Below are positions 1 through 64,000 of a stretch of DNA of 64,000 nucleotides, in pieces (position 1 is the first letter of the stretch; each line of letters begins with the position of its first letter). The stretch is from Myxococcota bacterium (lineage in GTDB: Bacteria > Myxococcota > UBA727 > JABDBI01): contig JAZKCZ010000002.1 of NCBI GenBank assembly GCA_040387835.1, positions 247,074-311,073 on the forward strand, written 5' to 3'. The position numbers and the translations under genes are program-made. The notes under the pieces were generated by a model, which searched no databases, was not told where the DNA came from, and was given only the letters and a program-made list of their open reading frames with translations.

Positions 1-774
1 TTGAAACAAAACCAAGCCAATCATGAAACAAGCCACTGAGATAGAGATCGCAAAGGGCGTAGAAAATCGCGCCGTAAATGCCAATGATCCAATGGTCATA
101 AATAGGAATGTTGAGCTGAGCGCATCCAGAAATCCTAAGAACCCGCCCGGCTTGGCCGGAATATGCACGAATTTGTTGCGTCCCATCCAGAAAACCACCG
201 TCGCAACAAACATCAAGATGCCTGGAACCGCGAAAGCAACACTCCAACCAAAATATTTTTGAGTTAGTGGAATCAATAATGTCGCAAAGAACGAACCAAA
301 GTTGATCATAAAATAGAACAGTTGATAGACCTTAGTGATCAAATACCAATTCGACTTTCCAAATTGATCGCCTACATGCGCAGACACACAAGGTTTGATG
401 CCCCCTGCCCCCAGCGCGATTAATCCAAGACCCACATACATGCCTGCCATAGAACCTTCGGTCATAGACAAGACAAAGTGGCCTAAGCAATAGACCAACG
501 AAAACCACAAAATGGTGTGATATTTACCTAACAGTCTGTCCGCGATGACCGCCCCAATCATGGGAAATGCGTACACGCCCGAAATAAACAAATGCACGAC
601 CGAAGTCGCAAAGTCTCCCGAGCCATGCATGGCCACAATATAAGTATATAAAATGGCACTCATGCCATAGTAGCTGAAGCGCTCGCAGCCCTCATTTCCT
701 ACAATATAAGGTACACCTTTGGGCCAGCCTTGTTCCGTGGACGAAGGTGCAGTACGATAGGATGCGATGCTCAT
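1..774 (-). CDS. POT/PTR2 family proton-coupled peptide transporter (3' end outside window)
   Basis: This inner-membrane proton:oligopeptide symporter is cut by the window edge; the first 258 residues are present. Translation of the minus strand gives the PTR2 signatures GNEGCERFSYYGM near residue 35, GAGGIKPCVSAHVGDQF in the middle, and FYFMINFGS after it, together with several hydrophobic helices. These are diagnostic for the POT family of the major facilitator superfamily. The ATG at 774 is preceded by AGGAAG at 5-base spacing, which supports this start. It overlaps the start of the divergent lipoprotein gene by two bases, so each promoter must lie inside the other gene. Substrate (di- or tripeptides) is inferred from the family. 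Confidence 0.9.
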   Translation of the reverse strand, partial: MSIASYRTAPSSTEQGWPKGVPYIVGNEGCERFSYYGMSAILYTYIVAMHGSGDFATSVVHLFISGVYAFPMIGAVIADRLLGKYHTILWFSLVYCLGHFVLSMTEGSMAGMYVGLGLIALGAGGIKPCVSAHVGDQFGKSNWYLITKVYQLFYFMINFGSFFATLLIPLTQKYFGWSVAFAVPGILMFVATVVFWMGRNKFVHIPAKPGGFLGFLDALSSTFLFMTIGSLAFTARFSTPFAISISVACFMIGLVLFQ

Positions 775-1195
775 GAAAACTTCCTGCCTTTGCTTTTTGT
801 ATTCGCTGTTGGTCGCTTGTGGCGCCGAAGGCGTTCGAATTTCGTTTGAAACCGCTGCAAAGCCGGTATCTTTTGAGATCGAGATAGCGAAAACGCCCGC
901 AGAGTTAGATAAAGGGCTGATGAATCGGAAATCGCTGCGCCCTAACGCGGGGATGCTTTTTATTTTTCCTGATCAGCAAATGCGTGCTTTTTGGATGAAA
1001 GACACGCTAATACCACTGGATATGATTTTCATGGATGCTGCCAAAAAGATTGTTGGCATCGTGCATGGCGCTACACCCAAAAGCCTAGATCCTAGGGCTG
1101 TCGATGCACCTGCTCAATATGTGCTTGAAATCAATGGCGGTTTGGCTAAGCAAAAGGGCTTAAAAATCGGCCAACAAGCCGCTTGGAAGCTTTAA
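773..1195 (+). CDS. DUF192 family lipoprotein
   Basis: The protein starts with a short lipoprotein signal peptide (MKTSCLCFLYSLLVAC, lipobox LVAC, lipidated Cys at residue 16) and continues with a single DUF192 domain of about 110 residues. Family marks seen are KGLMNRKSL, GMLFIFP, FWMKDTLIPLDMIF and YVLEINGG. The biochemical role of DUF192 is not established. An ATG six bases upstream (767) is in frame, but the start at 773 gives a better distance to AGGA at 759-762 and a normal signal peptide. The next gene begins two bases after the stop, so the two are probably co-transcribed. Confidence 0.88.
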   Translation: MKTSCLCFLYSLLVACGAEGVRISFETAAKPVSFEIEIAKTPAELDKGLMNRKSLRPNAGMLFIFPDQQMRAFWMKDTLIPLDMIFMDAAKKIVGIVHGATPKSLDPRAVDAPAQYVLEINGGLAKQKGLKIGQQAAWKL

Positions 1196-1196
1196 T

Positions 1197-1682
1197 ATGA
1201 CCATCAATCCCACGGTTTACATTCACCCCAGCGCCCAAATTATGGGGGATGTTGAGATTGGTGCTCACAGCAGCATTTGGCCCCTGGCGGTTTTGCGCGG
1301 AGACATGGGCAAAATTATCATTGGCGCGAATACCTCTATTCAAGACGGCACCGTATGCCATGCCACCCATGGCTTAAGCGAAACGCGGATCGGAGATTGC
1401 TGCACCATCGGACATCGCGTCATATTGCATGGTTGCCAGGTAGAAGATGGATGCTTGATTGGCATGGGCTCCATCTTGCTTGATAACTGCTTGGTCGGTA
1501 AAGGCTCATTAGTTGGAGCGGGAAGCCTAATTACAGCCAATTTTCAGATCCCACCGGGATCATTGGTGATGGGAACTCCTGCCCGTGTGATCCGGCCTTT
1601 AAATGAGCGAGAACAAGGCATCGTGGCTGCTGGATGGCCAATTTATGTTGAAAACGCTAAAAAATACATGACTGGTGTATAA
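1197..1682 (+). CDS. gamma carbonic anhydrase-like hexapeptide-repeat protein
   Basis: This is a 161-residue left-handed beta-helix protein of the gamma-class carbonic anhydrase (CaiE/PaaY/YrdA) family. It has the family motif RGD near residue 35 and the sequence IGANTSIQDG. Three histidines sit where the zinc ligands are expected: one in CHATHG and two in GHRVILHGC. Repeating I/V-G hexads run through the middle, and a C-terminal helix ends the chain. Whether it hydrates CO2 or acts on another substrate cannot be told from sequence. It follows the DUF192 lipoprotein by one base and precedes the response regulator by seven. Confidence 0.9.
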   Translation: MTINPTVYIHPSAQIMGDVEIGAHSSIWPLAVLRGDMGKIIIGANTSIQDGTVCHATHGLSETRIGDCCTIGHRVILHGCQVEDGCLIGMGSILLDNCLVGKGSLVGAGSLITANFQIPPGSLVMGTPARVIRPLNEREQGIVAAGWPIYVENAKKYMTGV

Positions 1683-1689
1683 TCATAAG

Positions 1690-2409
1690 ATGGAAAAGGG
1701 AGATGTGCCTTCAATTCTAATTGTGGATGATGAAGAATTGCTGCGGTCAATGCTTGTGCTCAATTTTGAGAACCAAGGTTTCAAAATTTTTCAGGCAGAC
1801 AACGGTAAAACTGGGCTCGAATTACTTCAGCAACATCCAGAGATTGACCTAGTTCTCTCTGATATTAGAATGCCGCTCATGGACGGCATCGGCATGATTC
1901 AGGCTTATAAAAAGATAAATAACGAAGTTCCAATTTTCATGATGATGACAGGGTATAGCGACTTGTCGCCCGAAGAAATATACGACTTTGGCGCCAACGC
2001 CCTCTTTCAAAAGCCTTTTAACCGCGGGCAAATTAACGAGGCTGTCAAAGCAGCCCTTGCGCCGAAAGCTATGTTATGGACTCAAAAGCCAGAGTACAAA
2101 GAAAAGACCGTTTTGCAAGAACTGAACCTCAAAGACATGGCATCCCTGTCTTTGGGCAGAGGCGGACTATTTGTCCCCACCAAAGAACGCTTTCCCCAAG
2201 TTGAAACGCCGGTGAATACAAACATACATTTCGAAAACGGCGAATCTATGGAATTAACTGGACTCGTACGGTGGGTAAGAAAAACTGCTACCAGTCAATA
2301 TCCAAGCGGCTACGGGCTTGAGATTACCTACGCAGATCCTGAAAGCAAGGCAAGGTTGCTGCCTCAGATTCAAAGCTCCAAGTATATTCCTTTTATCCCC
2401 AAATGCTAA
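1690..2409 (+). CDS. response regulator: receiver domain plus PilZ-like C-terminal domain
   Basis: The N-terminal ~120 residues form a CheY-type receiver with the acidic pair DDEE, the phosphoacceptor Asp in VLSDIRMP (residue 58 from this start), Thr in MMMTGY and Lys in QKPF. The C-terminal ~110 residues (LSLGRGGLFVPT, GLVRWVRK, GYGLEI) resemble PilZ domains, whose usual ligand is cyclic di-GMP; the canonical RxxxR motif is not obvious, so ligand binding is uncertain. A GTG at 1675 in the same frame overlaps the preceding gene; the ATG at 1690 is preferred because the receiver fold begins right after it. No histidine kinase gene is nearby. The stop interlocks with that of map in four bases. 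Confidence 0.88.
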   Translation: MEKGDVPSILIVDDEELLRSMLVLNFENQGFKIFQADNGKTGLELLQQHPEIDLVLSDIRMPLMDGIGMIQAYKKINNEVPIFMMMTGYSDLSPEEIYDFGANALFQKPFNRGQINEAVKAALAPKAMLWTQKPEYKEKTVLQELNLKDMASLSLGRGGLFVPTKERFPQVETPVNTNIHFENGESMELTGLVRWVRKTATSQYPSGYGLEITYADPESKARLLPQIQSSKYIPFIPKC

Positions 2410-3194
2410 ACCGCCGTCCCAGGCAAGGTCAAAATCTCTACACCGGTTTCAGTTACTAAAATGGTGTGTTCAAACTGGGCCGACAGCTTATTGTCTTTGG
2501 TAACCGCGGTCCATTCGTCGTCTAACATTCGTGTCTTCCAAGTGCCTTGGTTAATCATCGGCTCAATAGTGAAAGCCATACCCGGTTGCATGCGCACGCC
2601 TTTGCCTCGTTCGCCAAAGTGAAACACTTGAGGCGCAGTATGAAAATTTTTGCCAATGCCGTGACCAACAAACTCTCTGACTACCCCATAGCCAAAACTT
2701 TCTGCATATTCCGCAATGGCTGCACCAATATCGCCTAGCCTTTTACCTGGTGCTACTTCGGCAATGCCAAGCTGCAAACATTTCTCGGTCACTTCCACCA
2801 GCTGCCGCGCTTGTTTGGATGGCGTGCCGACAAAGAATGTCCTTGAGGTATCCCCGTGGTAACCATCCAAGATCAAAGTGACATCAATATTGATAATATC
2901 CCCTTCTTTCAAAATCTTTTTGGTGGTGGGAATACCATGGCAGACAACTTCATTCACGCTAGTGCAAATTGATCGAGGGTACGGCGGGCAACCACCGGGC
3001 GCATAGTTAAGCGGTGCGCTGCGAGCACCACGTTCTCTGGTCCAACGTTCGGCTTCATCGTTAATCGCTTGGGTCGTAACGCCCGGTGCAACCATTTTAC
3101 CGAGATGCACCAGCAACTCACCGGCCAGCTTGCCGACGCGGCGCATTTTTTCAATTTCGCTGGTAGACAGCAATATAATTGGTTCCGAACTCAT
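2406..3194 (-). CDS. map: methionine aminopeptidase, type I
   Basis: This enzyme removes the initiator Met from nascent proteins. The 262 residues show the pita-bread fold of type I enzymes with the complete dinuclear metal site: D104, D115, H178, E211 and E242, plus H86 in the substrate pocket (motifs CHGIPT, NIDVT, GYHGDTSR, GHGIG, IEPM, FEHT). The N-terminus is about 10 residues longer than in E. coli. The start codon overlaps the stop of the adenosine deaminase-like gene as ATGA, so the two are likely translationally coupled. Confidence 0.97.
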   Translation of the reverse strand: MSSEPIILLSTSEIEKMRRVGKLAGELLVHLGKMVAPGVTTQAINDEAERWTRERGARSAPLNYAPGGCPPYPRSICTSVNEVVCHGIPTTKKILKEGDIINIDVTLILDGYHGDTSRTFFVGTPSKQARQLVEVTEKCLQLGIAEVAPGKRLGDIGAAIAEYAESFGYGVVREFVGHGIGKNFHTAPQVFHFGERGKGVRMQPGMAFTIEPMINQGTWKTRMLDDEWTAVTKDNKLSAQFEHTILVTETGVEILTLPGTAV

Positions 3195-4201
3195 ACGATG
3201 AAAGACGCCTTTTTCGAGATCTCAAAACAAGTTTTGACTTCTTCTGGGGTTAAAATATTATTATCAAGCAACAATAAACTCTCTTGTGCCATGTCTGTGT
3301 TCAACAAATATGGCCCATCCGTGTTGATTGTAAATGGGATTTTCCAATATTTAAACCTGCCCAGCACTTCTCCCAGCTCCTTCAAGTCCTTAACGGCTTG
3401 AGTATAAAGATTAGAAGTAGGACAAATCTCTAAGACACAACCTGAGTCTGCCAGCATTTTTAACGCTTCTTCGCTATACGCAGCTTGAATGCCATGACCG
3501 ATACGGTCTGGCCTTAAATAACGCAACGCGGCAATCACACCCGCGGCCCCGGTGTGCTTGGTTTCGCCGGTGTGCAAAGTTGTCTTAAGACCAGCATCCC
3601 TTGCTCTTTGGAACAACTTTTCATAGCGAGGCACATCCTGCAGGGATAACTCTAAGTTGTGACTTTCTGGTCCTGCCAGATCGATGCCTAAAACGCCTCT
3701 ATGAGCGTACTTAATTGCCTTTTCTAAGATAATCTCGTTTTGCTCGTAATCAAATTCTCTGGCTAAACAAAACAGCAAGCAGGCTTTAACACCGTATTCT
3801 AAGACGGCCCGGTCCATCCCTCTTAAAGCAGCATGTATAATATGATCCAAATCCCGCTCACCGCCTAGATTTCGCTTCATGGGGTTAAAACGCAGCTCAA
3901 TTTGCTCGACCTTGGAAGAGCGGTACTCTTTGCAGATAATCTCATAAACAGAACGCTCAACAGCTGCTGGTGAGCTTTGAATCCGCTCTGTCCACTGATG
4001 CATAATCTTCAGATAATCATCGAGATTTTTGACCGTGTCCTGCTTGGCAGTCACCAAATCGACAAAGTCCCAGTAAGTTTTAACCGGCAGTTTAAAGCCT
4101 TGCTCATGTGCAATGCTGAACAGCACATGAGGCGCGACCGCGCCCCCGACATGGATGTGTAAATCGATGAGGGTATCAGGCAGTCGTGGATCTAAGTGCA
4201 T
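3191..4201 (-). CDS. adenosine/aminofutalosine deaminase-family metal hydrolase with altered active site
   Basis: This 336-residue TIM-barrel amidohydrolase belongs to the adenosine deaminase family. Zinc and catalytic residues are present: H15 and H17 (DLHIHVGG), H210 and E213 (LHTGE), H236 (RIGHG) and D295 (NTDGP). The residue after the metal ligand, normally Asp in adenosine deaminases (the second D of TDDP, which contacts the purine), is Gly here, and HxDG is HVGG. Substrate specificity is therefore open: adenosine, adenine, aminodeoxyfutalosine or another amine are all possible. The gene is 14 bases from the DoxX-like gene upstream and overlaps map by ATGA downstream. Confidence 0.85.
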   Translation of the reverse strand: MHLDPRLPDTLIDLHIHVGGAVAPHVLFSIAHEQGFKLPVKTYWDFVDLVTAKQDTVKNLDDYLKIMHQWTERIQSSPAAVERSVYEIICKEYRSSKVEQIELRFNPMKRNLGGERDLDHIIHAALRGMDRAVLEYGVKACLLFCLAREFDYEQNEIILEKAIKYAHRGVLGIDLAGPESHNLELSLQDVPRYEKLFQRARDAGLKTTLHTGETKHTGAAGVIAALRYLRPDRIGHGIQAAYSEEALKMLADSGCVLEICPTSNLYTQAVKDLKELGEVLGRFKYWKIPFTINTDGPYLLNTDMAQESLLLLDNNILTPEEVKTCFEISKKASFIV

Positions 4202-4214
4202 GAAGCACGATATA

Positions 4215-4580
4215 CTATTTCTCGTAGCTGCTCAATATTAAAGCCCCGCCAATCAATCCCAGGTCTTTTAGCATCGAAATCAGGGGCATCGGCATGTTGG
4301 CTCCGGCAAGAATGCTTGGAACATGCACGCTCAAAATAACCACAGCCATAAAGATGATTAAGCAGTAGCAAGCCCACTTCACATAGCGATTAGCTAAAAT
4401 AAGCAGTCCGCAAAGCAGCAAAGCGACCCCAGTTAAATAAACCCAAAAAACAGCGGCCGGCATAAAGCTTGGCACCATCATAGCCATCGAGTCCGCCATC
4501 ATCAAATGGTTTAAGCCAAATATGATAAATGGAATGGCATAGATTATCCGACCCAGCGTGTAACAGAGTGTGTTGTTCAT
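4215..4580 (-). CDS. DoxX-like four-helix membrane protein
   Basis: This 121-residue protein consists almost entirely of four hydrophobic segments (about residues 8-28, 38-60, 66-86 and 96-115), beginning with GRIIYAIPFIIFGLNHL, which resembles the start of DoxX/DoxD-like proteins. The function of the family is poorly defined; some members act in thiosulfate or redox stress metabolism. It lies between the sctV-type gene (33 bases upstream) and the deaminase (13 bases downstream), so it is probably part of the same transcript. The family assignment rests on pattern only. Confidence 0.7.
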   Translation of the reverse strand: MNNTLCYTLGRIIYAIPFIIFGLNHLMMADSMAMMVPSFMPAAVFWVYLTGVALLLCGLLILANRYVKWACYCLIIFMAVVILSVHVPSILAGANMPMPLISMLKDLGLIGGALILSSYEK

Positions 4581-4613
4581 AGCGCTGAGCGTATTTCAGG
4601 ACCTCTATGAAAA

Positions 4614-6812
4614 TCAACGCTGCTGCAATGCAATTCGTGCCACAGGCTGAATATTCATATCTGAACTCAGCTCTTGATAGCTCACCACTGCCAAATGCGG
4701 AAACTCGATTTCCACCAGTTTCCGCAAGTAGCGCCTGATTTCTTGAGTGGTCAGAATCACTGGTTGCTGAGCAGTCGCTGGCAAATTGCCAATTTCAATT
4801 CGAATTGCGTCTAGAATATCTTGCGTCACTTCTGGCTCCAAAGCCAAATAGTTTCCTGAAGGGCTTTTTTGGATACCGGCGTTGATGGTCTCTTCCAGCG
4901 GCGGGTCCAAGAGATAAACCACCAATGTATTTTGACCGCCCGTATATTTAAAGCTGATATATCGCTTCAACGAGCTTCGAACATGTTCGGTCAACATCAC
5001 AGAATCTGTTTCGTGCGGGCCCCACTCTGCCAAGGCTTGTAAAATGGTGCGTAAATCGCGCACCGAGATTTCCTCTTCGACCAAGCGCTTTAGAATATCC
5101 GTCAGTTGGAACAAGTTAACTGCTTTCGGCACAACTTCTTTGACCAGCGCTGGGAAAGCTTGCTCCAGCTGATCCAGCATGTTTTGCACTTCTTGAATGC
5201 CTACAAACTCAGGAGCCGTTTTGCGAAGGCATGCCGACAGATGCAAGACCATATAACTGGCAGCATCCCAAGTGGTGAGCCCAGCTTGCTCTGCAAGTTC
5301 CTGTTTCGAATTAGATATCCAAGCACAAGGCACCCCGTTGGCCGGATTATGCGCCGTAACTGCGTCAATACCCAAAAGCTTCAAGCGTTCTGGGGTATCG
5401 TTCACCAAGCACTGACGCGGGTCAACCGAGCCGGTCGCAACCGGAATTTCATTAACAAGAATCGAGTAGCTGCTCGGGCCCCCTGAACCATCGCTGCCAC
5501 GCACCCTGATTCCGGGATAACGAATGCCAAGCTCATAGAACATGCCATCACGCATCATTGGGATAAGCTCAGCCAAGAAGTTCGAGCTATCATCAACCAA
5601 TGGAATGATATCTGAGGCAACCTCCAAAGCGATCGGGGTAACCACCGGCATCATTTTGGCAGTTTGACCTTCCTGCGCCTTCGCTTTTTGCAACGCGACT
5701 TTCTTTTCTTTTTCTAACTTTTGCTCACGTTTACCGACGATGGCGTCCATCTCAGCAACATTCGCGCCGCCGCCCGCCAATGCTGGACTTTTAGAGCGGT
5801 ACAGGCCGTAGGCGATACCACCAACGATCATACCAATAATGGTAAAGGGTAATCTTGGCAGGCCAGGAATCTGCCCGACCAATGCAATAAATCCACCGGC
5901 AATGGCAAACGCTTTGGGCTGGGCCAGGACCTGCGTCGCGACTTCTTTCCCAAGATTACTGTTTTCCTCACCTGAGTTCACGCGTGTTACCACCAAACCA
6001 GCGCACACTGACATGAGCAAAGCGGGAATAATACTCACCAAGCCGTCCCCTACCGACAAAATCGAATAGGTGTGAATGGCTTCTTCAACAGACATGCCTT
6101 TCTGCAAAACGCCGACAGCGATACCCGCCAAAATATTCATGGCGAAAATGATAATACCCGCAATGACGTCCCCTTTAACGAACTTCATCGCACCATCCAT
6201 CGCACCAAATAGCTGGCTTTCGCGGCTTAAATCACTTCGCTTTTTACGAGCGGTATCCAAATCAATGGAGCCATTACGTAAATCAGCATCGATGCTCATC
6301 TGCTTTCCTGGCATCGCATCCAAAGTGAACCTGGCGGCTACTTCCGCCACGCGCTCCGAACCTTTAGTGATAACCAACATGTTAATCAGCATGAGCAGCA
6401 AGAAAATCACAAGACCAACAACGAAATTACCGCCCACCGCGAACTCACCGAATGCGGTGATCACGCTCCCTGCATCAGCATCCAATAGAATTAGCCGAGC
6501 GGTGGCAACGTTTAAACCAAGTCTAAAAAGCGTAACCACCAGCAAGATGGTGGGGAACGAAGACAGATGAAGCGCATCAGGGATATAAAGAGAAACCAGC
6601 AACATCACCATGGCGATCGAAATGCTGGTACATATAAGTAAATCTACGATAAAAGTCGGGATCGGAATGATGAGCAAGGTCATCACCAAAATAACCAACA
6701 GCGCCAGCCCAACGTCCGCGTAACGCTTCAATAACTCGTTTATATTGCCTTGCAGCAAGAGATCTACAATTCCACCCATGTTTCGCAAGATAACATAAAA
6801 ACAGCCCCACAT
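4614..6812 (-). CDS. type III secretion/flagellar export gate protein (SctV/FlhA, FHIPEP family)
   Basis: This 732-residue protein is the large export-gate subunit that forms a nonameric ring in injectisomes (SctV) or flagella (FlhA). The N-terminal half has about eight membrane helices and the family signature (RLGLNVATARLIL, then RFTLDAMPGKQMSID). The cytoplasmic half contains a linker rich in K/E/Q followed by the ring-forming domains (SYSILVNEIPVATG, PRQCLVND, VSVRDL-like ISVRDLRTILQALAEWGP). The cytoplasmic insert with NPANGVPCAWI looks closer to injectisome SctV than to FlhA, but this is a judgement by eye. No other export, flagellar or injectisome gene lies in the window, so it is an orphan here. 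A second ATG at 6779 is an alternative start; neither has a strong ribosome binding site. Confidence 0.88.
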   Translation of the reverse strand: MWGCFYVILRNMGGIVDLLLQGNINELLKRYADVGLALLVILVMTLLIIPIPTFIVDLLICTSISIAMVMLLVSLYIPDALHLSSFPTILLVVTLFRLGLNVATARLILLDADAGSVITAFGEFAVGGNFVVGLVIFLLLMLINMLVITKGSERVAEVAARFTLDAMPGKQMSIDADLRNGSIDLDTARKKRSDLSRESQLFGAMDGAMKFVKGDVIAGIIIFAMNILAGIAVGVLQKGMSVEEAIHTYSILSVGDGLVSIIPALLMSVCAGLVVTRVNSGEENSNLGKEVATQVLAQPKAFAIAGGFIALVGQIPGLPRLPFTIIGMIVGGIAYGLYRSKSPALAGGGANVAEMDAIVGKREQKLEKEKKVALQKAKAQEGQTAKMMPVVTPIALEVASDIIPLVDDSSNFLAELIPMMRDGMFYELGIRYPGIRVRGSDGSGGPSSYSILVNEIPVATGSVDPRQCLVNDTPERLKLLGIDAVTAHNPANGVPCAWISNSKQELAEQAGLTTWDAASYMVLHLSACLRKTAPEFVGIQEVQNMLDQLEQAFPALVKEVVPKAVNLFQLTDILKRLVEEEISVRDLRTILQALAEWGPHETDSVMLTEHVRSSLKRYISFKYTGGQNTLVVYLLDPPLEETINAGIQKSPSGNYLALEPEVTQDILDAIRIEIGNLPATAQQPVILTTQEIRRYLRKLVEIEFPHLAVVSYQELSSDMNIQPVARIALQQR

Positions 6813-6873
6813 ATTCTTAAAGAAACGCTCTTAGTTGACAGCCCATAGGCAAAGTGGTTTACACACAGGCACT

Positions 6874-8961
6874 ATGATGAATACCTATGCCCTGATTCTA
6901 GCTTGCGGCGCTTTAGCCGTCATATATGGTCTTTGGATGGTTCGCACCGTTCTTGCAGCCCCTGCAGGGAACGAAGCAATGCAAAAAATAGCATTAGCCA
7001 TTCAAGAAGGCGCCAAAGCTTATTTAAATCGCCAATATCGCATGATTGCCATGATTGGCGTTGTGATATTCGTTGCTCTGACTGCCCTGCTTGGCGTTTA
7101 TGTCGGCGTCGGCTTTTTAATTGGAGCCATCCTGTCTGGCGTGGCCGGTTATGTGGGCATGAATATTTCGGTTAAAGCCAACGTTCGAACAGCAGAAGCT
7201 GCTCGCAGAGGCCTTCAACCCGCGCTTGATATCGCTTTTCGTGCAGGTGCGATTACCGGTCTATTGGTTGTTGCTTTAGGAATTTTGGGCATCACCGGTT
7301 ACTATCTAAGCCTGCGCTCATTAGAATTGCCTACGCGCGACATTATGGAAGCGTTGGTTGGCCTTGGCTTCGGCGCTTCGTTAATTTCGATTTTTGCTCG
7401 TTTGGGCGGCGGTATCTTCACCAAAGGCGCAGATGTTGGCGCTGATATGGTTGGCAAAATTGAAGCTGGAATTCCAGAAGACGACCCACGAAATCCAGCG
7501 GTAATTGCTGACAACGTCGGTGATAACGTTGGCGATTGCGCTGGTATGGCTGCAGATTTATTTGAAACTTATGTGGTGACCCTGGTTGGTACCATGCTTT
7601 TGGCCGGTATTTATTTCAGCGGCAGCGACTTAGAACTGCTGATGACTCTGCCAATGCTCATTGGTGGCGTTTGCGTTCTCGCTTCCATTGTTGGAACTTT
7701 CTTTGTAAAACTTGGCAAATCCAATGACATCATGAAAGCTTTGTATAAAGGTTTTATGGTTACTGCTGTTTTGTCTGCAATCGCGATTGCCGTTATCTGC
7801 AACTATTGGGTTGGCCTTGATACCGTGTTTGTCGGCACACAAATGACTTTCAATGGCCTGAACTTGTTCTATTGCTGCTTAACAGGTCTTGTGGTTACCG
7901 GCCTATTAATGCGCATTACTGAATATTACACCATGACCAACTACCGGCCAGTGCAAAGTATTGCTAAGTCCTCAATGACAGGTCACGGAACTAATATTAT
8001 TCAGGGTATCGCTGTTTCGATGGAAGCAACTGCTTTGCCTGCGATTGTGATTAGTGCGGGGATTTTGCTTTCTTATCAAAACGCCGGACTATTCGGTATT
8101 AGCGTTGCAGCAACCACCATGCTTGCCTTGGCCGGGATGATTGTTGCGCTGGATGCTTACGGTCCAGTGACAGACAATGCTGGTGGTATTGCAGAAATGT
8201 CCAACATGCCTCCTGAAGTCCGTAAAACGACTGATATTTTGGATGCCGTTGGCAATACAACCAAAGCGGTAACCAAGGGTTACGCGATCGGTTCAGCTGG
8301 GTTTGCATCGCTCGTTTTGTTTGCAGCTTTTATTGAAGACGCTAAGCACTACTTCCCTCAGTATACGTTGGTGTTTTCTTTGGAAGATGCCTATGTGGTG
8401 ATCGGCTTGTTCTTGGGTGGTCTATTGCCTTATTTGTTTGGTGCCATGAGCATGATGGCCGTTGGCAGAGCAGCTCAATCCGTTGTGATTGAAGTTCGGC
8501 GTCAATTCAAAGAAATTCCAGGTATCATGGAAGGCACAGGACGGCCTGATTATGGCAGAGCGGTTGATATTTTAACCAAAAAGGCCATCTCTGAAATGGT
8601 CTTGCCAAGTTTGCTGCCTGTGGGTGCACCTATCTTGGTTTACATGGCTATGTGGGCCAGCGTTGGTCAGAGAGAAGCATTGATTACTCTTGGCTCCATG
8701 CTCCTTGGCCTTGTTGTTACCGGCTTATTTGTAGGCTTATCCATGACTTCAGGCGGCGGCGCTTGGGACAATGCTAAAAAACATATCGAAGATGGTTTCT
8801 TTGGCGGCAAAGGCTCGGAAGCTCATAAAGCTGCTATCACTGGCGACACTGTGGGTGATCCGTACAAAGATACCGCTGGTCCAGCCATCAACCCGATGAT
8901 TAAGATCGCGAATATCGTTGCGCTGCTTCTTTTGGCCATATTAGCTAAATTTGGCGCTTAA
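6874..8961 (+). CDS. hppA: membrane-bound H+-translocating pyrophosphatase, K+-independent type
   Basis: This ~695-residue, 16-helix membrane pump couples pyrophosphate hydrolysis to proton export. The substrate-binding motifs are intact: [25 protein letters not shown] with the following [11 protein letters not shown], and the C-terminal [13 protein letters not shown]. At about residue 460 the sequence reads [10 protein letters not shown]; Lys (rather than Ala) at the position after GNTT, with Thr three residues later, marks the K+-independent H+-pumping subfamily. The start is placed at the first ATG of MMNTYALIL because earlier in-frame codons give a polar, non-family extension. The stop overlaps the next start as TAATG. 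Confidence 0.96.
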
Positions 8962-10190
8962 TGAGCTTTTCGCGTACTTATTTTGCTTGGGGCATCGCCG
9001 CGCTGTTCTACTGTTTTCAGTATGTCCTGCGCGTTTTGCCCGCAAATATAGAACCCGAACTACGCTCCGAATTTGGGCTGACCGCACATGAATTTGGTGC
9101 GGTTGGCTCTTTTACGATTTACGCTTACGCGCTGATGCAAATTCCGGTGGGCATCCTGGTTGACCGGCTAGGTCTTAAAAAAGTTTTGCTCTCATCGGTC
9201 GCAATATGCGTTTTAGGTGCGTTTGCGATGGCTTTCGCGACTGACCTTGCTGGCATCCTTGCCTCTCGGGTATTGATTGGCATCGGCTCGGCCAGTGCTT
9301 TCATGTCGGCACTCAAAATAGCAGCGGATTATTTACCCTTAGGAAGGCGCGGCCTGCTGATGGGCGCGACTTTGACCCTAGGCGTGATGGGTGCCATTTT
9401 GACAGGCTCTTACTTAGTGCATTTGATTGCATTGAGTGGATGGCGTTCTTTGACGATGACGCTTGGATTTTTAGGCATTGCCCTGTTTGTGCTAACGTTC
9501 ATAGGCGTTAATCTCAAATCGACGAACAAAACATCGGCCGCATTCAGATGGAGCGATTTGGTTTCTATCCTGAAAAATCGGCCGGTCATGACTTATGCGA
9601 TCTTGGCCATAGGTGTTTATACGCCGCTTTCCGTATTGGCAGATCTATGGGGGCCGGCGTTTCTGATGCAAAAATACGAGCTCACTCAGGCAGAGGCTTC
9701 TTTTAACACGACGCTTTTGTTTGCGGGCCTCGGCATTGGTAGTTTGATTCTTCCGGCGTTATGCGAAAAATGGAACTGCTTAGATTTCGCCATCCAGTTT
9801 TGTAGTTTTGCCATTCTTATTTTGTTTGGCTTATTGCTTTTTGGGCCGGTGATGCCACAGATTATTTTGCGCACCGGGCTGATTTTAATTGGTATTTGTT
9901 GCGGTGCGGAGATGATGTGTTTCACTGGCGCAGTGCAATTTACGACAGCGAGCAACTCAGGCCTCACCCTTGGTGTGGTGAATACCCTGAACATGCTAGG
10001 CGGCGCCTTGCTGCAACACTCGATCGGCTATTTGCTTGACTGGCAATGGCAAGGTCTCGTTGACCCTAAGGGTATTCGCTTGTATGATACCGAACAATTT
10101 GTGGTTGCGTTATCGTTGCTCTTGTCAGTTATCGCACTGTGTTGCTTGCTGTCATTGAGCCTAAAGAGGAGAGTGTTCAATGGCCGATAA
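8961..10190 (+). CDS. MFS transporter
   Basis: This 409-residue carrier has twelve hydrophobic segments and the major facilitator signature between helices 2 and 3 (GILVDRLGLKKVLL). Residues such as AWGIAALFYCFQYVLRVLP at the N-terminus recall the anion:cation symporter/UhpT-like and proline/betaine-like branches, but no substrate can be assigned. Its ATG overlaps the hppA stop (TAATG), and its last 11 bases overlap the E2 gene, so hppA, this gene, the E2 gene and lipA form one plus-strand run. Confidence 0.85.
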   Translation: MSFSRTYFAWGIAALFYCFQYVLRVLPANIEPELRSEFGLTAHEFGAVGSFTIYAYALMQIPVGILVDRLGLKKVLLSSVAICVLGAFAMAFATDLAGILASRVLIGIGSASAFMSALKIAADYLPLGRRGLLMGATLTLGVMGAILTGSYLVHLIALSGWRSLTMTLGFLGIALFVLTFIGVNLKSTNKTSAAFRWSDLVSILKNRPVMTYAILAIGVYTPLSVLADLWGPAFLMQKYELTQAEASFNTTLLFAGLGIGSLILPALCEKWNCLDFAIQFCSFAILILFGLLLFGPVMPQIILRTGLILIGICCGAEMMCFTGAVQFTTASNSGLTLGVVNTLNMLGGALLQHSIGYLLDWQWQGLVDPKGIRLYDTEQFVVALSLLLSVIALCCLLSLSLKRRVFNGR

Positions 10191-11472
10191 GATCATCATG
10201 CCGCAGCTGGGCGAATCGATTGCAGAAGGAACCATCGTTAAATGGCTAAAAGCGCCAGGCGATGCCGTCAAAAAAGACGAAAACGTTCTGTTAATCTCCA
10301 CCGATAAAGTGGAAGCAGAGATTCCATCGCCATCCGCTGGCGTGCTATTGGACATCGCAGTCGGTCCAGGCGAAACCGTTGCGGTCGGAACAGTCTTAGG
10401 TACAGTTGGAGCAGCCGGCGAATCCACTTCGAAAGCTGCACCCGCGACAAAAGAAGTACCTAAAGACGAGGTGCCTGGCAGCAAACCTCAACCGGCGGTG
10501 GCGGCTGCACCCCAACCTGACGCGCCTGTAAAAGCGCCCGTTGCCGAAGTGACCACAGATATCGAGTCAGACCGGTTTCTATCACCCCTGGTAAAAAAGA
10601 TAGCTTCCGAAAATCAGCTATCGCCCGAGGCTTTGGACCAAATCCCCGGCACTGGCCGCGACGGACGTTTAACCAAGAACGACCTTCTCAGTTTCATATC
10701 AACTGGCGCCCAAACAACGCCTCCGGTTGCAGCGCCGAAAGCTGCCCCAGCACAAATGGGCCCTGGCACAACGACCAAACCAGTTTCAACCATGAGGCGT
10801 GTCATCATGGAAAACATGGTCGCGTCTAAGCGCACCAGTGCCCACGTCACCACTTTCTTCGAAGTCGACTATACGCAAATCGATAAAGTCAGAGCCGCTC
10901 ATAAAGATCGTTTCAAAAGCGAAGAAGGCGTTGCACTAACTTATACGACCTTCCTATCGGCCGCCCTCTGCGAAGTCTTAAAACGCCATCCGTATATCAA
11001 CGCTGAAATTAAAGGCGACCAAATTCTGTTTAAGAAAGAGGTTCACCTGGGCATTGCTGTGGCGATTGAACAGCCTGAGCCAGGCCTTATGGTACCGGTT
11101 ATTCGCAATGCTGACCAAATGAACCTCAGAGGTCTTGCACGCGCAATCGCCGATATGGCTGCTCGCGTTCGAACCAAGAAGATTAAGCCAGATGAACTCT
11201 CTGGGGGATCGTTTACGCTGACCAACCCCGGCAACTACGGTGCGGTTATCGGAACGCCAATCATCAATCAACCTCAAGTTGCTATTTTAGGCGTCGGCCA
11301 GATTAAGAAACAAGCCGTTGTAATTGAACACGAAGGCTCAGACATGATTGCCATCCGCAATCGTGGTTGGCTATCTCTGTCTTTTGATCACCGCCTCATC
11401 GATGGCGCCACTGCCGATGTATTTATGGCCGATTTGAAAAAAACGTTGGAGACATGGTCAGCGAACCCTTAG
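10180..11472 (+). CDS. 2-oxoacid dehydrogenase E2 (dihydrolipoamide acyltransferase), probably succinyltransferase
   Basis: This is the core subunit of a 2-oxoacid dehydrogenase complex. Domains in order: lipoyl domain (residues 1-77, lipoylated K43 in TDKVEAEIP), Ala/Pro-rich linker, E3/E1-binding domain (about 128-165, PGTGRDGRLTKNDL), linker, and catalytic acyltransferase domain (about 200-430) ending in the active-site motif DHRLIDG. The sequence SIAEGTIVKWLK is typical of SucB-type proteins, but branched-chain and pyruvate E2s are close relatives and no E1 or E3 gene is in the window. AGGAG precedes the ATG at good spacing. lipA, which makes the lipoyl cofactor, overlaps its 3' end. Confidence 0.9.
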   Translation: MADKIIMPQLGESIAEGTIVKWLKAPGDAVKKDENVLLISTDKVEAEIPSPSAGVLLDIAVGPGETVAVGTVLGTVGAAGESTSKAAPATKEVPKDEVPGSKPQPAVAAAPQPDAPVKAPVAEVTTDIESDRFLSPLVKKIASENQLSPEALDQIPGTGRDGRLTKNDLLSFISTGAQTTPPVAAPKAAPAQMGPGTTTKPVSTMRRVIMENMVASKRTSAHVTTFFEVDYTQIDKVRAAHKDRFKSEEGVALTYTTFLSAALCEVLKRHPYINAEIKGDQILFKKEVHLGIAVAIEQPEPGLMVPVIRNADQMNLRGLARAIADMAARVRTKKIKPDELSGGSFTLTNPGNYGAVIGTPIINQPQVAILGVGQIKKQAVVIEHEGSDMIAIRNRGWLSLSFDHRLIDGATADVFMADLKKTLETWSANP

Positions 11473-12317
11473 TCACCATTCAAAGACCCGATTGGTTACG
11501 GGTTAAAGCTCCAACCGGTGAGAATTATCAACGCCTACAAGCTTTAATCCGCACCAAGCGTCTCAATACCGTTTGTTCCTCAGCATCTTGCCCCAACATG
11601 GGTGAATGCTGGGAGCTCGGCACAGCAACCTTTATGATCTTAGGTCGGATCTGCACGCGTGCTTGCAGATTTTGCGACGTGGATTCCTATTCTCGCCCTG
11701 GCCCTGTTGACTTGGAAGAACCTAAGCGTCTGGCGGAAGCTATTGAAGCCATGGATTTAAAACACGCCGTCTTAACATCGGTCACCCGAGACGATTTGTC
11801 TGATGGCGGTGCCGGGCACTTTGTTCGCTGCCTGGAAGAAATCCGAAAACGAATGCCGAGCATTACGCTGGAAGTATTGGTACCCGATTTCAAAGGCGTC
11901 AAAGCAGATGTCGACACGGTTTTAGCAGCCCAGCCGGAAGTGTTTAATCACAATCTGGAAACGGTCGAAGAACTAACTCCACGCATTCGCTCTGGCGCAA
12001 AATACCGCCGTTCTTTGGAAGTTTTGCAATACGCGAAATCCAAAGCGCCACATATTAAGACTAAAAGCGGCCTCATGCTTGGCCTTGGCGAGACAAATGA
12101 GCAGATTAAGCAAAGCTTAAAAGATTTGCGTGAACATCAAGTAGACATGATTACTATGGGCCAATACTTACGCCCTAGCAGCTTTCACCATGAAGTAATG
12201 CGCTACGCCACTCCAGAAGAATTCGGCGAGCTAGGCGCCTACGCTCGCAGCCTAGGCTTTTGGCGAGTAGAAAGCGGCCCTCTCGTCCGCTCCAGCTACC
12301 ACGCCCGCTTGGATTAA
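11454..12317 (+). CDS. lipA: lipoyl synthase
   Basis: This radical S-adenosylmethionine enzyme inserts two sulfurs into protein-bound octanoyl groups. Both Fe-S clusters are visible: the auxiliary cluster C41, C46 and C52 (CSSASCPNMGEC) and the radical cluster C67, C71 and C74 (CTRACRFC). The conserved C-terminal RSSYHA, which supplies the serine ligand of the auxiliary cluster, is present. It overlaps the E2 gene by 19 bases, matching its job of activating that subunit. No lipB (octanoyltransferase) is found in the window. The stop is interlocked with that of lspA. Confidence 0.98.
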   Translation: MVSEPLVTIQRPDWLRVKAPTGENYQRLQALIRTKRLNTVCSSASCPNMGECWELGTATFMILGRICTRACRFCDVDSYSRPGPVDLEEPKRLAEAIEAMDLKHAVLTSVTRDDLSDGGAGHFVRCLEEIRKRMPSITLEVLVPDFKGVKADVDTVLAAQPEVFNHNLETVEELTPRIRSGAKYRRSLEVLQYAKSKAPHIKTKSGLMLGLGETNEQIKQSLKDLREHQVDMITMGQYLRPSSFHHEVMRYATPEEFGELGAYARSLGFWRVESGPLVRSSYHARLD

Positions 12318-12853
12318 GCCTTTTTAGAATAAAACGAATGCGCAAATATGCCGATGGCACCAACAACAATCGCCGAATCGGCAATGTTAAACGTTGGCCA
12401 GTGTGACCCTGCATAGCCCAGGAAAGCGGCGTGCACATCCAAGAAGTCAATCACATACCCAAGACGCATTCGGTCAATCAGATTTCCAATGGCACCGCCC
12501 ATAATAAGCGAAAAAGACACCAAAATTAAACGGTCCGGGTTTTTTAACCTGAAATACCAAACCAAGAAGAACAACGATGCAACAATACTCACCGTTGTCA
12601 AAAGCGGCTTTCGAATCCAGTCAGGAATCGAGCTGGTAATACTAAATGCCGCTGCCGGATTTTCTTTATAAATTAAATTAAAAACCTTTGGGATAACCGT
12701 GATTTCTTTAAAGGGATAAAATTGCCCCGGCGAGAATTCATAGGCAAGATTCCGTTGCGCCCAGACCTTGGTTGCCTGATCCGAGGCAATACAAAAGAAA
12801 GCAATGCCTACCAAAAGTAAAATTCGATTTCTTAAACTTGCTTGCATAAGCAT
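12314..12853 (-). CDS. lspA: lipoprotein signal peptidase (signal peptidase II)
   Basis: This four-helix inner-membrane aspartic protease cleaves the signal peptides of lipidated prolipoproteins, of which several are encoded in this window. Catalytic Asp residues lie in YVIDFLDV and FNIADSA; the conserved NPAAAFS and GNLIDR segments are also present. The frame stays open for 60 codons upstream, but that stretch is polar, overlaps birA and is not family-like, so a Met at 12853 (or 12847) is taken as the start, giving about 180 residues. The short spacer to divergent birA (35 bases) would have to carry both promoters. Confidence 0.95.
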   Translation of the reverse strand: MLMQASLRNRILLLVGIAFFCIASDQATKVWAQRNLAYEFSPGQFYPFKEITVIPKVFNLIYKENPAAAFSITSSIPDWIRKPLLTTVSIVASLFFLVWYFRLKNPDRLILVSFSLIMGGAIGNLIDRMRLGYVIDFLDVHAAFLGYAGSHWPTFNIADSAIVVGAIGIFAHSFYSKKA

Positions 12854-12888
12854 TTGACTATCATGGTGAAGTTCAGCAAACAACCTAC

Positions 12889-13560
12889 ATGTTTGCTCGA
12901 AAACACTTGGCCGAATGCGACTCGACCAATGCCGTTGCACTAACATGGGCCGATAATGGGGCGCCACATAAAAGCCTGGTGACATGCGACAGTCAAACAC
13001 ATGGCAAAGGCCGTGGCGGTCGTATCTGGTCACACTACCTAGGCGGGCTCGCCTGCTCTTTTATTCTGCGGCCAAAAATTGAAATCCATCAGGTTTCTCA
13101 AATCACCTTGGTGACCGCCGCCGCTTTGTTGCAAGCCTTTGAATCATTGCATTTGAACGCCTTAGTCAAATGGCCGAACGATTTATTACTACCGGACAGC
13201 CGCAAATTCGCAGGGATTCTCACCGAGGCACATAGCACAGCCAATATTATCGACGTGGTTATCGTAGGCATCGGGCTGAACGTTCAACGGCTCGTTGGTT
13301 CGCCGCCAGAGTATGGTTTTTTGTCTGATATCGGTTACATGGGCAATAAGTCGGACTTGCTAGAGTCCATTTTGGATTCACTGGAGTTTCATTTCGACCA
13401 TTTGGATAGGGCTGGGCATTTCAGCTTTTGCTTGAATTATTTAAAAGGCCGCTCAGCCACTTTAGGCAAGGCCGTAGCCGGCGGAATTGCTTTAGATTTC
13501 AATTCAGACGGATCGCTTCTGGTGCAAGACGCACAAGGCAAAGTGTCTACTTTATATTAA
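12889..13560 (+). CDS. birA: biotin--[acetyl-CoA-carboxylase] ligase (class I, no DNA-binding domain)
   Basis: This enzyme activates biotin as biotinyl-AMP and attaches it to the carboxylase carrier protein. The 223 residues contain only the catalytic and short C-terminal domains; the helix-turn-helix repressor domain of E. coli BirA is absent. Motifs seen are STNAV near residue 12, HGKGRGGRIW for biotinyl-AMP binding, VKWPNDLLL, GILTE and GIGLNV. Divergent from lspA; its stop interlocks with that of the following thioredoxin-fold gene. Confidence 0.93.
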   Translation: MFARKHLAECDSTNAVALTWADNGAPHKSLVTCDSQTHGKGRGGRIWSHYLGGLACSFILRPKIEIHQVSQITLVTAAALLQAFESLHLNALVKWPNDLLLPDSRKFAGILTEAHSTANIIDVVIVGIGLNVQRLVGSPPEYGFLSDIGYMGNKSDLLESILDSLEFHFDHLDRAGHFSFCLNYLKGRSATLGKAVAGGIALDFNSDGSLLVQDAQGKVSTLY

Positions 13561-14057
13561 AGCCACTTGATTGAGCAGCCTATGGAATGCTGTTGATTCG
13601 CAGGGGGCGGTTGGTCGTTCAACAAGCCTTTTATGGCTGATTCCAAGTCTTTAAACCAACCATGATAATAAAGCTTTCTTTCTGCATCAAACAAGAACAA
13701 GTCGGGCGTACATACCGCATCGAATGATTTTGCGACTTCCTGAGTGGCATCTATTAAATAAGGAAACCGATAATTTTTGTGGCGCCAATGCTGCAGCAGC
13801 GACGCTGGCGAATCATCTGGGTATTTTTCCGCGTCATTGGAACAGATAGCAACCACTTGCAAACCATCAATATCAGCCAACCCCAAAAGCTCATCTTCAA
13901 TCGCCTTCACATAAGGGCAATGCTTACAAATAAAAGCCACGAGTAGAGCCTTCTTCCCCGAAAAGTCAGCCAGGGAATAAGTCTTGCCATCCACCGATGA
14001 CAGCGTAAAAGACGGACAAGGTGTGCCCAGGGGTAAATCGTGAGATGAAAGCGCCAT
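13557..14057 (-). CDS. thioredoxin-fold redox protein (AhpC/TSA-like, CxxC)
   Basis: This 166-residue cytoplasmic thioredoxin-fold protein has the active-site motif FICKHCPYVK (CxxC) near residue 43 and ends with GCSIKWL, a combination characteristic of a widespread thioredoxin-like family of unknown partner (usual form FICNHCPYV...GCSIKW). It has no signal peptide. The gene is divergent from glpX with 26 bases between starts. Confidence 0.88.
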   Translation of the reverse strand: MALSSHDLPLGTPCPSFTLSSVDGKTYSLADFSGKKALLVAFICKHCPYVKAIEDELLGLADIDGLQVVAICSNDAEKYPDDSPASLLQHWRHKNYRFPYLIDATQEVAKSFDAVCTPDLFLFDAERKLYYHGWFKDLESAIKGLLNDQPPPANQQHSIGCSIKWL

Positions 14058-14083
14058 ATGCCACCAAGATATAGGAGACTAAT

Positions 14084-15049
14084 ATGGATCGCAACCTCGC
14101 ACTTGAAGTGATTCGCGTGACCGAAGCCGCAGCATTATCAGCCGCTCGCTTAATGGGTCGCGGCGAAAAAGATGCTGCGGACCAAGCAGCGGTCAGCGCT
14201 ATGCGCAGCGCGTTTGAAAGCATTTGGATTCGGGGCACCGTGGTTATCGGTGAGGGCGAACGCGACGAAGCGCCCATGCTTTTTATTGGCGAAAAAGTTG
14301 GCAAGGGCGATTTGGCGGATCCGGAAGTCGATATCGCGGTAGATCCGCTCGAAGGAACTAACCTTTGTGCCTATGGCAGACCAAACGCAATTTCCGTAAT
14401 TGCCATGGCAGAAAAAGGCAAACTGCTCCACGCACCTGATACTTACATGTCCAAAATCGCTGTCGGACCAGCCGCTAGAGGCGTTGTTAACCTGGACAAA
14501 TCTCCAACCGACAACTTGAAGGCCATTGCGGATGCCAAAGGCGTTTATGTCGAAGATTTAACCGCCGTTATCTTAGAGCGAGACAGACATAACGATTTGA
14601 TTGCTGAAGTTAGGAAGGCCGGCGCGCGGGTTCACTTGATTTCCGACGGAGATGTTAGCGCGGCCATTGCCACGTGTTTGCCCGATTCAGGCATCGATGT
14701 TCTATTCGGCACCGGGGGCGCACCTGAAGGTGTTTTAGCTGCGGCAGCCTTAAGATGCGTTGGCGGCGATATGCAAGCACGCCTGGTTCCCAGAAATCAG
14801 CTTGAAGAAGAACGGTGCCTAAAAATGGGGATTAAAGATATTAACCAAAAATGGCATTTGGAAGAGCTGGCAAAAGGAGACGTCATGTTTGCAGCCACCG
14901 GTGTTACTTCCGGAGATATGCTCAAAGGCGTACGCTATTTTAAAGGCGGCGCTAAAACTCATTCATTGGTGATGCGAAGCGCCACCGGCACTATTAGGTT
15001 TATTGAAACAGAACATCATTTTGACAGGAAACCTCAGTTTGGCTTTTAA
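14084..15049 (+). CDS. glpX: fructose-1,6-bisphosphatase class II
   Basis: This gluconeogenic enzyme hydrolyses fructose 1,6-bisphosphate (members may also act on sedoheptulose 1,7-bisphosphate). The 321-residue protein shows the GlpX signatures GTVVIGEGERDEAPML, VDIAVDPLEGTNLCA, ISDGDVSAAI and FGTGGAPEGVLAAAAL, covering the metal and phosphate sites. AGGAG lies at good spacing before the ATG. The 3' end overlaps the next gene by about 11 bases. Confidence 0.97.
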   Translation: MDRNLALEVIRVTEAAALSAARLMGRGEKDAADQAAVSAMRSAFESIWIRGTVVIGEGERDEAPMLFIGEKVGKGDLADPEVDIAVDPLEGTNLCAYGRPNAISVIAMAEKGKLLHAPDTYMSKIAVGPAARGVVNLDKSPTDNLKAIADAKGVYVEDLTAVILERDRHNDLIAEVRKAGARVHLISDGDVSAAIATCLPDSGIDVLFGTGGAPEGVLAAAALRCVGGDMQARLVPRNQLEEERCLKMGIKDINQKWHLEELAKGDVMFAATGVTSGDMLKGVRYFKGGAKTHSLVMRSATGTIRFIETEHHFDRKPQFGF

Positions 15050-16007
15050 TCGTACTCAAATTGCAATCCAAGATATTTTAACACGGCACAAGTCTACGGG
15101 TGAGCCCGTCGATCGGCTAATCCGAGAAATCGCTCGCGGCAGAGGGCTTGGCTCTAGAGAGCGCCGGGAAGTTGCCGACGAAGTATTCTCAGGCCTCAGG
15201 CAAAAACCCTGGCCTGAATGGTTTAATAAACGTCTACAAAAAGAATACGGCACCAACTACCCTGCCCTCGAGCACTCTCTTAGGCAACGCGCAAAGCCAG
15301 TCTTAGCAGTCGATATTCGGCAGAGTACTGCCCAGGCGATCGGTCAAAAATTGCAGGCCTTGGCGGTACCCTTCACGCCTTCGAAATTGTCATCTCGCGC
15401 TTTGATTTTAGAGACAGACTCTGTCGATTTGAAAGACTTGCCCGGCTGTTGGTGGATGGATGACGGCAGCCAATACATCGCAGAGCAAATCAAAGGAACA
15501 CCGGAGGACCGGATATTAGATCTCTGCGCAGGCGCAGGCGGTAAAACGCGCATTTTGCTAGCTACGGGTGCAAAAGTCACCATGGCGGACAATAACGATA
15601 AACGCCTGGCTCATATTGATGGCGTTCAACGCGTCGTTGCGGACGGTCGCACATTTAAATCCAACTCCCAGTTCGATTGGATTCTAATTGATGCGCCATG
15701 CTCAGGTACCGGCACTCTCAGGCATGCTCCAGATCTATTCGGACGGTTAAAAGAAGAAGACCTGAAGCAATATGTTAAGCTGCAAAACGAGCTTGTCGCC
15801 AATGCAAAAACCCTCCTCAGCGAAACAGGCAAACTGATTTATGCCACCTGCTCTTTACTGGAAGAGGAAAACCATCGAAGCTTCGAGGAACTTGAACTTG
15901 TCAGCAGCAGGCAACTTTTACCCTCTGTAGAGGGATGTGACGGTTTTTACATTGCCGTATTTACAAAGCAACCGGAACGATACAACCAATCGGCGCCGTC
16001 GAAGTGA
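15039..16007 (+). CDS. RsmB/NOP-family RNA m5C methyltransferase, short form
   Basis: This S-adenosylmethionine-dependent enzyme methylates cytosine in RNA, probably 16S rRNA. It has the cofactor loop LDLCAGAGGKTRILL, the motif IV sequence DAPCSGTG and the motif VI sequence YATCSLLEEEN; the two cysteines in these motifs are the release and nucleophilic residues. At about 322 residues it is shorter than E. coli RsmB (about 430), and its N-terminal NusB-like region is reduced. The start is taken as TTG at 15039 because AGGA at 15026-15029 is well placed; an upstream TTG (15003) lies deep in glpX. Its 3' end overlaps the convergent secreted-protein gene by 47 bases. Confidence 0.85.
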   Translation: MAFNRTQIAIQDILTRHKSTGEPVDRLIREIARGRGLGSRERREVADEVFSGLRQKPWPEWFNKRLQKEYGTNYPALEHSLRQRAKPVLAVDIRQSTAQAIGQKLQALAVPFTPSKLSSRALILETDSVDLKDLPGCWWMDDGSQYIAEQIKGTPEDRILDLCAGAGGKTRILLATGAKVTMADNNDKRLAHIDGVQRVVADGRTFKSNSQFDWILIDAPCSGTGTLRHAPDLFGRLKEEDLKQYVKLQNELVANAKTLLSETGKLIYATCSLLEEENHRSFEELELVSSRQLLPSVEGCDGFYIAVFTKQPERYNQSAPSK

Positions 16008-16317
16008 TTTTGACAAATCCTGGTGCGCACTTGCCGTCATCTCCTGGCCCAGCGCAAGATCCCTTTTCTTGTCCAAACATGGCGACGCCATCCATTTGTA
16101 AAGAGACAAATGAACCTGGGCTTCCCCAACCGGAAATAAAGTATGGTGTCACTGAAACACAAAGCGATCGTGTGGGCCCCCGCATGGGTTGATTGGGTCC
16201 GGTTAATTGATTGATTGCATCGGCAGGGGTCTTGATAGCCGCTAAACCACTCGCACTGGACAAAGCCAGTAAGCTTGCTGCAGAAATTGACTTTTTGATC
16301 TTGGAACTAATTGTCAT
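15961..16317 (-). CDS. small secreted protein, unknown function
   Basis: A 118-residue protein starting with a clear Sec signal peptide (KIKKSISAASLLALSSASGLA, cleavage after about residue 27). The mature part has four cysteines and a Gly/Pro-rich character (GWGSPGSF, GPGDDGKC). A strong ribosome binding site (TAAGGAG) sits six bases before the ATG, which supports it as a real gene despite a 47-base overlap with the 3' end of the convergent methyltransferase gene. I do not recognise a family. Confidence 0.65.
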   Translation of the reverse strand: MTISSKIKKSISAASLLALSSASGLAAIKTPADAINQLTGPNQPMRGPTRSLCVSVTPYFISGWGSPGSFVSLQMDGVAMFGQEKGSCAGPGDDGKCAPGFVKITSTAPIGCIVPVAL

Positions 16318-16352
16318 GGGTTTCTCCTTATTCCCACGTAATAGGAGAGCTC

Positions 16353-17405
16353 ATGAAGTTTTGGCCGTACGAAGAAGTTTTATTCAAAGCCACTGATCTC
16401 AGTAGAGGCCAATTTGCATTAGAATGTCCTTGGCTCACGAGCGAGTTCGAAGTGGTGCCAAACTCAAAAAACTTCCAGGCTTTAACGAGCCATATCGATA
16501 AACCAACGCTAAGCCCAGACCTTGCAGAGCTTTGGGCTGGCCTGAGTACCCTACCCATCGTGTACCACCTTCCCCGCCTTTACCCGTTTGGAACCGATGC
16601 ACATTTTGCTAAAGAAGTGCTCGCCTGCGAGTCGCCTTCTAGCTGCGCACAAAGTTTAGGCATCGAAGCTGACGCGTTTTTTGAGAAAGAGTGGACATGG
16701 GATCACGATGCAATTTTAAAAATGGCTGCCATAGGAGATTGTGCTTTCTATGACCCTATAACTTTATTAAGTATTGCGAGACGATTTCACTATTTGGACT
16801 GCTCAGATAATAAAATCGATGAGCTCTATCAAAAAGTTGCATCCATACAAGATATCCCAACGCGAAAGCAGGCGCTCGCCACGCTCGTCAGACAAAATCA
16901 CTATGTAACTGAGCAATGCCAATCTTCGCTGGAGCCGGCCATGGATCTCGCCGGGTCTGCAGCTCAAGACCTAGCGTCATTCATGAACGCTGAACGAGGT
17001 CATGACAAACTTTTAGGGCGCAGCCTTTTAGCTTTAAATGCGCAGTCGCCAAGTTGGGCCGCACTTGATGCCACGCAGGCACTGATGAACATACTGCGAG
17101 TTTCAGCCGAAAAAAACTTTTTAGCCTTCTGCATCAATCTGGACTTTTTTGAAAAGCCTCAATTTAAAGAGAAAGATGGCCTGGCAGAGCTATTGGAGAA
17201 CTCCGCCGAATTTACCGCGGCTAAATCACTTCATATTCATAAAAAGATAAACGATGAAGGCGGGCACGAAAGTGTACCTCTGACGCTGCTTACGCACATG
17301 CGACCCGTTGACAAAGTTTATGCACATCAAGCATTGTGCCTAGCAGAATTAGCCTCTTTTGCGATCGCACAAATTCCCTATCAACTTGAATCATGCCTGT
17401 TTTAA
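16353..17405 (+). CDS. probable heme-oxygenase-like diiron (HDO-type) protein in the pabA-pabC operon
   Basis: This 350-residue protein is mostly helical and was not recognised by name. Its C-terminal half resembles the iron-containing redox enzymes of the heme-oxygenase-like diiron fold: an AERGHDKLL helix (E214, H217) and a second His/Asp/His cluster in SLHIHKKINDEGGH (H294 or H296, D301 or E302, H305). The last cluster is spaced slightly differently from the usual HxxxDxxH. AGGAGA before the ATG at 16353 fixes this start; the frame is open further upstream. The stop overlaps pabA by 13 bases. The context suggests a link to p-aminobenzoate or folate metabolism, but this is inference. Confidence 0.55.
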   Translation: MKFWPYEEVLFKATDLSRGQFALECPWLTSEFEVVPNSKNFQALTSHIDKPTLSPDLAELWAGLSTLPIVYHLPRLYPFGTDAHFAKEVLACESPSSCAQSLGIEADAFFEKEWTWDHDAILKMAAIGDCAFYDPITLLSIARRFHYLDCSDNKIDELYQKVASIQDIPTRKQALATLVRQNHYVTEQCQSSLEPAMDLAGSAAQDLASFMNAERGHDKLLGRSLLALNAQSPSWAALDATQALMNILRVSAEKNFLAFCINLDFFEKPQFKEKDGLAELLENSAEFTAAKSLHIHKKINDEGGHESVPLTLLTHMRPVDKVYAHQALCLAELASFAIAQIPYQLESCLF

Positions 17406-17950
17406 TGATCGAAAATCACGACTCTTTTAGTTACAATATTGTTGACTACCTAAAGCGTATCAGCCCGTCCGTTGAGGTTCGCAGCCACCTAGAAACACCT
17501 GAACTTACAGGGATAACGCATTTGATATTGGGCCCCGGGCCTGGATCGCCAAAGACTTCAGGTCTCTTAATGCAATGGCTTGATGCTGCCGTTAAAGCAG
17601 AAATTCCGACCCTAGGGATCTGCTTAGGCCACCAAGCCATTGGCGAATATTTCGGCGCAAACTTGATGAGAGCCTCTAGGGCCATTCACGGGGAGGCACA
17701 TGCTATCACGCATTGCGGCGACAGATTATTTAAAGGCCTCGCAAATCCAACGAGAGCTGCACGTTATCACTCACTTATCTTAGCCAATTTAGGCCCAAGT
17801 CTTCGCATTGATGCCTGGACTGGTGACGGCGAAATTATGGCTATTTCTCATGTCCAACTGCCGATGTTAGGCGTGCAGTTTCATCCGGAAAGCTTTTTAA
17901 GCGAACAAGGGCTGGAGCTGTTAAATAACTTTTACCAACTCTATGCTTGA
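17393..17950 (+). CDS. pabA: aminodeoxychorismate/anthranilate synthase glutamine amidotransferase subunit
   Basis: This class I glutamine amidotransferase supplies ammonia to PabB (or TrpE). The 185 residues carry the oxyanion loop GPGPGSP, the nucleophile Cys in GICLGHQ and the His-Glu pair in QFHPES. PabA and TrpG cannot be separated by sequence alone; the directly following pabC (8-base overlap) favours p-aminobenzoate synthesis as the main job, with possible dual use. The chorismate-binding partner gene, pabB, lies 21 kb away at 39440-40576. Confidence 0.92.
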   Translation: MPVLMIENHDSFSYNIVDYLKRISPSVEVRSHLETPELTGITHLILGPGPGSPKTSGLLMQWLDAAVKAEIPTLGICLGHQAIGEYFGANLMRASRAIHGEAHAITHCGDRLFKGLANPTRAARYHSLILANLGPSLRIDAWTGDGEIMAISHVQLPMLGVQFHPESFLSEQGLELLNNFYQLYA

Positions 17951-18542
17951 AGTTTTTACAACCATCATGGTGCTCAAAGACGGTCCTTTATTTTGGAAGG
18001 CCCATCTAGGGCGGTTGTGGCAACATGCTGTCCTCGCCGATATTAAATACCAAAGCTTCGAGTTTCCAATCGGCGAGTGCCTTAAACTAATAAAGCTAAG
18101 CCATAAGCCGTTTTTACTTCGTATCAGCCTAAATCAAGATGGTTACACGCTTGGCACGAGAGCTTGCGAAGAGGCCCAAACGAAGCCAGTGAAAGTCTTC
18201 ATTTCAGATCAAATTGTGATATCAAATATTAAAACCAATCAAAGGGCCGTTTACGACGAAGCTCTCCGTCAAGCACAACAGCATCATGCATTCGAAGGTC
18301 TCCTGTTAAACCAAAGTGGTTATGTGGTCGATGGCAGCAAAAGTAGCCTCATCCTACGTCGGAAAAAAACATTAATAAGCCTGGCAGGCGGCCTTTGCGG
18401 AATTACTCGCCAAATGATTTTGCAAAAAGCAAAGCTAGAGGGCTTTGAAATTGCAGAGGATTACCTAAGGCCTAAAGACCTAAAAGGTGAACTGTACTTG
18501 GCGGGCACCGGTGTAGGCTTAGTGAGATGCGTTTGTATTTGA
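17943..18542 (+). CDS. pabC: aminotransferase class IV, probable aminodeoxychorismate lyase
   Basis: This PLP enzyme likely eliminates pyruvate from aminodeoxychorismate to give p-aminobenzoate. The protein is short (199 residues; the family is commonly 260-290) because the N-terminal domain is reduced. Seen are the PLP-lysine region (IKTNQRAVYDEALRQA), the segment EGLLLNQSGYVVDG and the phosphate-binding CGITRQMIL. It overlaps pabA by eight bases. Branched-chain or D-amino acid aminotransferase activity is an alternative for the fold, but the operon argues for pabC. Confidence 0.85.
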   Translation: MLEVFTTIMVLKDGPLFWKAHLGRLWQHAVLADIKYQSFEFPIGECLKLIKLSHKPFLLRISLNQDGYTLGTRACEEAQTKPVKVFISDQIVISNIKTNQRAVYDEALRQAQQHHAFEGLLLNQSGYVVDGSKSSLILRRKKTLISLAGGLCGITRQMILQKAKLEGFEIAEDYLRPKDLKGELYLAGTGVGLVRCVCI

Positions 18543-18581
18543 GAATCCCTCTGTATTATCATCTTTAGACAAGGGGGTATT

Positions 18582-20141
18582 ATGGGGGCGTTTTATCGCA
18601 CGATTTTAGTTATTTGCCTGTCTTTACCGGCAGTTGCGGGGGCGCTTTCACAAAAACCAGGAAGCTACTTAGTCAAGTTTAGGCCAAATACCACCGAGTC
18701 TGTTCGCCAAACCATCCATGAACATGCGCATGCCAAGCGCGTTCGGAAGTACACCCACCCAGCAGGTCTTGAACTGGTACAAATTCCAGCCAGCCTCACA
18801 GCCAAAGCGCTAGAAATATACCAGAAAGATACACGAGTACAATTCGTCGAACTGAATTACCAAATGCGAGCAACACAGGAACTTCCTGATACTCCTTTAT
18901 TTGATGTCCAGTGGGGCCTGGGGCCTACCGGGATTAACGCTGGACCTGCCTGGAGCCAAATCACGGGTGATAAAAGTGTTGTTATCGGAATTTTAGATTC
19001 TGGGGTCGATTATAACCACCCAGACCTGCGCAATAACATTTGGGTAAACACTCTCGAGATTCCAAACAATGGCGTCGATGATGACAATAACGGTTACATC
19101 GATGATGTGCACGGCATCAACGGCATTGAAGCAACGGGCGATCCGATGGACGACAATGGCCATGGCACTCAAATCGCCGGCATTATTGGCGCAGAAAAAA
19201 ATCCCACCATGGGTGTGTCTGGTGTGGTTCAAAAGGTGTCTATTATCCCATGCAAGTTTATGAATGCCGAAGGCGTTGGTGATACCGCTTCAGCGTTAGC
19301 ATGCATGGACTACTTTTCCGAACTTGCGGTGCGCAAGAACAGTCCTGTGAAAATCATCGCCACCAATAACTCCTGGAGCAGGAACCGACCTTCCATGGCT
19401 TTTAAGACCGCCGTCCAAGAGCATCAACGTTTGGGAATCCTATTTATTGCTTCTGCCGATAGTCGAAAGGGCAACAACGACACGTTCTTTGTGTTTCCTG
19501 CCAATGCAACCGAAAGCAGTTCCATTGCTGTGGCAGCATCGGACAGAACAGGCTCGCTGGCTTCTTTTTCCAATTATGGCAAACACTCAGTGCACGTTAT
19601 CGCGCCCGGAATCGATATTTACACCACGCAACTCGACGGCAAATATGGATTTATGAGCGGCACCTCTGCCTCCACCGCATTTGTCACCGGGATGGTGGCT
19701 GCTTTGAAAAGTAATAATCCCGATTTAACCTGGATTGGCATCAAGAATTTGATTTTTGCTGGTGGACTGCCTACCGCTTCTTTAGACCCCTATATCTTTA
19801 CCAGCAGACGCGTACGCCTCATTGATACCAACGGTTTTGGTTCTCTATCATGCACCAATCAAACGGTAGCAGGGAGGCTGAGTCCCAAAACAGCCAATAC
19901 CACCATTCGATTGGGCGAAACTTTGCTACTGTCTTGGCTAAGCATCAATTGCGCCAACCCAAATCCCGTTGGTCTGCCGAATATTGGCCTACATGACGAT
20001 GGTGTCGATGGGGACGATGCGCCTAACGATGGCGTTTACAATAAACTATTTACACCGACTGAGGCGGGAACTTATCAAATTGCCTTCGGCCAAAACGACA
20101 TTATTACCGTCAACGTCGTCGCCACAACGGCATCACAATAG
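18582..20141 (+). CDS. secreted subtilisin-like serine protease (S8) with altered oxyanion position
   Basis: The 519-residue preproprotein has a Sec signal peptide (1-20), an I9-type inhibitory propeptide (about 25-95), a subtilase domain (about 100-400) and a C-terminal beta-type domain with a DDGVDGDD loop and GTYQIAF. The catalytic triad is D139 (ILDSGVD), H194 (DNGHGT) and S362 (MSGTSAS). The oxyanion-hole Asn expected in the segment LFIASADSRKGNND is replaced (Ser294, preceded by Asp), which could lower activity. The C-terminal domain resembles those common on exported bacterial enzymes. AAGGGGG before the ATG supports the start. Export could use the type II secretion system encoded further on. 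Confidence 0.92.
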   Translation: MGAFYRTILVICLSLPAVAGALSQKPGSYLVKFRPNTTESVRQTIHEHAHAKRVRKYTHPAGLELVQIPASLTAKALEIYQKDTRVQFVELNYQMRATQELPDTPLFDVQWGLGPTGINAGPAWSQITGDKSVVIGILDSGVDYNHPDLRNNIWVNTLEIPNNGVDDDNNGYIDDVHGINGIEATGDPMDDNGHGTQIAGIIGAEKNPTMGVSGVVQKVSIIPCKFMNAEGVGDTASALACMDYFSELAVRKNSPVKIIATNNSWSRNRPSMAFKTAVQEHQRLGILFIASADSRKGNNDTFFVFPANATESSSIAVAASDRTGSLASFSNYGKHSVHVIAPGIDIYTTQLDGKYGFMSGTSASTAFVTGMVAALKSNNPDLTWIGIKNLIFAGGLPTASLDPYIFTSRRVRLIDTNGFGSLSCTNQTVAGRLSPKTANTTIRLGETLLLSWLSINCANPNPVGLPNIGLHDDGVDGDDAPNDGVYNKLFTPTEAGTYQIAFGQNDIITVNVVATTASQ

Positions 20142-20181
20142 TTTCCTTGACGGCTTGCATGGATTTGTTAGCAAATGAACC

Positions 20182-22245
20182 ATGCCAATTCAAAAAAAGC
20201 CAAACTCGCATCCCGCCGAAACCCACCAAACTGCCCAAGGAAAGATTGCACCAATAACGACCCAGCAGGGTATGCCTATCAGTGACGATCAAAACTCGTT
20301 ACGCTTGGGCGCTCGTGGGCCGGCTTTGCTTGAAGATCACGTCTTACGCGATAAGCTATTTCACTTCGATCACGAACGCATCCCTGAGCGTGTTGTCCAT
20401 GCTCGTGGCTACGGCGCGCATGGCTTTTTCGAAAATTATCAGTCTCTTTCGGGCATAACCTCTGCAGATTTGTTTCAGCGTCCAGGCGAAAAAACACCGG
20501 CCTTCGTTCGCTTTTCCACTGTTGCAGGCAACAAAGGCTCTGCAGATTTGGCCCGTGACGTACGAGGCTTTGCGGTGAAACTTTACACTCAAGAAGGCAA
20601 TTGGGACATTGTGGGCAACAACATCCCCGTGTTTTTCATCCAAGATGCCATGAAATTCCCAGACTTAGTTCATGCGGCCAAAGATGAGCCGGATCGAGGC
20701 TTCCCCCAAGCAGCCACCGCGCACGATAATTTCTGGGACTTTATCTCCCTCATGCCTGAAAGCATGCACATGATTATGTGGGCCATGTCTGATAGAGGCA
20801 TCCCGCGTTCTTTCAGGTTTATGGAAGGCTTTGGCGTTCACACGTTCAGACTGGTGAATAACAAGGGTAAATCGACATTCGTTAAATTTCATTGGAAGCC
20901 AAAGCTAGGCCTTCAGTCAGTCGTTTGGAACGAAGCCGTTAAAATCAACGGCTGCGACCCAGACTTTCATCGCCGAGACCTATGGAACGCCATCCAAAAT
21001 GGCGATTTCCCTGAATGGGAGCTGGGCCTGCAACTATTCGACGAAAAATTCGCAGAGAAATTCGATTTCGACGTTCTAGACCCCACGAAGCTTATCCCCG
21101 AAGAAGAAGTGCCAGTTCGTAGGGTTGGGCGACTCGTATTAAACAGAATGGTCGATAACTTCTTCGCCGAAACTGAGCACGTCGCTTTTTGTACTCAAAA
21201 CATCGTGCCCGGGGTCGATTTTACCAACGATCCCCTGCTCCAAGGACGTAACTTTTCGTACCTAGACACGCAGCTCAAGCGCCTGGGCAGTCCAAACTTC
21301 ACCCATATCCCCATTAATGCACCCAAATGCCCGTTCGCTAACTTTCAACAAGACGGCCACATGGCTATGTTCAATCCTAAAGGTAGAGCAAATTACGAAC
21401 CCAACTCTTTAGGCCTTGGAGGCGGCCCCAGAGAAACGCCCCGCGGGTTTAAAAGCTTCGAAGCCACTGAATCAGGAGCTAAGCTGCGAATACGCCCAGA
21501 AAGCTTTGCAGACCACTACTCTCAGGCGCGTCAATTCTACATGAGCCAAACGCCCATTGAGCAAAACCATATTGCAGATGCTTTGGTATTCGAGCTCAGC
21601 AAAGTAGAGCGCGTAGACATTCGCAGCAGAATTGTTTCGCACCTACTCAACATTGAAAGCGGACTCGCCAAAACAGTAGCGGCAGGTTTACGCCTAGACA
21701 AAATGCCCAAACCCCTGCCCGCAGCAAAACCAACGCGCAAAAATTTAAAGCCGTCCAACGCGCTGAGCATACTGAAAAACCCACCCAATAGTTTTAAAGG
21801 CCGCAAGTTGGGCGTATTGGTCACAGATGGTGCCAACGCAGTCCTATTTAAAGCTTTGTTAAAAGCCGTTTCTGGAGAAGATGCCAATCTAGAAGTAATA
21901 GCCCCCACCATCGGCGGCGTGAAACTAAGCGACGGCACGTGGCAAGAAGCTCAACACAAGTTAGAGGGAGGACCATCGGTGATATTTGACGCGATTGCGC
22001 TACTCACTTCGCCGACAGGCGCTAAGGAGTTGATTGGGAAATCAGCAGCAAGAGACTTTATTGCCGATGCTTTCGCTCACAATAAATTTATTGCCTATAC
22101 AGAGGATGCCCAGCCGTTACTGGAAAAAGCCGGCATTGCAGACGAGCTAGATGGAGGTTGCATACTACTGAAGAAGGTTGCAGAGACTAAAAACTTCCTT
22201 AAAACTTGTCAGCAGTTAAGATTCTGGGCAAGAGAAAAAGCTTAA
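20182..22245 (+). CDS. katE: large-subunit catalase (HPII type) with C-terminal DJ-1/PfpI-like domain
   Basis: This monofunctional heme catalase decomposes hydrogen peroxide. It has 687 residues, the length of clade 2 large-subunit catalases. Seen are the distal His (H73, [15 protein letters not shown]), the distal Asn in [12 protein letters not shown], and the proximal heme-ligand Tyr in [14 protein letters not shown]. Residues from about 550 form the flavodoxin/DJ-1-like domain ([12 protein letters not shown]). No signal peptide is present, so it is cytoplasmic. The stop interlocks with that of the convergent UvrD-type helicase gene. Confidence 0.97.
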
Positions 22246-24191
22246 TACCAACTGGGCCGGGCCATCGGCAAATCGCCCACTACCCAGTCCGTGGGTAATT
22301 CGCGCAGAAAGCGGCTGGGCGCCCTGCCCTTGATTTGACCCCTTATTAAGCGCCTGGTTGCGTAGGTCAAAACCAGCTCTTTACGGGCGCGGGTCATTCC
22401 TACGTAGGCTAAGCGGCGTTCTTCTTCGAGTTGGTCTGGTTTTGCATCTTCTTCCAGAGCGCGCGCATGCGGAAAGCCGTATTCTTCCATGCCAACCATA
22501 TACACGTAGTCAAACTCAAGCCCTTTCGCAGCATGTAAGGTCATTAAAGTGACAGCACCTTCAACGTTTTGAGCATTGGATTCATCGGCGCTTGATAGCA
22601 AAGCGGCATTCTCTAAAAAGCCGAGCGCGCTGGGCTCTTGATCGTACACGTCGCAGTCATCCACGTATTGCTGAGCGGCGGAGATAAGCTGTTCGATATT
22701 TTCGACACGCTCGGGCTCCATGTGCTCTTCGCGGCCGCTGATATCCAGCGCTCTTTGGATGGCTTCTGCAGCGTTGATGTCTTTTTCAGCCAACACGCCT
22801 AGCTCTGCGAGAGACTGAGCGAAAGCTTGGATTTTTGCGGCGGTTTTGCTGGAAATACCTGCTTTGAGTAGCATTTCTTTGGATAGGAACACGGTCATTA
22901 GGCTTAAGCCGTGTGCCGAGGCATAGTTTTGCGTTTTGCCTAAGCTGGTCGCGCCCACGCCTTGTTTCGATGCGAGCATTGCTCTGACCAAATCCAAATC
23001 GCTTTTAGGATTTAGAGCGGCTCTTAAAGTTGACAAGATATCTTTGATTTCCTTGCGGTCGTAAAAACGTACGCCACCAACCAAACGATAAGGAATTCTT
23101 GAAGCTCTAAGCGTTTCTTCAAATGATCGGGACTGCGAATTTGCGCGCATGAGCACAGCAATTTCGTTTAGGCTTTGGCCTTTGCGAATTTTATCTTCGA
23201 TGCGATAGCCAATGAGCTCAGCTTCGTAGCGGTCGCTGCTGGTTTTAATCACGCGCACGGTTTCACCGGCACCGCGCATGGAAATCAAGTTTTTGCCCAA
23301 ACGGCGGTCGTTATTTGAAATAATGGCATTCGCTGTATTTAAAATCGCTGTAGTTGAACGGTAATTTTCTTCCAGCCTAAACAATTTGGCGCCTGCCATT
23401 CGGGTTAGAAATTCTTCTAAGTTATATGGCTTCGCGCCGCGCCAGCCGTAGATGGATTGGTCGTCGTCGCCCACAATGGCGAGCGTTTCAGCGTTGCCGC
23501 CAATGGCGTAGACAATTTCAGATTGGACTTTGTTGGTATCTTGATACTCGTCCACCAGAACATGTCTGAACCGCTCGCTGAGTGCAGCAAGGCCCTCTGG
23601 GTGTTGAACTAACTGCCTCACTTTTAGCAAGATGCTGTTAAAATCTAGGGCGCCAACTTCTTGGAGTCGTTGCTCGTACAGTGCATATAGCTCACGCGCC
23701 CGCATGATGCGTTGGTCACCATGTGAATCAGCCTCGGTCGGCAAAATGCCTTCGTTTTGCCATTTGTCGATTTGGTCGCTGTAGAAAGATAGGTAGTCTT
23801 TGGAAAGATTAAGCTTCACCAAAGCAATATCTTTCAAAAGCTTGTCGCTGTCAGAAGAATCGTAGATTACAAAGTTGGGCGAAACGTCTACAAAATGCCC
23901 ATAACGCCGCAAAAGCTTAGCGCCGATGCCGTGAAAAGTGCCTAACTCAATCTGACGAGAGACGCCGGGTACCAAATGCTCAACCCGCTCACGCATTTCC
24001 TGCGCGGCTTTGTTAGTAAAAGTTAGCCCCAAAATGCTGTCGGGCCTTGCGCCTTTGGAAATCAAATAGGCGATTCGATGTGTAATAACGCGCGTTTTGC
24101 CTGTGCCCGCGCCAGCTAAGATGCAAATAGGCGCATCCATCACAGTGGCTGCAAGATATTGCGTTGGGCTTAAAAGTTGTTCGAAATTCAT
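22242..24191 (-). CDS. UvrD/Rep/PcrA-type superfamily 1 DNA helicase
   Basis: This ATP-dependent 3'-5' DNA helicase acts in repair and replication restart. The helicase motifs are in order: Q-motif near the N-terminus (LSPTQYLAA), Walker A AGAGTGKT, Ia [42 protein letters not shown] ([17 protein letters not shown]) and VI ([15 protein letters not shown]). At 649 residues it is shorter than UvrD (about 720), like Rep or shorter UvrD forms, and lacks a long C-terminal tail. Its ATG overlaps the stop of the zinc-ribbon gene (ATGA). Confidence 0.95.
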
Positions 24192-24634
24192 TGGTTATTA
24201 TTTTTTCGGATTAAGAGTCCAGAAGGCCGTTTTTCTAAGACCATCGATTCACGATCTTCTACAGACATACTGGCTGAGCCACGCCAAGTTTCAAATCCCT
24301 TCAGGCAGTTGCCGCAAGTGCAGTCTTTTTTCGGCTCCATGGCCGCTGGCAACTCGAAATCCTGTTGGCAATTCGAGCACTTATGCGTGCGCATCACACG
24401 CGGCGCTCTTTTACCGACTTCGAGCGCGCCCATCACTTGGGTGGCACATTCGCGGCAGTAGGTACCGGAAGTCTTCGAAGGCCTGCTGTTGATATGGTCA
24501 GCGCGGCCGCACTTTTGGCACACGACCTTGCGGGCAATACGAGTACCATGTTGGTTACGGCTTCCACCGACCAAAAGAGGGGTTTTGACTTGCATAGGAC
24601 CAACGATTCTGAAGGGTTTTAGACCTTTAGTCAA
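24188..24634 (-). CDS. small zinc-ribbon protein, unknown function
   Basis: The 148-residue protein contains four CxxC-type pairs (CQKCG, CREC, CSNC, CTCGNC), which would bind two zinc ions in two ribbons, and basic segments between them. This suggests nucleic acid or protein binding; no family name is offered. The first start codon is TTG at 24634; an ATG at 24595 is an alternative. It is joined to the helicase by an ATGA overlap, so a link to DNA repair or replication is plausible. Confidence 0.75.
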   Translation of the reverse strand: MTKGLKPFRIVGPMQVKTPLLVGGSRNQHGTRIARKVVCQKCGRADHINSRPSKTSGTYCRECATQVMGALEVGKRAPRVMRTHKCSNCQQDFELPAAMEPKKDCTCGNCLKGFETWRGSASMSVEDRESMVLEKRPSGLLIRKNNNQ

Positions 24635-24650
24635 TGGAGCCTAAAGCGCT

Positions 24651-27610
<2,960 letters not shown>

Positions 27611-27624
27611 CTAGCATCAAAGCC

Positions 27625-28611
27625 TCAAGAGGCCAAGAGAACTCCGCTTACAAACCCCCAAAGTTTTTGACGTAATTCATCAATTCCTTTGCCGGTTACT
27701 GCGGATATTTCCATCACTGGGATATTCTGCTTTAAAAATATATCTTTTTGAGATTCATAAACGATGTCTGATTTAGTCAAAACAACCAATTCCGGCACAT
27801 CGCAAAGCTCAGGGTTAAACTCAGCCAATTCGTTACGAATAATTTGGTAACGCTGCCACAAATCATCGCCTGGCTCTATCAAATGGCACAACACGCGCAC
27901 GCGCTCTAAGTGCTTCAAAAAGCGAACCCCGAGACCAATTCCTTGCGAAGCGCCTTCGATGAGCCCAGGAATGTCTGCCATAACAAAGGTGTGATAATCT
28001 GGCCCGCGCACCACCCCAAGCTGAGGGATCAATGTGGTAAACGGATAATCGGCGATTTTTGGCTTAGCCGCACTTAAGCGAGATAGCAAAGTTGACTTAC
28101 CCGCATTCGGAAAGCCCAAAAGGCCTACATCGGCCATGAGCTTCAGGCTAAGGCGGAGGTTCTTTTCTTGTCCTGGCAGGCCTGGTTTTGCAAAATCAGG
28201 GGCTTGCCGGGTCGCGGTCGCAAACTTCGTGTTACCAAAGCCACCGGAGCCGCCTTTGCAAATCACCACGCGTTGACCATGAGCGGTAAAGTCAGCGAGT
28301 TGCTCGCCCGTGTCCGCATCGAACACCTGAGTGCCCACCGGGATCTTTCGGATAACATCTTCACCAATGGCGCCGTAGCAGTTTTTTGAACGGCCATTTT
28401 CGCCACTATCTGCCACCAATTGAAATACATAGTGAAAATCGAGCAACGAATGCAGATTTTCATCACCTTCTAAAATAACGTTGCCGCCATCGCCGCCATC
28501 ACCGCCGGCAGGCCCGCCCATCGGAACGCAGGCTTCACGGCGCCAAGAAACAGAGCCATTACCGCCATCGCCCGCTTTGGCGTACAATTTAACTTCATCA
28601 ACAAATTTCAT
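27625..28611 (-). CDS. obgE: Obg family GTPase
   Basis: This essential GTPase assists large-subunit ribosome assembly and stress control. The 328 residues start with the glycine-rich Obg fold (about 1-158, AGDGGNGSVSWRREA) followed by the G domain with GFPNAGKST (G1), a DIPGLIEGAS G3 segment and TKSD as G4 (usually NKxD). There is no C-terminal OCT extension. The ATG overlaps the grpE stop (ATGA), so the two are translationally coupled. Confidence 0.97.
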   Translation of the reverse strand: MKFVDEVKLYAKAGDGGNGSVSWRREACVPMGGPAGGDGGDGGNVILEGDENLHSLLDFHYVFQLVADSGENGRSKNCYGAIGEDVIRKIPVGTQVFDADTGEQLADFTAHGQRVVICKGGSGGFGNTKFATATRQAPDFAKPGLPGQEKNLRLSLKLMADVGLLGFPNAGKSTLLSRLSAAKPKIADYPFTTLIPQLGVVRGPDYHTFVMADIPGLIEGASQGIGLGVRFLKHLERVRVLCHLIEPGDDLWQRYQIIRNELAEFNPELCDVPELVVLTKSDIVYESQKDIFLKQNIPVMEISAVTGKGIDELRQKLWGFVSGVLLAS

Positions 28612-29099
28612 TTTGCAACCACAACTCGAGCCGGACGAACCAAACGTTCGTTCAAAAAATAGCCCTTTTGATATTCCTGAATAACTTTGCCGGATTCAGC
28701 CGCCGGATCTTCATTTTCCGCCACCGCTTCATGCTTATTGGGGTCAAAATTCTCACCCAATGCACTAAAGCTCTTAATACCGTGGCGACCTAAGGTATCT
28801 TCAAACTGTTTCAAAACCATTTTAACGCCGGTAACAATCGGATTTTCCGAATCAGCGCCAGCAGCGTTAACCGCTTGTTCGAGATGGTCCAAAACAGGCA
28901 ACAAATCGGTTAACATCGATTCATTCGCAAAGCGCACTGAGCTTTGTCTGTCTCTATCGGCCCGTTTCTTAAAGTTTTCGAATTCAGCGCCCAGTCTCAA
29001 AAAACGGTCTTGCAGAGCAGCCAATTCATCCGAGGCCAGCTTTTCAGGCTCAGGCAGTTGCTCATCCGCTTGTTGTATTTCTGAAGTGTTGTCATTCAT
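28608..29099 (-). CDS. grpE: nucleotide exchange factor GrpE
   Basis: This co-chaperone releases ADP from DnaK. The 163-residue protein has an acidic, disordered N-terminus, a long alpha helix (about 20-85, FENFKKRADRD and LTDLLPVLDHLEQAV) and the C-terminal beta wing (FDPNKHEAV, RLVRPARVVVAK). dnaK and dnaJ are not in the window. No CIRCE-type or sigma-32-type promoter was recognised in the 45 bases upstream. Confidence 0.96.
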   Translation of the reverse strand: MNDNTSEIQQADEQLPEPEKLASDELAALQDRFLRLGAEFENFKKRADRDRQSSVRFANESMLTDLLPVLDHLEQAVNAAGADSENPIVTGVKMVLKQFEDTLGRHGIKSFSALGENFDPNKHEAVAENEDPAAESGKVIQEYQKGYFLNERLVRPARVVVAK

Positions 29100-29144
29100 A
29101 GGCCATTAAATATAGACATCAAGGCCTTAGGCGTCAATCGGGTG

Positions 29145-30218
29145 TCACATGGCTTTTAGCTTTGCTAACGTACTCCAGCCGTACCAGTCGGCGGTCCAAC
29201 TGTAATCGCGAGCATCGCCTAAATTGTTACGGCGCATAACCTTTTGCGCCGAACGGTCCCAATAAAACAGCGGAGCAATATCTACTTTGCCATTTGCGCC
29301 ATTTTCCACTGCCATAGGTAAAAGCGCTAAATGTTGGTATTTTGCAGGTAACTGTTTCGTTTGATAAGCCAAATAGACTTCATCCACTGACGCCTGAAGT
29401 GCTTTTAGCATCATCGCCTTATTGGTCGAATTCAGAGGATCTTGGTAGCGCTCATCTCCATAGGCGATCCAACGATCACCGTATTCGTTAACAACATGCA
29501 CTCCTGCTAAATTCTCTTCATCGTGCATGAAACCTGCCAGCAGAGACCCAACAAATGCGGGCGTTACATTGAGAGCCAAGTAATCGCGCGGTGTGCGAAT
29601 ATGCCCTGCAGCAAAACGGTCAGACAAGAAATGACAGGCAAACCCGTCCATCGCATAGGCTCTGCCCAAATTGCCTTTAACTGCTTCACTCAACGCAGCC
29701 TCATGACCGGCAATGTATGCTTTGACAGCGTTGTCTCCGAAATGATCAAAATCTTGCTCGGCCAGATTTAAGTAGCGCCCTGGCGACAACCACCAAAAAT
29801 ATCCAGAGCAAGCGCCGCCCGTTAGGCAGTTCCACCGGCGATGCTGGTCATCTTTCAAAGCCAAAGGACCTTCTCGAATGGCGGCTAAGATGCTTTTGGT
29901 TTCTTCAACCGAGCTTAAACTGGCCGAAAAGGTATTAAATGCCTGTGTAAATCGGTCACGCCTTGATTTCAAATCAGGCGCAGAGGAGATAGGTGCCCCG
30001 ACGATGCCGTAAAAATCCCCAAGCGTCATCAAATCACCAAAGCCAATATCCAACCCATTTTGAAGCTTCAGCAGCACATTTTTTCGGCCAGCTTGCTCAC
30101 CGATTTTTAAGACTATTTCGTCGCCAGCACGCGCGTGTTCCATAGACTCATAGCGCATGTAAAAATCGCCAGCCCAAAGGCTATAGGCCGCACATAGAAA
30201 TATCCCAAGTTTAAGCAT
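29145..30218 (-). CDS. secreted phospholipase C/P1 nuclease-fold zinc enzyme (putative)
   Basis: The 357-residue protein has a Sec signal peptide (about 1-16). The zinc-ligand pattern of the zinc-dependent phospholipase C/P1 nuclease fold is visible: H159 (DFDHF), H172 (AGHEA), D191, H196, D200 and H206 in the segment MDGFACHFLSD followed by RFAAGH. The H196-D200-H206 spacing equals that of His118-Asp122-His128 in Bacillus cereus phospholipase C. A later FMHDEEN may supply further ligands. Substrate is inferred from the fold only. A hairpin covers its ribosome binding site (see 30220-30238). Confidence 0.7.
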   Translation of the reverse strand: MLKLGIFLCAAYSLWAGDFYMRYESMEHARAGDEIVLKIGEQAGRKNVLLKLQNGLDIGFGDLMTLGDFYGIVGAPISSAPDLKSRRDRFTQAFNTFSASLSSVEETKSILAAIREGPLALKDDQHRRWNCLTGGACSGYFWWLSPGRYLNLAEQDFDHFGDNAVKAYIAGHEAALSEAVKGNLGRAYAMDGFACHFLSDRFAAGHIRTPRDYLALNVTPAFVGSLLAGFMHDEENLAGVHVVNEYGDRWIAYGDERYQDPLNSTNKAMMLKALQASVDEVYLAYQTKQLPAKYQHLALLPMAVENGANGKVDIAPLFYWDRSAQKVMRRNNLGDARDYSWTADWYGWSTLAKLKAM

Positions 30219-30219
30219 G

Positions 30220-30238
30220 AAATCCCCAAGTGGGATTT
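30220..30238 (-). promoter_or_regulatory. hairpin covering the ribosome binding site of the phospholipase-like gene
   Basis: A perfect 7-base inverted repeat (AAATCCC / GGGATTT) with a 5-base loop ends two bases before the ATG of the gene at 29145-30218. In the transcript the GGGGA that would serve as the ribosome binding site lies in the loop edge and right arm. No U-run follows, so it is not a classical terminator. Translation could be limited until the hairpin opens; this is inference. Confidence 0.45.
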
Positions 30239-30260
30239 TAGCTAAACCGGTTAGAACGAT

Positions 30261-30740
30261 CTATCGGTCGTTTAGCCGACGGGATCTCAAATGTTTGAAG
30301 AATCCGCTCATCAAATCGCCGGATTCAGCCGCCAATACGCCCCCGGTTACCTGCATCCGATGGTTTAATCGGGCGTCCGTCGTAATTTGATACAAAGACT
30401 GCACCGCGCCAGCCTTCGGATCCTGTGCGCCATAAACCAATCTGTCCACACGCGCGTTAACCAATGCCCCGGCACACATGGGACACGGCTCGACGGTTAC
30501 ATACAAAGTACATCCGGATAGGCGCCACCGGCCCAGATTTTCCGCGGCGTCAGCAATGGCCAAAACTTCTGCGTGAGCCAAGGGATTAGCGTCAATTTCT
30601 CGGCGGTTCATGCCTTTGCCCACGAGTCTGTCTTCAAGGACAACCACCGCACCGATAGGCACTTCCCCTATTTCTGCGGCCTGTTTCGCGAGCTCCAATG
30701 CTTCACGCATCCATTTTAAGTCTGTTGGTTGCATGTCCAT
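30261..30740 (-). CDS. tadA: tRNA-specific adenosine deaminase
   Basis: This zinc enzyme converts A34 to inosine in tRNA-Arg(ACG). The 159 residues contain H56 and E58 (AHAEV) and C86 and C89 (EPCPMCAGA), the complete cytidine-deaminase-fold zinc site. The TadA-specific GEVPIGAVVV and VYGAQDPKAGA segments are present. It leads the minus-strand run towards grpE-obgE-gyrB and is divergent from a small membrane protein. Confidence 0.96.
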   Translation of the reverse strand: MDMQPTDLKWMREALELAKQAAEIGEVPIGAVVVLEDRLVGKGMNRREIDANPLAHAEVLAIADAAENLGRWRLSGCTLYVTVEPCPMCAGALVNARVDRLVYGAQDPKAGAVQSLYQITTDARLNHRMQVTGGVLAAESGDLMSGFFKHLRSRRLNDR

Positions 30741-30767
30741 CTAAAAATCCTTACACTTTTTGTACTT

Positions 30768-31292
30768 ATGTGGGTTATCGGCATCTTATTACTAGCTTTT
30801 TTAGTTATCTCAAGCGTGCTTGGGCTAATTTATCCCATCAGTGGCGCTTGGGAGCGCCAATCGAATTCAAATCAAAGCATCTGGGATAGAGAGCGAATGA
30901 TCCTGAAACAAATCGGTTTCATCGTTTTTGGCAGCCAAACCGTTCATGGCGGCAAACAACGCTTTTTTGGCTTTGCCTTTGGGCGTAAGGTCTGGCTAAA
31001 AAGAAGAGACTACGGAATCCCTGCTTTAGAGCAACAAGGCTTCCCCAAAGAAGTAGCCAAGCTGGTACAAGGGCGTGTATTGCTTAAACTTCACCTAAAG
31101 CTGTCGCCAGATAAACTATTCTTAACGGGCGATGCCCTACCCTATAAAATCGAGTTTTTCGAAGATGGCTCAGGCATTAAGAGCGTAAGCGAAGTAAGCC
31201 CTACCCCCAGGAACTACCACCGCGCCGAACTCATACCTACCGGCAGTGTCAGCCAACTGACCTCAGTGGGCAAACCAGCCTATGAGGCCTAA
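30768..31292 (+). CDS. membrane-anchored protein, unknown function
   Basis: The protein (about 174 residues from the ATG at 30768) has one N-terminal membrane helix (WVIGILLLAFLVISSVLGL) and a basic soluble part of about 140 residues with no recognised family. An in-frame TTG at 30729 would add residues, but overlaps the divergent tadA start; neither start has a clear ribosome binding site. The soluble domain lies on the periplasmic or cytoplasmic side depending on topology, which is not resolved. Confidence 0.6.
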   Translation: MWVIGILLLAFLVISSVLGLIYPISGAWERQSNSNQSIWDRERMILKQIGFIVFGSQTVHGGKQRFFGFAFGRKVWLKRRDYGIPALEQQGFPKEVAKLVQGRVLLKLHLKLSPDKLFLTGDALPYKIEFFEDGSGIKSVSEVSPTPRNYHRAELIPTGSVSQLTSVGKPAYEA

Positions 31293-31319
31293 TATTGGTT
31301 CGCAATATCACCCGAGCAA

Positions 31320-31348
31320 CAAAAAAATGCAGGCCCTTTAAGCCTGCA
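31320..31348 (-). terminator. rho-independent terminator of the 927-residue protein gene
   Basis: On the minus strand the hairpin TGCAGGC / GCCTGCA (7 perfect base pairs, 7-base loop) is followed by seven T residues. It lies about 95 bases downstream of the stop of the gene at 31445-34228 and faces the right way to end its transcript. Confidence 0.85.
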
Positions 31349-31444
31349 GAGAAGCGCCACCAAGATTATCTAAAGAAAAATCTCAGCTGCTATACCTATC
31401 AATTGTTTACTCGCTATCCTCATCCTCAAGCGTTTCTCAATTAG

Positions 31445-34228
31445 CTATTGTCGACTTAATAGTTCTGCATCTGCCGCTGCTGCCGCTTTTGCTTCTTTTG
31501 CTGCTACTTTCCAAGCTGCTACTGCTGCTTTTGCCTTTGCTCTTATTTCTAGTATTACACCTGGTAGTTTTGCTAAAGCTATTTCTACTGCTGCCATTTC
31601 CTGTATTACTGCTGTCTTTGCTTCTGCTGCTGCTTCTGCTGTTGCTGCTGTATATGCTGCTTGTACTGCTGTCATTGCCCGTGTTGCTGCTGCCCTTGCT
31701 TTTACTGATACTACTCCTGCTGCTTCTATTTCTACTTCTACTCCTGCTTCTGTTGGCGCCCCTGCTGCTGCCGATATTACTGCTGCTGCTGCCACTTTTG
31801 CTTCTTCTTCTGCTTTATTTGCTACTTCCCGTGCTGCTTCTGCTGCTACTAGCAGTACTTCTGTTACTTCTTCCTCAGCTGTTATTTGCCTTCCAAGTTT
31901 ATATCCTTTTGCATCTTCATAAACTAAACCTAAACTAGCCTCTAAATCAAAATGCTTACAAATGCGGTCTGTCTGTCCTGAAGGAAAAGTAAAATCAACC
32001 TTGTCTCCTGTTTCGCTGACTCTATAGTGCGGAACTTCGTCGTCAGTTCCAAGCATGTCGCTTCCAAGACCAGTGTTCTGCCTATAAGCAATTATCACGC
32101 CATCTGCATTTTGAAACCCAAAGATGAACATCGTTTGCTCTTCCTGTAAACGACCTATAGTCTGGAGTTTTCTCTTATAACCTATAAACCTAAAACCAAG
32201 AGGCATTCCTATAGTAAACCTAAAACGCTGTTCTAACGGTTTTCCAGGTACGGCTTCCGAATTTATGTCAAATCTGACTTTTGGATAGCTATTAAGTGCA
32301 ACCATTGCTGCAGCGTTTGCTGCAGTGTTTGCAGCCGTTAGTGCGCTTCCATCCGACATCACAATTTTCCTGTCGCTATTCACTATGAAACGCGGGTCGC
32401 TCGATGAAACCCTTGTTGTATCTAGCGAGGCAGCCACCCTTACAATGGGCGAGATGTCTGCAGGCGGAGGCTCAAGAGCCAAAAGATTTTTTACCCAATT
32501 TAGAGTAAGTTGGTTACCAGCTTCTTTTCCACACATAAATACAACTTTCACCCTGTCGCCATTTACGAGCAAAATCTTATCCCTTGAATCACCTACCGGC
32601 ACCCGCTTCGTGTCAGATAGCATGTTACAATTGTTAAACACACCCGTTGCCAATTGAGCGTCTTGATGTGTCGCAGATTGCACGGGTGTAGAAGTCACAA
32701 GGACACAACATACCAAGCAACCAGTTTCGACAAAAAGCATCAAAACTTCAGGCGTAAACGCTTCAGCGTACATAAAGTTCACAATCGGAACATTCATAAT
32801 CTTCGCACCTTTCCAACCCACGTGCTCAAAAGTTGAAATAAAGACCGAATCAGCTGCAAGCCACTTGCCTCCTCCTCCTCCTACTACAATCGGGAGGGCT
32901 AAAGGAGGGATAAGACCGTCTGCAGTAAATCTATTTTCATATGCGTAACGTCCATCCGCGGCACGATTAGCTTCTTCCAATAAAGCTGATGGGTTAATTC
33001 CCAAGTTAGGGTCCAGTGGCACAATTTTCAGTTCAGCAACATCCAGCACACTATCGAGTGCTGCTGCAGCTTGGGGAGTTGGTGCAGCTGGACTGTTTCC
33101 TCCAGTGTGGGCGGCTCCTAAGCCGGGTTCTGCCGCGGCTTGTTTAAACTCTTGTGATTCGCGCCTCACAAGTTTCCCTTGATTGTCACTGGCAACATTG
33201 CCGGTTCGTTTAAAAGCATTATGCATGAAAGATAGGCCCTTAATAATGTCCCATCCCATAGAAAAGGCAGCTGTTCCAACTTTCAAAGACTCCATGATAT
33301 CTCTTACTTTTGCACGGGCATCTTGGAGCTCCTTAGCCTTAACTTCGTCCTGTTGATACGGTATCACTTCAAGCTCGTTCGAGGCATAGTGCACTGCATT
33401 ATGCACTTGAGAGGGTATGACATAATACGGATTTGCATGTTGGTTGAACCCTTGTAGTAGTTCGTTTAACCGCTGGGTGCTTTCCCACTGGCCCCAACCC
33501 AAAATTGTTTCCGCATTATATGACAATCTAAGCGCTTGAGCGAGCACTGGAGCTGCTTTAATGGCCGCAGAGCCGCCCACTAGCGTTGCACCGGTTAGCA
33601 ACAATGGAACTTGCGCCGTTACAGCAGTCGAGGCATCTCCTTCTTCAATGTAACGTGAGCAACCGTCATAAATGCCATAAGCCAATACGCCAACGCCTGC
33701 GATTGGTATTACAGGCACACCGAATACACATGTAGCGGAAATAATTTTCGTAGCGCCAAAAATAAACGAAGTATGCGCAGCAAAGGCACCGATTTCGTAG
33801 GCGTAACCCAAGGTAGAAGGAGACAAGTTCTCTTCAACAGCAGTTTTCAATGCAGAGCTAACGGAGTCGGAGGCATTACTCCAAGAAGTAAAAGAAAAGG
33901 CCTTGTCATAAGGCTGCGGGTCGCTGCCAGTCGGAGCGCCAAAAATAGTATAAGTCGGAGGGCTAAAATTAGATGCAGTGTCGCTGACTTTAATCGAAGA
34001 AGTAAGAATAAAATCAAATACAGTTCCCGGCATAGAGGTAAAGGCGTCGAAGGCGTTACTCCAAGAATCAAAAGCGGGAACTGATTCAGTAGTTGGTGGC
34101 TCAGCTGGACGAACTGATCCAGCCTCCTTCTTCTCTTGGTCCGATTTAGATCTCTGCAAAAAACTGGTTCCAGCTTGAGAGCTCATTGCAAACAAAGACA
34201 AAGTGAATGTTAAATATATGTATCTCAC
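31445..34228 (-). CDS. large exported protein with alanine-rich C-terminal tail, unknown function
   Basis: The 927-residue protein begins with a Sec signal peptide (cleavage near SQAG, residue 20). It has a Ser/Thr/Phe-rich N-terminal part with two similar segments (FDSWSNAFDAFTS and FTSWSNASDSVSS) separated by about 60 residues, hydrophobic helices near 150-230, a mixed central domain (about 400-790) and a ~150-residue C-terminal tail made almost wholly of Ala, Glu, Lys and Val that should form a long helix or coiled coil. The GTG start is supported by AGGAG at 8 bases. It has its own candidate promoter and terminator. Surface, structural or effector roles are all possible; none is shown. 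Confidence 0.75.
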   Translation of the reverse strand: MRYIYLTFTLSLFAMSSQAGTSFLQRSKSDQEKKEAGSVRPAEPPTTESVPAFDSWSNAFDAFTSMPGTVFDFILTSSIKVSDTASNFSPPTYTIFGAPTGSDPQPYDKAFSFTSWSNASDSVSSALKTAVEENLSPSTLGYAYEIGAFAAHTSFIFGATKIISATCVFGVPVIPIAGVGVLAYGIYDGCSRYIEEGDASTAVTAQVPLLLTGATLVGGSAAIKAAPVLAQALRLSYNAETILGWGQWESTQRLNELLQGFNQHANPYYVIPSQVHNAVHYASNELEVIPYQQDEVKAKELQDARAKVRDIMESLKVGTAAFSMGWDIIKGLSFMHNAFKRTGNVASDNQGKLVRRESQEFKQAAAEPGLGAAHTGGNSPAAPTPQAAAALDSVLDVAELKIVPLDPNLGINPSALLEEANRAADGRYAYENRFTADGLIPPLALPIVVGGGGGKWLAADSVFISTFEHVGWKGAKIMNVPIVNFMYAEAFTPEVLMLFVETGCLVCCVLVTSTPVQSATHQDAQLATGVFNNCNMLSDTKRVPVGDSRDKILLVNGDRVKVVFMCGKEAGNQLTLNWVKNLLALEPPPADISPIVRVAASLDTTRVSSSDPRFIVNSDRKIVMSDGSALTAANTAANAAAMVALNSYPKVRFDINSEAVPGKPLEQRFRFTIGMPLGFRFIGYKRKLQTIGRLQEEQTMFIFGFQNADGVIIAYRQNTGLGSDMLGTDDEVPHYRVSETGDKVDFTFPSGQTDRICKHFDLEASLGLVYEDAKGYKLGRQITAEEEVTEVLLVAAEAAREVANKAEEEAKVAAAAVISAAAGAPTEAGVEVEIEAAGVVSVKARAAATRAMTAVQAAYTAATAEAAAEAKTAVIQEMAAVEIALAKLPGVILEIRAKAKAAVAAWKVAAKEAKAAAAADAELLSRQ

Positions 34229-34252
34229 TGAACAACTCCTATTCAGATGTTG

Positions 34253-34280
34253 ATATTACTTGCTTTTATTTTAACGTCAA
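34253..34280 (-). promoter_or_regulatory. candidate sigma-70-type promoter for the 927-residue protein gene
   Basis: TTGACG (-35) and TAATAT (-10) are separated by 16 bases on the minus strand, about 25 bases before the GTG start at 34228. The match is 5/6 and 4/6 to the sigma-70 consensus. It is in the 130-base gap after the lipoprotein gene, which is AT-rich. Confidence 0.45.
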
Positions 34281-34358
34281 CAGGGGAACAATCAGACAGA
34301 GATAAGTTTAACGCTTTAAATTCAAAGACCTACAAAGATGTTAATTGTATACAGTAAA

Positions 34359-35087
34359 TCATTTCAGGACTTTAAAGTAAACTTTTTTACGTTGGTTGGC
34401 CCAAGTGATGCTGTCTACTGATGGTTCATCCTCTGGAAACAAAAGCGTCAGCTTAGAGTGGTCTAAGCTCACCTGAATTGCTACGCCCACAACCTCAGCC
34501 GATCGAGCACCCTCCTTGTCAGTGAAGAAAACCCGGCAGTTTTTTGGCAATATTATACCCCCATCTACTTGAAAGTCGCATTTGTACTCTAGTGTGGGTA
34601 GGCCAATTTGTTCACATTTATTGTCAGTATACAAATTAAAGACGTAAACTAACTTTGCAGATTGCGGGAACTCAATACGGCTTTTGGTGGAGAGGTAATT
34701 CTGGCCATCCGATGCGTATACCAATTGAGTACAATGCTGCTGCCATTTACCCTGCAGGTTTTCAGATAAGTTTCTCTTTTGAGGAATAGATGCCGGCATA
34801 ACTGGCTCGTTTACAGGCTGGTGCCAGGGTGTAACTGAGTGGTTCACTGACGGGTTTGAGGGCTGAAGCGAAGGCGGTTGAGACGGTGGCCACGGTGTGA
34901 CTGGATGGTTCACGGGGCGGCGGGATTGAGGCGGAGGCTGCTGAACGTTGGGTGGCGGTGGATCTGATTCGATCACAGGTTCGAGATGAGAACTGGATGG
35001 TTCTAAATTTTTTTCAGTAGGTTGCTTTTCCGTACAACCAGCGATTGCGAAGGCAGATAGGACAATAAGAGTATAAAATAGATTCAT
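34359..35087 (-). CDS. proline-rich lipoprotein, unknown function
   Basis: A 242-residue lipoprotein with signal peptide and lipobox AIAGC (Cys at residue 18). Residues about 30-105 form a Pro-rich linker with near repeats (PVNHPVTPW and SVNHSVTPW), likely extended across the periplasm or outside the cell. The C-terminal ~130 residues form a cysteine-containing domain (HC, KC, KC, NC) with alternating strands; no family recognised. It lies upstream of the 927-residue protein gene in the same direction. Confidence 0.75.
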   Translation of the reverse strand: MNLFYTLIVLSAFAIAGCTEKQPTEKNLEPSSSHLEPVIESDPPPPNVQQPPPQSRRPVNHPVTPWPPSQPPSLQPSNPSVNHSVTPWHQPVNEPVMPASIPQKRNLSENLQGKWQQHCTQLVYASDGQNYLSTKSRIEFPQSAKLVYVFNLYTDNKCEQIGLPTLEYKCDFQVDGGIILPKNCRVFFTDKEGARSAEVVGVAIQVSLDHSKLTLLFPEDEPSVDSITWANQRKKVYFKVLK

Positions 35088-35159
35088 AAATCTATTGTAT
35101 TACGAATCTAATGGTTAAACAAGTCAAGACAGTAATAATATTGGAGAAATAGAGTGCCT

Positions 35160-35189
35160 CATCGCCTGCGGCTTCCCGCAAAGACGATG
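35160..35189 (-). other. stem-loop downstream of nrdAB (possible terminator)
   Basis: CATCG...CGATG outer and TGCGG/CCGCA inner arms form an interrupted hairpin within 40 bases after the nrdB stop. There is no following U-run, so it may serve transcript stability or weak termination. Confidence 0.4.
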
Positions 35190-35199
35190 TGGCGCAGTT

Positions 35200-36207
35200 T
35201 TAGAAGCTCTCGTTAAAAACGACTGCGTCTTTACTAATATCAAAACCTTTTTGATATTCAGTCACACGTTTTTCAAAGAAGTTCGTTAGCGGCTGCAAAT
35301 CTTGCAACACCATAAACGGAAACGGGTTATTAGTCTTGTATTTGCGTGGCAGGCCCATTTGTACAAAGCGTTGATCGGCAACGTATTTCAGATACTCCAG
35401 CATGGATCGTTCGGACAAGCCGCTGACACCCAGGCTTAAAATGTCTTTGCAAAACGCCATTTCAACTTCAATGGCTTCATCCACCATCGCTTCGATTTTT
35501 TGAGTCAGCTCAGCATTAAATAGCTCTGGGTATTCTTGTCTAATCACCGCAATGACATCCATCGCAGCTTGGATATGCATGGTTTCATCACGAAATACCC
35601 AGTTGGTGGCTGTTGCCAGGCCCGGCAGCAGGCCTTTATCGCGCAAGAAATAGACATAAGCGAAAGAGCCGAAGAAGAACAAGCCTTCTACGCAAGCTGC
35701 AAAACAGATTAAGTTTTCTAAGAACTGGCGCTTTTTATCCAGCGTATCCAAGCTGTCCAGCTTATCGATGGAATCCATGTACTTAAAGCAGAAATCGGCT
35801 TTCAGCTTAATGGATTCGATCTTTTGATACGCATCGAAAGCAGCTTTTCGCTCACCAGCATCTGGAACGTAGTTGTCAACCAGCAACAAATAGGTTTCTA
35901 CGTGCAGCATCTCATCAAAAAGCTGTTTACCTAAAAACATCCGGAACTCAGGCGAGTTGATGTGCTTGTAAAAGTTCAAAACCAAGTTGTGTGCAACCAA
36001 ATTATCAGCGGTTGCAAAAAACGCGACCAAACGTTTGATCAGATGCGCCTCTGGAGCCGTTAAACGATCACGCAAATGTTCAAAATCCACGGAAAAATCG
36101 ATTTCATCTGTGGTCCAGATGTTCTTAATCGAATCTTTGTAAGCTTTGAAGAACTGTGGGTACTTCATCGGCCGTAGGGTTAGGTCTAGTTCTTGGTCTA
36201 AAATCAC
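35200..36207 (-). CDS. nrdB: class I ribonucleotide reductase small (beta) subunit
   Basis: This radical-bearing subunit supports dNTP synthesis. All diiron ligands are visible: D68, E99, H102, E174, E208 and H211, and the radical Tyr is present (Y106, four residues after H102), so it is not of the Tyr-less chlamydial type. The start is taken as GTG at 36207, which overlaps the nrdA stop as GTGA and has GAGG seven bases upstream; the reading frame also extends 13 codons into nrdA. The conserved LDLTLRPMKYP lies at the N-terminus. Confidence 0.97.
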   Translation of the reverse strand: MILDQELDLTLRPMKYPQFFKAYKDSIKNIWTTDEIDFSVDFEHLRDRLTAPEAHLIKRLVAFFATADNLVAHNLVLNFYKHINSPEFRMFLGKQLFDEMLHVETYLLLVDNYVPDAGERKAAFDAYQKIESIKLKADFCFKYMDSIDKLDSLDTLDKKRQFLENLICFAACVEGLFFFGSFAYVYFLRDKGLLPGLATATNWVFRDETMHIQAAMDVIAVIRQEYPELFNAELTQKIEAMVDEAIEVEMAFCKDILSLGVSGLSERSMLEYLKYVADQRFVQMGLPRKYKTNNPFPFMVLQDLQPLTNFFEKRVTEYQKGFDISKDAVVFNESF

Positions 36208-38513
36208 TGGCAAGCCTCGCAAGTTTCTGGGTTCTCGAGTGAACAAGCCAAAGCTTCTTGCTCTGGCACTTGTACCGTCGTTTTTTGGATACTGGTCTTC
36301 GCTCTAGAGCGCAGGTAGTAGGTTGTTTTCACACCCTGCTTCCAAGCATACATATACATGGACGACAGTTTAGCCAAGTTCGGGTTTTCCATGAATAGGT
36401 TTAATGACTGAGCCTGGCAAATAAACGTCGAACGCGCCACAGCCATGTCGATCAAATCTTTCTGAGAAATTTCCCATACGGTTTTGTACAAGTCCTTCAA
36501 ATCCTGAGGGATTTCTTCGATGCCTTGAATCGAGCCTTCTGCAGAAATGATCTTCGAACGCATGTAAGCGTCCCAAAGATTGCGCTTTTTCAAATCTTCG
36601 ATCAAATAGCGATTTACCTGCAAAAACTCGCCGCTCAAGGTTTCGCGCTTAAAGAAGTTTGAAATCTGAGGTTCAATGCTTTCAAAACTGCCTAAAATAG
36701 AAGCGATGGTCGCGGTTGGTGCAATGGCTATCAACAAGCTATTGCGGATACCGGTTTTTCGAACTTCTTCAGCCATCGCGTCCCAGTCAAAATGAGTCTC
36801 TGGGATTTCTTGGCCACAAGCCTTAGCAAGCTGAACCTGCAACTGACCTTTGGCGTAACGAGACTGATGAAACCCTTCGAAACTGCCGTGCGTTTTAGCC
36901 AACTGCATGCTGGTTTTAAGCGCTTGGTAGTAAACCTCTTCAGAGATACGCGCAGACAACTTCTTAGACTCGTCCGAAGTAAAAGGCAGGCGCAGTTTGA
37001 AAAACACATCCTGCATACCCATAATACCCAGGCCAACCGGACGCCATCTCTTGTTTGATGCCTGAGACTCAACCGTTGGATAGAAGTTAATGTCCACCAC
37101 GCGATCAAGGAAAGTGGTCGCAAGCTCAACCGCTTTTCGAAGCTTTTCAAAGTTAAACTGTCCGCCTTCAATAAAGCGCGGCAAGTTAACGCTGCCCAAG
37201 TTACAGACCGCGGTTTCGGCGCCCGAAGTGACTTCCAAAATTTCGGTGCACAAGTTTGAGCTTCGCACGACATTGCCTGGAGCGCCTGTTTGAGCGGAAC
37301 GAAGGTTCGCTTTATCTTTAAAGCACAACCAACCGTTACCGGTTTCAGCCAAGGTCTGGATCATACGCGCATAGAGATCACGCGCAGGGATCTTCTTAAT
37401 CGCCAAGCCTTCTTGCTCGTATTGTTCATACTGAGCATCGAACTCTTCACCATAAGTGGTGAGCAGTTTAGGCGTTTTATTGGGCGAGAATAGGCTCCAG
37501 TCTTGGTTTTGCTCCACGCGACGCATGAACAAGTCCGGGATCCATAAAGCCAAGTTCAGGTTATGCGTGCGGCGCTCTTCTGAGCCGGTGTTGTTTCGAA
37601 GGTCCAAGAAAGCTTCGATGTCGCCGTGCCATGGTTCCAAATAAATGGCAGCAGCACCTTTGCGGCGGCCACCTTGGTTTACCGCATGGACCGAGCTGTC
37701 AAACACTTTCAAGAACGGGATAATGCCGTTGCTCATGCCATTGGTGGTATTGATCAGCGCGCCCGAGGATCGAACGGGGGTCCAATCAAGGCCGATACCG
37801 CCCGAGAATTTAGACAACATGGCTGAATCGGTGATCGCTTTATAGATCCCGTCCAAGCTATCTTCTTTCACCGTGAGCAAATAGCAGCTGCTCATTTGCG
37901 GGTGTCTGGTTCCGGAGTTAAACAGCGTCGGTGTGGCTGGCAAATAATAGAACTGGCTGATCAGATCATAAAAAGAGATCGCTTCTTCCACACTGTTTGC
38001 AAGACCCAAGGAAACACGCATCAACATCCATTGGGGACGTTCAATAATTTGGCGTGTTTTCGGATGTCTCAGCAAATAGCGATCGGTCAGCGTTTTAAGA
38101 CCAAAGTATTCGAACAGATCATCTCGTTCGTGGTGGATAGCGTATTCAATGGCGTCGATGTTTTTCTCAACCAAGTTCATGACGCGATCAGCGATCATGC
38201 CAGCATCCATGGCTACGCGAATATAGTCACGAAACGCAGAGCCCCTACCCACTTCCTTCAGAATGCTTTCAGAAAGCATGCGCGCTGCAACTTTGGAGTA
38301 ATTAGGCTCCTCCATCATCAGCATCACGGCATTGGCGATCGACAATTTGTCTAGTTCTTGGGTGGTGCTGCGATCATGAAGGCCGCTAATGGTTCTCTTA
38401 GCGATTTCGATCGCTTCCACATTGTCGATGCCTCTGCAAGCGCGGTTCACAGCCGTTAGAATTTTTTCTATTTTAACTTCTTCTCTTGAACCGTCGCGTT
38501 TAATAACGTACAT
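36204..38513 (-). CDS. nrdA: class I ribonucleotide reductase large (alpha) subunit
   Basis: This catalytic subunit (769 residues) reduces ribonucleoside diphosphates. It begins with an ATP-cone allosteric domain (about 1-90), then the ten-stranded barrel with the active-site NLCTEI loop, the MSSCYLL redox cysteine and the second redox cysteine in AVCNLGSVNLP. The C-terminal CEACQ carries the mobile cysteine pair that is re-reduced by thioredoxin or glutaredoxin. The gene is translationally coupled to nrdB. Confidence 0.97.
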   Translation of the reverse strand: MYVIKRDGSREEVKIEKILTAVNRACRGIDNVEAIEIAKRTISGLHDRSTTQELDKLSIANAVMLMMEEPNYSKVAARMLSESILKEVGRGSAFRDYIRVAMDAGMIADRVMNLVEKNIDAIEYAIHHERDDLFEYFGLKTLTDRYLLRHPKTRQIIERPQWMLMRVSLGLANSVEEAISFYDLISQFYYLPATPTLFNSGTRHPQMSSCYLLTVKEDSLDGIYKAITDSAMLSKFSGGIGLDWTPVRSSGALINTTNGMSNGIIPFLKVFDSSVHAVNQGGRRKGAAAIYLEPWHGDIEAFLDLRNNTGSEERRTHNLNLALWIPDLFMRRVEQNQDWSLFSPNKTPKLLTTYGEEFDAQYEQYEQEGLAIKKIPARDLYARMIQTLAETGNGWLCFKDKANLRSAQTGAPGNVVRSSNLCTEILEVTSGAETAVCNLGSVNLPRFIEGGQFNFEKLRKAVELATTFLDRVVDINFYPTVESQASNKRWRPVGLGIMGMQDVFFKLRLPFTSDESKKLSARISEEVYYQALKTSMQLAKTHGSFEGFHQSRYAKGQLQVQLAKACGQEIPETHFDWDAMAEEVRKTGIRNSLLIAIAPTATIASILGSFESIEPQISNFFKRETLSGEFLQVNRYLIEDLKKRNLWDAYMRSKIISAEGSIQGIEEIPQDLKDLYKTVWEISQKDLIDMAVARSTFICQAQSLNLFMENPNLAKLSSMYMYAWKQGVKTTYYLRSRAKTSIQKTTVQVPEQEALACSLENPETCEACQ

Positions 38514-38536
38514 AAATAAATGCTCCGATGACGCAG

Positions 38537-38564
38537 ACTATTTCAGAAATAAATCTGTTGTCAA
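38537..38564 (-). promoter_or_regulatory. candidate sigma-70-type promoter of nrdAB
   Basis: TTGACA (-35, exact consensus) and AATAGT (-10, 4/6) with 16-base spacing lie on the minus strand 24-51 bases before the nrdA ATG. The 89-base gap has no other obvious promoter. Confidence 0.5.
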
Positions 38565-38570
38565 ATGTTT

Positions 38571-38590
38571 TAAATTTTGCCTAAAATTTA
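38571..38590. repeat. AT-rich perfect inverted repeat upstream of the nrdA promoter
   Basis: TAAATTTT and AAAATTTA (8 base pairs) around the loop GCCT lie just upstream of the -35 element. It does not match the NrdR box pattern I know. It could be an operator or the end of the upstream heme A synthase transcript. Confidence 0.4.
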
Positions 38591-38602
38591 GGGATTTAGA
38601 GT

Positions 38603-39439
38603 TTAAGCCGCTTTCCGCCAATACAAAACCCATAAGGAAGCAAGGACCAGAGCGCCAATCGCTGTATGCATAGCTACTACATGAGCATGACGCAAGGTAG
38701 CAACCGTCAAAAGTCCGAGTGCAACCTGAAAAATCACTAAGATCAGTGGCATAGCTGCCCATTTGGTTGTTCGAATTTGAGCAAAACACACCCATCCAAT
38801 CACCCCAACCAGACAATAACCGATAATCCGATGCAACATGTGAAGTTGCCCCAGGTGCCATTCAGGCCAGAAGGTAGGACCGCAAGATAACCAGTCATTC
38901 CCGCAAGCCATGCCCGCACCCACGTGTCTTATTAATCCACCCAATAAAATTTGGACAAACACCAAGTGAAAAGCGAGCAAAAATCCCGCCCGGCCAGGCC
39001 CCCGAGCCGCCTGACCACCCAAACGCATGCTGAGATAGATCAACAGACAAAAAAAGCTCATGGCCAAAACGAGATGCAAAGTGGACAAAGCTGCGTTCAA
39101 ACCAAGCAAAACCGTCACACCACCCAAAGTCCCTTGCAGCGCCACGGTGAACACAGCAACGATCGCCAAAATGCGACTTACTCGATCGGTCTTAGGAGAA
39201 AGCCAGATCATCACCGCTAAGATCACAGTTAAAAGGCCAACGCCGCTCGCCCAAAGACGGTGCCCGTGCTCGTATAAAACGCCGCCCTTCATTACGGGAA
39301 ACAGCTCACCATTACAGGTAGGCACAAAATACCAATCAGGGCATGCTAAAGAAGCGCCCATGGGGTTTACCAGACCCCCAATGACAAGTAGAATCCATGT
39401 CGCCGTCACCACGACCCAGGAAAATTTAGAAATATTCAT
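38603..39439 (-). CDS. ctaA: heme A synthase (COX15/CtaA family)
   Basis: This inner-membrane enzyme converts heme O to heme A for aa3-type oxidases. The 278-residue protein has about eight membrane helices with the conserved heme-binding histidines in EHGHRLWAS, STLHLVLA, QLHMLHRIIG and MHTAIGAL, and the extracellular cysteine pair (C33 in ASLACPDW and C42 in VPTCNG). It is divergent from pabB with start codons back to back (CATATG). Cytochrome oxidase genes are not in the window. Confidence 0.93.
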   Translation of the reverse strand: MNISKFSWVVVTATWILLVIGGLVNPMGASLACPDWYFVPTCNGELFPVMKGGVLYEHGHRLWASGVGLLTVILAVMIWLSPKTDRVSRILAIVAVFTVALQGTLGGVTVLLGLNAALSTLHLVLAMSFFCLLIYLSMRLGGQAARGPGRAGFLLAFHLVFVQILLGGLIRHVGAGMACGNDWLSCGPTFWPEWHLGQLHMLHRIIGYCLVGVIGWVCFAQIRTTKWAAMPLILVIFQVALGLLTVATLRHAHVVAMHTAIGALVLASLWVLYWRKAA

Positions 39440-40576
39440 ATGCCAAAAAACTACCCATTAGACTCACAAATGCAAGCCCTCTTACACTTTGAGGATGTGG
39501 AGATTTACGCAAGAAATCCCAGCTCTTATCTGGAAGTTAAGAGCGGGAAACTATTTAGAGATAACGTCGTGATTGGGGATGCGCTTGAGCTTTCAAAAGC
39601 GCTTGAGCTTGCGCCGTCGAAAAATTTTTTTCCGGCGTGGGTAGGATTTATTGGTTATGAGTATGCACGGCATTTTGGGCTCGTGACACATGAGCCGGAT
39701 GGTAATTTTCCGGAAGCGGCGTTTATGCTGTTTGATGGGCCCAGCCAGCGTGGCGCTGAGCCCTTTCCCGATTTTGCCGAGGCAAAATCTCCCTCTCCCA
39801 CGATTGGGAGAGGGGAATTTATGCGTTCTGTTACGCTTATCCAAGAAGAAATTCGTGCGGGGGATGTTTATCAGGTCAATTTGACTCGGCAGTTTGAAGT
39901 ATCTCAGCGATCGATCGATCCTTTTACTTTCTATAACTACCTCAAAACAAACAATCCGAGTCCGTTCATGGGCATTCTGCAAGGTCCAGATTGGTCCATC
40001 GTATCTGGTAGTCCAGAACGGCTGTTTCGCCTGCAAAATGGCACCATCTCCACGCAGCCCATCGCTGGTACCAAACCCAATATTCCTGGTGCGCGTGAAC
40101 AACTGTTGAGTAACCCCAAAGAACTCGCTGAACATGCCATGTTGGTCGATTTAATGCGGAACGATCTGGCGCGAATTTGCAAAACAGGCTCTGTCAAAGT
40201 TCCCAAGCCTTTCGATATCGAAGCTTACCGCCACGTGCTGCATCTCGTCTCAACGGTCACCGGTGAAACCGACGCACCCTTGGGCGATATCATGTGCGCC
40301 ATCTTTCCCGGTGGAACCATTACCGGCGCTCCTAAAGAAAGCGCGATGCAATCGATCGCCCGGCATGAACTCATTCCACGCGGGCCCTATACCGGCTCGT
40401 TTGGCTACGTATCCTCGGGCCACGGTGTCGATTTCAACATTCTCATCCGCAGCTTGTTCATTGGGAGAAATAAAACTTATTTCTCCGCAGGCGCCGGCAT
40501 TGTCATCGGCAGCGATCCTCAGTCTGAGCTAGAAGAAACCGAGCACAAAGTCGCGCAATTCCGAAATTTTGCATAA
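39440..40576 (+). CDS. pabB: chorismate-binding enzyme, probable aminodeoxychorismate synthase component 1 (PIAGT type)
   Basis: The 378-residue protein belongs to the anthranilate/aminodeoxychorismate synthase large-subunit family (chorismate-binding fold: GDVYQVNLTR, VSGSPERLF, LVDLMRNDLARI, FPGGTITGAPK, ADAGIV-like SAGAGIVIGSDPQSE). It carries PIAGT, not PIKGT, at the active-site lysine position. The PIAGT motif is typical of TrpE but also defines a known PabB subclass that works without a covalent lysine intermediate. At 378 residues it is short for TrpE (about 500), which favours PabB. TrpE cannot be ruled out. The ATG abuts the ctaA start. Confidence 0.85.
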   Translation: MPKNYPLDSQMQALLHFEDVEIYARNPSSYLEVKSGKLFRDNVVIGDALELSKALELAPSKNFFPAWVGFIGYEYARHFGLVTHEPDGNFPEAAFMLFDGPSQRGAEPFPDFAEAKSPSPTIGRGEFMRSVTLIQEEIRAGDVYQVNLTRQFEVSQRSIDPFTFYNYLKTNNPSPFMGILQGPDWSIVSGSPERLFRLQNGTISTQPIAGTKPNIPGAREQLLSNPKELAEHAMLVDLMRNDLARICKTGSVKVPKPFDIEAYRHVLHLVSTVTGETDAPLGDIMCAIFPGGTITGAPKESAMQSIARHELIPRGPYTGSFGYVSSGHGVDFNILIRSLFIGRNKTYFSAGAGIVIGSDPQSELEETEHKVAQFRNFA

Positions 40577-40620
40577 TCTGTTGCAAGCTGCCATGTTGGT
40601 TAAGCAAAAAGGAGCAACTG

Positions 40621-40971
40621 ATGAAAAATCTAATTATGTCATTTTTTCTAATATCAATTACCGCCATGGCAGCTGTACCGGGTCAAACGGCAAGATTTCC
40701 ACAGTTCGCTAATAAAGACGTGGATGTCTGGAAAACAGTCATCGAGCCGGGCCAGGCCCTAACCATGCATCGGTTCAATCACTCCTACATCCTGGTTCCG
40801 CTAACAGATGTGAAACTAAAAGTAACCAACAAGAAAGGTGTTGTAACCCATGTGGAATGGAAAAAAGGCACTGCCTACTCTATGCCTGCAGACAAAGCAG
40901 GGGAATTTCATACAGACCACAACGAAGGCAGCACGACCATGGAAATGATGGTCATCCAAATGAAGAAATAG
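40621..40971 (+). CDS. small exported cupin-like protein
   Basis: The 116-residue protein has a Sec signal peptide (1-17, ending AMA) and a short beta-barrel of cupin type, with His residues (H50, H54 in MHRFNHSY and H97, H100 in FHTDH) that could bind a metal. AAGGAG is correctly placed before the ATG. Function unknown. Confidence 0.75.
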   Translation: MKNLIMSFFLISITAMAAVPGQTARFPQFANKDVDVWKTVIEPGQALTMHRFNHSYILVPLTDVKLKVTNKKGVVTHVEWKKGTAYSMPADKAGEFHTDHNEGSTTMEMMVIQMKK

Positions 40972-40998
40972 CATCTTCACTTAACGATTTTAGTCGGG

Positions 40999-41026
40999 CT
41001 ACCATGATATATATAAGACATGGTAG
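40999..41026 (+). promoter_or_regulatory. inverted repeat enclosing the ankyrin gene start codon
   Basis: CTACCATG and CATGGTAG form a perfect 8-base inverted repeat with a 12-base AT-rich loop; the ATG at 41020 is in the right arm. In RNA this would pair the start codon; in DNA it could be an operator. Confidence 0.5.
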
Positions 41027-41700
41027 ACCCACTCAACCGCGCCAACTTCCCGGAAGTCCGTTTCTCAACAGCCGAGAAACCCGCCCTTGGATACTCCGAA
41101 TACGACCGAACCATGCAGCAAGAACGAGCTGGTAGCCAACCTGCAGCGCAGTCGAAGTTTCCCAACTGGATTCAAAGCATCACAAATAAGTTCAAACAAT
41201 GGTATCGCGGTGATACAGCGTTAATGAAGGCTGCGAATAGAGGCGACCTTGAGGCGGTAAAGCATCTTGTAGAATCTTCACCTTCGACAATTTGTCAAAC
41301 CAATAGAAACGGCACGAACGCATTAATCGCTGCAGCTGGCAAAGGTCATCAAGAAATCGTTAAGCTATTGCTCTCAAAGATGCCTGCCCCTGAAATCGTC
41401 AAAGCAAATCGATTTGGCACCACGCCCCTTATTGCTGCCGCAAGCAACACTAATAGCCAAATTCTCAAAGCTATTATGGAGCGCATGACCCCAAAACAAA
41501 TTTCTCACGTGAATAGCCACGGAGATACCGCCCTTAAAGTGGCACTCCAAAAAGAGCACTACGAATTAGCAATCCAACTAATCCTGGCTGCAGAACATCA
41601 AGAAGTGAGGCAGCTTGCTCCCCTAGACTATTCAGTTGACATCCAGGGAGCCATCAAAACAAAGTTAAGGCGCCCAGACATGGACGAACATACGATTTAA
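41020..41700 (+). CDS. ankyrin-repeat protein
   Basis: The 226-residue protein has an N-terminal non-repeat region (1-62) followed by about four ankyrin repeats (roughly 63-175: GDTALMKAANRGDLEAVKHL, NALIAAAGKGHQEIVKLLL, TPLIAAASNTN and DTALKVALQKEHYELAIQLIL). No signal peptide or membrane helix. Ankyrin repeats bind proteins; partner unknown. No good ribosome binding site is visible, and the start lies in a hairpin. Confidence 0.85.
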   Translation: MVDPLNRANFPEVRFSTAEKPALGYSEYDRTMQQERAGSQPAAQSKFPNWIQSITNKFKQWYRGDTALMKAANRGDLEAVKHLVESSPSTICQTNRNGTNALIAAAGKGHQEIVKLLLSKMPAPEIVKANRFGTTPLIAAASNTNSQILKAIMERMTPKQISHVNSHGDTALKVALQKEHYELAIQLILAAEHQEVRQLAPLDYSVDIQGAIKTKLRRPDMDEHTI

Positions 41701-41702
41701 CA

Positions 41703-42866
41703 TCAAGCCAATTCAATCAATGCAGCAGCACCCATGCCGCCACCAATACACATGGCGCATACGCCGTAGCGTTGGTTGCGGCGCTTCATTTCACGCAGGA
41801 TGGTCGCCACCTGGCGAGCACCCGTACACCCAAGCGGATGGCCTAAGGCAATCGCGCCACCGTTTGGATTCACGATTTCAGGATTCAACCCAAGCTCACG
41901 CACGCAATAAAGTGCCTGCGCGGCAAAAGCCTCGTTGATTTCAAAAACGCCAATATCGCTGCTTTTCAGGCCCGTTTGGCGCAGCAATTTTTGGATTGCA
42001 GGCACTGGACCAATGCCCATGATTTCCGGTGGAACGCCTGCGGTCACAAATGCCCTGAAAAAGCCCAACATGGGAAGCTTAGCCGATTCAGCTTGCGTGC
42101 GTTCCATCAACACCGCTGCAGCTGCACCGTCTGTTATTTGCGAAGCATTACCTGCAGTAACTGTTCCCTTCATATCAAAAGCTGGCTTAAGTTTAGCCAA
42201 GACTTCCAAACTCGTATCGGCACGAGGTCCTTCATCGGTATCAAAATGTCTTGTTTGCCGTACCCCTTTGTCGTCAAAAACCGAGACATCAAAACCAACG
42301 ATTTCATCCTTGAAAAAGCCGCTTTGGATGGCCTTAATCGCCCGCTGATGGCTTTGGAACGCAAAGGCATCTTGATCTTCCCTGGAAATGCCAAACTTTT
42401 GTGAAACCAATTCGGCTGTAATACCCATGGGCACATACGCCTCAGGCATCATGTCCATGAGCTCGGGGCAAGCGCTCGGGCGATTGCCTCCCATTGGCAC
42501 CATGGTCATGGATTCGACGCCGCCGCCGATGCCCATGTCGATTTGGCCTGTCTGGATAGACTTCGCGATATCCGAAATGGCATGCAAGCCGCTCGAGCAA
42601 AAACGATTCACCGTCGCAGCCGAAGTCGTATTGGGAAGGCCTGCCAAAAGGCTAATCGTCCGAGCAAAGTTCATCCCCTGCTCTGCTTCAGGCATGGCGC
42701 AACCAATCACCACATCGTCAATATTTTTAGATTCAAGGCCTGCTCTTTTAACAGCTTCTTTAACAACGACCGCACCAAAAACATCTGGCCGAGTGTCTTT
42801 GAGCGAGCCTTTATAACCTTTACCAAGAGCTGTTCGAACGCTGGATAAAATCGCGATTTCTTTCAT
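41703..42866 (-). CDS. fadA: thiolase (3-ketoacyl-CoA/acetyl-CoA acyltransferase)
   Basis: This enzyme performs thiolytic cleavage of 3-ketoacyl-CoA (beta-oxidation). Active-site residues are all present: Cys in [10 protein letters not shown], His in [12 protein letters not shown] and Cys in CIGGGMGAA. The 387 residues match the family length. It begins two bases after the upstream dehydrogenase/hydratase gene with a GAGGAA binding site, so the pair forms a beta-oxidation operon. Biosynthetic acetoacetyl-CoA thiolase is an alternative. Confidence 0.94.
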
Positions 42867-42868
42867 GG

Positions 42869-45172
42869 TTAGTTCCTCAAAGGTTTGTTGTTTTCAAGCA
42901 TGTAAGCGATGCGTGCCATGGTCTTTTCTTCAGCACACAAGGACAAGAAGGCCTCTCTTTCCAAATCAAGCAGGTATTGCTCGCTCACCATTTGACGCAT
43001 GTTGGTGTCACCACCAGTCATGACGTGGGCGATCTTTTGTCCGATCTTCAAGTCGTGATCGCTAATTTGGTGGCCATCTCTAAACGATCTGAGAACCATA
43101 TCGAAAGTCGAATAGGCGCTCTTGCCTGGCAGTCTAAAGCTTCGGCGCATCGGCGGTCTGAAACCACCTTTCGCCATACCCAAAGCAGATTGCTTGGCGC
43201 ATTCCAGTTGCAACTGGCGATTCAAAATAATCGGGCTGTTGCCGCACAAAAAAAGCATGTTTTGAGCTTCATGTGCGCTGGTCGAAACTTTGGCCATGGC
43301 TACGGTTTCAAACGCCCTTTTGATAAATGGTTCGGCCACAAATTCAGGCGCGTCTACCGCACCTTTGAGCGTACGCGCCAGCATTTCGATATTGCCACCG
43401 CCACCAGGGATTAGACCAACACCTGCTTCAACAAGGCCCATGTACAGCTCAGCATGCGCGCAGATTTGATTGCACCATAATGATAATTCAGTCCCGCCAC
43501 CAAAGGTCATGTTGAAAGGCGCAGCTACGGTTGGAATGCTGGAGTATTTCAGCCTGACACCGGTGTTTTGGAACAGGCGAATCATTTTATCGATTTCGTC
43601 CCACTGCCCTTGCATCGCGCCCATATACATGAGCAGCAAATTGGCACCGACTGAGAAGTTTTGACCTTCATTTGCCAACACAAGAGCTTGAAACTGACCG
43701 GCTTCACATAGATCGATCGCTGTATTGATATCGTTCAATACTTCGTTATCGATGGCGTTCATCTTGGTGTGGAACTCAACCGCAAGCACACCGTCTCCGA
43801 GATCAACCAAGCTCGTCGCCATGGTATCCCGGACAATTTTGGTCTTATCTTCTTTTAAGATCGTTAAGCTGAGCTTTTGCGAAACCACAGGCTTAGCTGC
43901 ACCGGCTTTTGGATCCCAGTAAGTCTTGTGGCCATTTTCAACGGCGTAGAAACTTTTACGGCCTTTAGCGAGCATATCGCTCACCCAAGTTGGAACTTTG
44001 AGGCCTTCAGCAGTCATGCGTTTGGCAGATGCTTCCACACCCAAGCTATCCCAAGTTTCGAAAGGCCCTTGGGCAAAACCGAAACCCCATTTGAGGGCGT
44101 TGTCCATTTGGACAATATCATCGGCGATTTCGCCTAAGCGGTTGGCGCTGTAGATGCACAACGCGGATGTCAGCTTCCAAGCCAATTGGCCAGCTCGGTC
44201 GTCCGAGTTGACCATATGCTTAATCTTCTCGCCGGCCGATCCCAGATTACGCACGCCGCCGAGTGAATCAAAGCGCACTTTGGCTTTGGGCTTATAGGTC
44301 ATGTCCTGCAAATCCAGCGCCAAGATTTCTTTGCCTTCTTTTTTATAAAAGCCTTGGCCGCTTTTTTGCCCGAGCCAACCGTTCGCAACCATTTTGCGCA
44401 GGTAGTCTGGAACTTCAAAGCCGTCTAAATAATTTTCAGCGACATGGATAAAAGTATCCAAGCCAACCACGTCCATGGTCCTGAACAAGGCGCTTTTCGG
44501 CCTGCCCATAGCGGGCCCAAAGACCGCGTCTACTTCTACGGGGGTATAGCCGCCCTCGCCCATCAGTCGCAGGGTTTCCATCATGCCAAACATACCGATG
44601 CGATTGGCCACGAAGTTCGGGGTGTCTTTACCGTAAACAATGCCTTTACCTAGGACGTTTTCGCCAAAGGAGGTCACACGTTCAACGACTTCAGGTGTTG
44701 TTTCAGGCAGCGTTACGATTTCAAGCAAGGGCAAATAGCGAACAGGGTTAAAAAAGTGGGTCAGCAGGAATCTACTTTTAAATTCGCTCGAGCGGCCTTC
44801 GGTCATGGCCTTAAGGCTCAGGCCAGAGCTATTTGAAGCAACGATTGTCTCAGGGCCGACCAGAGGTTCCAGTTTTGAATATAAATCGCGCTTAACATCG
44901 ATATTTTCAATAATTGCTTCAATGACCAAATCGCATTCTTTGACTCTGGCCAAGTCGGTCTCGAGATTGCCCGTTTCAATCAAGCCGGCGTGCTTGGCGC
45001 TAAAGAAGGGAGCGGGTTTGAGTTTCAACGCCTTTTGAAGGCCTGTTTTGGCAAAGTCTTTGATGTCTAAAAGCAGGACAGGAATTCCAGCATTCGCAAC
45101 TTGCGCAGCGATACCAGAACCCATCACACCAGCGCCGAGAACACACACTTTTTTGAAACGTTGTTTGCTCAT
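42869..45172 (-). CDS. FadN-type fusion: 3-hydroxyacyl-CoA dehydrogenase then enoyl-CoA hydratase
   Basis: The 767-residue bifunctional beta-oxidation enzyme has the reverse domain order to E. coli FadB. The N-terminal ~300 residues are the dehydrogenase (VLGAGVMGSGIAAQVANAG nucleotide site, SNSSGLSL, THFFNPVRYLPLLEI, NFVANRIG), and about 440-660 is the hydratase-like domain (NFSVGANLLL, PFNMTFGGGTEL, IPGGGG). This order matches FadN of Bacillus and many deltaproteobacteria. GGGGA precedes the ATG. It is coupled with the thiolase gene. Confidence 0.94.
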   Translation of the reverse strand: MSKQRFKKVCVLGAGVMGSGIAAQVANAGIPVLLLDIKDFAKTGLQKALKLKPAPFFSAKHAGLIETGNLETDLARVKECDLVIEAIIENIDVKRDLYSKLEPLVGPETIVASNSSGLSLKAMTEGRSSEFKSRFLLTHFFNPVRYLPLLEIVTLPETTPEVVERVTSFGENVLGKGIVYGKDTPNFVANRIGMFGMMETLRLMGEGGYTPVEVDAVFGPAMGRPKSALFRTMDVVGLDTFIHVAENYLDGFEVPDYLRKMVANGWLGQKSGQGFYKKEGKEILALDLQDMTYKPKAKVRFDSLGGVRNLGSAGEKIKHMVNSDDRAGQLAWKLTSALCIYSANRLGEIADDIVQMDNALKWGFGFAQGPFETWDSLGVEASAKRMTAEGLKVPTWVSDMLAKGRKSFYAVENGHKTYWDPKAGAAKPVVSQKLSLTILKEDKTKIVRDTMATSLVDLGDGVLAVEFHTKMNAIDNEVLNDINTAIDLCEAGQFQALVLANEGQNFSVGANLLLMYMGAMQGQWDEIDKMIRLFQNTGVRLKYSSIPTVAAPFNMTFGGGTELSLWCNQICAHAELYMGLVEAGVGLIPGGGGNIEMLARTLKGAVDAPEFVAEPFIKRAFETVAMAKVSTSAHEAQNMLFLCGNSPIILNRQLQLECAKQSALGMAKGGFRPPMRRSFRLPGKSAYSTFDMVLRSFRDGHQISDHDLKIGQKIAHVMTGGDTNMRQMVSEQYLLDLEREAFLSLCAEEKTMARIAYMLENNKPLRN

Positions 45173-45221
45173 ATTCCCCGCCCCCTAGCATGGCGCCCAT
45201 TTTTAGGCTATACAAAACAAC

Positions 45222-46145
45222 ATGATACTGAGTAGCAAACAACTGGAAGAGCTCGAGAATCTTCACGACAGCGTGAGTGAGTTTGACGAAGAAGCGAACG
45301 TTTCTCCAGATGTGGAAGAGTTTGACGAGGTCGCAGAAGGTGCCCTAGCCTGGCGTCGCGGCATGCTGGAGCGTGCCGTAGCGACAGTGAAAAAGCAAGA
45401 TCGTGCTTCCCTCTCGTCCAAAGACAACCTAGTTGTCGGCTCTTTAGTTTACGATACAGTCAATAGCCGTTTTGCTCGTGTTAAAAAAAGCTCACTGAGC
45501 GAAGCCGAGTTAACCTACGTATCCGGCGGCGAAGGCATCCTCAAAGGCACACAAATTCAAAAGATGGCAGCGCCTAAAGCGTTCGCGCCAAAACCACCGG
45601 CAAAAATTCCTGCTCCGAAAAAAGGCGCAGCCACTAAAAAAGTTGAAGAGAAAAAACCAGAAGTTAAGCTCAAAGCCAAAGTAGAAGCACCAGTCAAAAA
45701 ACCGGTAGCCAAAGCCACGCCAGCAAAGAAGCCAGCGGCCAAAAAACCAGAGCCTAAAAAAGCACCTGCCAAAGCAGCTGCTAAAAAAGTGCCTGCCAAA
45801 AAGCCGGTCGCCAAAAAAGCACCAGTTAAAAAGCCTGTAGCTAAAAAAGCGCCTGCTAAAAAGCCCGTGGCGAAAAAGGCTCCCGTAAAAAAACCAGTCG
45901 CCAAAAAAGCACCGGTCAAAAAGCCTGTAGCTAAAAAACCAGCACCCAAAAAAGCGCCAGTCAAAAAGCCAGTTGCTAAAAAGGCTCCAGCTAAAAAAGT
46001 TTCAAAACCAGCCAACCCCAATACCTTCATCAAGCAAAACTACCGCAAGATGAGCAACAAAGAGTTGGCCGCAATCACCGGCCTTTCCGAACACACCATC
46101 CGCCGAAAATTAGGCGAATGGGGCCTTAAGCGCCCAAGCAAATAA
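45222..46145 (+). CDS. histone H1-like lysine-rich protein with acidic N-terminus and HTH C-terminus
   Basis: The 307-residue protein has an acidic N-terminal region (about 1-105; SVSEFDEEANVSPDVEEFDE), a Lys/Ala/Pro-rich tail like histone H1 (about 115-265; repeats of KKPVAKKAPV), and a C-terminal ~40-residue helix-turn-helix (NYRKMSNKELAAITGLSEHT). It probably binds DNA and compacts or regulates it, but neither the target nor the role is shown. The lysine tail has many near-identical 10-12-residue units. Confidence 0.85.
   Translation: MILSSKQLEELENLHDSVSEFDEEANVSPDVEEFDEVAEGALAWRRGMLERAVATVKKQDRASLSSKDNLVVGSLVYDTVNSRFARVKKSSLSEAELTYVSGGEGILKGTQIQKMAAPKAFAPKPPAKIPAPKKGAATKKVEEKKPEVKLKAKVEAPVKKPVAKATPAKKPAAKKPEPKKAPAKAAAKKVPAKKPVAKKAPVKKPVAKKAPAKKPVAKKAPVKKPVAKKAPVKKPVAKKPAPKKAPVKKPVAKKAPAKKVSKPANPNTFIKQNYRKMSNKELAAITGLSEHTIRRKLGEWGLKRPSK
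45700..46000 (+). repeat. tandem degenerate repeats in the H1-like gene
   Basis: A ~300-base tract of repeating 30-36-base units encodes KKPVAKKAPV/A-type motifs. Codon use varies between copies (AAA/AAG, GCC/GCT/GCA), so the repeats have diverged. They are part of the gene. Confidence 0.8.
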
Positions 46146-46177
46146 ACAATTCCATTTGTCATCCCGGCACCGGATAA

Positions 46178-46504
46178 CTACTGCTGCACCACGCGCAAAT
46201 CATGGTTTACCGCTTTGAGCTCATCTTCTAAATGCGCCACTTCTCTGCGCATATCATCCAGCTTTTTAGACTGTTCTTTAAACTTCGATTCATTCTTTTG
46301 AATATCAGTCCGAATATCTTTGGTGGGCGCATGATGCTTGCCTTTATTCGGCTGACCATGCTTTTCCGATTCGAGCAAAGTGCCCAACTTTTTCTGCTCG
46401 GCATCGACCTTCGCAATATCAGCCTTTTTACTCGCTATGCTCTGCATCAGTTCTTGCTGTTTAGCTTGAAGTTCACCTACGAAATCACCGTTTTTTGTGC
46501 TCAC
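46178..46504 (-). CDS. small coiled-coil protein, unknown function
   Basis: The 108-residue protein is charged and lacks a signal peptide. Heptad-like patterns of L/I/V with many K, E, D and Q predict two coiled-coil helices (about 10-48 and 66-106) joined by a His/Gly/Lys-rich loop (GQPNKGKHHAP). It is convergent with the H1-like gene (33-base gap). No family recognised. Confidence 0.65.
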   Translation of the reverse strand: MSTKNGDFVGELQAKQQELMQSIASKKADIAKVDAEQKKLGTLLESEKHGQPNKGKHHAPTKDIRTDIQKNESKFKEQSKKLDDMRREVAHLEDELKAVNHDLRVVQQ

Positions 46505-46557
46505 TTATTAATGATAGCCAACTAAGCTAATCAATTTCAACCGAACATCACAAATAT

Positions 46558-46588
46558 CCCACCACCAAATTTGGCTTAATCTGGTGGG
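46558..46588. repeat. inverted repeat between two minus-strand genes
   Basis: CCCACCA and TGGTGGG (7 base pairs, 17-base loop) lie downstream of the small lipoprotein gene at 46607. No strong U-run follows, so it is a weak terminator at best. Confidence 0.35.
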
Positions 46589-46606
46589 GCACCACCGATC
46601 AAGAAT

Positions 46607-46954
46607 CTACTGGTTGCGAAAGCCGTTTTTAATGGCAGTGTCACATGATCCGGACACACCTGCGCCAGGACAAGGGGCCGGGGAAGTGCATGCTTTTACT
46701 TGACAGTCCATGTCTGCTTGGATTGCAGCTAATTCGCTGGCCGAACAAACTGCTACAACAGCATTTACTTCCTCCTGAGTAGGAGCTTTTACCGCTGCGG
46801 ACTCCGCCGGATTTGCAGGGCAAGAATTATCAATCTGGGCGAAATCGTTGATGATTCCTTGCATCACAGGATTATTACTTGTCGCTAATTTTGAGCTTCC
46901 GCATGCAGCTATTAGACCGAAAATCATAACAATCAGAATTTTGAAACGCTCCAT
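46607..46954 (-). CDS. small cysteine-rich lipoprotein (shared cysteine pattern, member A)
   Basis: The 115-residue lipoprotein has a signal peptide with lipobox LIAAC (Cys at residue 18) and seven cysteines in total. The last five fit C-x13-C-x4-C-x5-C-x8-C, nearly identical to the exported proteins at 48338 and 62615; the end VSGSCDTAIKNGF is also similar to VSGNCQTAWKGF in the latter. The ATG has AGGAG upstream. Function unknown. Confidence 0.75.
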   Translation of the reverse strand: MERFKILIVMIFGLIAACGSSKLATSNNPVMQGIINDFAQIDNSCPANPAESAAVKAPTQEEVNAVVAVCSASELAAIQADMDCQVKACTSPAPCPGAGVSGSCDTAIKNGFRNQ

Positions 46955-47012
46955 ATAAAACTCCTGTTAAACAAAGATACCGCGATGTTTCAGATGATTT
47001 CAAGCCGACCTC

Positions 47013-48341
47013 ATGCTAAATGTCGGCATGCAGATTTTTCGATCCGTTTACTTCATCTCTGGCTTGGCTGCCATCGCTGGTTTGTTGTTTGGGTATGACA
47101 CAGGGGTGATTTCGGGTGCTGTCTTATTCATACGTAGGGATTTCGGGCTGACACCAACGGAAGTCGGGGGTGTGGTGAGCGCAGTCCTTCTAGGTGCACT
47201 GGTTGGATCGGCTTTTTGTGGGCGGGTAACCGATAGGCTTGGCAGGCGTGGGTCTTTGATGATTGCTTCAGGGCTTTTTATTGTTGCATCCATCGCAGCA
47301 GCGCTTTCGGAAAGCGTGTTTGATTTGGTGATGAGCCGGTTGTTCTTGGGGGTAGCTATTGGAATATCTTCTCTGACTGCGCCTCTGTACCTCGCTGAGG
47401 TAGCTCCGGCGCGAATTAGGGGAAGCTTGGTTTCACTCAATCAACTGGCAGTTACCATTGGTATTCTAGCCGCTTTTGGCGTTAACTATCTATTTTCGGA
47501 CTCAGGGGACTGGCGTTTTATGTTGGGCCTAGGGGCTGCGCCAGCGGCTGTCCTGGGATTTGCCCTCCTGTTTCTGCCTGAAAGTCCACGTTGGATGGTG
47601 CTTAAAGGTAGGCCCGATGAAGCGAGAAAGACTTTAGAATACCTAAAGTTTAGCGGAATTGACGAAGAGATTAGCGCGATCGAAAGTTCGTTGACCAATG
47701 AAAAGATACGATTTAGATCCCTTTTTCACACTCATGTAAAATCTGCCCTCATGATTGCTTTAGGCTTAGCGTTCTTCCAGCAAGCCACGGGTATCAATGC
47801 GATTATCTACTACGCACCTCTGATTTTTGAACAAGTTGGATTTCCAGGTGCGTCTCACGCAATTTTGGCAACTGTCAGCGTTGGCATCATAAACGTTCTA
47901 TTTACAATCATATCGTTGTTTTTAATCGATCGTTTGGGGAGGCGACCTTTGCTCTTAATAGGCTTAGCAGGTATGGGGGTGAGCTTATTTATATGCGGTC
48001 TTACCTTTTTGTCAGATAGCCAGGAAGCGTTTAGATGGTTTGCGCTGGTATCTGTTCTAAGTTACATCGCGTTCTTTGCCATCAGTCTGGGACCCATCAT
48101 GTGGTTAATGATTGCTGAAGTCTTTCCTTTGCAGCAGCGCGCTTTAGGGACGAGTCTAGCCGTATGCGCGCAGTGGGCTTTTAACTTAGCGATTTCAGCA
48201 AGTTTCCCTGTTCTACTACATCATTTGGGCGGCGCGCATACACTCTGGTCATACACGGTGATGTGCGTAGTAGGCTTATTCTTCACATGGCGCCTCGTCC
48301 CTGAAACAAAGGGGAAAACGTTGGAAGAAATTCAAGTCTAA
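47013..48341 (+). CDS. MFS sugar transporter (sugar porter family)
   Basis: The 442-residue, 12-helix carrier shows sugar porter signatures: GLLFGYDTGVISGA in helix 1, DRLGRRGSLM, LPESPRWMV, QQATGINAIIYYAP, a second LIDRLGRRPLLLIG and the C-terminal PETKGKTLEEI. It is a likely proton:hexose/pentose symporter (GalP/XylE type). The starts at 47013 and 47028 are both possible; neither has a strong ribosome binding site. Confidence 0.93.
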   Translation: MLNVGMQIFRSVYFISGLAAIAGLLFGYDTGVISGAVLFIRRDFGLTPTEVGGVVSAVLLGALVGSAFCGRVTDRLGRRGSLMIASGLFIVASIAAALSESVFDLVMSRLFLGVAIGISSLTAPLYLAEVAPARIRGSLVSLNQLAVTIGILAAFGVNYLFSDSGDWRFMLGLGAAPAAVLGFALLFLPESPRWMVLKGRPDEARKTLEYLKFSGIDEEISAIESSLTNEKIRFRSLFHTHVKSALMIALGLAFFQQATGINAIIYYAPLIFEQVGFPGASHAILATVSVGIINVLFTIISLFLIDRLGRRPLLLIGLAGMGVSLFICGLTFLSDSQEAFRWFALVSVLSYIAFFAISLGPIMWLMIAEVFPLQQRALGTSLAVCAQWAFNLAISASFPVLLHHLGGAHTLWSYTVMCVVGLFFTWRLVPETKGKTLEEIQV

Positions 48342-48676
48342 CGCTTGACGGCAAGTGATTTTATAAATTTTTCGCATGCTGAGTTTAGAGGGTGTTTAGG
48401 GTCAGCGCATGTTACGGTCGAATCGTTCGTACAGTGAATTGTAGCCAAACAAGGAAGCCAATGTTGAAACCTACCTTTGTCATAGCTACCACAACGGCTT
48501 TGGAACTTAACTTCGGATGAGTTAGAGCGGAATGCATATGGCTTATTACATCTGCGAGTAAAATTATTAACTACTTCAACAATTTCCCCCAAAGTCACGT
48601 TGTCTACAGATTGTGCAGAAATCGGGCTTGCTGATACAGCTGCTACTAAACTAAAACATGCTACAAATATTTTCAT
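48338..48676 (-). CDS. small exported cysteine-rich protein (shared cysteine pattern, member B)
   Basis: The 112-residue protein has a Sec signal peptide (about 1-22) and mature cysteines spaced C-x18-C-x13-C-x5-C-x7-C-x10-C, closely matching the proteins at 46607 and 62615. Here the signal peptide lacks a lipobox. GGAG precedes the ATG. Its stop interlocks with the MFS gene stop. Function unknown. Confidence 0.75.
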   Translation of the reverse strand: MKIFVACFSLVAAVSASPISAQSVDNVTLGEIVEVVNNFTRRCNKPYAFRSNSSEVKFQSRCGSYDKGRFQHWLPCLATIHCTNDSTVTCADPKHPLNSACEKFIKSLAVKR

Positions 48677-48737
48677 AATTTAATCTCCGTCGTCAGTTTA
48701 GGAAATTAAATCATATTTGCAATACCCAATGCAAAAA

Positions 48738-49685
48738 TTAAGGCTGTTTGCCCCACTTAGGTGTAGGCGCCACCAGGCTTCCGAAGAGTGTAAAGTATAC
48801 CTTTCCATCAGCATCTTCGGCAGCTTTCATATCTGGGTTTAGCTCAAGCAGAGTCGCCATTTTTGGGTTTTTCTTCTTGAAATCTTCTTTCATTTTGAAC
48901 CAGCCTGCGCCTTTTAGGGGGCTGAACAAGATGTTTTCGGACAACTCGAGACTGGCATTCACATCGGCTTCTAAATCACCACCTACAAGTTTTAAGTTCT
49001 GGATAGTCGCTTTGCCTTTTTGAAAAGAAGCGTTTCCGGAAAAGCGTCCCAATTTGACGAGAGGCAGCGTCAAACCTGCACCACCAGCGCCAGGTATTTC
49101 AAACAAACCAGGGCCAACCGATAGATTGCTGAAATCTAAAGACAACGTGCCAGAGCCGTCTTTCGCAGGATTTTTGCCTAGGCTGATATCGGCATTGAGA
49201 TTGACCACGCCAGCCAAGGGTAAACCGCCCTCGGGCGTCTCGCCTCTTAGTTTTTGCAGGTCAATTTGGTTTATATCCAGCCACAGATCGCTCAAATTAC
49301 CCTTATCGGTCATACGTACCGAGCCGCGCGCTCTGCCGTCATAGATGGTAGCGTCGAATTGGACCTTGGGCATTTTTGACAAAAAAGTACTAAAGATGCC
49401 AAAGCGAAACTTCAGTTTCTGTACTTCCATCGTCTGACCCGGTTCAGTGGTCTCACTGCCCATTTGCACTCGAAGGTTAGAAACAGATACACCCGACAAT
49501 CGCCATAAAGATAACTCGCCAATGTGCACGCTAGGCGCCAGGACCAAAGGATGGCTCGGATCGCCTGCCAGCGCTTCTTGCATTTGCTTTTCGATATAGG
49601 GTCTTAAAGCATCGATGGGAAAAGTTAAATAGAGCGAAACAATGAATGCGAAACCAAAAAATACAACATATAAAAACTTTTTCAC
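48738..49685 (-). CDS. gspN: type II secretion system protein GspN
   Basis: The 315-residue inner-membrane/periplasmic protein has an N-terminal helix (about 5-22) and a beta-rich AsmA-like periplasmic region, matching the GspN form seen in deltaproteobacteria. It is the last gene of the gsp operon and ends with SLVAPTPKWGKQP. Its exact role in assembly is not settled. Confidence 0.88.
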   Translation of the reverse strand: MKKFLYVVFFGFAFIVSLYLTFPIDALRPYIEKQMQEALAGDPSHPLVLAPSVHIGELSLWRLSGVSVSNLRVQMGSETTEPGQTMEVQKLKFRFGIFSTFLSKMPKVQFDATIYDGRARGSVRMTDKGNLSDLWLDINQIDLQKLRGETPEGGLPLAGVVNLNADISLGKNPAKDGSGTLSLDFSNLSVGPGLFEIPGAGGAGLTLPLVKLGRFSGNASFQKGKATIQNLKLVGGDLEADVNASLELSENILFSPLKGAGWFKMKEDFKKKNPKMATLLELNPDMKAAEDADGKVYFTLFGSLVAPTPKWGKQP

Positions 49686-49686
49686 G

Positions 49687-50235
49687 TTAGCTCGCCTTCC
49701 AAGTAGTTACAGTCATTTGCACATCGAGTAAGTCTGGCTGGTCAAAACGCGTTTTCACCTGAAGTCTCGTCACTTTAACCAAACCACCTTCTGTCGTATC
49801 TTCGACGTTTTCTAGAAATGCGTTAAGCCTATCCACAGAAAGTTGTTTCAAAGTCACCACCACGCTGACTTGCGTTAAGTCCGAATTATTCATCGGTTCT
49901 TTACGTTCGTTTAAATCGTTGACGGTTAAATCGAGCCTCGTAGCAACGTTTTGTATCAAGGTAAAAAGAGCAATCTTATTTGCCCGAATCTGAGCTTGTC
50001 TTGCCTGCTGCAAAGACTGAATGCGCTCGTATTGCGTGGACAGTGCGTCAATCTGTTTGGTTTCAAGTTCTAACTTTTTGATGGTTGCATGCCGGCTGTT
50101 GAGCGAGCTGATAGCGCCCCATAAAACCAAGCCCACAATCAACAAAATTGCGAGGCCTGCAGCCAACAGCGCTTTCTTTTTGTCATCATCGTTTAGGTTT
50201 TGAAATCGCTCTATCAATACTTGTAGTCGTTTCAT
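49687..50235 (-). CDS. gspM: type II secretion system protein GspM
   Basis: GspM (about 182 residues) is a bitopic inner-membrane protein with a cytoplasmic N-terminus, one helix (about 28-47, LLAAGLAILLIVGLVLWGAI), a coiled coil and a ferredoxin-like periplasmic domain. It works with GspL. The ATG at 50235 overlaps the gspL stop as ATGA. Confidence 0.85.
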   Translation of the reverse strand: MKRLQVLIERFQNLNDDDKKKALLAAGLAILLIVGLVLWGAISSLNSRHATIKKLELETKQIDALSTQYERIQSLQQARQAQIRANKIALFTLIQNVATRLDLTVNDLNERKEPMNNSDLTQVSVVVTLKQLSVDRLNAFLENVEDTTEGGLVKVTRLQVKTRFDQPDLLDVQMTVTTWKAS

Positions 50236-51575
50236 TTTTTGCCACCGTCGCAATCAACATCCATGGAAATCTGAAAGTTCACGCCTGACTGAGCTTGCCT
50301 GGCTCGGCCCTTTTCGACATTTTTAAAGCAATGGTTTGTGCCTAACGCATTAACGATAACGTCAACCGATTCAAAATCACCGGTATCGCCGGAAAGCCTG
50401 ACACCACCGTTGCCAATGTCCAAATCGGTCAACTTAACTTTCACGGACTCAGGGAGCGCTTTGGAAACTTCCAGATAGATATCCGTCGCGCTCATTTTCG
50501 GTATCTCGTCTTGCCTTTCTTTGGCAATGGCTTTCTTCATTTCAGGCAGGCAATTAGCAATCGCTTTGCCCATCACTTGCTTGCATTGCACTTTCTCACT
50601 GGCCACCAAATCTTCAATGCGGGCGCCCAAGAAATAGCGTCTTGCACCAAAATTAATCGCTAAGAGCACAAGAACAATGCCGGCCCAAATACCGATGGTT
50701 CGAGTGCGGGCGGTAACCAGCTGGATTTCGGAACGGAAAGAAAACTCATCTTTGCGAAGGTTAAAACGGTTAAACTTCTCGTGGGGCTTTTGACCGATTA
50801 ACGCGTAGCTCGCAGCCAGCGCCATGGTGGGCGATAGGCCAAAGGGCCGCAGGATGCTGACAGGGATCTCGAGCACTTGGGCGAACTGCTCTTCAATGCC
50901 AGCCGCTAAAGCACCACCGCCAACTAAGTAAATTTTTTCAACGCGATGATTTTCTAAAGATAGCAAAGTCTGGCGCACTTCACGCAAAATCGAGACAGGA
51001 TCAGCTTTCAAGACAGAGCGCGCTAGCAGCAGTTGCTTATCATTGCCAATACAGATGCCTGCGCTTTGTGCGCCCATATCAATAATCGCGGCTGTCTGTG
51101 GCTCTTTCAGCTCCTGCTTCAGCAAGTCATAGAGACCGGCCGCTTTAAGCGTCAGGATATTCGGATTGACGCCGACTTTTTCCAAAGTTTCGAGATAGGC
51201 GTGAATGGAGCTCTTTTTAGCGAACGCCGCCAAGATGCGTTGTTGAGGTGCCTTCTTATCAGTTTGCAAAAACCAAGTTAAAGTTAAATCGTCAATTTCA
51301 AGTGGCAACTGTGCATCGAGAAGACTGCCTAAAATTGAACTAATCTTTTTATGGCTGGAAAATGGAACATCAAGTCCTCGAACTTGAGCGTCCACGCCAG
51401 GAAGGCCAGTGACGATAATATCGCCTTCCAGCCAGCCTTCGTCATTTAAAGCATGAATTGCATCTTCGGACACAGGGACTTCATGCGATCTTTGCACCTC
51501 TGAGTTTTCGAGATGTAGCACTTTGATGCTATACGCACCGATATCTAGTCCAACGACTCGCTTTGCCATCTTCAC
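50232..51575 (-). CDS. gspL: type II secretion system protein GspL
   Basis: The 447-residue protein has an actin-like cytoplasmic domain (about 1-285, VVGLDIGAYSIKVL and AAIIDMGAQSAGI), one membrane helix (about 297-315) and a periplasmic ferredoxin-like part. It recruits the GspE ATPase to the inner membrane platform. Its ATG overlaps the gspK stop. Confidence 0.88.
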   Translation of the reverse strand: MKMAKRVVGLDIGAYSIKVLHLENSEVQRSHEVPVSEDAIHALNDEGWLEGDIIVTGLPGVDAQVRGLDVPFSSHKKISSILGSLLDAQLPLEIDDLTLTWFLQTDKKAPQQRILAAFAKKSSIHAYLETLEKVGVNPNILTLKAAGLYDLLKQELKEPQTAAIIDMGAQSAGICIGNDKQLLLARSVLKADPVSILREVRQTLLSLENHRVEKIYLVGGGALAAGIEEQFAQVLEIPVSILRPFGLSPTMALAASYALIGQKPHEKFNRFNLRKDEFSFRSEIQLVTARTRTIGIWAGIVLVLLAINFGARRYFLGARIEDLVASEKVQCKQVMGKAIANCLPEMKKAIAKERQDEIPKMSATDIYLEVSKALPESVKVKLTDLDIGNGGVRLSGDTGDFESVDVIVNALGTNHCFKNVEKGRARQAQSGVNFQISMDVDCDGGKK

Positions 51576-52831
51576 TGACCTCTAAAATAAAAACGTTCCT
51601 GCTGACCTGAGTTAATACGCGTAACCAAGGTCAAAGTCCGACTCACACCGCCCACCGTTGCCTGAGATTTCAACCGAAAATACTTGGATTCCACTCCCAA
51701 AGCACCTTCGCATTGTTTTGTATCCACCGACAGAGGTAACTTTGTTAAAAATGCCACAAAACCTTTCACGCTGACGGGTCCTTGCCCAGTACCCTTGTAC
51801 TCCATCCATCGTTTCACGGCGGAGTCTACCCAGTCTTGACTCGCCAAACTGGGGTCTTGATCATTTTTTGCACAATATCTAATTAACGGCTCTATCACCG
51901 GTTCTTTGGCGGATAAGATATTAATTTTGGGGCTGTCGCCATAAATCGTCAGCGCAGGGCCAAAGGCTTGCATGTGCCTATCTGTAAAGCCATGCACCAA
52001 GTTTAATTCGTCTAAGCCGTCTAGATTAGCGTTTTTAGGGCGAATACCTTTGTCGCCGAGATAAATTTCTTGTTCCGAGCCGCCAAAAGGTGAACCCCAG
52101 CTATCGCCGGTGGCGTGAGGATTAATGCGAACCTCATCGACGTCCAGATAGTCATAAATATTGGCGATTAAGTCAGGCCGATCTATCTTTTTAAATAGGT
52201 AGTTATACTTGAGCGGCGCCACTAAAGCAGCCATCAGCTTTCTAGTTCTAAGTTTAGCGTCCGTCTGCATGTCAGGCCATTTTCGAATTGAGATCTTGCT
52301 TTCCTCATCGACAACGGCAACTGAAAACGAGCCTTCGAATGCCCCGAAGCCACCTTCAGGTGCGATGAAAAAGCCGCCAGTGGAACGGGTTTTGCCCTCT
52401 TTTTCCTTCATGAGCTTTTCGAGTTTGATTTTCTCTTCTTCTTTGCGCTTTTTGACGGCATCGCTGACGTCAACACCTAAGGTGGTTTGTAAATCACCAG
52501 ACGCGAGGCCTTGGAACAAACCGCTGTCTATGGCGAGCATTTCCCAAACGGTGGGTTTGGGAAGCGGCACACCCATCTCAGCGAACTGCGTGAAGTAAAT
52601 TTGGATTTTACTTTGAATGATTAAAAAGAGCTGGCCTAAGTTGAGGCCGCTTTGCGCCATGGCCTCAGCCTTGAGCGCATCGCGTTGGCGCAACGCCACT
52701 TGATAACTGCCGTTTTGGTCAATCAATAAATCAGTCACGACAGCAGAAATGATGGCCAATGAAACGACCACCATCAATAGAGCCATGCCTCTTGCCCTCA
52801 CTGGCCTAGAAAGATTGGGGTGGTTAGCCAA
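51572..52831 (-). CDS. gspK: type II secretion minor pseudopilin GspK
   Basis: The 419-residue minor pseudopilin caps the pseudopilus. The prepilin leader is RARG followed by MALLMVVVSLAIIS; as is usual in GspK, the fifth residue is not Glu. A large globular domain follows. The start is TTG at 52831 with GGAG nine bases upstream; it overlaps gspJ by 34 bases. Confidence 0.9.
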   Translation of the reverse strand: MANHPNLSRPVRARGMALLMVVVSLAIISAVVTDLLIDQNGSYQVALRQRDALKAEAMAQSGLNLGQLFLIIQSKIQIYFTQFAEMGVPLPKPTVWEMLAIDSGLFQGLASGDLQTTLGVDVSDAVKKRKEEEKIKLEKLMKEKEGKTRSTGGFFIAPEGGFGAFEGSFSVAVVDEESKISIRKWPDMQTDAKLRTRKLMAALVAPLKYNYLFKKIDRPDLIANIYDYLDVDEVRINPHATGDSWGSPFGGSEQEIYLGDKGIRPKNANLDGLDELNLVHGFTDRHMQAFGPALTIYGDSPKINILSAKEPVIEPLIRYCAKNDQDPSLASQDWVDSAVKRWMEYKGTGQGPVSVKGFVAFLTKLPLSVDTKQCEGALGVESKYFRLKSQATVGGVSRTLTLVTRINSGQQERFYFRGQ

Positions 52832-53421
52832 ATCTCTGTCTCCGTGGTAATTTTTTCAATTTCGTCTTCGTTCAATTTAGCGGTGAGCTCAATGCGAACC
52901 CGAGACGGCAGGCTCATGTCAGCAACGGGTTTGCCCTCGGTTTTCCATTGACTGTCCCAGGCGCTGGTCGTCTGATTCCAGTACTTAAACAGCAGGCCAT
53001 CAACTTTAGGGCACACTAGGCGCGCTTTGCCGGTTTCAAAGAGAGTTCTGCCTGGATTTTCTTTTTCGCGGCGCATTAAATTACCATCTTTTAAGAAGTA
53101 AGTGATTTCTCTTTCACCGCTTTCTTTAGCATCCTGGCGATGTTGCAAACCTCCAAAAGCCACAAAACCGACGCTGCTTTTCTCGCCTTTAAACTGCGTA
53201 TCCATCACCAGATTAGGGTTTCGATTGGTGCTCACGTAGGCCATGCTAATTTCAGAAGACATGCGAGACAGAGCCTGTCTAATTAAGTGATGTCTGCCCG
53301 AAATGCCCTCAGCTTTATCTCTTACATCGATAGACGATGTCAGGCTGGACATCAAGATAACGCCCATCATGCCAAGCAGCGCAGCGGCGATTAAGATTTC
53401 TATGAGCGAGAAAGCTCTCAT
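52798..53421 (-). CDS. gspJ: type II secretion minor pseudopilin GspJ
   Basis: The 207-residue minor pseudopilin has the very short leader MRA before FSLIEILIAAALLGMMG, with Glu at mature position 5. The rest is the GspJ-type beta domain (RRWxx...W-rich C-terminus, WNQTTSAWDSQW). It forms the tip with GspI and GspK. The ATG overlaps the gspI stop. Confidence 0.9.
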   Translation of the reverse strand: MRAFSLIEILIAAALLGMMGVILMSSLTSSIDVRDKAEGISGRHHLIRQALSRMSSEISMAYVSTNRNPNLVMDTQFKGEKSSVGFVAFGGLQHRQDAKESGEREITYFLKDGNLMRREKENPGRTLFETGKARLVCPKVDGLLFKYWNQTTSAWDSQWKTEGKPVADMSLPSRVRIELTAKLNEDEIEKITTETEIWLTTPIFLGQ

Positions 53422-54065
53422 GGCTTACCCATCCCAGCAGGACCTGTTTGGTTGCTTGGTGGACTTTGCGGTTTTTGCTGACCAGGCATACCACCGACGG
53501 TATCAGGCAGCATGGCTGCTAGCGCAGAAATAGGCTTTAAATCCGTCACATGAGTAACAACTTTCAAATCCTCGTCCACTTCGCCATCTTTCCAGCGAAC
53601 GATTAATACCAGCTCGCGGATTGAATCTCCCAACGTGGTTGAAACAAGCCCAAAAAATGGCGCGAGCATATTGGCCCCAAACTCAGCGCCCATTTGATTG
53701 GGGTCTTTGCCCTGGGCTTTCATGGCTTTGGTGATGGCCTCAGGACTTGGCGGTGGCATGTTAAACCTCACGCCATGACACTCCCAGCGGTAGTCTTCTT
53801 GACCTTCCTCTGCAAAAGTTCCCTCGCTCGAATAGTCGCCTACGGTAAAGCCCTTTTTGAGTAGGTCGTACTTGCATTCGACAAGTTTTTCCCGGGCCAA
53901 CTGCGTTGCAATGTTTAAAGCTCTGCCCTTCGCAGCCAGTCGAATCGACCGAGCCTGCGCCTCGAACAGGTAAATCAATGACAAGCCCATAATCGCCATC
54001 GCAATCATGACTTCCATGAGAGAAAACCCACGATGGCCCCTATATCTTTTCAATGGGCAACTCAT
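53418..54065 (-). CDS. gspI: type II secretion minor pseudopilin GspI
   Basis: The protein (about 215 residues) has the prepilin motif RGFSLMEVMIAMAIMGLS and a long C-terminal, Pro/Gly-rich extension (PGQQKPQSPPSNQTG) beyond the usual ~125-residue GspI, plus an insert rich in Ala/Gly/Met. The ATG at 54065 lies 26 bases inside gspH. Confidence 0.87.
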   Translation of the reverse strand: MSCPLKRYRGHRGFSLMEVMIAMAIMGLSLIYLFEAQARSIRLAAKGRALNIATQLAREKLVECKYDLLKKGFTVGDYSSEGTFAEEGQEDYRWECHGVRFNMPPPSPEAITKAMKAQGKDPNQMGAEFGANMLAPFFGLVSTTLGDSIRELVLIVRWKDGEVDEDLKVVTHVTDLKPISALAAMLPDTVGGMPGQQKPQSPPSNQTGPAGMGKP

Positions 54066-54654
54066 GGTCTTCAATCAACACAGTTCCGGTCAAAGGCTCA
54101 ACGATCAGATCATAGAGTCTGTTGCCTGCGGGATCATCCGACAAGACAATCTGGGCTTCTTCGGTAAAACCATCGGGAAAGAAGTACAAAGCCACCTGCC
54201 CCTTGGTTACCCTCTCTTCAAACCTATCGATCCAAACGCTTCTAAAATAAACATCTTCGGGCAATTTCTGTTTTTGGCCCAGCTCGTCTTCGACTGCTTT
54301 AAAATCAGGGTTTTTTATATTTTTAACAGCTTCAGGATCTCGCTCACGTTCTTCCTGCTCAATTTCTTCTTCTTTTTGCGATTTCACGATCACATTGTCG
54401 GCCGATTCTTCGACCCAATATTCATTTGTTTCCAAGTCGAAAACAATGCGCGCAGTCTTGCCTGATAGAGATGCTCGGGCATAGGTGTCCCGAATCAGCC
54501 CAAGCATCTGGTTGGCAGAGCTTTTCAGCTTACTGCCCGTAATCGATCGAAATGTCGGAATCGCGATGGCCGTGAAGATACCCACCAAGGCCAAAACGAT
54601 CATAATTTCGAGAAGGGTAAAACCTCGTTTAGTCGTCCCAGTTGCCAACGTCAT
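54040..54654 (-). CDS. gspH: type II secretion minor pseudopilin GspH
   Basis: GspH carries RGFTLLEIMIVLALVGIFTA followed by a small beta domain with a Lys/Glu-rich loop (VKSQKEEEIEQEERERDPE) not usual for the family. The start at 54654 is chosen because it gives a normal leader (TTKRG) and the sequence CAGAGG lies directly upstream; it overlaps gspG by 26 bases. Confidence 0.87.
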   Translation of the reverse strand: MTLATGTTKRGFTLLEIMIVLALVGIFTAIAIPTFRSITGSKLKSSANQMLGLIRDTYARASLSGKTARIVFDLETNEYWVEESADNVIVKSQKEEEIEQEERERDPEAVKNIKNPDFKAVEDELGQKQKLPEDVYFRSVWIDRFEERVTKGQVALYFFPDGFTEEAQIVLSDDPAGNRLYDLIVEPLTGTVLIEDHELPIEKI

Positions 54655-55003
54655 CCTCTGTATCTGGCTGGCCATCCGGACCGTTCGACACGACGTCGCA
54701 GCTCTTTGCATTATGTGTGCCTGGGCAAACAAAACGGTATTCGTTGCCCCACGGGTCTACCGGCGCTTTTTCCACATCGCCATTTTTAATCAAATCTTCC
54801 CAAGAATCCGGCGCTTTTCGGCGTTCAGCTTTGTAAATTACCAATTTTTGGGCCAAACCAGCTGCTTCCGTACGGGCAGCACTTTTTTGACCTTTTTCCA
54901 TTTGTCCAAAGACCGCCACCGCTATACCGGCCACAATCAAACCGATCAAAGCCATCACGATCATGATCTCAATCAGCGAAAATCCTCTAACAGCACTTTT
55001 CAT
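54629..55003 (-). CDS. gspG: type II secretion major pseudopilin GspG
   Basis: The major pseudopilin builds the piston-like filament. Leader MKSAVRG precedes FSLIEIMIVMALIGLI (Glu5). The C-terminal loop SNGPDGQPDTEDDVGNW carries the calcium-binding residues. The second ATG (55003) is preferred: GGAG lies six bases before it, whereas it abuts the first (55009). Confidence 0.95.
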   Translation of the reverse strand: MKSAVRGFSLIEIMIVMALIGLIVAGIAVAVFGQMEKGQKSAARTEAAGLAQKLVIYKAERRKAPDSWEDLIKNGDVEKAPVDPWGNEYRFVCPGTHNAKSCDVVSNGPDGQPDTEDDVGNWDD

Positions 55004-55015
55004 ATTCATCTCCTA

Positions 55016-56257
55016 CTATTTAACAAGTTGATTCATTTGCATAATGGGTGTCAAGATCGCAAACACAATAAAACCTACACTCGTACCCATGAATGCTATC
55101 ATCAGAGGTTCTAAAAGGCTGGTTAAAGTGGTGACTTTGAGTGTCACTTGTTGTTCATAGGCAATCGCGATGCGCGTCAGCATGGTTTCGAGTTGGCCCG
55201 ATTTTTCGCCAATGGCAATCATATGCGTCACCATGGGTGGAAATACACCACTACGCTTTAAAGGCGTCGCAATGTCTTCCCCTTCTCGAACGGCTTCGCG
55301 CACGGAATCAATGGCCTTTTCCAGCACATCGTTGGAAACGATATTTCGTACAATTTGCAAGGCATTCAGCAGTGGAACACCGCTGGCAAGCAGAGTCGAT
55401 AGCGTTCTTGAAAATCTAGCGACAGCAATCAACTGCGTGACCGGACCTAAAAGAGGCACCCGCATCCTAAAGTTGTCCCATTTAGCCCTGCCCTTCGGCG
55501 TTTTTTTCCAACGCATAAAAGCATATACAGCGCCAATCGCCACGATCAAAATCAGCCACCAAAAACCGCTCAAAATATCACTAACGGTAATCAGCACTCG
55601 GGTCATGAGCGGCAATTTCACTTTGGCCCGCAAAAATATCTGGGAGATGCGCGGTACCACAGTGGTGAGCATCATCACCATGATAACCACCGAAACCAGC
55701 GCCATCACCGCCGGATAGGCCATGGCACTTAAAATCTTGCCGCGCAGCTGGGCCTGATTTTCCATGAAATCAGCCAGGCGCTCCAAAACGACTTCTAAAG
55801 CGCCTGAAGATTCACCAGCTCTCACCATATTGATATAGATTGAGCTGAAAATCTTGTGCTTTTCCATCGCATTCGCGAGCGAGGAGCCTTCATTCACATT
55901 CGATCGAATCTCTGAATAGACCCGCTTTAACTTTTCGTTCTCGATTTGGTCTAAAAGAGCGGTGAGTGATTCAACCAGCGGCACACCGGCTTGCAGTAAA
56001 ATCGCCATTTGCCGAGTGGTCGAAGCAATATCCTGCAGCTTGATGCGACCAAAAAACGAATCTAACCGGATGGTCTGTTTTAAAAACCCCTTGCCGGGTT
56101 TGGTTAGCGTCGCGCCTACAGCCGCTTCGGTAACATCCGTTGCCAAAATGCCCTCTTTCCGCAGGAGCATGCGCAGGGATTTAACGCCGTCAGCATCGCG
56201 AATGCCTTTGACGCTTTTGCCACCCGCACCATAACCTTTGTACTCGTAAACAGGCAT
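55016..56257 (-). CDS. gspF: type II secretion inner-membrane platform protein GspF
   Basis: The 413-residue polytopic protein has two homologous GspF/PilC domains with three membrane helices (about residues 170-195, 220-240 and 380-405). Seen are LRKEGI near the N-terminus, RQMAILLQAGVPL, GESSGALE in the first domain and its repeat in the second (GEKSGQLETML). It couples the GspE ATPase to the pseudopilus. Confidence 0.95.
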   Translation of the reverse strand: MPVYEYKGYGAGGKSVKGIRDADGVKSLRMLLRKEGILATDVTEAAVGATLTKPGKGFLKQTIRLDSFFGRIKLQDIASTTRQMAILLQAGVPLVESLTALLDQIENEKLKRVYSEIRSNVNEGSSLANAMEKHKIFSSIYINMVRAGESSGALEVVLERLADFMENQAQLRGKILSAMAYPAVMALVSVVIMVMMLTTVVPRISQIFLRAKVKLPLMTRVLITVSDILSGFWWLILIVAIGAVYAFMRWKKTPKGRAKWDNFRMRVPLLGPVTQLIAVARFSRTLSTLLASGVPLLNALQIVRNIVSNDVLEKAIDSVREAVREGEDIATPLKRSGVFPPMVTHMIAIGEKSGQLETMLTRIAIAYEQQVTLKVTTLTSLLEPLMIAFMGTSVGFIVFAILTPIMQMNQLVK

Positions 56258-56263
56258 ATTATC

Positions 56264-58003
56264 TTATTCTACCACCAAATTTTCTTCACGCGTGACACGG
56301 GTGACTTCTTCTAAAGTCGTAATACCAGCCAGCACCTTTTGGGCGCCATCTTCTCGAAGCGTGACCATGCCCTGCTCTCTGGCTTTGTTCTTAATGGTCG
56401 CTGAATCGGCATTCTGCAAAATCAGCTGTCTGATATTCTCTTCTACAAGCATCAACTCGAAAATACCGAGCCGGCCCAAATAGCCTGTATTTTGGCAGTT
56501 GCCGCAGCCCTTGCCGCGCCAAAGTTTTTTCACAGTCTTGGGATCAAGTCCGATTTCCAGAAGCTCTTCGGCGCGTGGTTCATACTCTTCTCTACAATCG
56601 GGGCAAATGGTTCGGACCAAGCGTTGCGCCAACACGGCCATTAAAGAGCTCGCGACCAAGAATGGCTCAACCTGCATATCAACCAATCGGCTGATCGCGC
56701 CTGGCGCATCGTTGGTATGAACGGTTGAAAACACCAAGTGACCCGTCAACGAAGCCTGTACGGCGATTTCAGCGGTGGTTCTATCTCGAATTTCACCAAC
56801 CATGATGACGTCTGGATCTTGACGCAAGAAAGCTCTCAGGCCACTCGCAAACGTTAAGTCGATCTTTGTATTAACCTGGACTTGACCGACACCCGGCAGT
56901 TGATATTCAACCGGATCTTCGATGGTTAAGATGTTCAGTTCGGGCTTATTAATTTTAGACAAGCAGCCATACAAAGTCGAAGTTTTCCCAGAACCCGTAG
57001 GTCCCGAAACCAAAAAGATGCCATGCGAAGAATGGATGATTTGATCGATAGACTTCAGAATTCGACCCGAAAAACCAATATCTTCCAAACTGCGTAGCAC
57101 GCTGGAGCGATCGAGCAGACGCATGACGATGCGCTCGCCATAACCCGTCGGCACGCTGGACACACGAACGTCAAAATCTTTACCCGCAACCTTAAGCCGA
57201 ATACGGCCATCCTGAGGCAGACGCTTTTCGGCAATATTCAGGCCCGCCATAATCTTCAAACGCGAGATAATCGAGTTTTGAAAACGCTTGGGCGGCTTAA
57301 TAATCTCGTACAAAATACCATCAATGCGAAAACGGACGATTAAATCGCGTTCAAAAGGCTCAACATGAATATCACTTGCCCTATCTTTCACTGCCTGGCT
57401 GATGAGTGAGTTAACCAAGCGGATAATCGGCGCTTCGTCATCGCCTTCGATATCGAGCAAATCGACGACTTCGTCTTCCAAGCCGCCTTTGAGGCTTTCG
57501 GTATCACTTGATTCTTCAAGTTCGGCGACCGCGGTTTCGGCTTGCCGGATCAACCGATCGTAAGACTTATTAATTGAGTTGATAATCAACTCAGGCGCCG
57601 CAATCTCGAGATCTAGCTCTTTACCATACAAAAGCCGAAGCTCATCGTAAGCGCCCATATCGAATGGGTCGAAACACGCCAAACGAATGTGATCCTGAGG
57701 CGTTAAACCTATCGGCAGAATGCGATTCTGCTTGGCGAAAGTGATCGGAATCGGCCGCAAAAGATCTGGGTCGATCTGCTCAACATCAATCGATTCAATA
57801 AAAGGTAAATCGGACTGAATCGCCAAAGCCTTAGCCAACTGAACGTTTGTTAGTACTTTAGAAGTCACCAACATCTCACCCAGGCGAGCGCCTTTTTCTT
57901 TCTGCAAAGTCAGTGCGTGCGTGAGCTGACCTTCGGTCACACCAAACAACGCTTTAACCACTTCACCTAATGGCTTTCCCCAAAATGGTTTGTCGTTCAT
58001 CAT
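56264..58003 (-). CDS. gspE: type II secretion ATPase GspE
   Basis: The 579-residue hexameric ATPase drives secretion. N-terminal N1/N2 domains (about 1-160) are followed by the motor core with Walker A GPTGSGKT, Asp box, Walker B (VGEIRDRTTAE), the His box and the tetracysteine zinc finger (CPDC then CGNC). The ATG overlaps the gspD stop as ATGA. Confidence 0.96.
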   Translation of the reverse strand: MMNDKPFWGKPLGEVVKALFGVTEGQLTHALTLQKEKGARLGEMLVTSKVLTNVQLAKALAIQSDLPFIESIDVEQIDPDLLRPIPITFAKQNRILPIGLTPQDHIRLACFDPFDMGAYDELRLLYGKELDLEIAAPELIINSINKSYDRLIRQAETAVAELEESSDTESLKGGLEDEVVDLLDIEGDDEAPIIRLVNSLISQAVKDRASDIHVEPFERDLIVRFRIDGILYEIIKPPKRFQNSIISRLKIMAGLNIAEKRLPQDGRIRLKVAGKDFDVRVSSVPTGYGERIVMRLLDRSSVLRSLEDIGFSGRILKSIDQIIHSSHGIFLVSGPTGSGKTSTLYGCLSKINKPELNILTIEDPVEYQLPGVGQVQVNTKIDLTFASGLRAFLRQDPDVIMVGEIRDRTTAEIAVQASLTGHLVFSTVHTNDAPGAISRLVDMQVEPFLVASSLMAVLAQRLVRTICPDCREEYEPRAEELLEIGLDPKTVKKLWRGKGCGNCQNTGYLGRLGIFELMLVEENIRQLILQNADSATIKNKAREQGMVTLREDGAQKVLAGITTLEEVTRVTREENLVVE

Positions 58004-60522
58004 GGCGTGACCGGAATGGGAGCGGGTTCAGGCAGCTGCATAGGAGGCTGGTCGATGATCACCGTTTCCGTTGGCTGCAGGGGTGTTGGCGCTGGCGTTT
58101 CAGATGGAGGCGCTTCAACAGGCAGTGAGGAATCAAGAGTTTGCACTTTGTGCTTTTCCAAATCATCATGAACCGCCGGCGCTTCGATCAAGGTTTCACC
58201 GGGAAGACCGGGTCCACCATTCTCCGTTTTAGCCATTTCTTCCTTAACTTGGTCGATCAAAGCAGTTACCGGACCGACTTTCTTTTCATAGTCTACGTGT
58301 GGATCGAAAGTAGTAATCTTGTTACCGAAGTAGAGCTTACCGAATTCTTCACGTTCCTGCGATTTGCGATCGTAGATTTTACGAAGGTCGGCATCATCGC
58401 GGATTACATAAGGCGTTAGAACGAGCATCAAATTCTTCTTAAACTTAACTTTGGAAGTCGTCTTAAATAAGTGACCTAGAATCGGGATGTCACCCAGAAA
58501 CGGAACCTTTGTCTCGCTGGTGCTATAGCTTTCGCTAATCAATCCACCAAGTACGATTGTTTGTTGATCCTTCGCCGACACAATGGTTTTCGCTGTCTTG
58601 GTGCTAAATTTATACTGGGTCGATCCTAGTAGCTGAACTTGCTCACCGACGTCGCTGACATCTTGCTCAATTTCCATGCGTACCATGTTGTCGTCGTTGA
58701 CGTGCGGCGTGATGGTAAACTTCAACTTAGGTTCTTCATATTTGACGTTTTGAAGTGGAATGCCGATGCCGCCCGCCCCTGTGCCCAGGCCCATCGTGGA
58801 GGCACCACTAATCGTCGGGATCCTCTGACCAACTGACATTTCGGCCTTTTCATTGTCCAAGGTCATGAGCGAGGGTGTCGATAGGATATCCGCGTTCGAA
58901 TACTGCTGAGCAAGCTTAAGTATTGCTCCAACACCAGGAACGGTTATCGTTTGTCCGTTCAGATTGAGGGTTTGCCCAGAGCCTACAAATCCCAGCGTGC
59001 TGAGAAAGGGAGCCAGGCCTTGCGCTGCGGCCGCAGTAGCGCCACCACCGTTTGGAGCAAGTGACGCTCCAATGGCCGTAAACATGTCTTTCGCTAATTT
59101 TTCACCTGCACCTGTGGCCAATATTCCAACCCCTGCTCCCGCAACAGGGATAGCGCCGAATGCCCCTACACCGTAGTCTTTATTATCAGACACAGTGATT
59201 TCCATAATGGCGGCCTCAACATATATTTGAATGCGTTTACGGTCTAACTTCGCAATAACCTTGACCACGGTTTTGTAATCTCTAGGACTAGCAACGATTA
59301 CAAGCGAGTTGGTTGCCTCGTCAGCGCTAATTTTGGTATCGCCTTCCAGGACTTCTTCACGGCCGAAATTGCCTGGCTGGCTACCCGCTCGACCAGATTT
59401 AACGCCTTGTAAAAGGGCAGTTAAAGTCGCTGCGATTTTCTTCGAATCACCGTTCTTCAAATGGTAAACGTAGATTTCGCCTTTGGAAGATGCGCCGCTA
59501 GATGGTACGTCCAACACGTCGATCATGTCTTTGATTCGGTCGAAGGCTTTATCGGACGAGATAATGATCAGCTTGTTGGTGCGCTCATCGGCGATCATTT
59601 TCTGTAGCGAGAAGTTCTCACCAGCTGCTGCACCCCGAGCTCTTGGCGGGCCGAAATCATCGTAGGGAGATCTTGGCCTGCTATTATCGTTTGATTTACC
59701 ACCGGTGAAAATATCGTTCAGCTTTGTTTGAATCTGGACGGCGTCTGCGTGAACCAAATCAACAATATGGATGCGGTTGGCGGCGCCTGAGACGTCTACG
59801 CCAGCTAAAATCTTCATCACGCGTCGAATGTTGGATGAACCGTCAGTGATAACCAAGAAAGTTTCACCAACGACAATGACATCGCCGACTCTGGAGATTA
59901 AGCCTTTGACCAAGGATTGACCTACGTCTTTGGTTAGGTGCTTTAGATCATATAGATAGGTCACCATGCCTTCATCATTTGGCAACGTGGCTTTTTCATC
60001 GACCACAGGAATCGGCTGGCGGGGCGAATCAACGCGCTTGATAATTTTGTAATAATCGCCAGTCTTGAAAAGGCTCAGCTCGTTGGCTTCCAAAGTGGAT
60101 TGGAATGCTTGCCATGCTTGATCCACAGTTATCGGCGTGCGACTGATAATCGAGATTTCTTGGGAAGGCTTAACACCGCTGGCAATAATAAAGTTACGGC
60201 AAGTTAAGCGGCTAACTTGATCCACTAAATCGGACAGCTTGGCTTTTTCCAGGTTCCACGGAAATTTGCCTTTGGGCCTGACGCACTTGGTGGGCACGAC
60301 CTTAGCAATATCATTGTTATTAGCGTTTCTTTGTGCGGACCTGGCCGGGCGTCCACTGTCCCTGCCCATAGGACGAGGCGGTGGCGGGATATCCTCACCA
60401 CGGAGCGGCGCGATGGGCAGTTCATCGTCGGGAAGAGGACCAAATTGCTGTTGAGCGCTCACGGTTAGTGAGAAAAAAATCAGAGCTAAAAACCTGCACA
60501 TATGTTTTTTCATCTTCATCAT
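58000..60522 (-). CDS. gspD: type II secretion outer-membrane secretin GspD
   Basis: The 840-residue secretin forms the outer-membrane channel. It has a signal peptide (about 1-24), a Pro/Arg-rich spacer, N0-N3 periplasmic domains (about 85-450) and the secretin domain with VPFLGDIPILGHLFK in the gate-barrel region. It is longer than typical (about 650-700) because of an insert with GGGATAAAAQ and a Pro-rich tail after residue 760. Its ATG shares one base with the gspC stop (TAATG). Confidence 0.94.
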   Translation of the reverse strand: MMKMKKHMCRFLALIFFSLTVSAQQQFGPLPDDELPIAPLRGEDIPPPPRPMGRDSGRPARSAQRNANNNDIAKVVPTKCVRPKGKFPWNLEKAKLSDLVDQVSRLTCRNFIIASGVKPSQEISIISRTPITVDQAWQAFQSTLEANELSLFKTGDYYKIIKRVDSPRQPIPVVDEKATLPNDEGMVTYLYDLKHLTKDVGQSLVKGLISRVGDVIVVGETFLVITDGSSNIRRVMKILAGVDVSGAANRIHIVDLVHADAVQIQTKLNDIFTGGKSNDNSRPRSPYDDFGPPRARGAAAGENFSLQKMIADERTNKLIIISSDKAFDRIKDMIDVLDVPSSGASSKGEIYVYHLKNGDSKKIAATLTALLQGVKSGRAGSQPGNFGREEVLEGDTKISADEATNSLVIVASPRDYKTVVKVIAKLDRKRIQIYVEAAIMEITVSDNKDYGVGAFGAIPVAGAGVGILATGAGEKLAKDMFTAIGASLAPNGGGATAAAAQGLAPFLSTLGFVGSGQTLNLNGQTITVPGVGAILKLAQQYSNADILSTPSLMTLDNEKAEMSVGQRIPTISGASTMGLGTGAGGIGIPLQNVKYEEPKLKFTITPHVNDDNMVRMEIEQDVSDVGEQVQLLGSTQYKFSTKTAKTIVSAKDQQTIVLGGLISESYSTSETKVPFLGDIPILGHLFKTTSKVKFKKNLMLVLTPYVIRDDADLRKIYDRKSQEREEFGKLYFGNKITTFDPHVDYEKKVGPVTALIDQVKEEMAKTENGGPGLPGETLIEAPAVHDDLEKHKVQTLDSSLPVEAPPSETPAPTPLQPTETVIIDQPPMQLPEPAPIPVTP

Positions 60523-61529
60523 TATCTTGGGCGACCTTGAATAGCGATTTCGGTGGAGGTTGAGGTACCGCCACGTTTGTAGTCAATATTAAGTTGGCTC
60601 GCGGTTGAACGCATTTGATAAAGTTCCAGAGCTTTGTCTGGGCTGTTCAACTCGTAGCCGTTTATCTTGGTGATAATATCACCGTCTTGAAGGCCAACTT
60701 TCGCGTAAAGTGAGCCAGGTGCAATGTTAAACAGCTTAAATCCAACCGATTTACCGTCTTCAAATGCCGGGACAATACGAGCCTGCGTGGCCAATTGCGA
60801 GAGGTTACCCATGGTGGCGTCAAAGTCTTTGGCTTCAATTTCAAATTTATTTTGGCCTACTTTTCGTAAAGTTGAGCCGAGATTGTCCGAACTGGTTGGC
60901 GGCGCGAATATCTTTCGGCTTGGGGCCACCGGCACAAAGCCGTCATGTAGCGCAAGATACTCATAACGCCGCGCATTTTCGTTGAAAATAATCACGCGGT
61001 CTTCTTCAATTCGCTTAATGGTCGCAGCATCCAGTAATCGATTGCAAGGGGCGAGCGGCGCTGCCACGGAAGGTCCCAAAATATCGATAAACAGCGGATC
61101 CATCGGCGCGCTATCGGTTGGGCATTCGTTGACAGAATACGACTGGACGTTGCCGCCAGCTTCAATGGACGCCAAGGAGTATTGAGGGAAAATAAATACG
61201 GCGGTTGCGATTAACCTGGCACCCAAAGTCGTAGGCACTGCATCCTCCCAATTACCACTGCTTTCAACGTCGTTAAGCTCAAGAAGAGAAATAGCTTCAC
61301 GTTTAGAGCCAAACATATTGCGGTTAGCAGCACTCGCAAAATCGCGTTTTTCGCGAGTTGGTCCCAGAGCTAAAGGCTTTACTTTTGGTTTAGCAGCGAC
61401 ATCTGCCGATAACGACTTGGAAATCCGATGACCTACCCAAAGATTCACCGTGCTTGCCGTTAAATAAGCACAGACGGCTAAAAAGCCAAGCCGCGCCATC
61501 CAGAATCGCCCTTTGAATCGCCACTGCAT
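60522..61529 (-). CDS. gspC: type II secretion inner-membrane protein GspC
   Basis: The 335-residue protein links the inner membrane platform to the secretin. It has one N-terminal helix (about 12-30), a linker, the homology-region domain (RNMFGSKR start) and a C-terminal PDZ domain (about 250-335, LFNIAPGSLYAKVGLQDGD and INGYELNSPDKALELY). It is the first gene of the operon, with tsaD 43 bases upstream. Confidence 0.9.
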   Translation of the reverse strand: MQWRFKGRFWMARLGFLAVCAYLTASTVNLWVGHRISKSLSADVAAKPKVKPLALGPTREKRDFASAANRNMFGSKREAISLLELNDVESSGNWEDAVPTTLGARLIATAVFIFPQYSLASIEAGGNVQSYSVNECPTDSAPMDPLFIDILGPSVAAPLAPCNRLLDAATIKRIEEDRVIIFNENARRYEYLALHDGFVPVAPSRKIFAPPTSSDNLGSTLRKVGQNKFEIEAKDFDATMGNLSQLATQARIVPAFEDGKSVGFKLFNIAPGSLYAKVGLQDGDIITKINGYELNSPDKALELYQMRSTASQLNIDYKRGGTSTSTEIAIQGRPR

Positions 61530-61572
61530 CGTGGTTGGCTTTCTATGTCTGACTGCCTAAAAAGTCCAGCAA

Positions 61573-62574
61573 TTAATAAGCAGAACTTGCCCTGACGGGT
61601 AAATCCAGTCCCGACTCCTCGCCCAGTTTAAACCTTCTTAGAGCAGCCCTGGCAATCATCACAGCATTATCCGTGCAATGCTTTTTTTCAGGCAAATAGA
61701 CATGAAAGCCCTCGGCGCGCAAGATTTCAGCGTCCGCCCGAATGCGAGAGTTCGCAGCGACACCACCGCCAATCACCAATTTATCAACATTATGGCGCTG
61801 CAAAGCGATTTTGGCCTTCGCAAGCAGCGTTTGAGATATGGTACTTTGCAAGCTAGCGCAAAAGTCTTTCTTCTCCTGCTCATTCAATGCCAGCTTTTCA
61901 ATCATCAATTTAGCCGCGGTCTTTAAGCCCGAAAAAGAATACTCAAGCGATTCTTTAGATCTAAAAGCAATCGGGAAAGCATAACGTTGTGCATCACCTT
62001 CCTGTGCTAATGCATCTATTTCTTTGCCGGCGGGATAAGGCAAGCCCAGCATACGACCAATCTTATCAAACGCCTCACCAGCGGCGTCATCGCGTGTTTG
62101 CCCTAGTGTGGTGATATGATACGCCTCATCCACCAGATAAATAGCCGAGTGACCGCCCGAGACAATTAGCCCAATAAAAGGTGGCTTTGGGAAATCCGGC
62201 TCCCCAAACCCAGCAAGCAAATGACCTTCAATATGATGAATACCCAAAATCGGAATATCGATTGCCTGTGCAAATCCTTTGGCAAATTGCACGCCCACCA
62301 ATAAAGAACCAATCAACCCAGGTCGGTTGGTGGCCGCAATAGCTTCGATTTGATTTGGCTGCAAAGCCGCCTGCTTCAAAGCAGCATCGACCATCAAAGC
62401 AATGCGCGCCAAGTGCTGGCGTGAAGCAAGTTCAGGCACAATGCCGCCGAAAGGCGAGTGCGGCTTTATCTGGGAGTGTATGACATCAGCCAACACATCT
62501 CCTTCAGAATTTAAAATCGCCACAGCACAATCATCACAACTGGATTCAATGGCTAATAAAAATTTGGGGTTCAT
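61573..62574 (-). CDS. tsaD: tRNA N6-adenosine threonylcarbamoyltransferase (TsaD)
   Basis: This enzyme forms t6A at position 37 of tRNAs with TsaB and TsaE. The 333-residue protein has ESSCDD at the N-terminus, the metal-binding HHIEGHLLA, the ATP-site segments VSGGHSAIY and KIGRMLGLPYPAGKEID, and GGVAANSRIR. No signal peptide. It precedes gspC in the same direction. No clear ribosome binding site is seen. Confidence 0.97.
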   Translation of the reverse strand: MNPKFLLAIESSCDDCAVAILNSEGDVLADVIHSQIKPHSPFGGIVPELASRQHLARIALMVDAALKQAALQPNQIEAIAATNRPGLIGSLLVGVQFAKGFAQAIDIPILGIHHIEGHLLAGFGEPDFPKPPFIGLIVSGGHSAIYLVDEAYHITTLGQTRDDAAGEAFDKIGRMLGLPYPAGKEIDALAQEGDAQRYAFPIAFRSKESLEYSFSGLKTAAKLMIEKLALNEQEKKDFCASLQSTISQTLLAKAKIALQRHNVDKLVIGGGVAANSRIRADAEILRAEGFHVYLPEKKHCTDNAVMIARAALRRFKLGEESGLDLPVRASSAY

Positions 62575-62614
62575 TTGGAGGTGTTCATAGCTTGTTTAAG
62601 GTAAAGTGATAAGC

Positions 62615-62995
62615 ATGAAAACAATTCTTGGTTTGGTAGCAATCCTATTGTCCGTAAACTGCTCGGATGCGCCTGCACCCTCCCCCATTCAAATCATCGA
62701 CCAATATAATAGTTATCAAAAATGTAAGTATCAAAACTGTCTTAAGAGCGGACAGACCAGCTGCACCGACAATCAGATTTCCACCTACACCAGCGGCCAA
62801 CTCAACGCGTTGACCAATGACTGCAACTATAATGATAAGACGAACCTACTGTCGGTCACGCAATGCCGCGCATTGGAATATTGCTCCGGCGGCCCAGTCT
62901 GCTCGGTGGTCCAGGTGTCAGGCAACTGCCAGACTGCATGGAAAGGTTTCACCAGTGCAGGCGGCCTTAGCGTAGATTCGAGCGAGCTGTTTTAA
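62615..62995 (+). CDS. small exported cysteine-rich protein (shared cysteine pattern, member C)
   Basis: About 126 residues from the ATG at 62615 (an in-frame start lies nine bases earlier). It has a signal peptide (LGLVAILLSVNC; an atypical lipobox because of Asn before Cys, so lipidation is uncertain) and mature cysteines with C-x19-C-x13-C-x5-C-x5-C-x8-C at the C-terminal end, the same arrangement as the proteins at 46607 and 48338, plus two extra upstream (KCKYQNC). Convergent with the methyltransferase gene, sharing interlocked stops. Confidence 0.75.
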   Translation: MKTILGLVAILLSVNCSDAPAPSPIQIIDQYNSYQKCKYQNCLKSGQTSCTDNQISTYTSGQLNALTNDCNYNDKTNLLSVTQCRALEYCSGGPVCSVVQVSGNCQTAWKGFTSAGGLSVDSSELF

Positions 62996-63711
62996 AGCGA
63001 AGCGCGTTGCCTTACCACTTCATATAGAAGCACCGTTAGCGCGTCTGCGGCGTTCAGACTCATATCTTTGCTCTGCATCGGGATTTGCAAAAGCTCATCG
63101 CAGTTGTCCATCACTTGCGGCCTAAGCCCTTTTTCTTCATTGCCCACGACCAAAGCCACTGGCTTGGTCAAATCGCATTTCCAAGTTGGCACTTTCGCCT
63201 TATCGCTGGTGCCGATAATCCATAGGCCGGCCTTTTTAAGACTTTCGAGCGCGCGATTCAGGTTGGTGACCTGAGCGACGGGTATGCGAGACAGTGCCCC
63301 AACGGCAGCTTTTTCAGCTGTGGCAGTCACTTCGGCCGCGCGATCTTTTGGGATAATCAGCGCCTGCGCGCCCATGGCGAAGGCTGCTCTGGCAGCTCTG
63401 CCTAGATTTCTGGGGTCTTCGATACTATCCAGAACCACACATAAGGTCGGCTCCATGGCAATCACATCGCTCAAATCCACATAGGGAAACGGGCGGACTT
63501 CTAAGGCGACGCCTTGATGCACAGCGTCTACGCCAAACTGGTCCTTGAACTTATTACGCGTCCAGGTTTCCACGGGAATTCTGGCAGCTTTAGCATCCGC
63601 CACCGCGCTATCTTTTTCCCCGCCTTCTTGAATGCATAGCTTAATGGCTCTGCTGGGTTGAAATTTGAGAATAGCGGAAACGGCATGCGTGCCGAAACTG
63701 AATGATTTCAT
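62992..63711 (-). CDS. rlmB: SpoU/TrmH-family RNA 2'-O-methyltransferase, RlmB type
   Basis: The 239-residue SPOUT methyltransferase has the N-terminal L30e-like substrate-binding domain (FGTHAVSAILK) and the C-terminal knotted domain with DPRNLGRAARAAFAMGA (motif 1), VVGNEEKGLR (motif 2) and MSLNAADA (motif 3, usually SLNVSVA). RlmB methylates G2251 of 23S rRNA; TrmH-like tRNA activity is an alternative. It overlaps the next upstream gene as ATGA. Confidence 0.9.
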   Translation of the reverse strand: MKSFSFGTHAVSAILKFQPSRAIKLCIQEGGEKDSAVADAKAARIPVETWTRNKFKDQFGVDAVHQGVALEVRPFPYVDLSDVIAMEPTLCVVLDSIEDPRNLGRAARAAFAMGAQALIIPKDRAAEVTATAEKAAVGALSRIPVAQVTNLNRALESLKKAGLWIIGTSDKAKVPTWKCDLTKPVALVVGNEEKGLRPQVMDNCDELLQIPMQSKDMSLNAADALTVLLYEVVRQRASL

Positions 63712-63983
63712 GAAATTTTGCTCGATTTCTTTTTCTTTTTGGGGTCTTTATTTAATGAGGTTTTATTGGATACAACTTCCACTTTGAGGCCTTTCTTCTC
63801 AGCTGGAATCAATTTGATTTTGGCATGAATTTCCAAAGTTGAATCAGCTAAGAGCGCCTCCAAAAAGGAACGCCACTCTCTGGCAATGACTTGCAAGATA
63901 TCCTGCTTGGTCTTGTCCGCTTGAGCCCAAATTGAATAGATGTCCATGGTTGCAGGGTTAACAGATTTTGTCCTAACATGCAC
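63708..63983 (-). CDS. small lysine-rich-tailed protein, unknown function
   Basis: A 91-residue protein from GTG at 63983 (an ATG at 63947 is an alternative), with a helical N-terminal part and a C-terminal Lys-rich stretch (KDPKKKKKSSK). The basic tail suggests binding to nucleic acid or ribosome, in line with its coupling (ATGA) to the RlmB-type gene, but this is inference. Confidence 0.6.
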   Translation of the reverse strand: MHVRTKSVNPATMDIYSIWAQADKTKQDILQVIAREWRSFLEALLADSTLEIHAKIKLIPAEKKGLKVEVVSNKTSLNKDPKKKKKSSKIS

Positions 63984-64000
63984 TCATGTTCCATTCACTT

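What the first reader, a model, noticed from the sequence alone, without database searches (positions are those of the whole stretch)
16353..18542. Probable heme-oxygenase-like diiron protein embedded in a pabA-pabC operon
A helical protein with AERGH and HIHKKINDEGGH clusters overlaps pabA by 13 bases and is followed by pabC. The heme-oxygenase-like diiron fold includes chlamydial CADD, which makes p-aminobenzoate by its own route in organisms lacking pabABC. Here a fold-related candidate sits with classical pab genes, raising the question of a second p-aminobenzoate source, a regulator or a modification step.
Basis: partly seen in the sequence, partly recalled or inferred. Interest (0 to 1): 0.6.

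Follow-up and report, generated by a model that had tools for sequence, protein, structure and literature searches.

The report
Orphan diiron-oxidase-like gene heading pab operon
The gene in front of the p-aminobenzoate genes does encode a heme-oxygenase-like diiron enzyme, but it is not the self-sacrificing p-aminobenzoate maker of Chlamydia and close relatives lack it there, so it is most likely a lineage-specific passenger enzyme with an unknown oxidation reaction.

Summary
A 350-aa ORF (16353-17405 +) with AERGH and HIHKKINDEGGH overlaps pabA by 13 bp, and pabA overlaps pabC by 8 bp. No library profile recognises it, but tblastn, profile and fold searches place it in the heme-oxygenase-like diiron oxidases (HDOs). 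Its predicted ligands are E214xxH217, E267 and H296-x3-N300-x4-H305. They align without gaps with those of MboA, the mangotoxin acetylenase, except that Asn replaces the MboA ligand Asp176. All five relatives found without selecting for it share that Asn. The pABA-synthase idea is not supported: no score to the CADD family model, different ligand spacing, no Lys at the sacrificial position, and a genome that already has pabA, pabB, pabC, folP and HPPK. True CADD-family genes occur in two genomes of the same order, both without a detected chorismate-binding enzyme. Linkage to pab is not conserved: same-family genome G004 has glpX-rsmB-pabA-pabC with nothing between rsmB and pabA, and no other family member has the gene. 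Overlaps are ordinary here (20 of 41 same-strand pairs). Best reading: a lineage-specific HDO at the head of a housekeeping pab operon, oxidising an unidentified carboxylate or peptide substrate. Action on pABA is possible but unsupported.

The parts
16353..17405 (+). HDO-like protein, 350 aa; C-terminal HO-like domain from about residue 135; N-terminal ~130 aa unassigned
   Evidence: ORF; tblastn to 'iron-containing redox enzyme' proteins; profile match to PDB 3dde and MboA; Foldseek to CADD/UndA/TenA folds
16989..17003 (+). AERGH, predicted metal ligands E214 and H217 (ExxH)
   Evidence: invariant in alignment A2; aligned with MboA E86/H89
17151..17153 (+). predicted metal ligand E267
   Evidence: invariant; equivalent to MboA E143
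17232..17267 (+). HIHKKINDEGGH, predicted ligands H296, N300, H305 (H-x3-N-x4-H)
   Evidence: invariant; aligned with MboA H172-x3-D176-x4-H181, with Asn for Asp
17393..17950 (+). pabA, glutamine amidotransferase of aminodeoxychorismate synthase
   Evidence: PF00117 1.1e-43, TIGR00566 over cut-off; Cys and HPES motifs
17943..18542 (+). pabC, aminodeoxychorismate lyase (short, 199 aa; the only class-IV aminotransferase found in the genome)
   Evidence: PF01063 2.6e-22; single match in G000
15961..16317 (-). 118-aa orphan ORF, divergent from the HDO gene, N-terminus reads like a signal peptide; lies in the same extra segment
   Evidence: absent at the G004 locus
39440..40576 (+). pabB (aminodeoxychorismate synthase component I), unlinked, PIAGT instead of PIKGT
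   Evidence: best NCBIfam hit TIGR01824 PabB-clade2, below its cut-off; orthologues in same-family genomes, one of which (G005) has no TrpE-like protein

Best explanation
[quoted passage not shown] Inferred, not shown: it binds two irons (or a labile or single iron), activates O2, and oxidises a substrate whose carboxylate docks on the metal, by desaturation or hydroxylation of an amino acid, short peptide or similar acid. It is a lineage-specific gene inserted, with a divergent orphan ORF, between rsmB and a housekeeping pabA-pabC pair, and is probably co-transcribed with them. It does not make pABA, and its place in the operon most likely reflects gene packing rather than a shared pathway.
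For: HO-like fold: tblastn to annotated iron-containing redox enzymes (E 1e-3), profile hits 3dde 1.5e-6 and MboA 1.3e-4, Foldseek best hits HO-like (CADD TMt 0.60-0.68); the better-modelled Moorena relative gives E 7e-6 and TMt 0.78. Ligands: invariant E/H/E/H/N/H, ungapped against MboA. Lineage-specific insertion: G004 has glpX-rsmB-pabA-pabC with rsmB overlapping pabA, and none of seven same-family genomes has the HDO. Complete classical pab/folate set. Relatives sit with transporters, peptidases or RiPP-like peptides, not pab genes.
Against: No close homologue was found, so conservation at 18-25% identity carries the argument. The model's N-terminal 130 residues have pLDDT mostly below 50 and no coordinates were available to measure ligand distances. 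An operon-head position with a 13-bp overlap is also what a functionally linked gene would show. Same-family genomes are few and some are incomplete.
Confidence: 0.6

Rival explanations
1. The HDO acts on pABA or an aminodeoxychorismate-pathway intermediate (for example arylamine N-oxygenation or ring hydroxylation) and is co-expressed with pabA-pabC to supply its substrate.
For: Operon head with a 13-bp overlap. In same-family genome G001 a different diiron enzyme, an AurF-type p-aminobenzoate N-oxygenase (PF11583, 6e-38), directly precedes and overlaps a pabAB fusion and pabC in a cluster-like operon, showing the logic exists in this family.
Against: Linkage absent in all other relatives. 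pabA and pabC here appear to be the only folate copies, so pABA would be drawn from folate. No AMP-ligase or exporter was read beside the gene. pabB is 22 kb away.
Confidence: 0.15
2. It is a second, self-sacrificing pABA source of the CADD type.
For: CADD is among the top structural matches; a Tyr (Y159) lies within about two residues of the aligned sacrificial Tyr.
Against: No hit to TIGR04305 even at E 10. CADD-family proteins of the same order have E-x6-H, H-x3-D-x2-H and a Lys 10 residues after the second Glu; here E-x2-H, H-x3-N-x4-H and Leu277. Classical pab genes are present. True CADD occurs where chorismate-binding enzymes were not found.
Confidence: 0.03
3. It is a peptide-modifying HDO whose substrate could be the divergent 118-aa exported protein or another cellular peptide.
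For: MboA oxidises the C-terminal Arg of a tripeptide and VarO dehydrogenates Arg in a RiPP (PMC13185094, PMC6511847). The Moorena relative has a predicted beta3-alpha3 RiPP-recognition-like N-domain and follows double-glycine leader peptides. The orphan ORF lies in the same extra segment.
Against: The N-domain of this protein does not match the relatives' N-domains by profile comparison (probability 0.1%). The orphan ORF has no leader motif, and its N-terminus reads as a Sec signal.
Confidence: 0.12
4. It is catalytically weak or inactive and serves as a regulator or bystander.
For: Asn replaces a carboxylate ligand; a pseudo-enzyme paralogue exists in this group (Moorena upstream copy lacks the ligands).
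Against: Five of six ligands and the neighbouring Asp218 are kept, and the Asn is shared by relatives that look intact.
Confidence: 0.1

Closest known systems
MboA, mangotoxin HDO acetylenase (PDB 9YPI; PMC13185094)
   Same: Ligand spacing ExxH, E, H-x3-[D/N]-x4-H, Asp after the first His, ungapped profile alignment around the ligands
   Different: Asn in place of Asp176; Phe210 where MboA has its proposed base Tyr82; extra N-terminal 130 aa; no MboB-type reductase or peptide ligases read beside the gene
PF14518 'iron-containing redox enzyme' proteins of Rhodococcus, Enterobacter, Tistrella and Moorena
   Same: 18-26% identity, same invariant ligands including Asn in the active-type copies
   Different: P0001 itself does not reach PF14518; different neighbourhoods; relatives' N-domain not matched
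CADD / NePabS self-sacrificing pABA synthases (TIGR04305; PMC11965152)
   Same: HO-like fold, distant profile similarity
   Different: Ligand spacing, sacrificial Lys, family score and genomic setting all differ
VarO, thiovarsolin HDO dehydrogenase (PMC6511847)
   Same: heme-oxygenase-like protein acting on a peptide, relative of MboA
   Different: Sits in a RiPP gene cluster; only the literature was consulted, no sequence compared here

Membership tests
HDO superfamily | Heme-oxygenase-like fold | tested here: met
   profile hits to 3dde and MboA; Foldseek. Model of the protein itself is only moderate: core pLDDT 70-86
HDO superfamily | 3H/3C (or 3H/4C) dimetal ligand set | tested here: not met
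   3 His and 2 Glu kept, sixth position is Asn300 instead of Asp
HDO superfamily | binds two metals and activates O2 | not testable with these tools
   needs biochemistry
CADD-type self-sacrificing pABA synthase | scores to TIGR04305 | tested here: not met
   no hit at E 10; true members in G008/G010 score 274-293 bits
CADD-type self-sacrificing pABA synthase | sacrificial Lys (CADD K152) | tested here: not met
   column is Leu277
CADD-type self-sacrificing pABA synthase | sacrificial Tyr (CADD Y27) | tested here: inconclusive
   Y159 lies within two residues; alignment uncertain
CADD-type self-sacrificing pABA synthase | replaces pabABC in its genome | tested here: not met
   pabA, pabB, pabC all present
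MboA-like HDO | ligand spacing ExxH, E, H-x3-x-x4-H | tested here: met
   spacing identical
MboA-like HDO | Asp as the ligand between the last two His | tested here: not met
   Asn300
MboA-like HDO | acts on a peptide C-terminus with a dedicated reductase | not tested
   no reductase or peptide ligase adjacent by reading; activity needs biochemistry
pab-linked functional module | neighbourhood conserved across genomes | tested here: not met
   absent in G001, G004, G005, G007 pab loci

The most novel reading that the evidence does not exclude
A subclass of HDOs uses an Asn in place of the Asp ligand (3H/2C/1N), and the member in this pab operon oxidises pABA or its precursor, giving an HDO counterpart of AurF next to folate-type pab genes.
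Probability: 0.08. Interest if true: 0.6.

Novelty: new variant of a known kind. Interest (0 to 1): 0.3.

Why it matters
HDOs are a fast-growing source of unusual O2 chemistry, and only about a dozen are characterised (PMC13108848). This sequence adds an Asn-for-Asp ligand variant shared by several natural-product-type relatives and not mentioned in the review read here. It also warns against reading a function from operon position: in the same order of bacteria, true self-sacrificing pABA synthases and classical pab genes appear to replace each other, while this HDO does neither job as far as sequence shows.

Tried and rejected
Ferritin-like/AurF reading of the two ExxH motifs: dropped after tblastn and profile hits to HO-like proteins. 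CADD membership: rejected. Recent foreign gene by composition: GC 0.463, GC3 0.446 and codon score -1.18 are ordinary for the window. Overlap as evidence of function: rejected, half of same-strand pairs overlap. N-domain as RiPP recognition element: plausible in the Moorena relative, not supported here. Genome-contig scan with the single protein and both viral scans found nothing. Promoter scan uninformative. Literature searches found no report of an Asn-ligand HDO, within the open-access library only.

Full report
The ORF, both motifs, the 13-bp overlap with pabA and the following pabC are all there. PabA and PabC carry their family domains and catalytic motifs. The overlap alone is weak evidence of a functional link, because 20 of 41 adjacent same-strand gene pairs in this window overlap.

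What it is. Pfam, NCBIfam and PHROGs give no match at all. tblastn against plasmids finds annotated 'iron-containing redox enzyme' proteins (PF14518) at about 25% identity, best E 1e-3. Aligned with these and three Tistrella domains, the residues E214, H217, E267, H296, N300 and H305 are invariant. A profile of that alignment finds solved HO-like proteins: 3dde at 1.5e-6, and the characterised enzyme MboA at 1.3e-4. MboA's ligands are Glu86, His89, Glu143, His172, Asp176 and His181 (PMC13185094), and each aligns without gaps to the invariant set, with Asn for Asp176. Asp218, matching MboA's optional ligand Asp90, is also kept.

The AlphaFold2 model of the protein is moderate in the core (pLDDT 70-86) and poor in the first 130 residues. 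Its best PDB matches are HO-like proteins: CADD, 3dde, UndA, TenA. The Moorena relative models well and gives CADD, PqqC, HrmI, FlcD and UndA at E below 0.001.

It is not a CADD-type pABA synthase. TIGR04305 gives no score. Two genomes of the same order, G008 and G010, carry true CADD-family proteins (274-293 bits), and no chorismate-binding enzyme was found in either. Aligned with them, our protein has E-x2-H rather than E-x6-H, H-x3-N-x4-H rather than H-x3-D-x2-H, and Leu277 where the sacrificial Lys sits; the sacrificial residues are from PMC11965152. The window's genome has three chorismate-binding enzymes, read from sequence as a TrpE-G fusion, an isochorismate-synthase-like protein beside a UbiE/MenG-like gene, and PabB at 39440-40576, plus folP and HPPK. 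G005, 99% complete, keeps the same PabB without a TrpE-like protein, which supports the PabB assignment.

Linkage to pab is not conserved. In G004 of the same family the order is glpX-rsmB-pabA-pabC, with rsmB overlapping pabA; here the HDO and a divergent orphan ORF lie between them. In G007 and G005, pabA follows a nucleoside-phosphorylase-like gene, and pabC lies apart. G001 has a pabAB fusion preceded by an AurF-type N-oxygenase. None of the seven same-family genomes has a detectable HDO of this kind. In the other phylum genomes that appear in both sets of searches (G019, G023, G037, G042), HDO-like and pab matches were not within 20 kb of each other. This favours a gain in one lineage, though some of these genomes are incomplete.

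How it probably works. By analogy with the substrate-bound HDO structures, where the substrate coordinates Fe1 (PMC13108848), I expect O2 activation at a metal site formed by the six residues, and oxidation of an acid or peptide docked on the iron. Only the residue pattern and fold are supported here; metal content, substrate and reaction are inferred. The Asn may weaken or alter one metal site. It occurs in Rhodococcus, Enterobacter and three Tistrella domains, found without selecting for Asn; Moorena was found with a pattern that required it. HDOs of G058 and G154 have Asp in that place.

Limits. Homology rests on 18-26% identity; no close relative was found in the genome or viral collections, and metagenomes could not be scanned. 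The name of the organism is not given; the phylum looks like Myxococcota from genome sizes, which I did not test.

Noticed in passing
L048 (G001:C5:48000-61000), 1271-7921: In a same-family genome a pabAB fusion and pabC follow an AurF-type p-aminobenzoate N-oxygenase (PF11583, 6e-38) and an AMP-ligase/DAHP-synthase-like fusion, an apparent nitro-aryl natural-product cluster.
   Followed up: partly
L049 4015-6870 and L051 1645-6633 (Moorena): Two HDOs, the first lacking the ligands, follow double-glycine-leader, proline-rich peptides. The active-type copy is predicted to carry a beta3-alpha3 RiPP-recognition-like N-domain, suggesting a peptide-modifying HDO pair.
   Followed up: partly
G008, G010 (L055, L054) versus G000-G007: Within one order, CADD-family pABA synthases occur where chorismate-binding enzymes were not found, while the window's family has classical pab genes: apparent replacement of one route by the other.
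   Followed up: partly
window 39440-40576: PabB has PIAGT instead of the Lys-bearing PIKGT motif, as do its orthologues in G004, G005 and G007; G001's pabAB fusion has PIKGT.
   Followed up: partly
window 15961-16317 (-): Orphan 118-aa ORF with a signal-peptide-like start, no homologue in 18 relatives, present only in the segment that also holds the HDO.
   Followed up: partly
L007/L050 (Tistrella plasmid pTM3): Three HDO domains in two adjacent genes, one protein with two domains in tandem.
   Followed up: no
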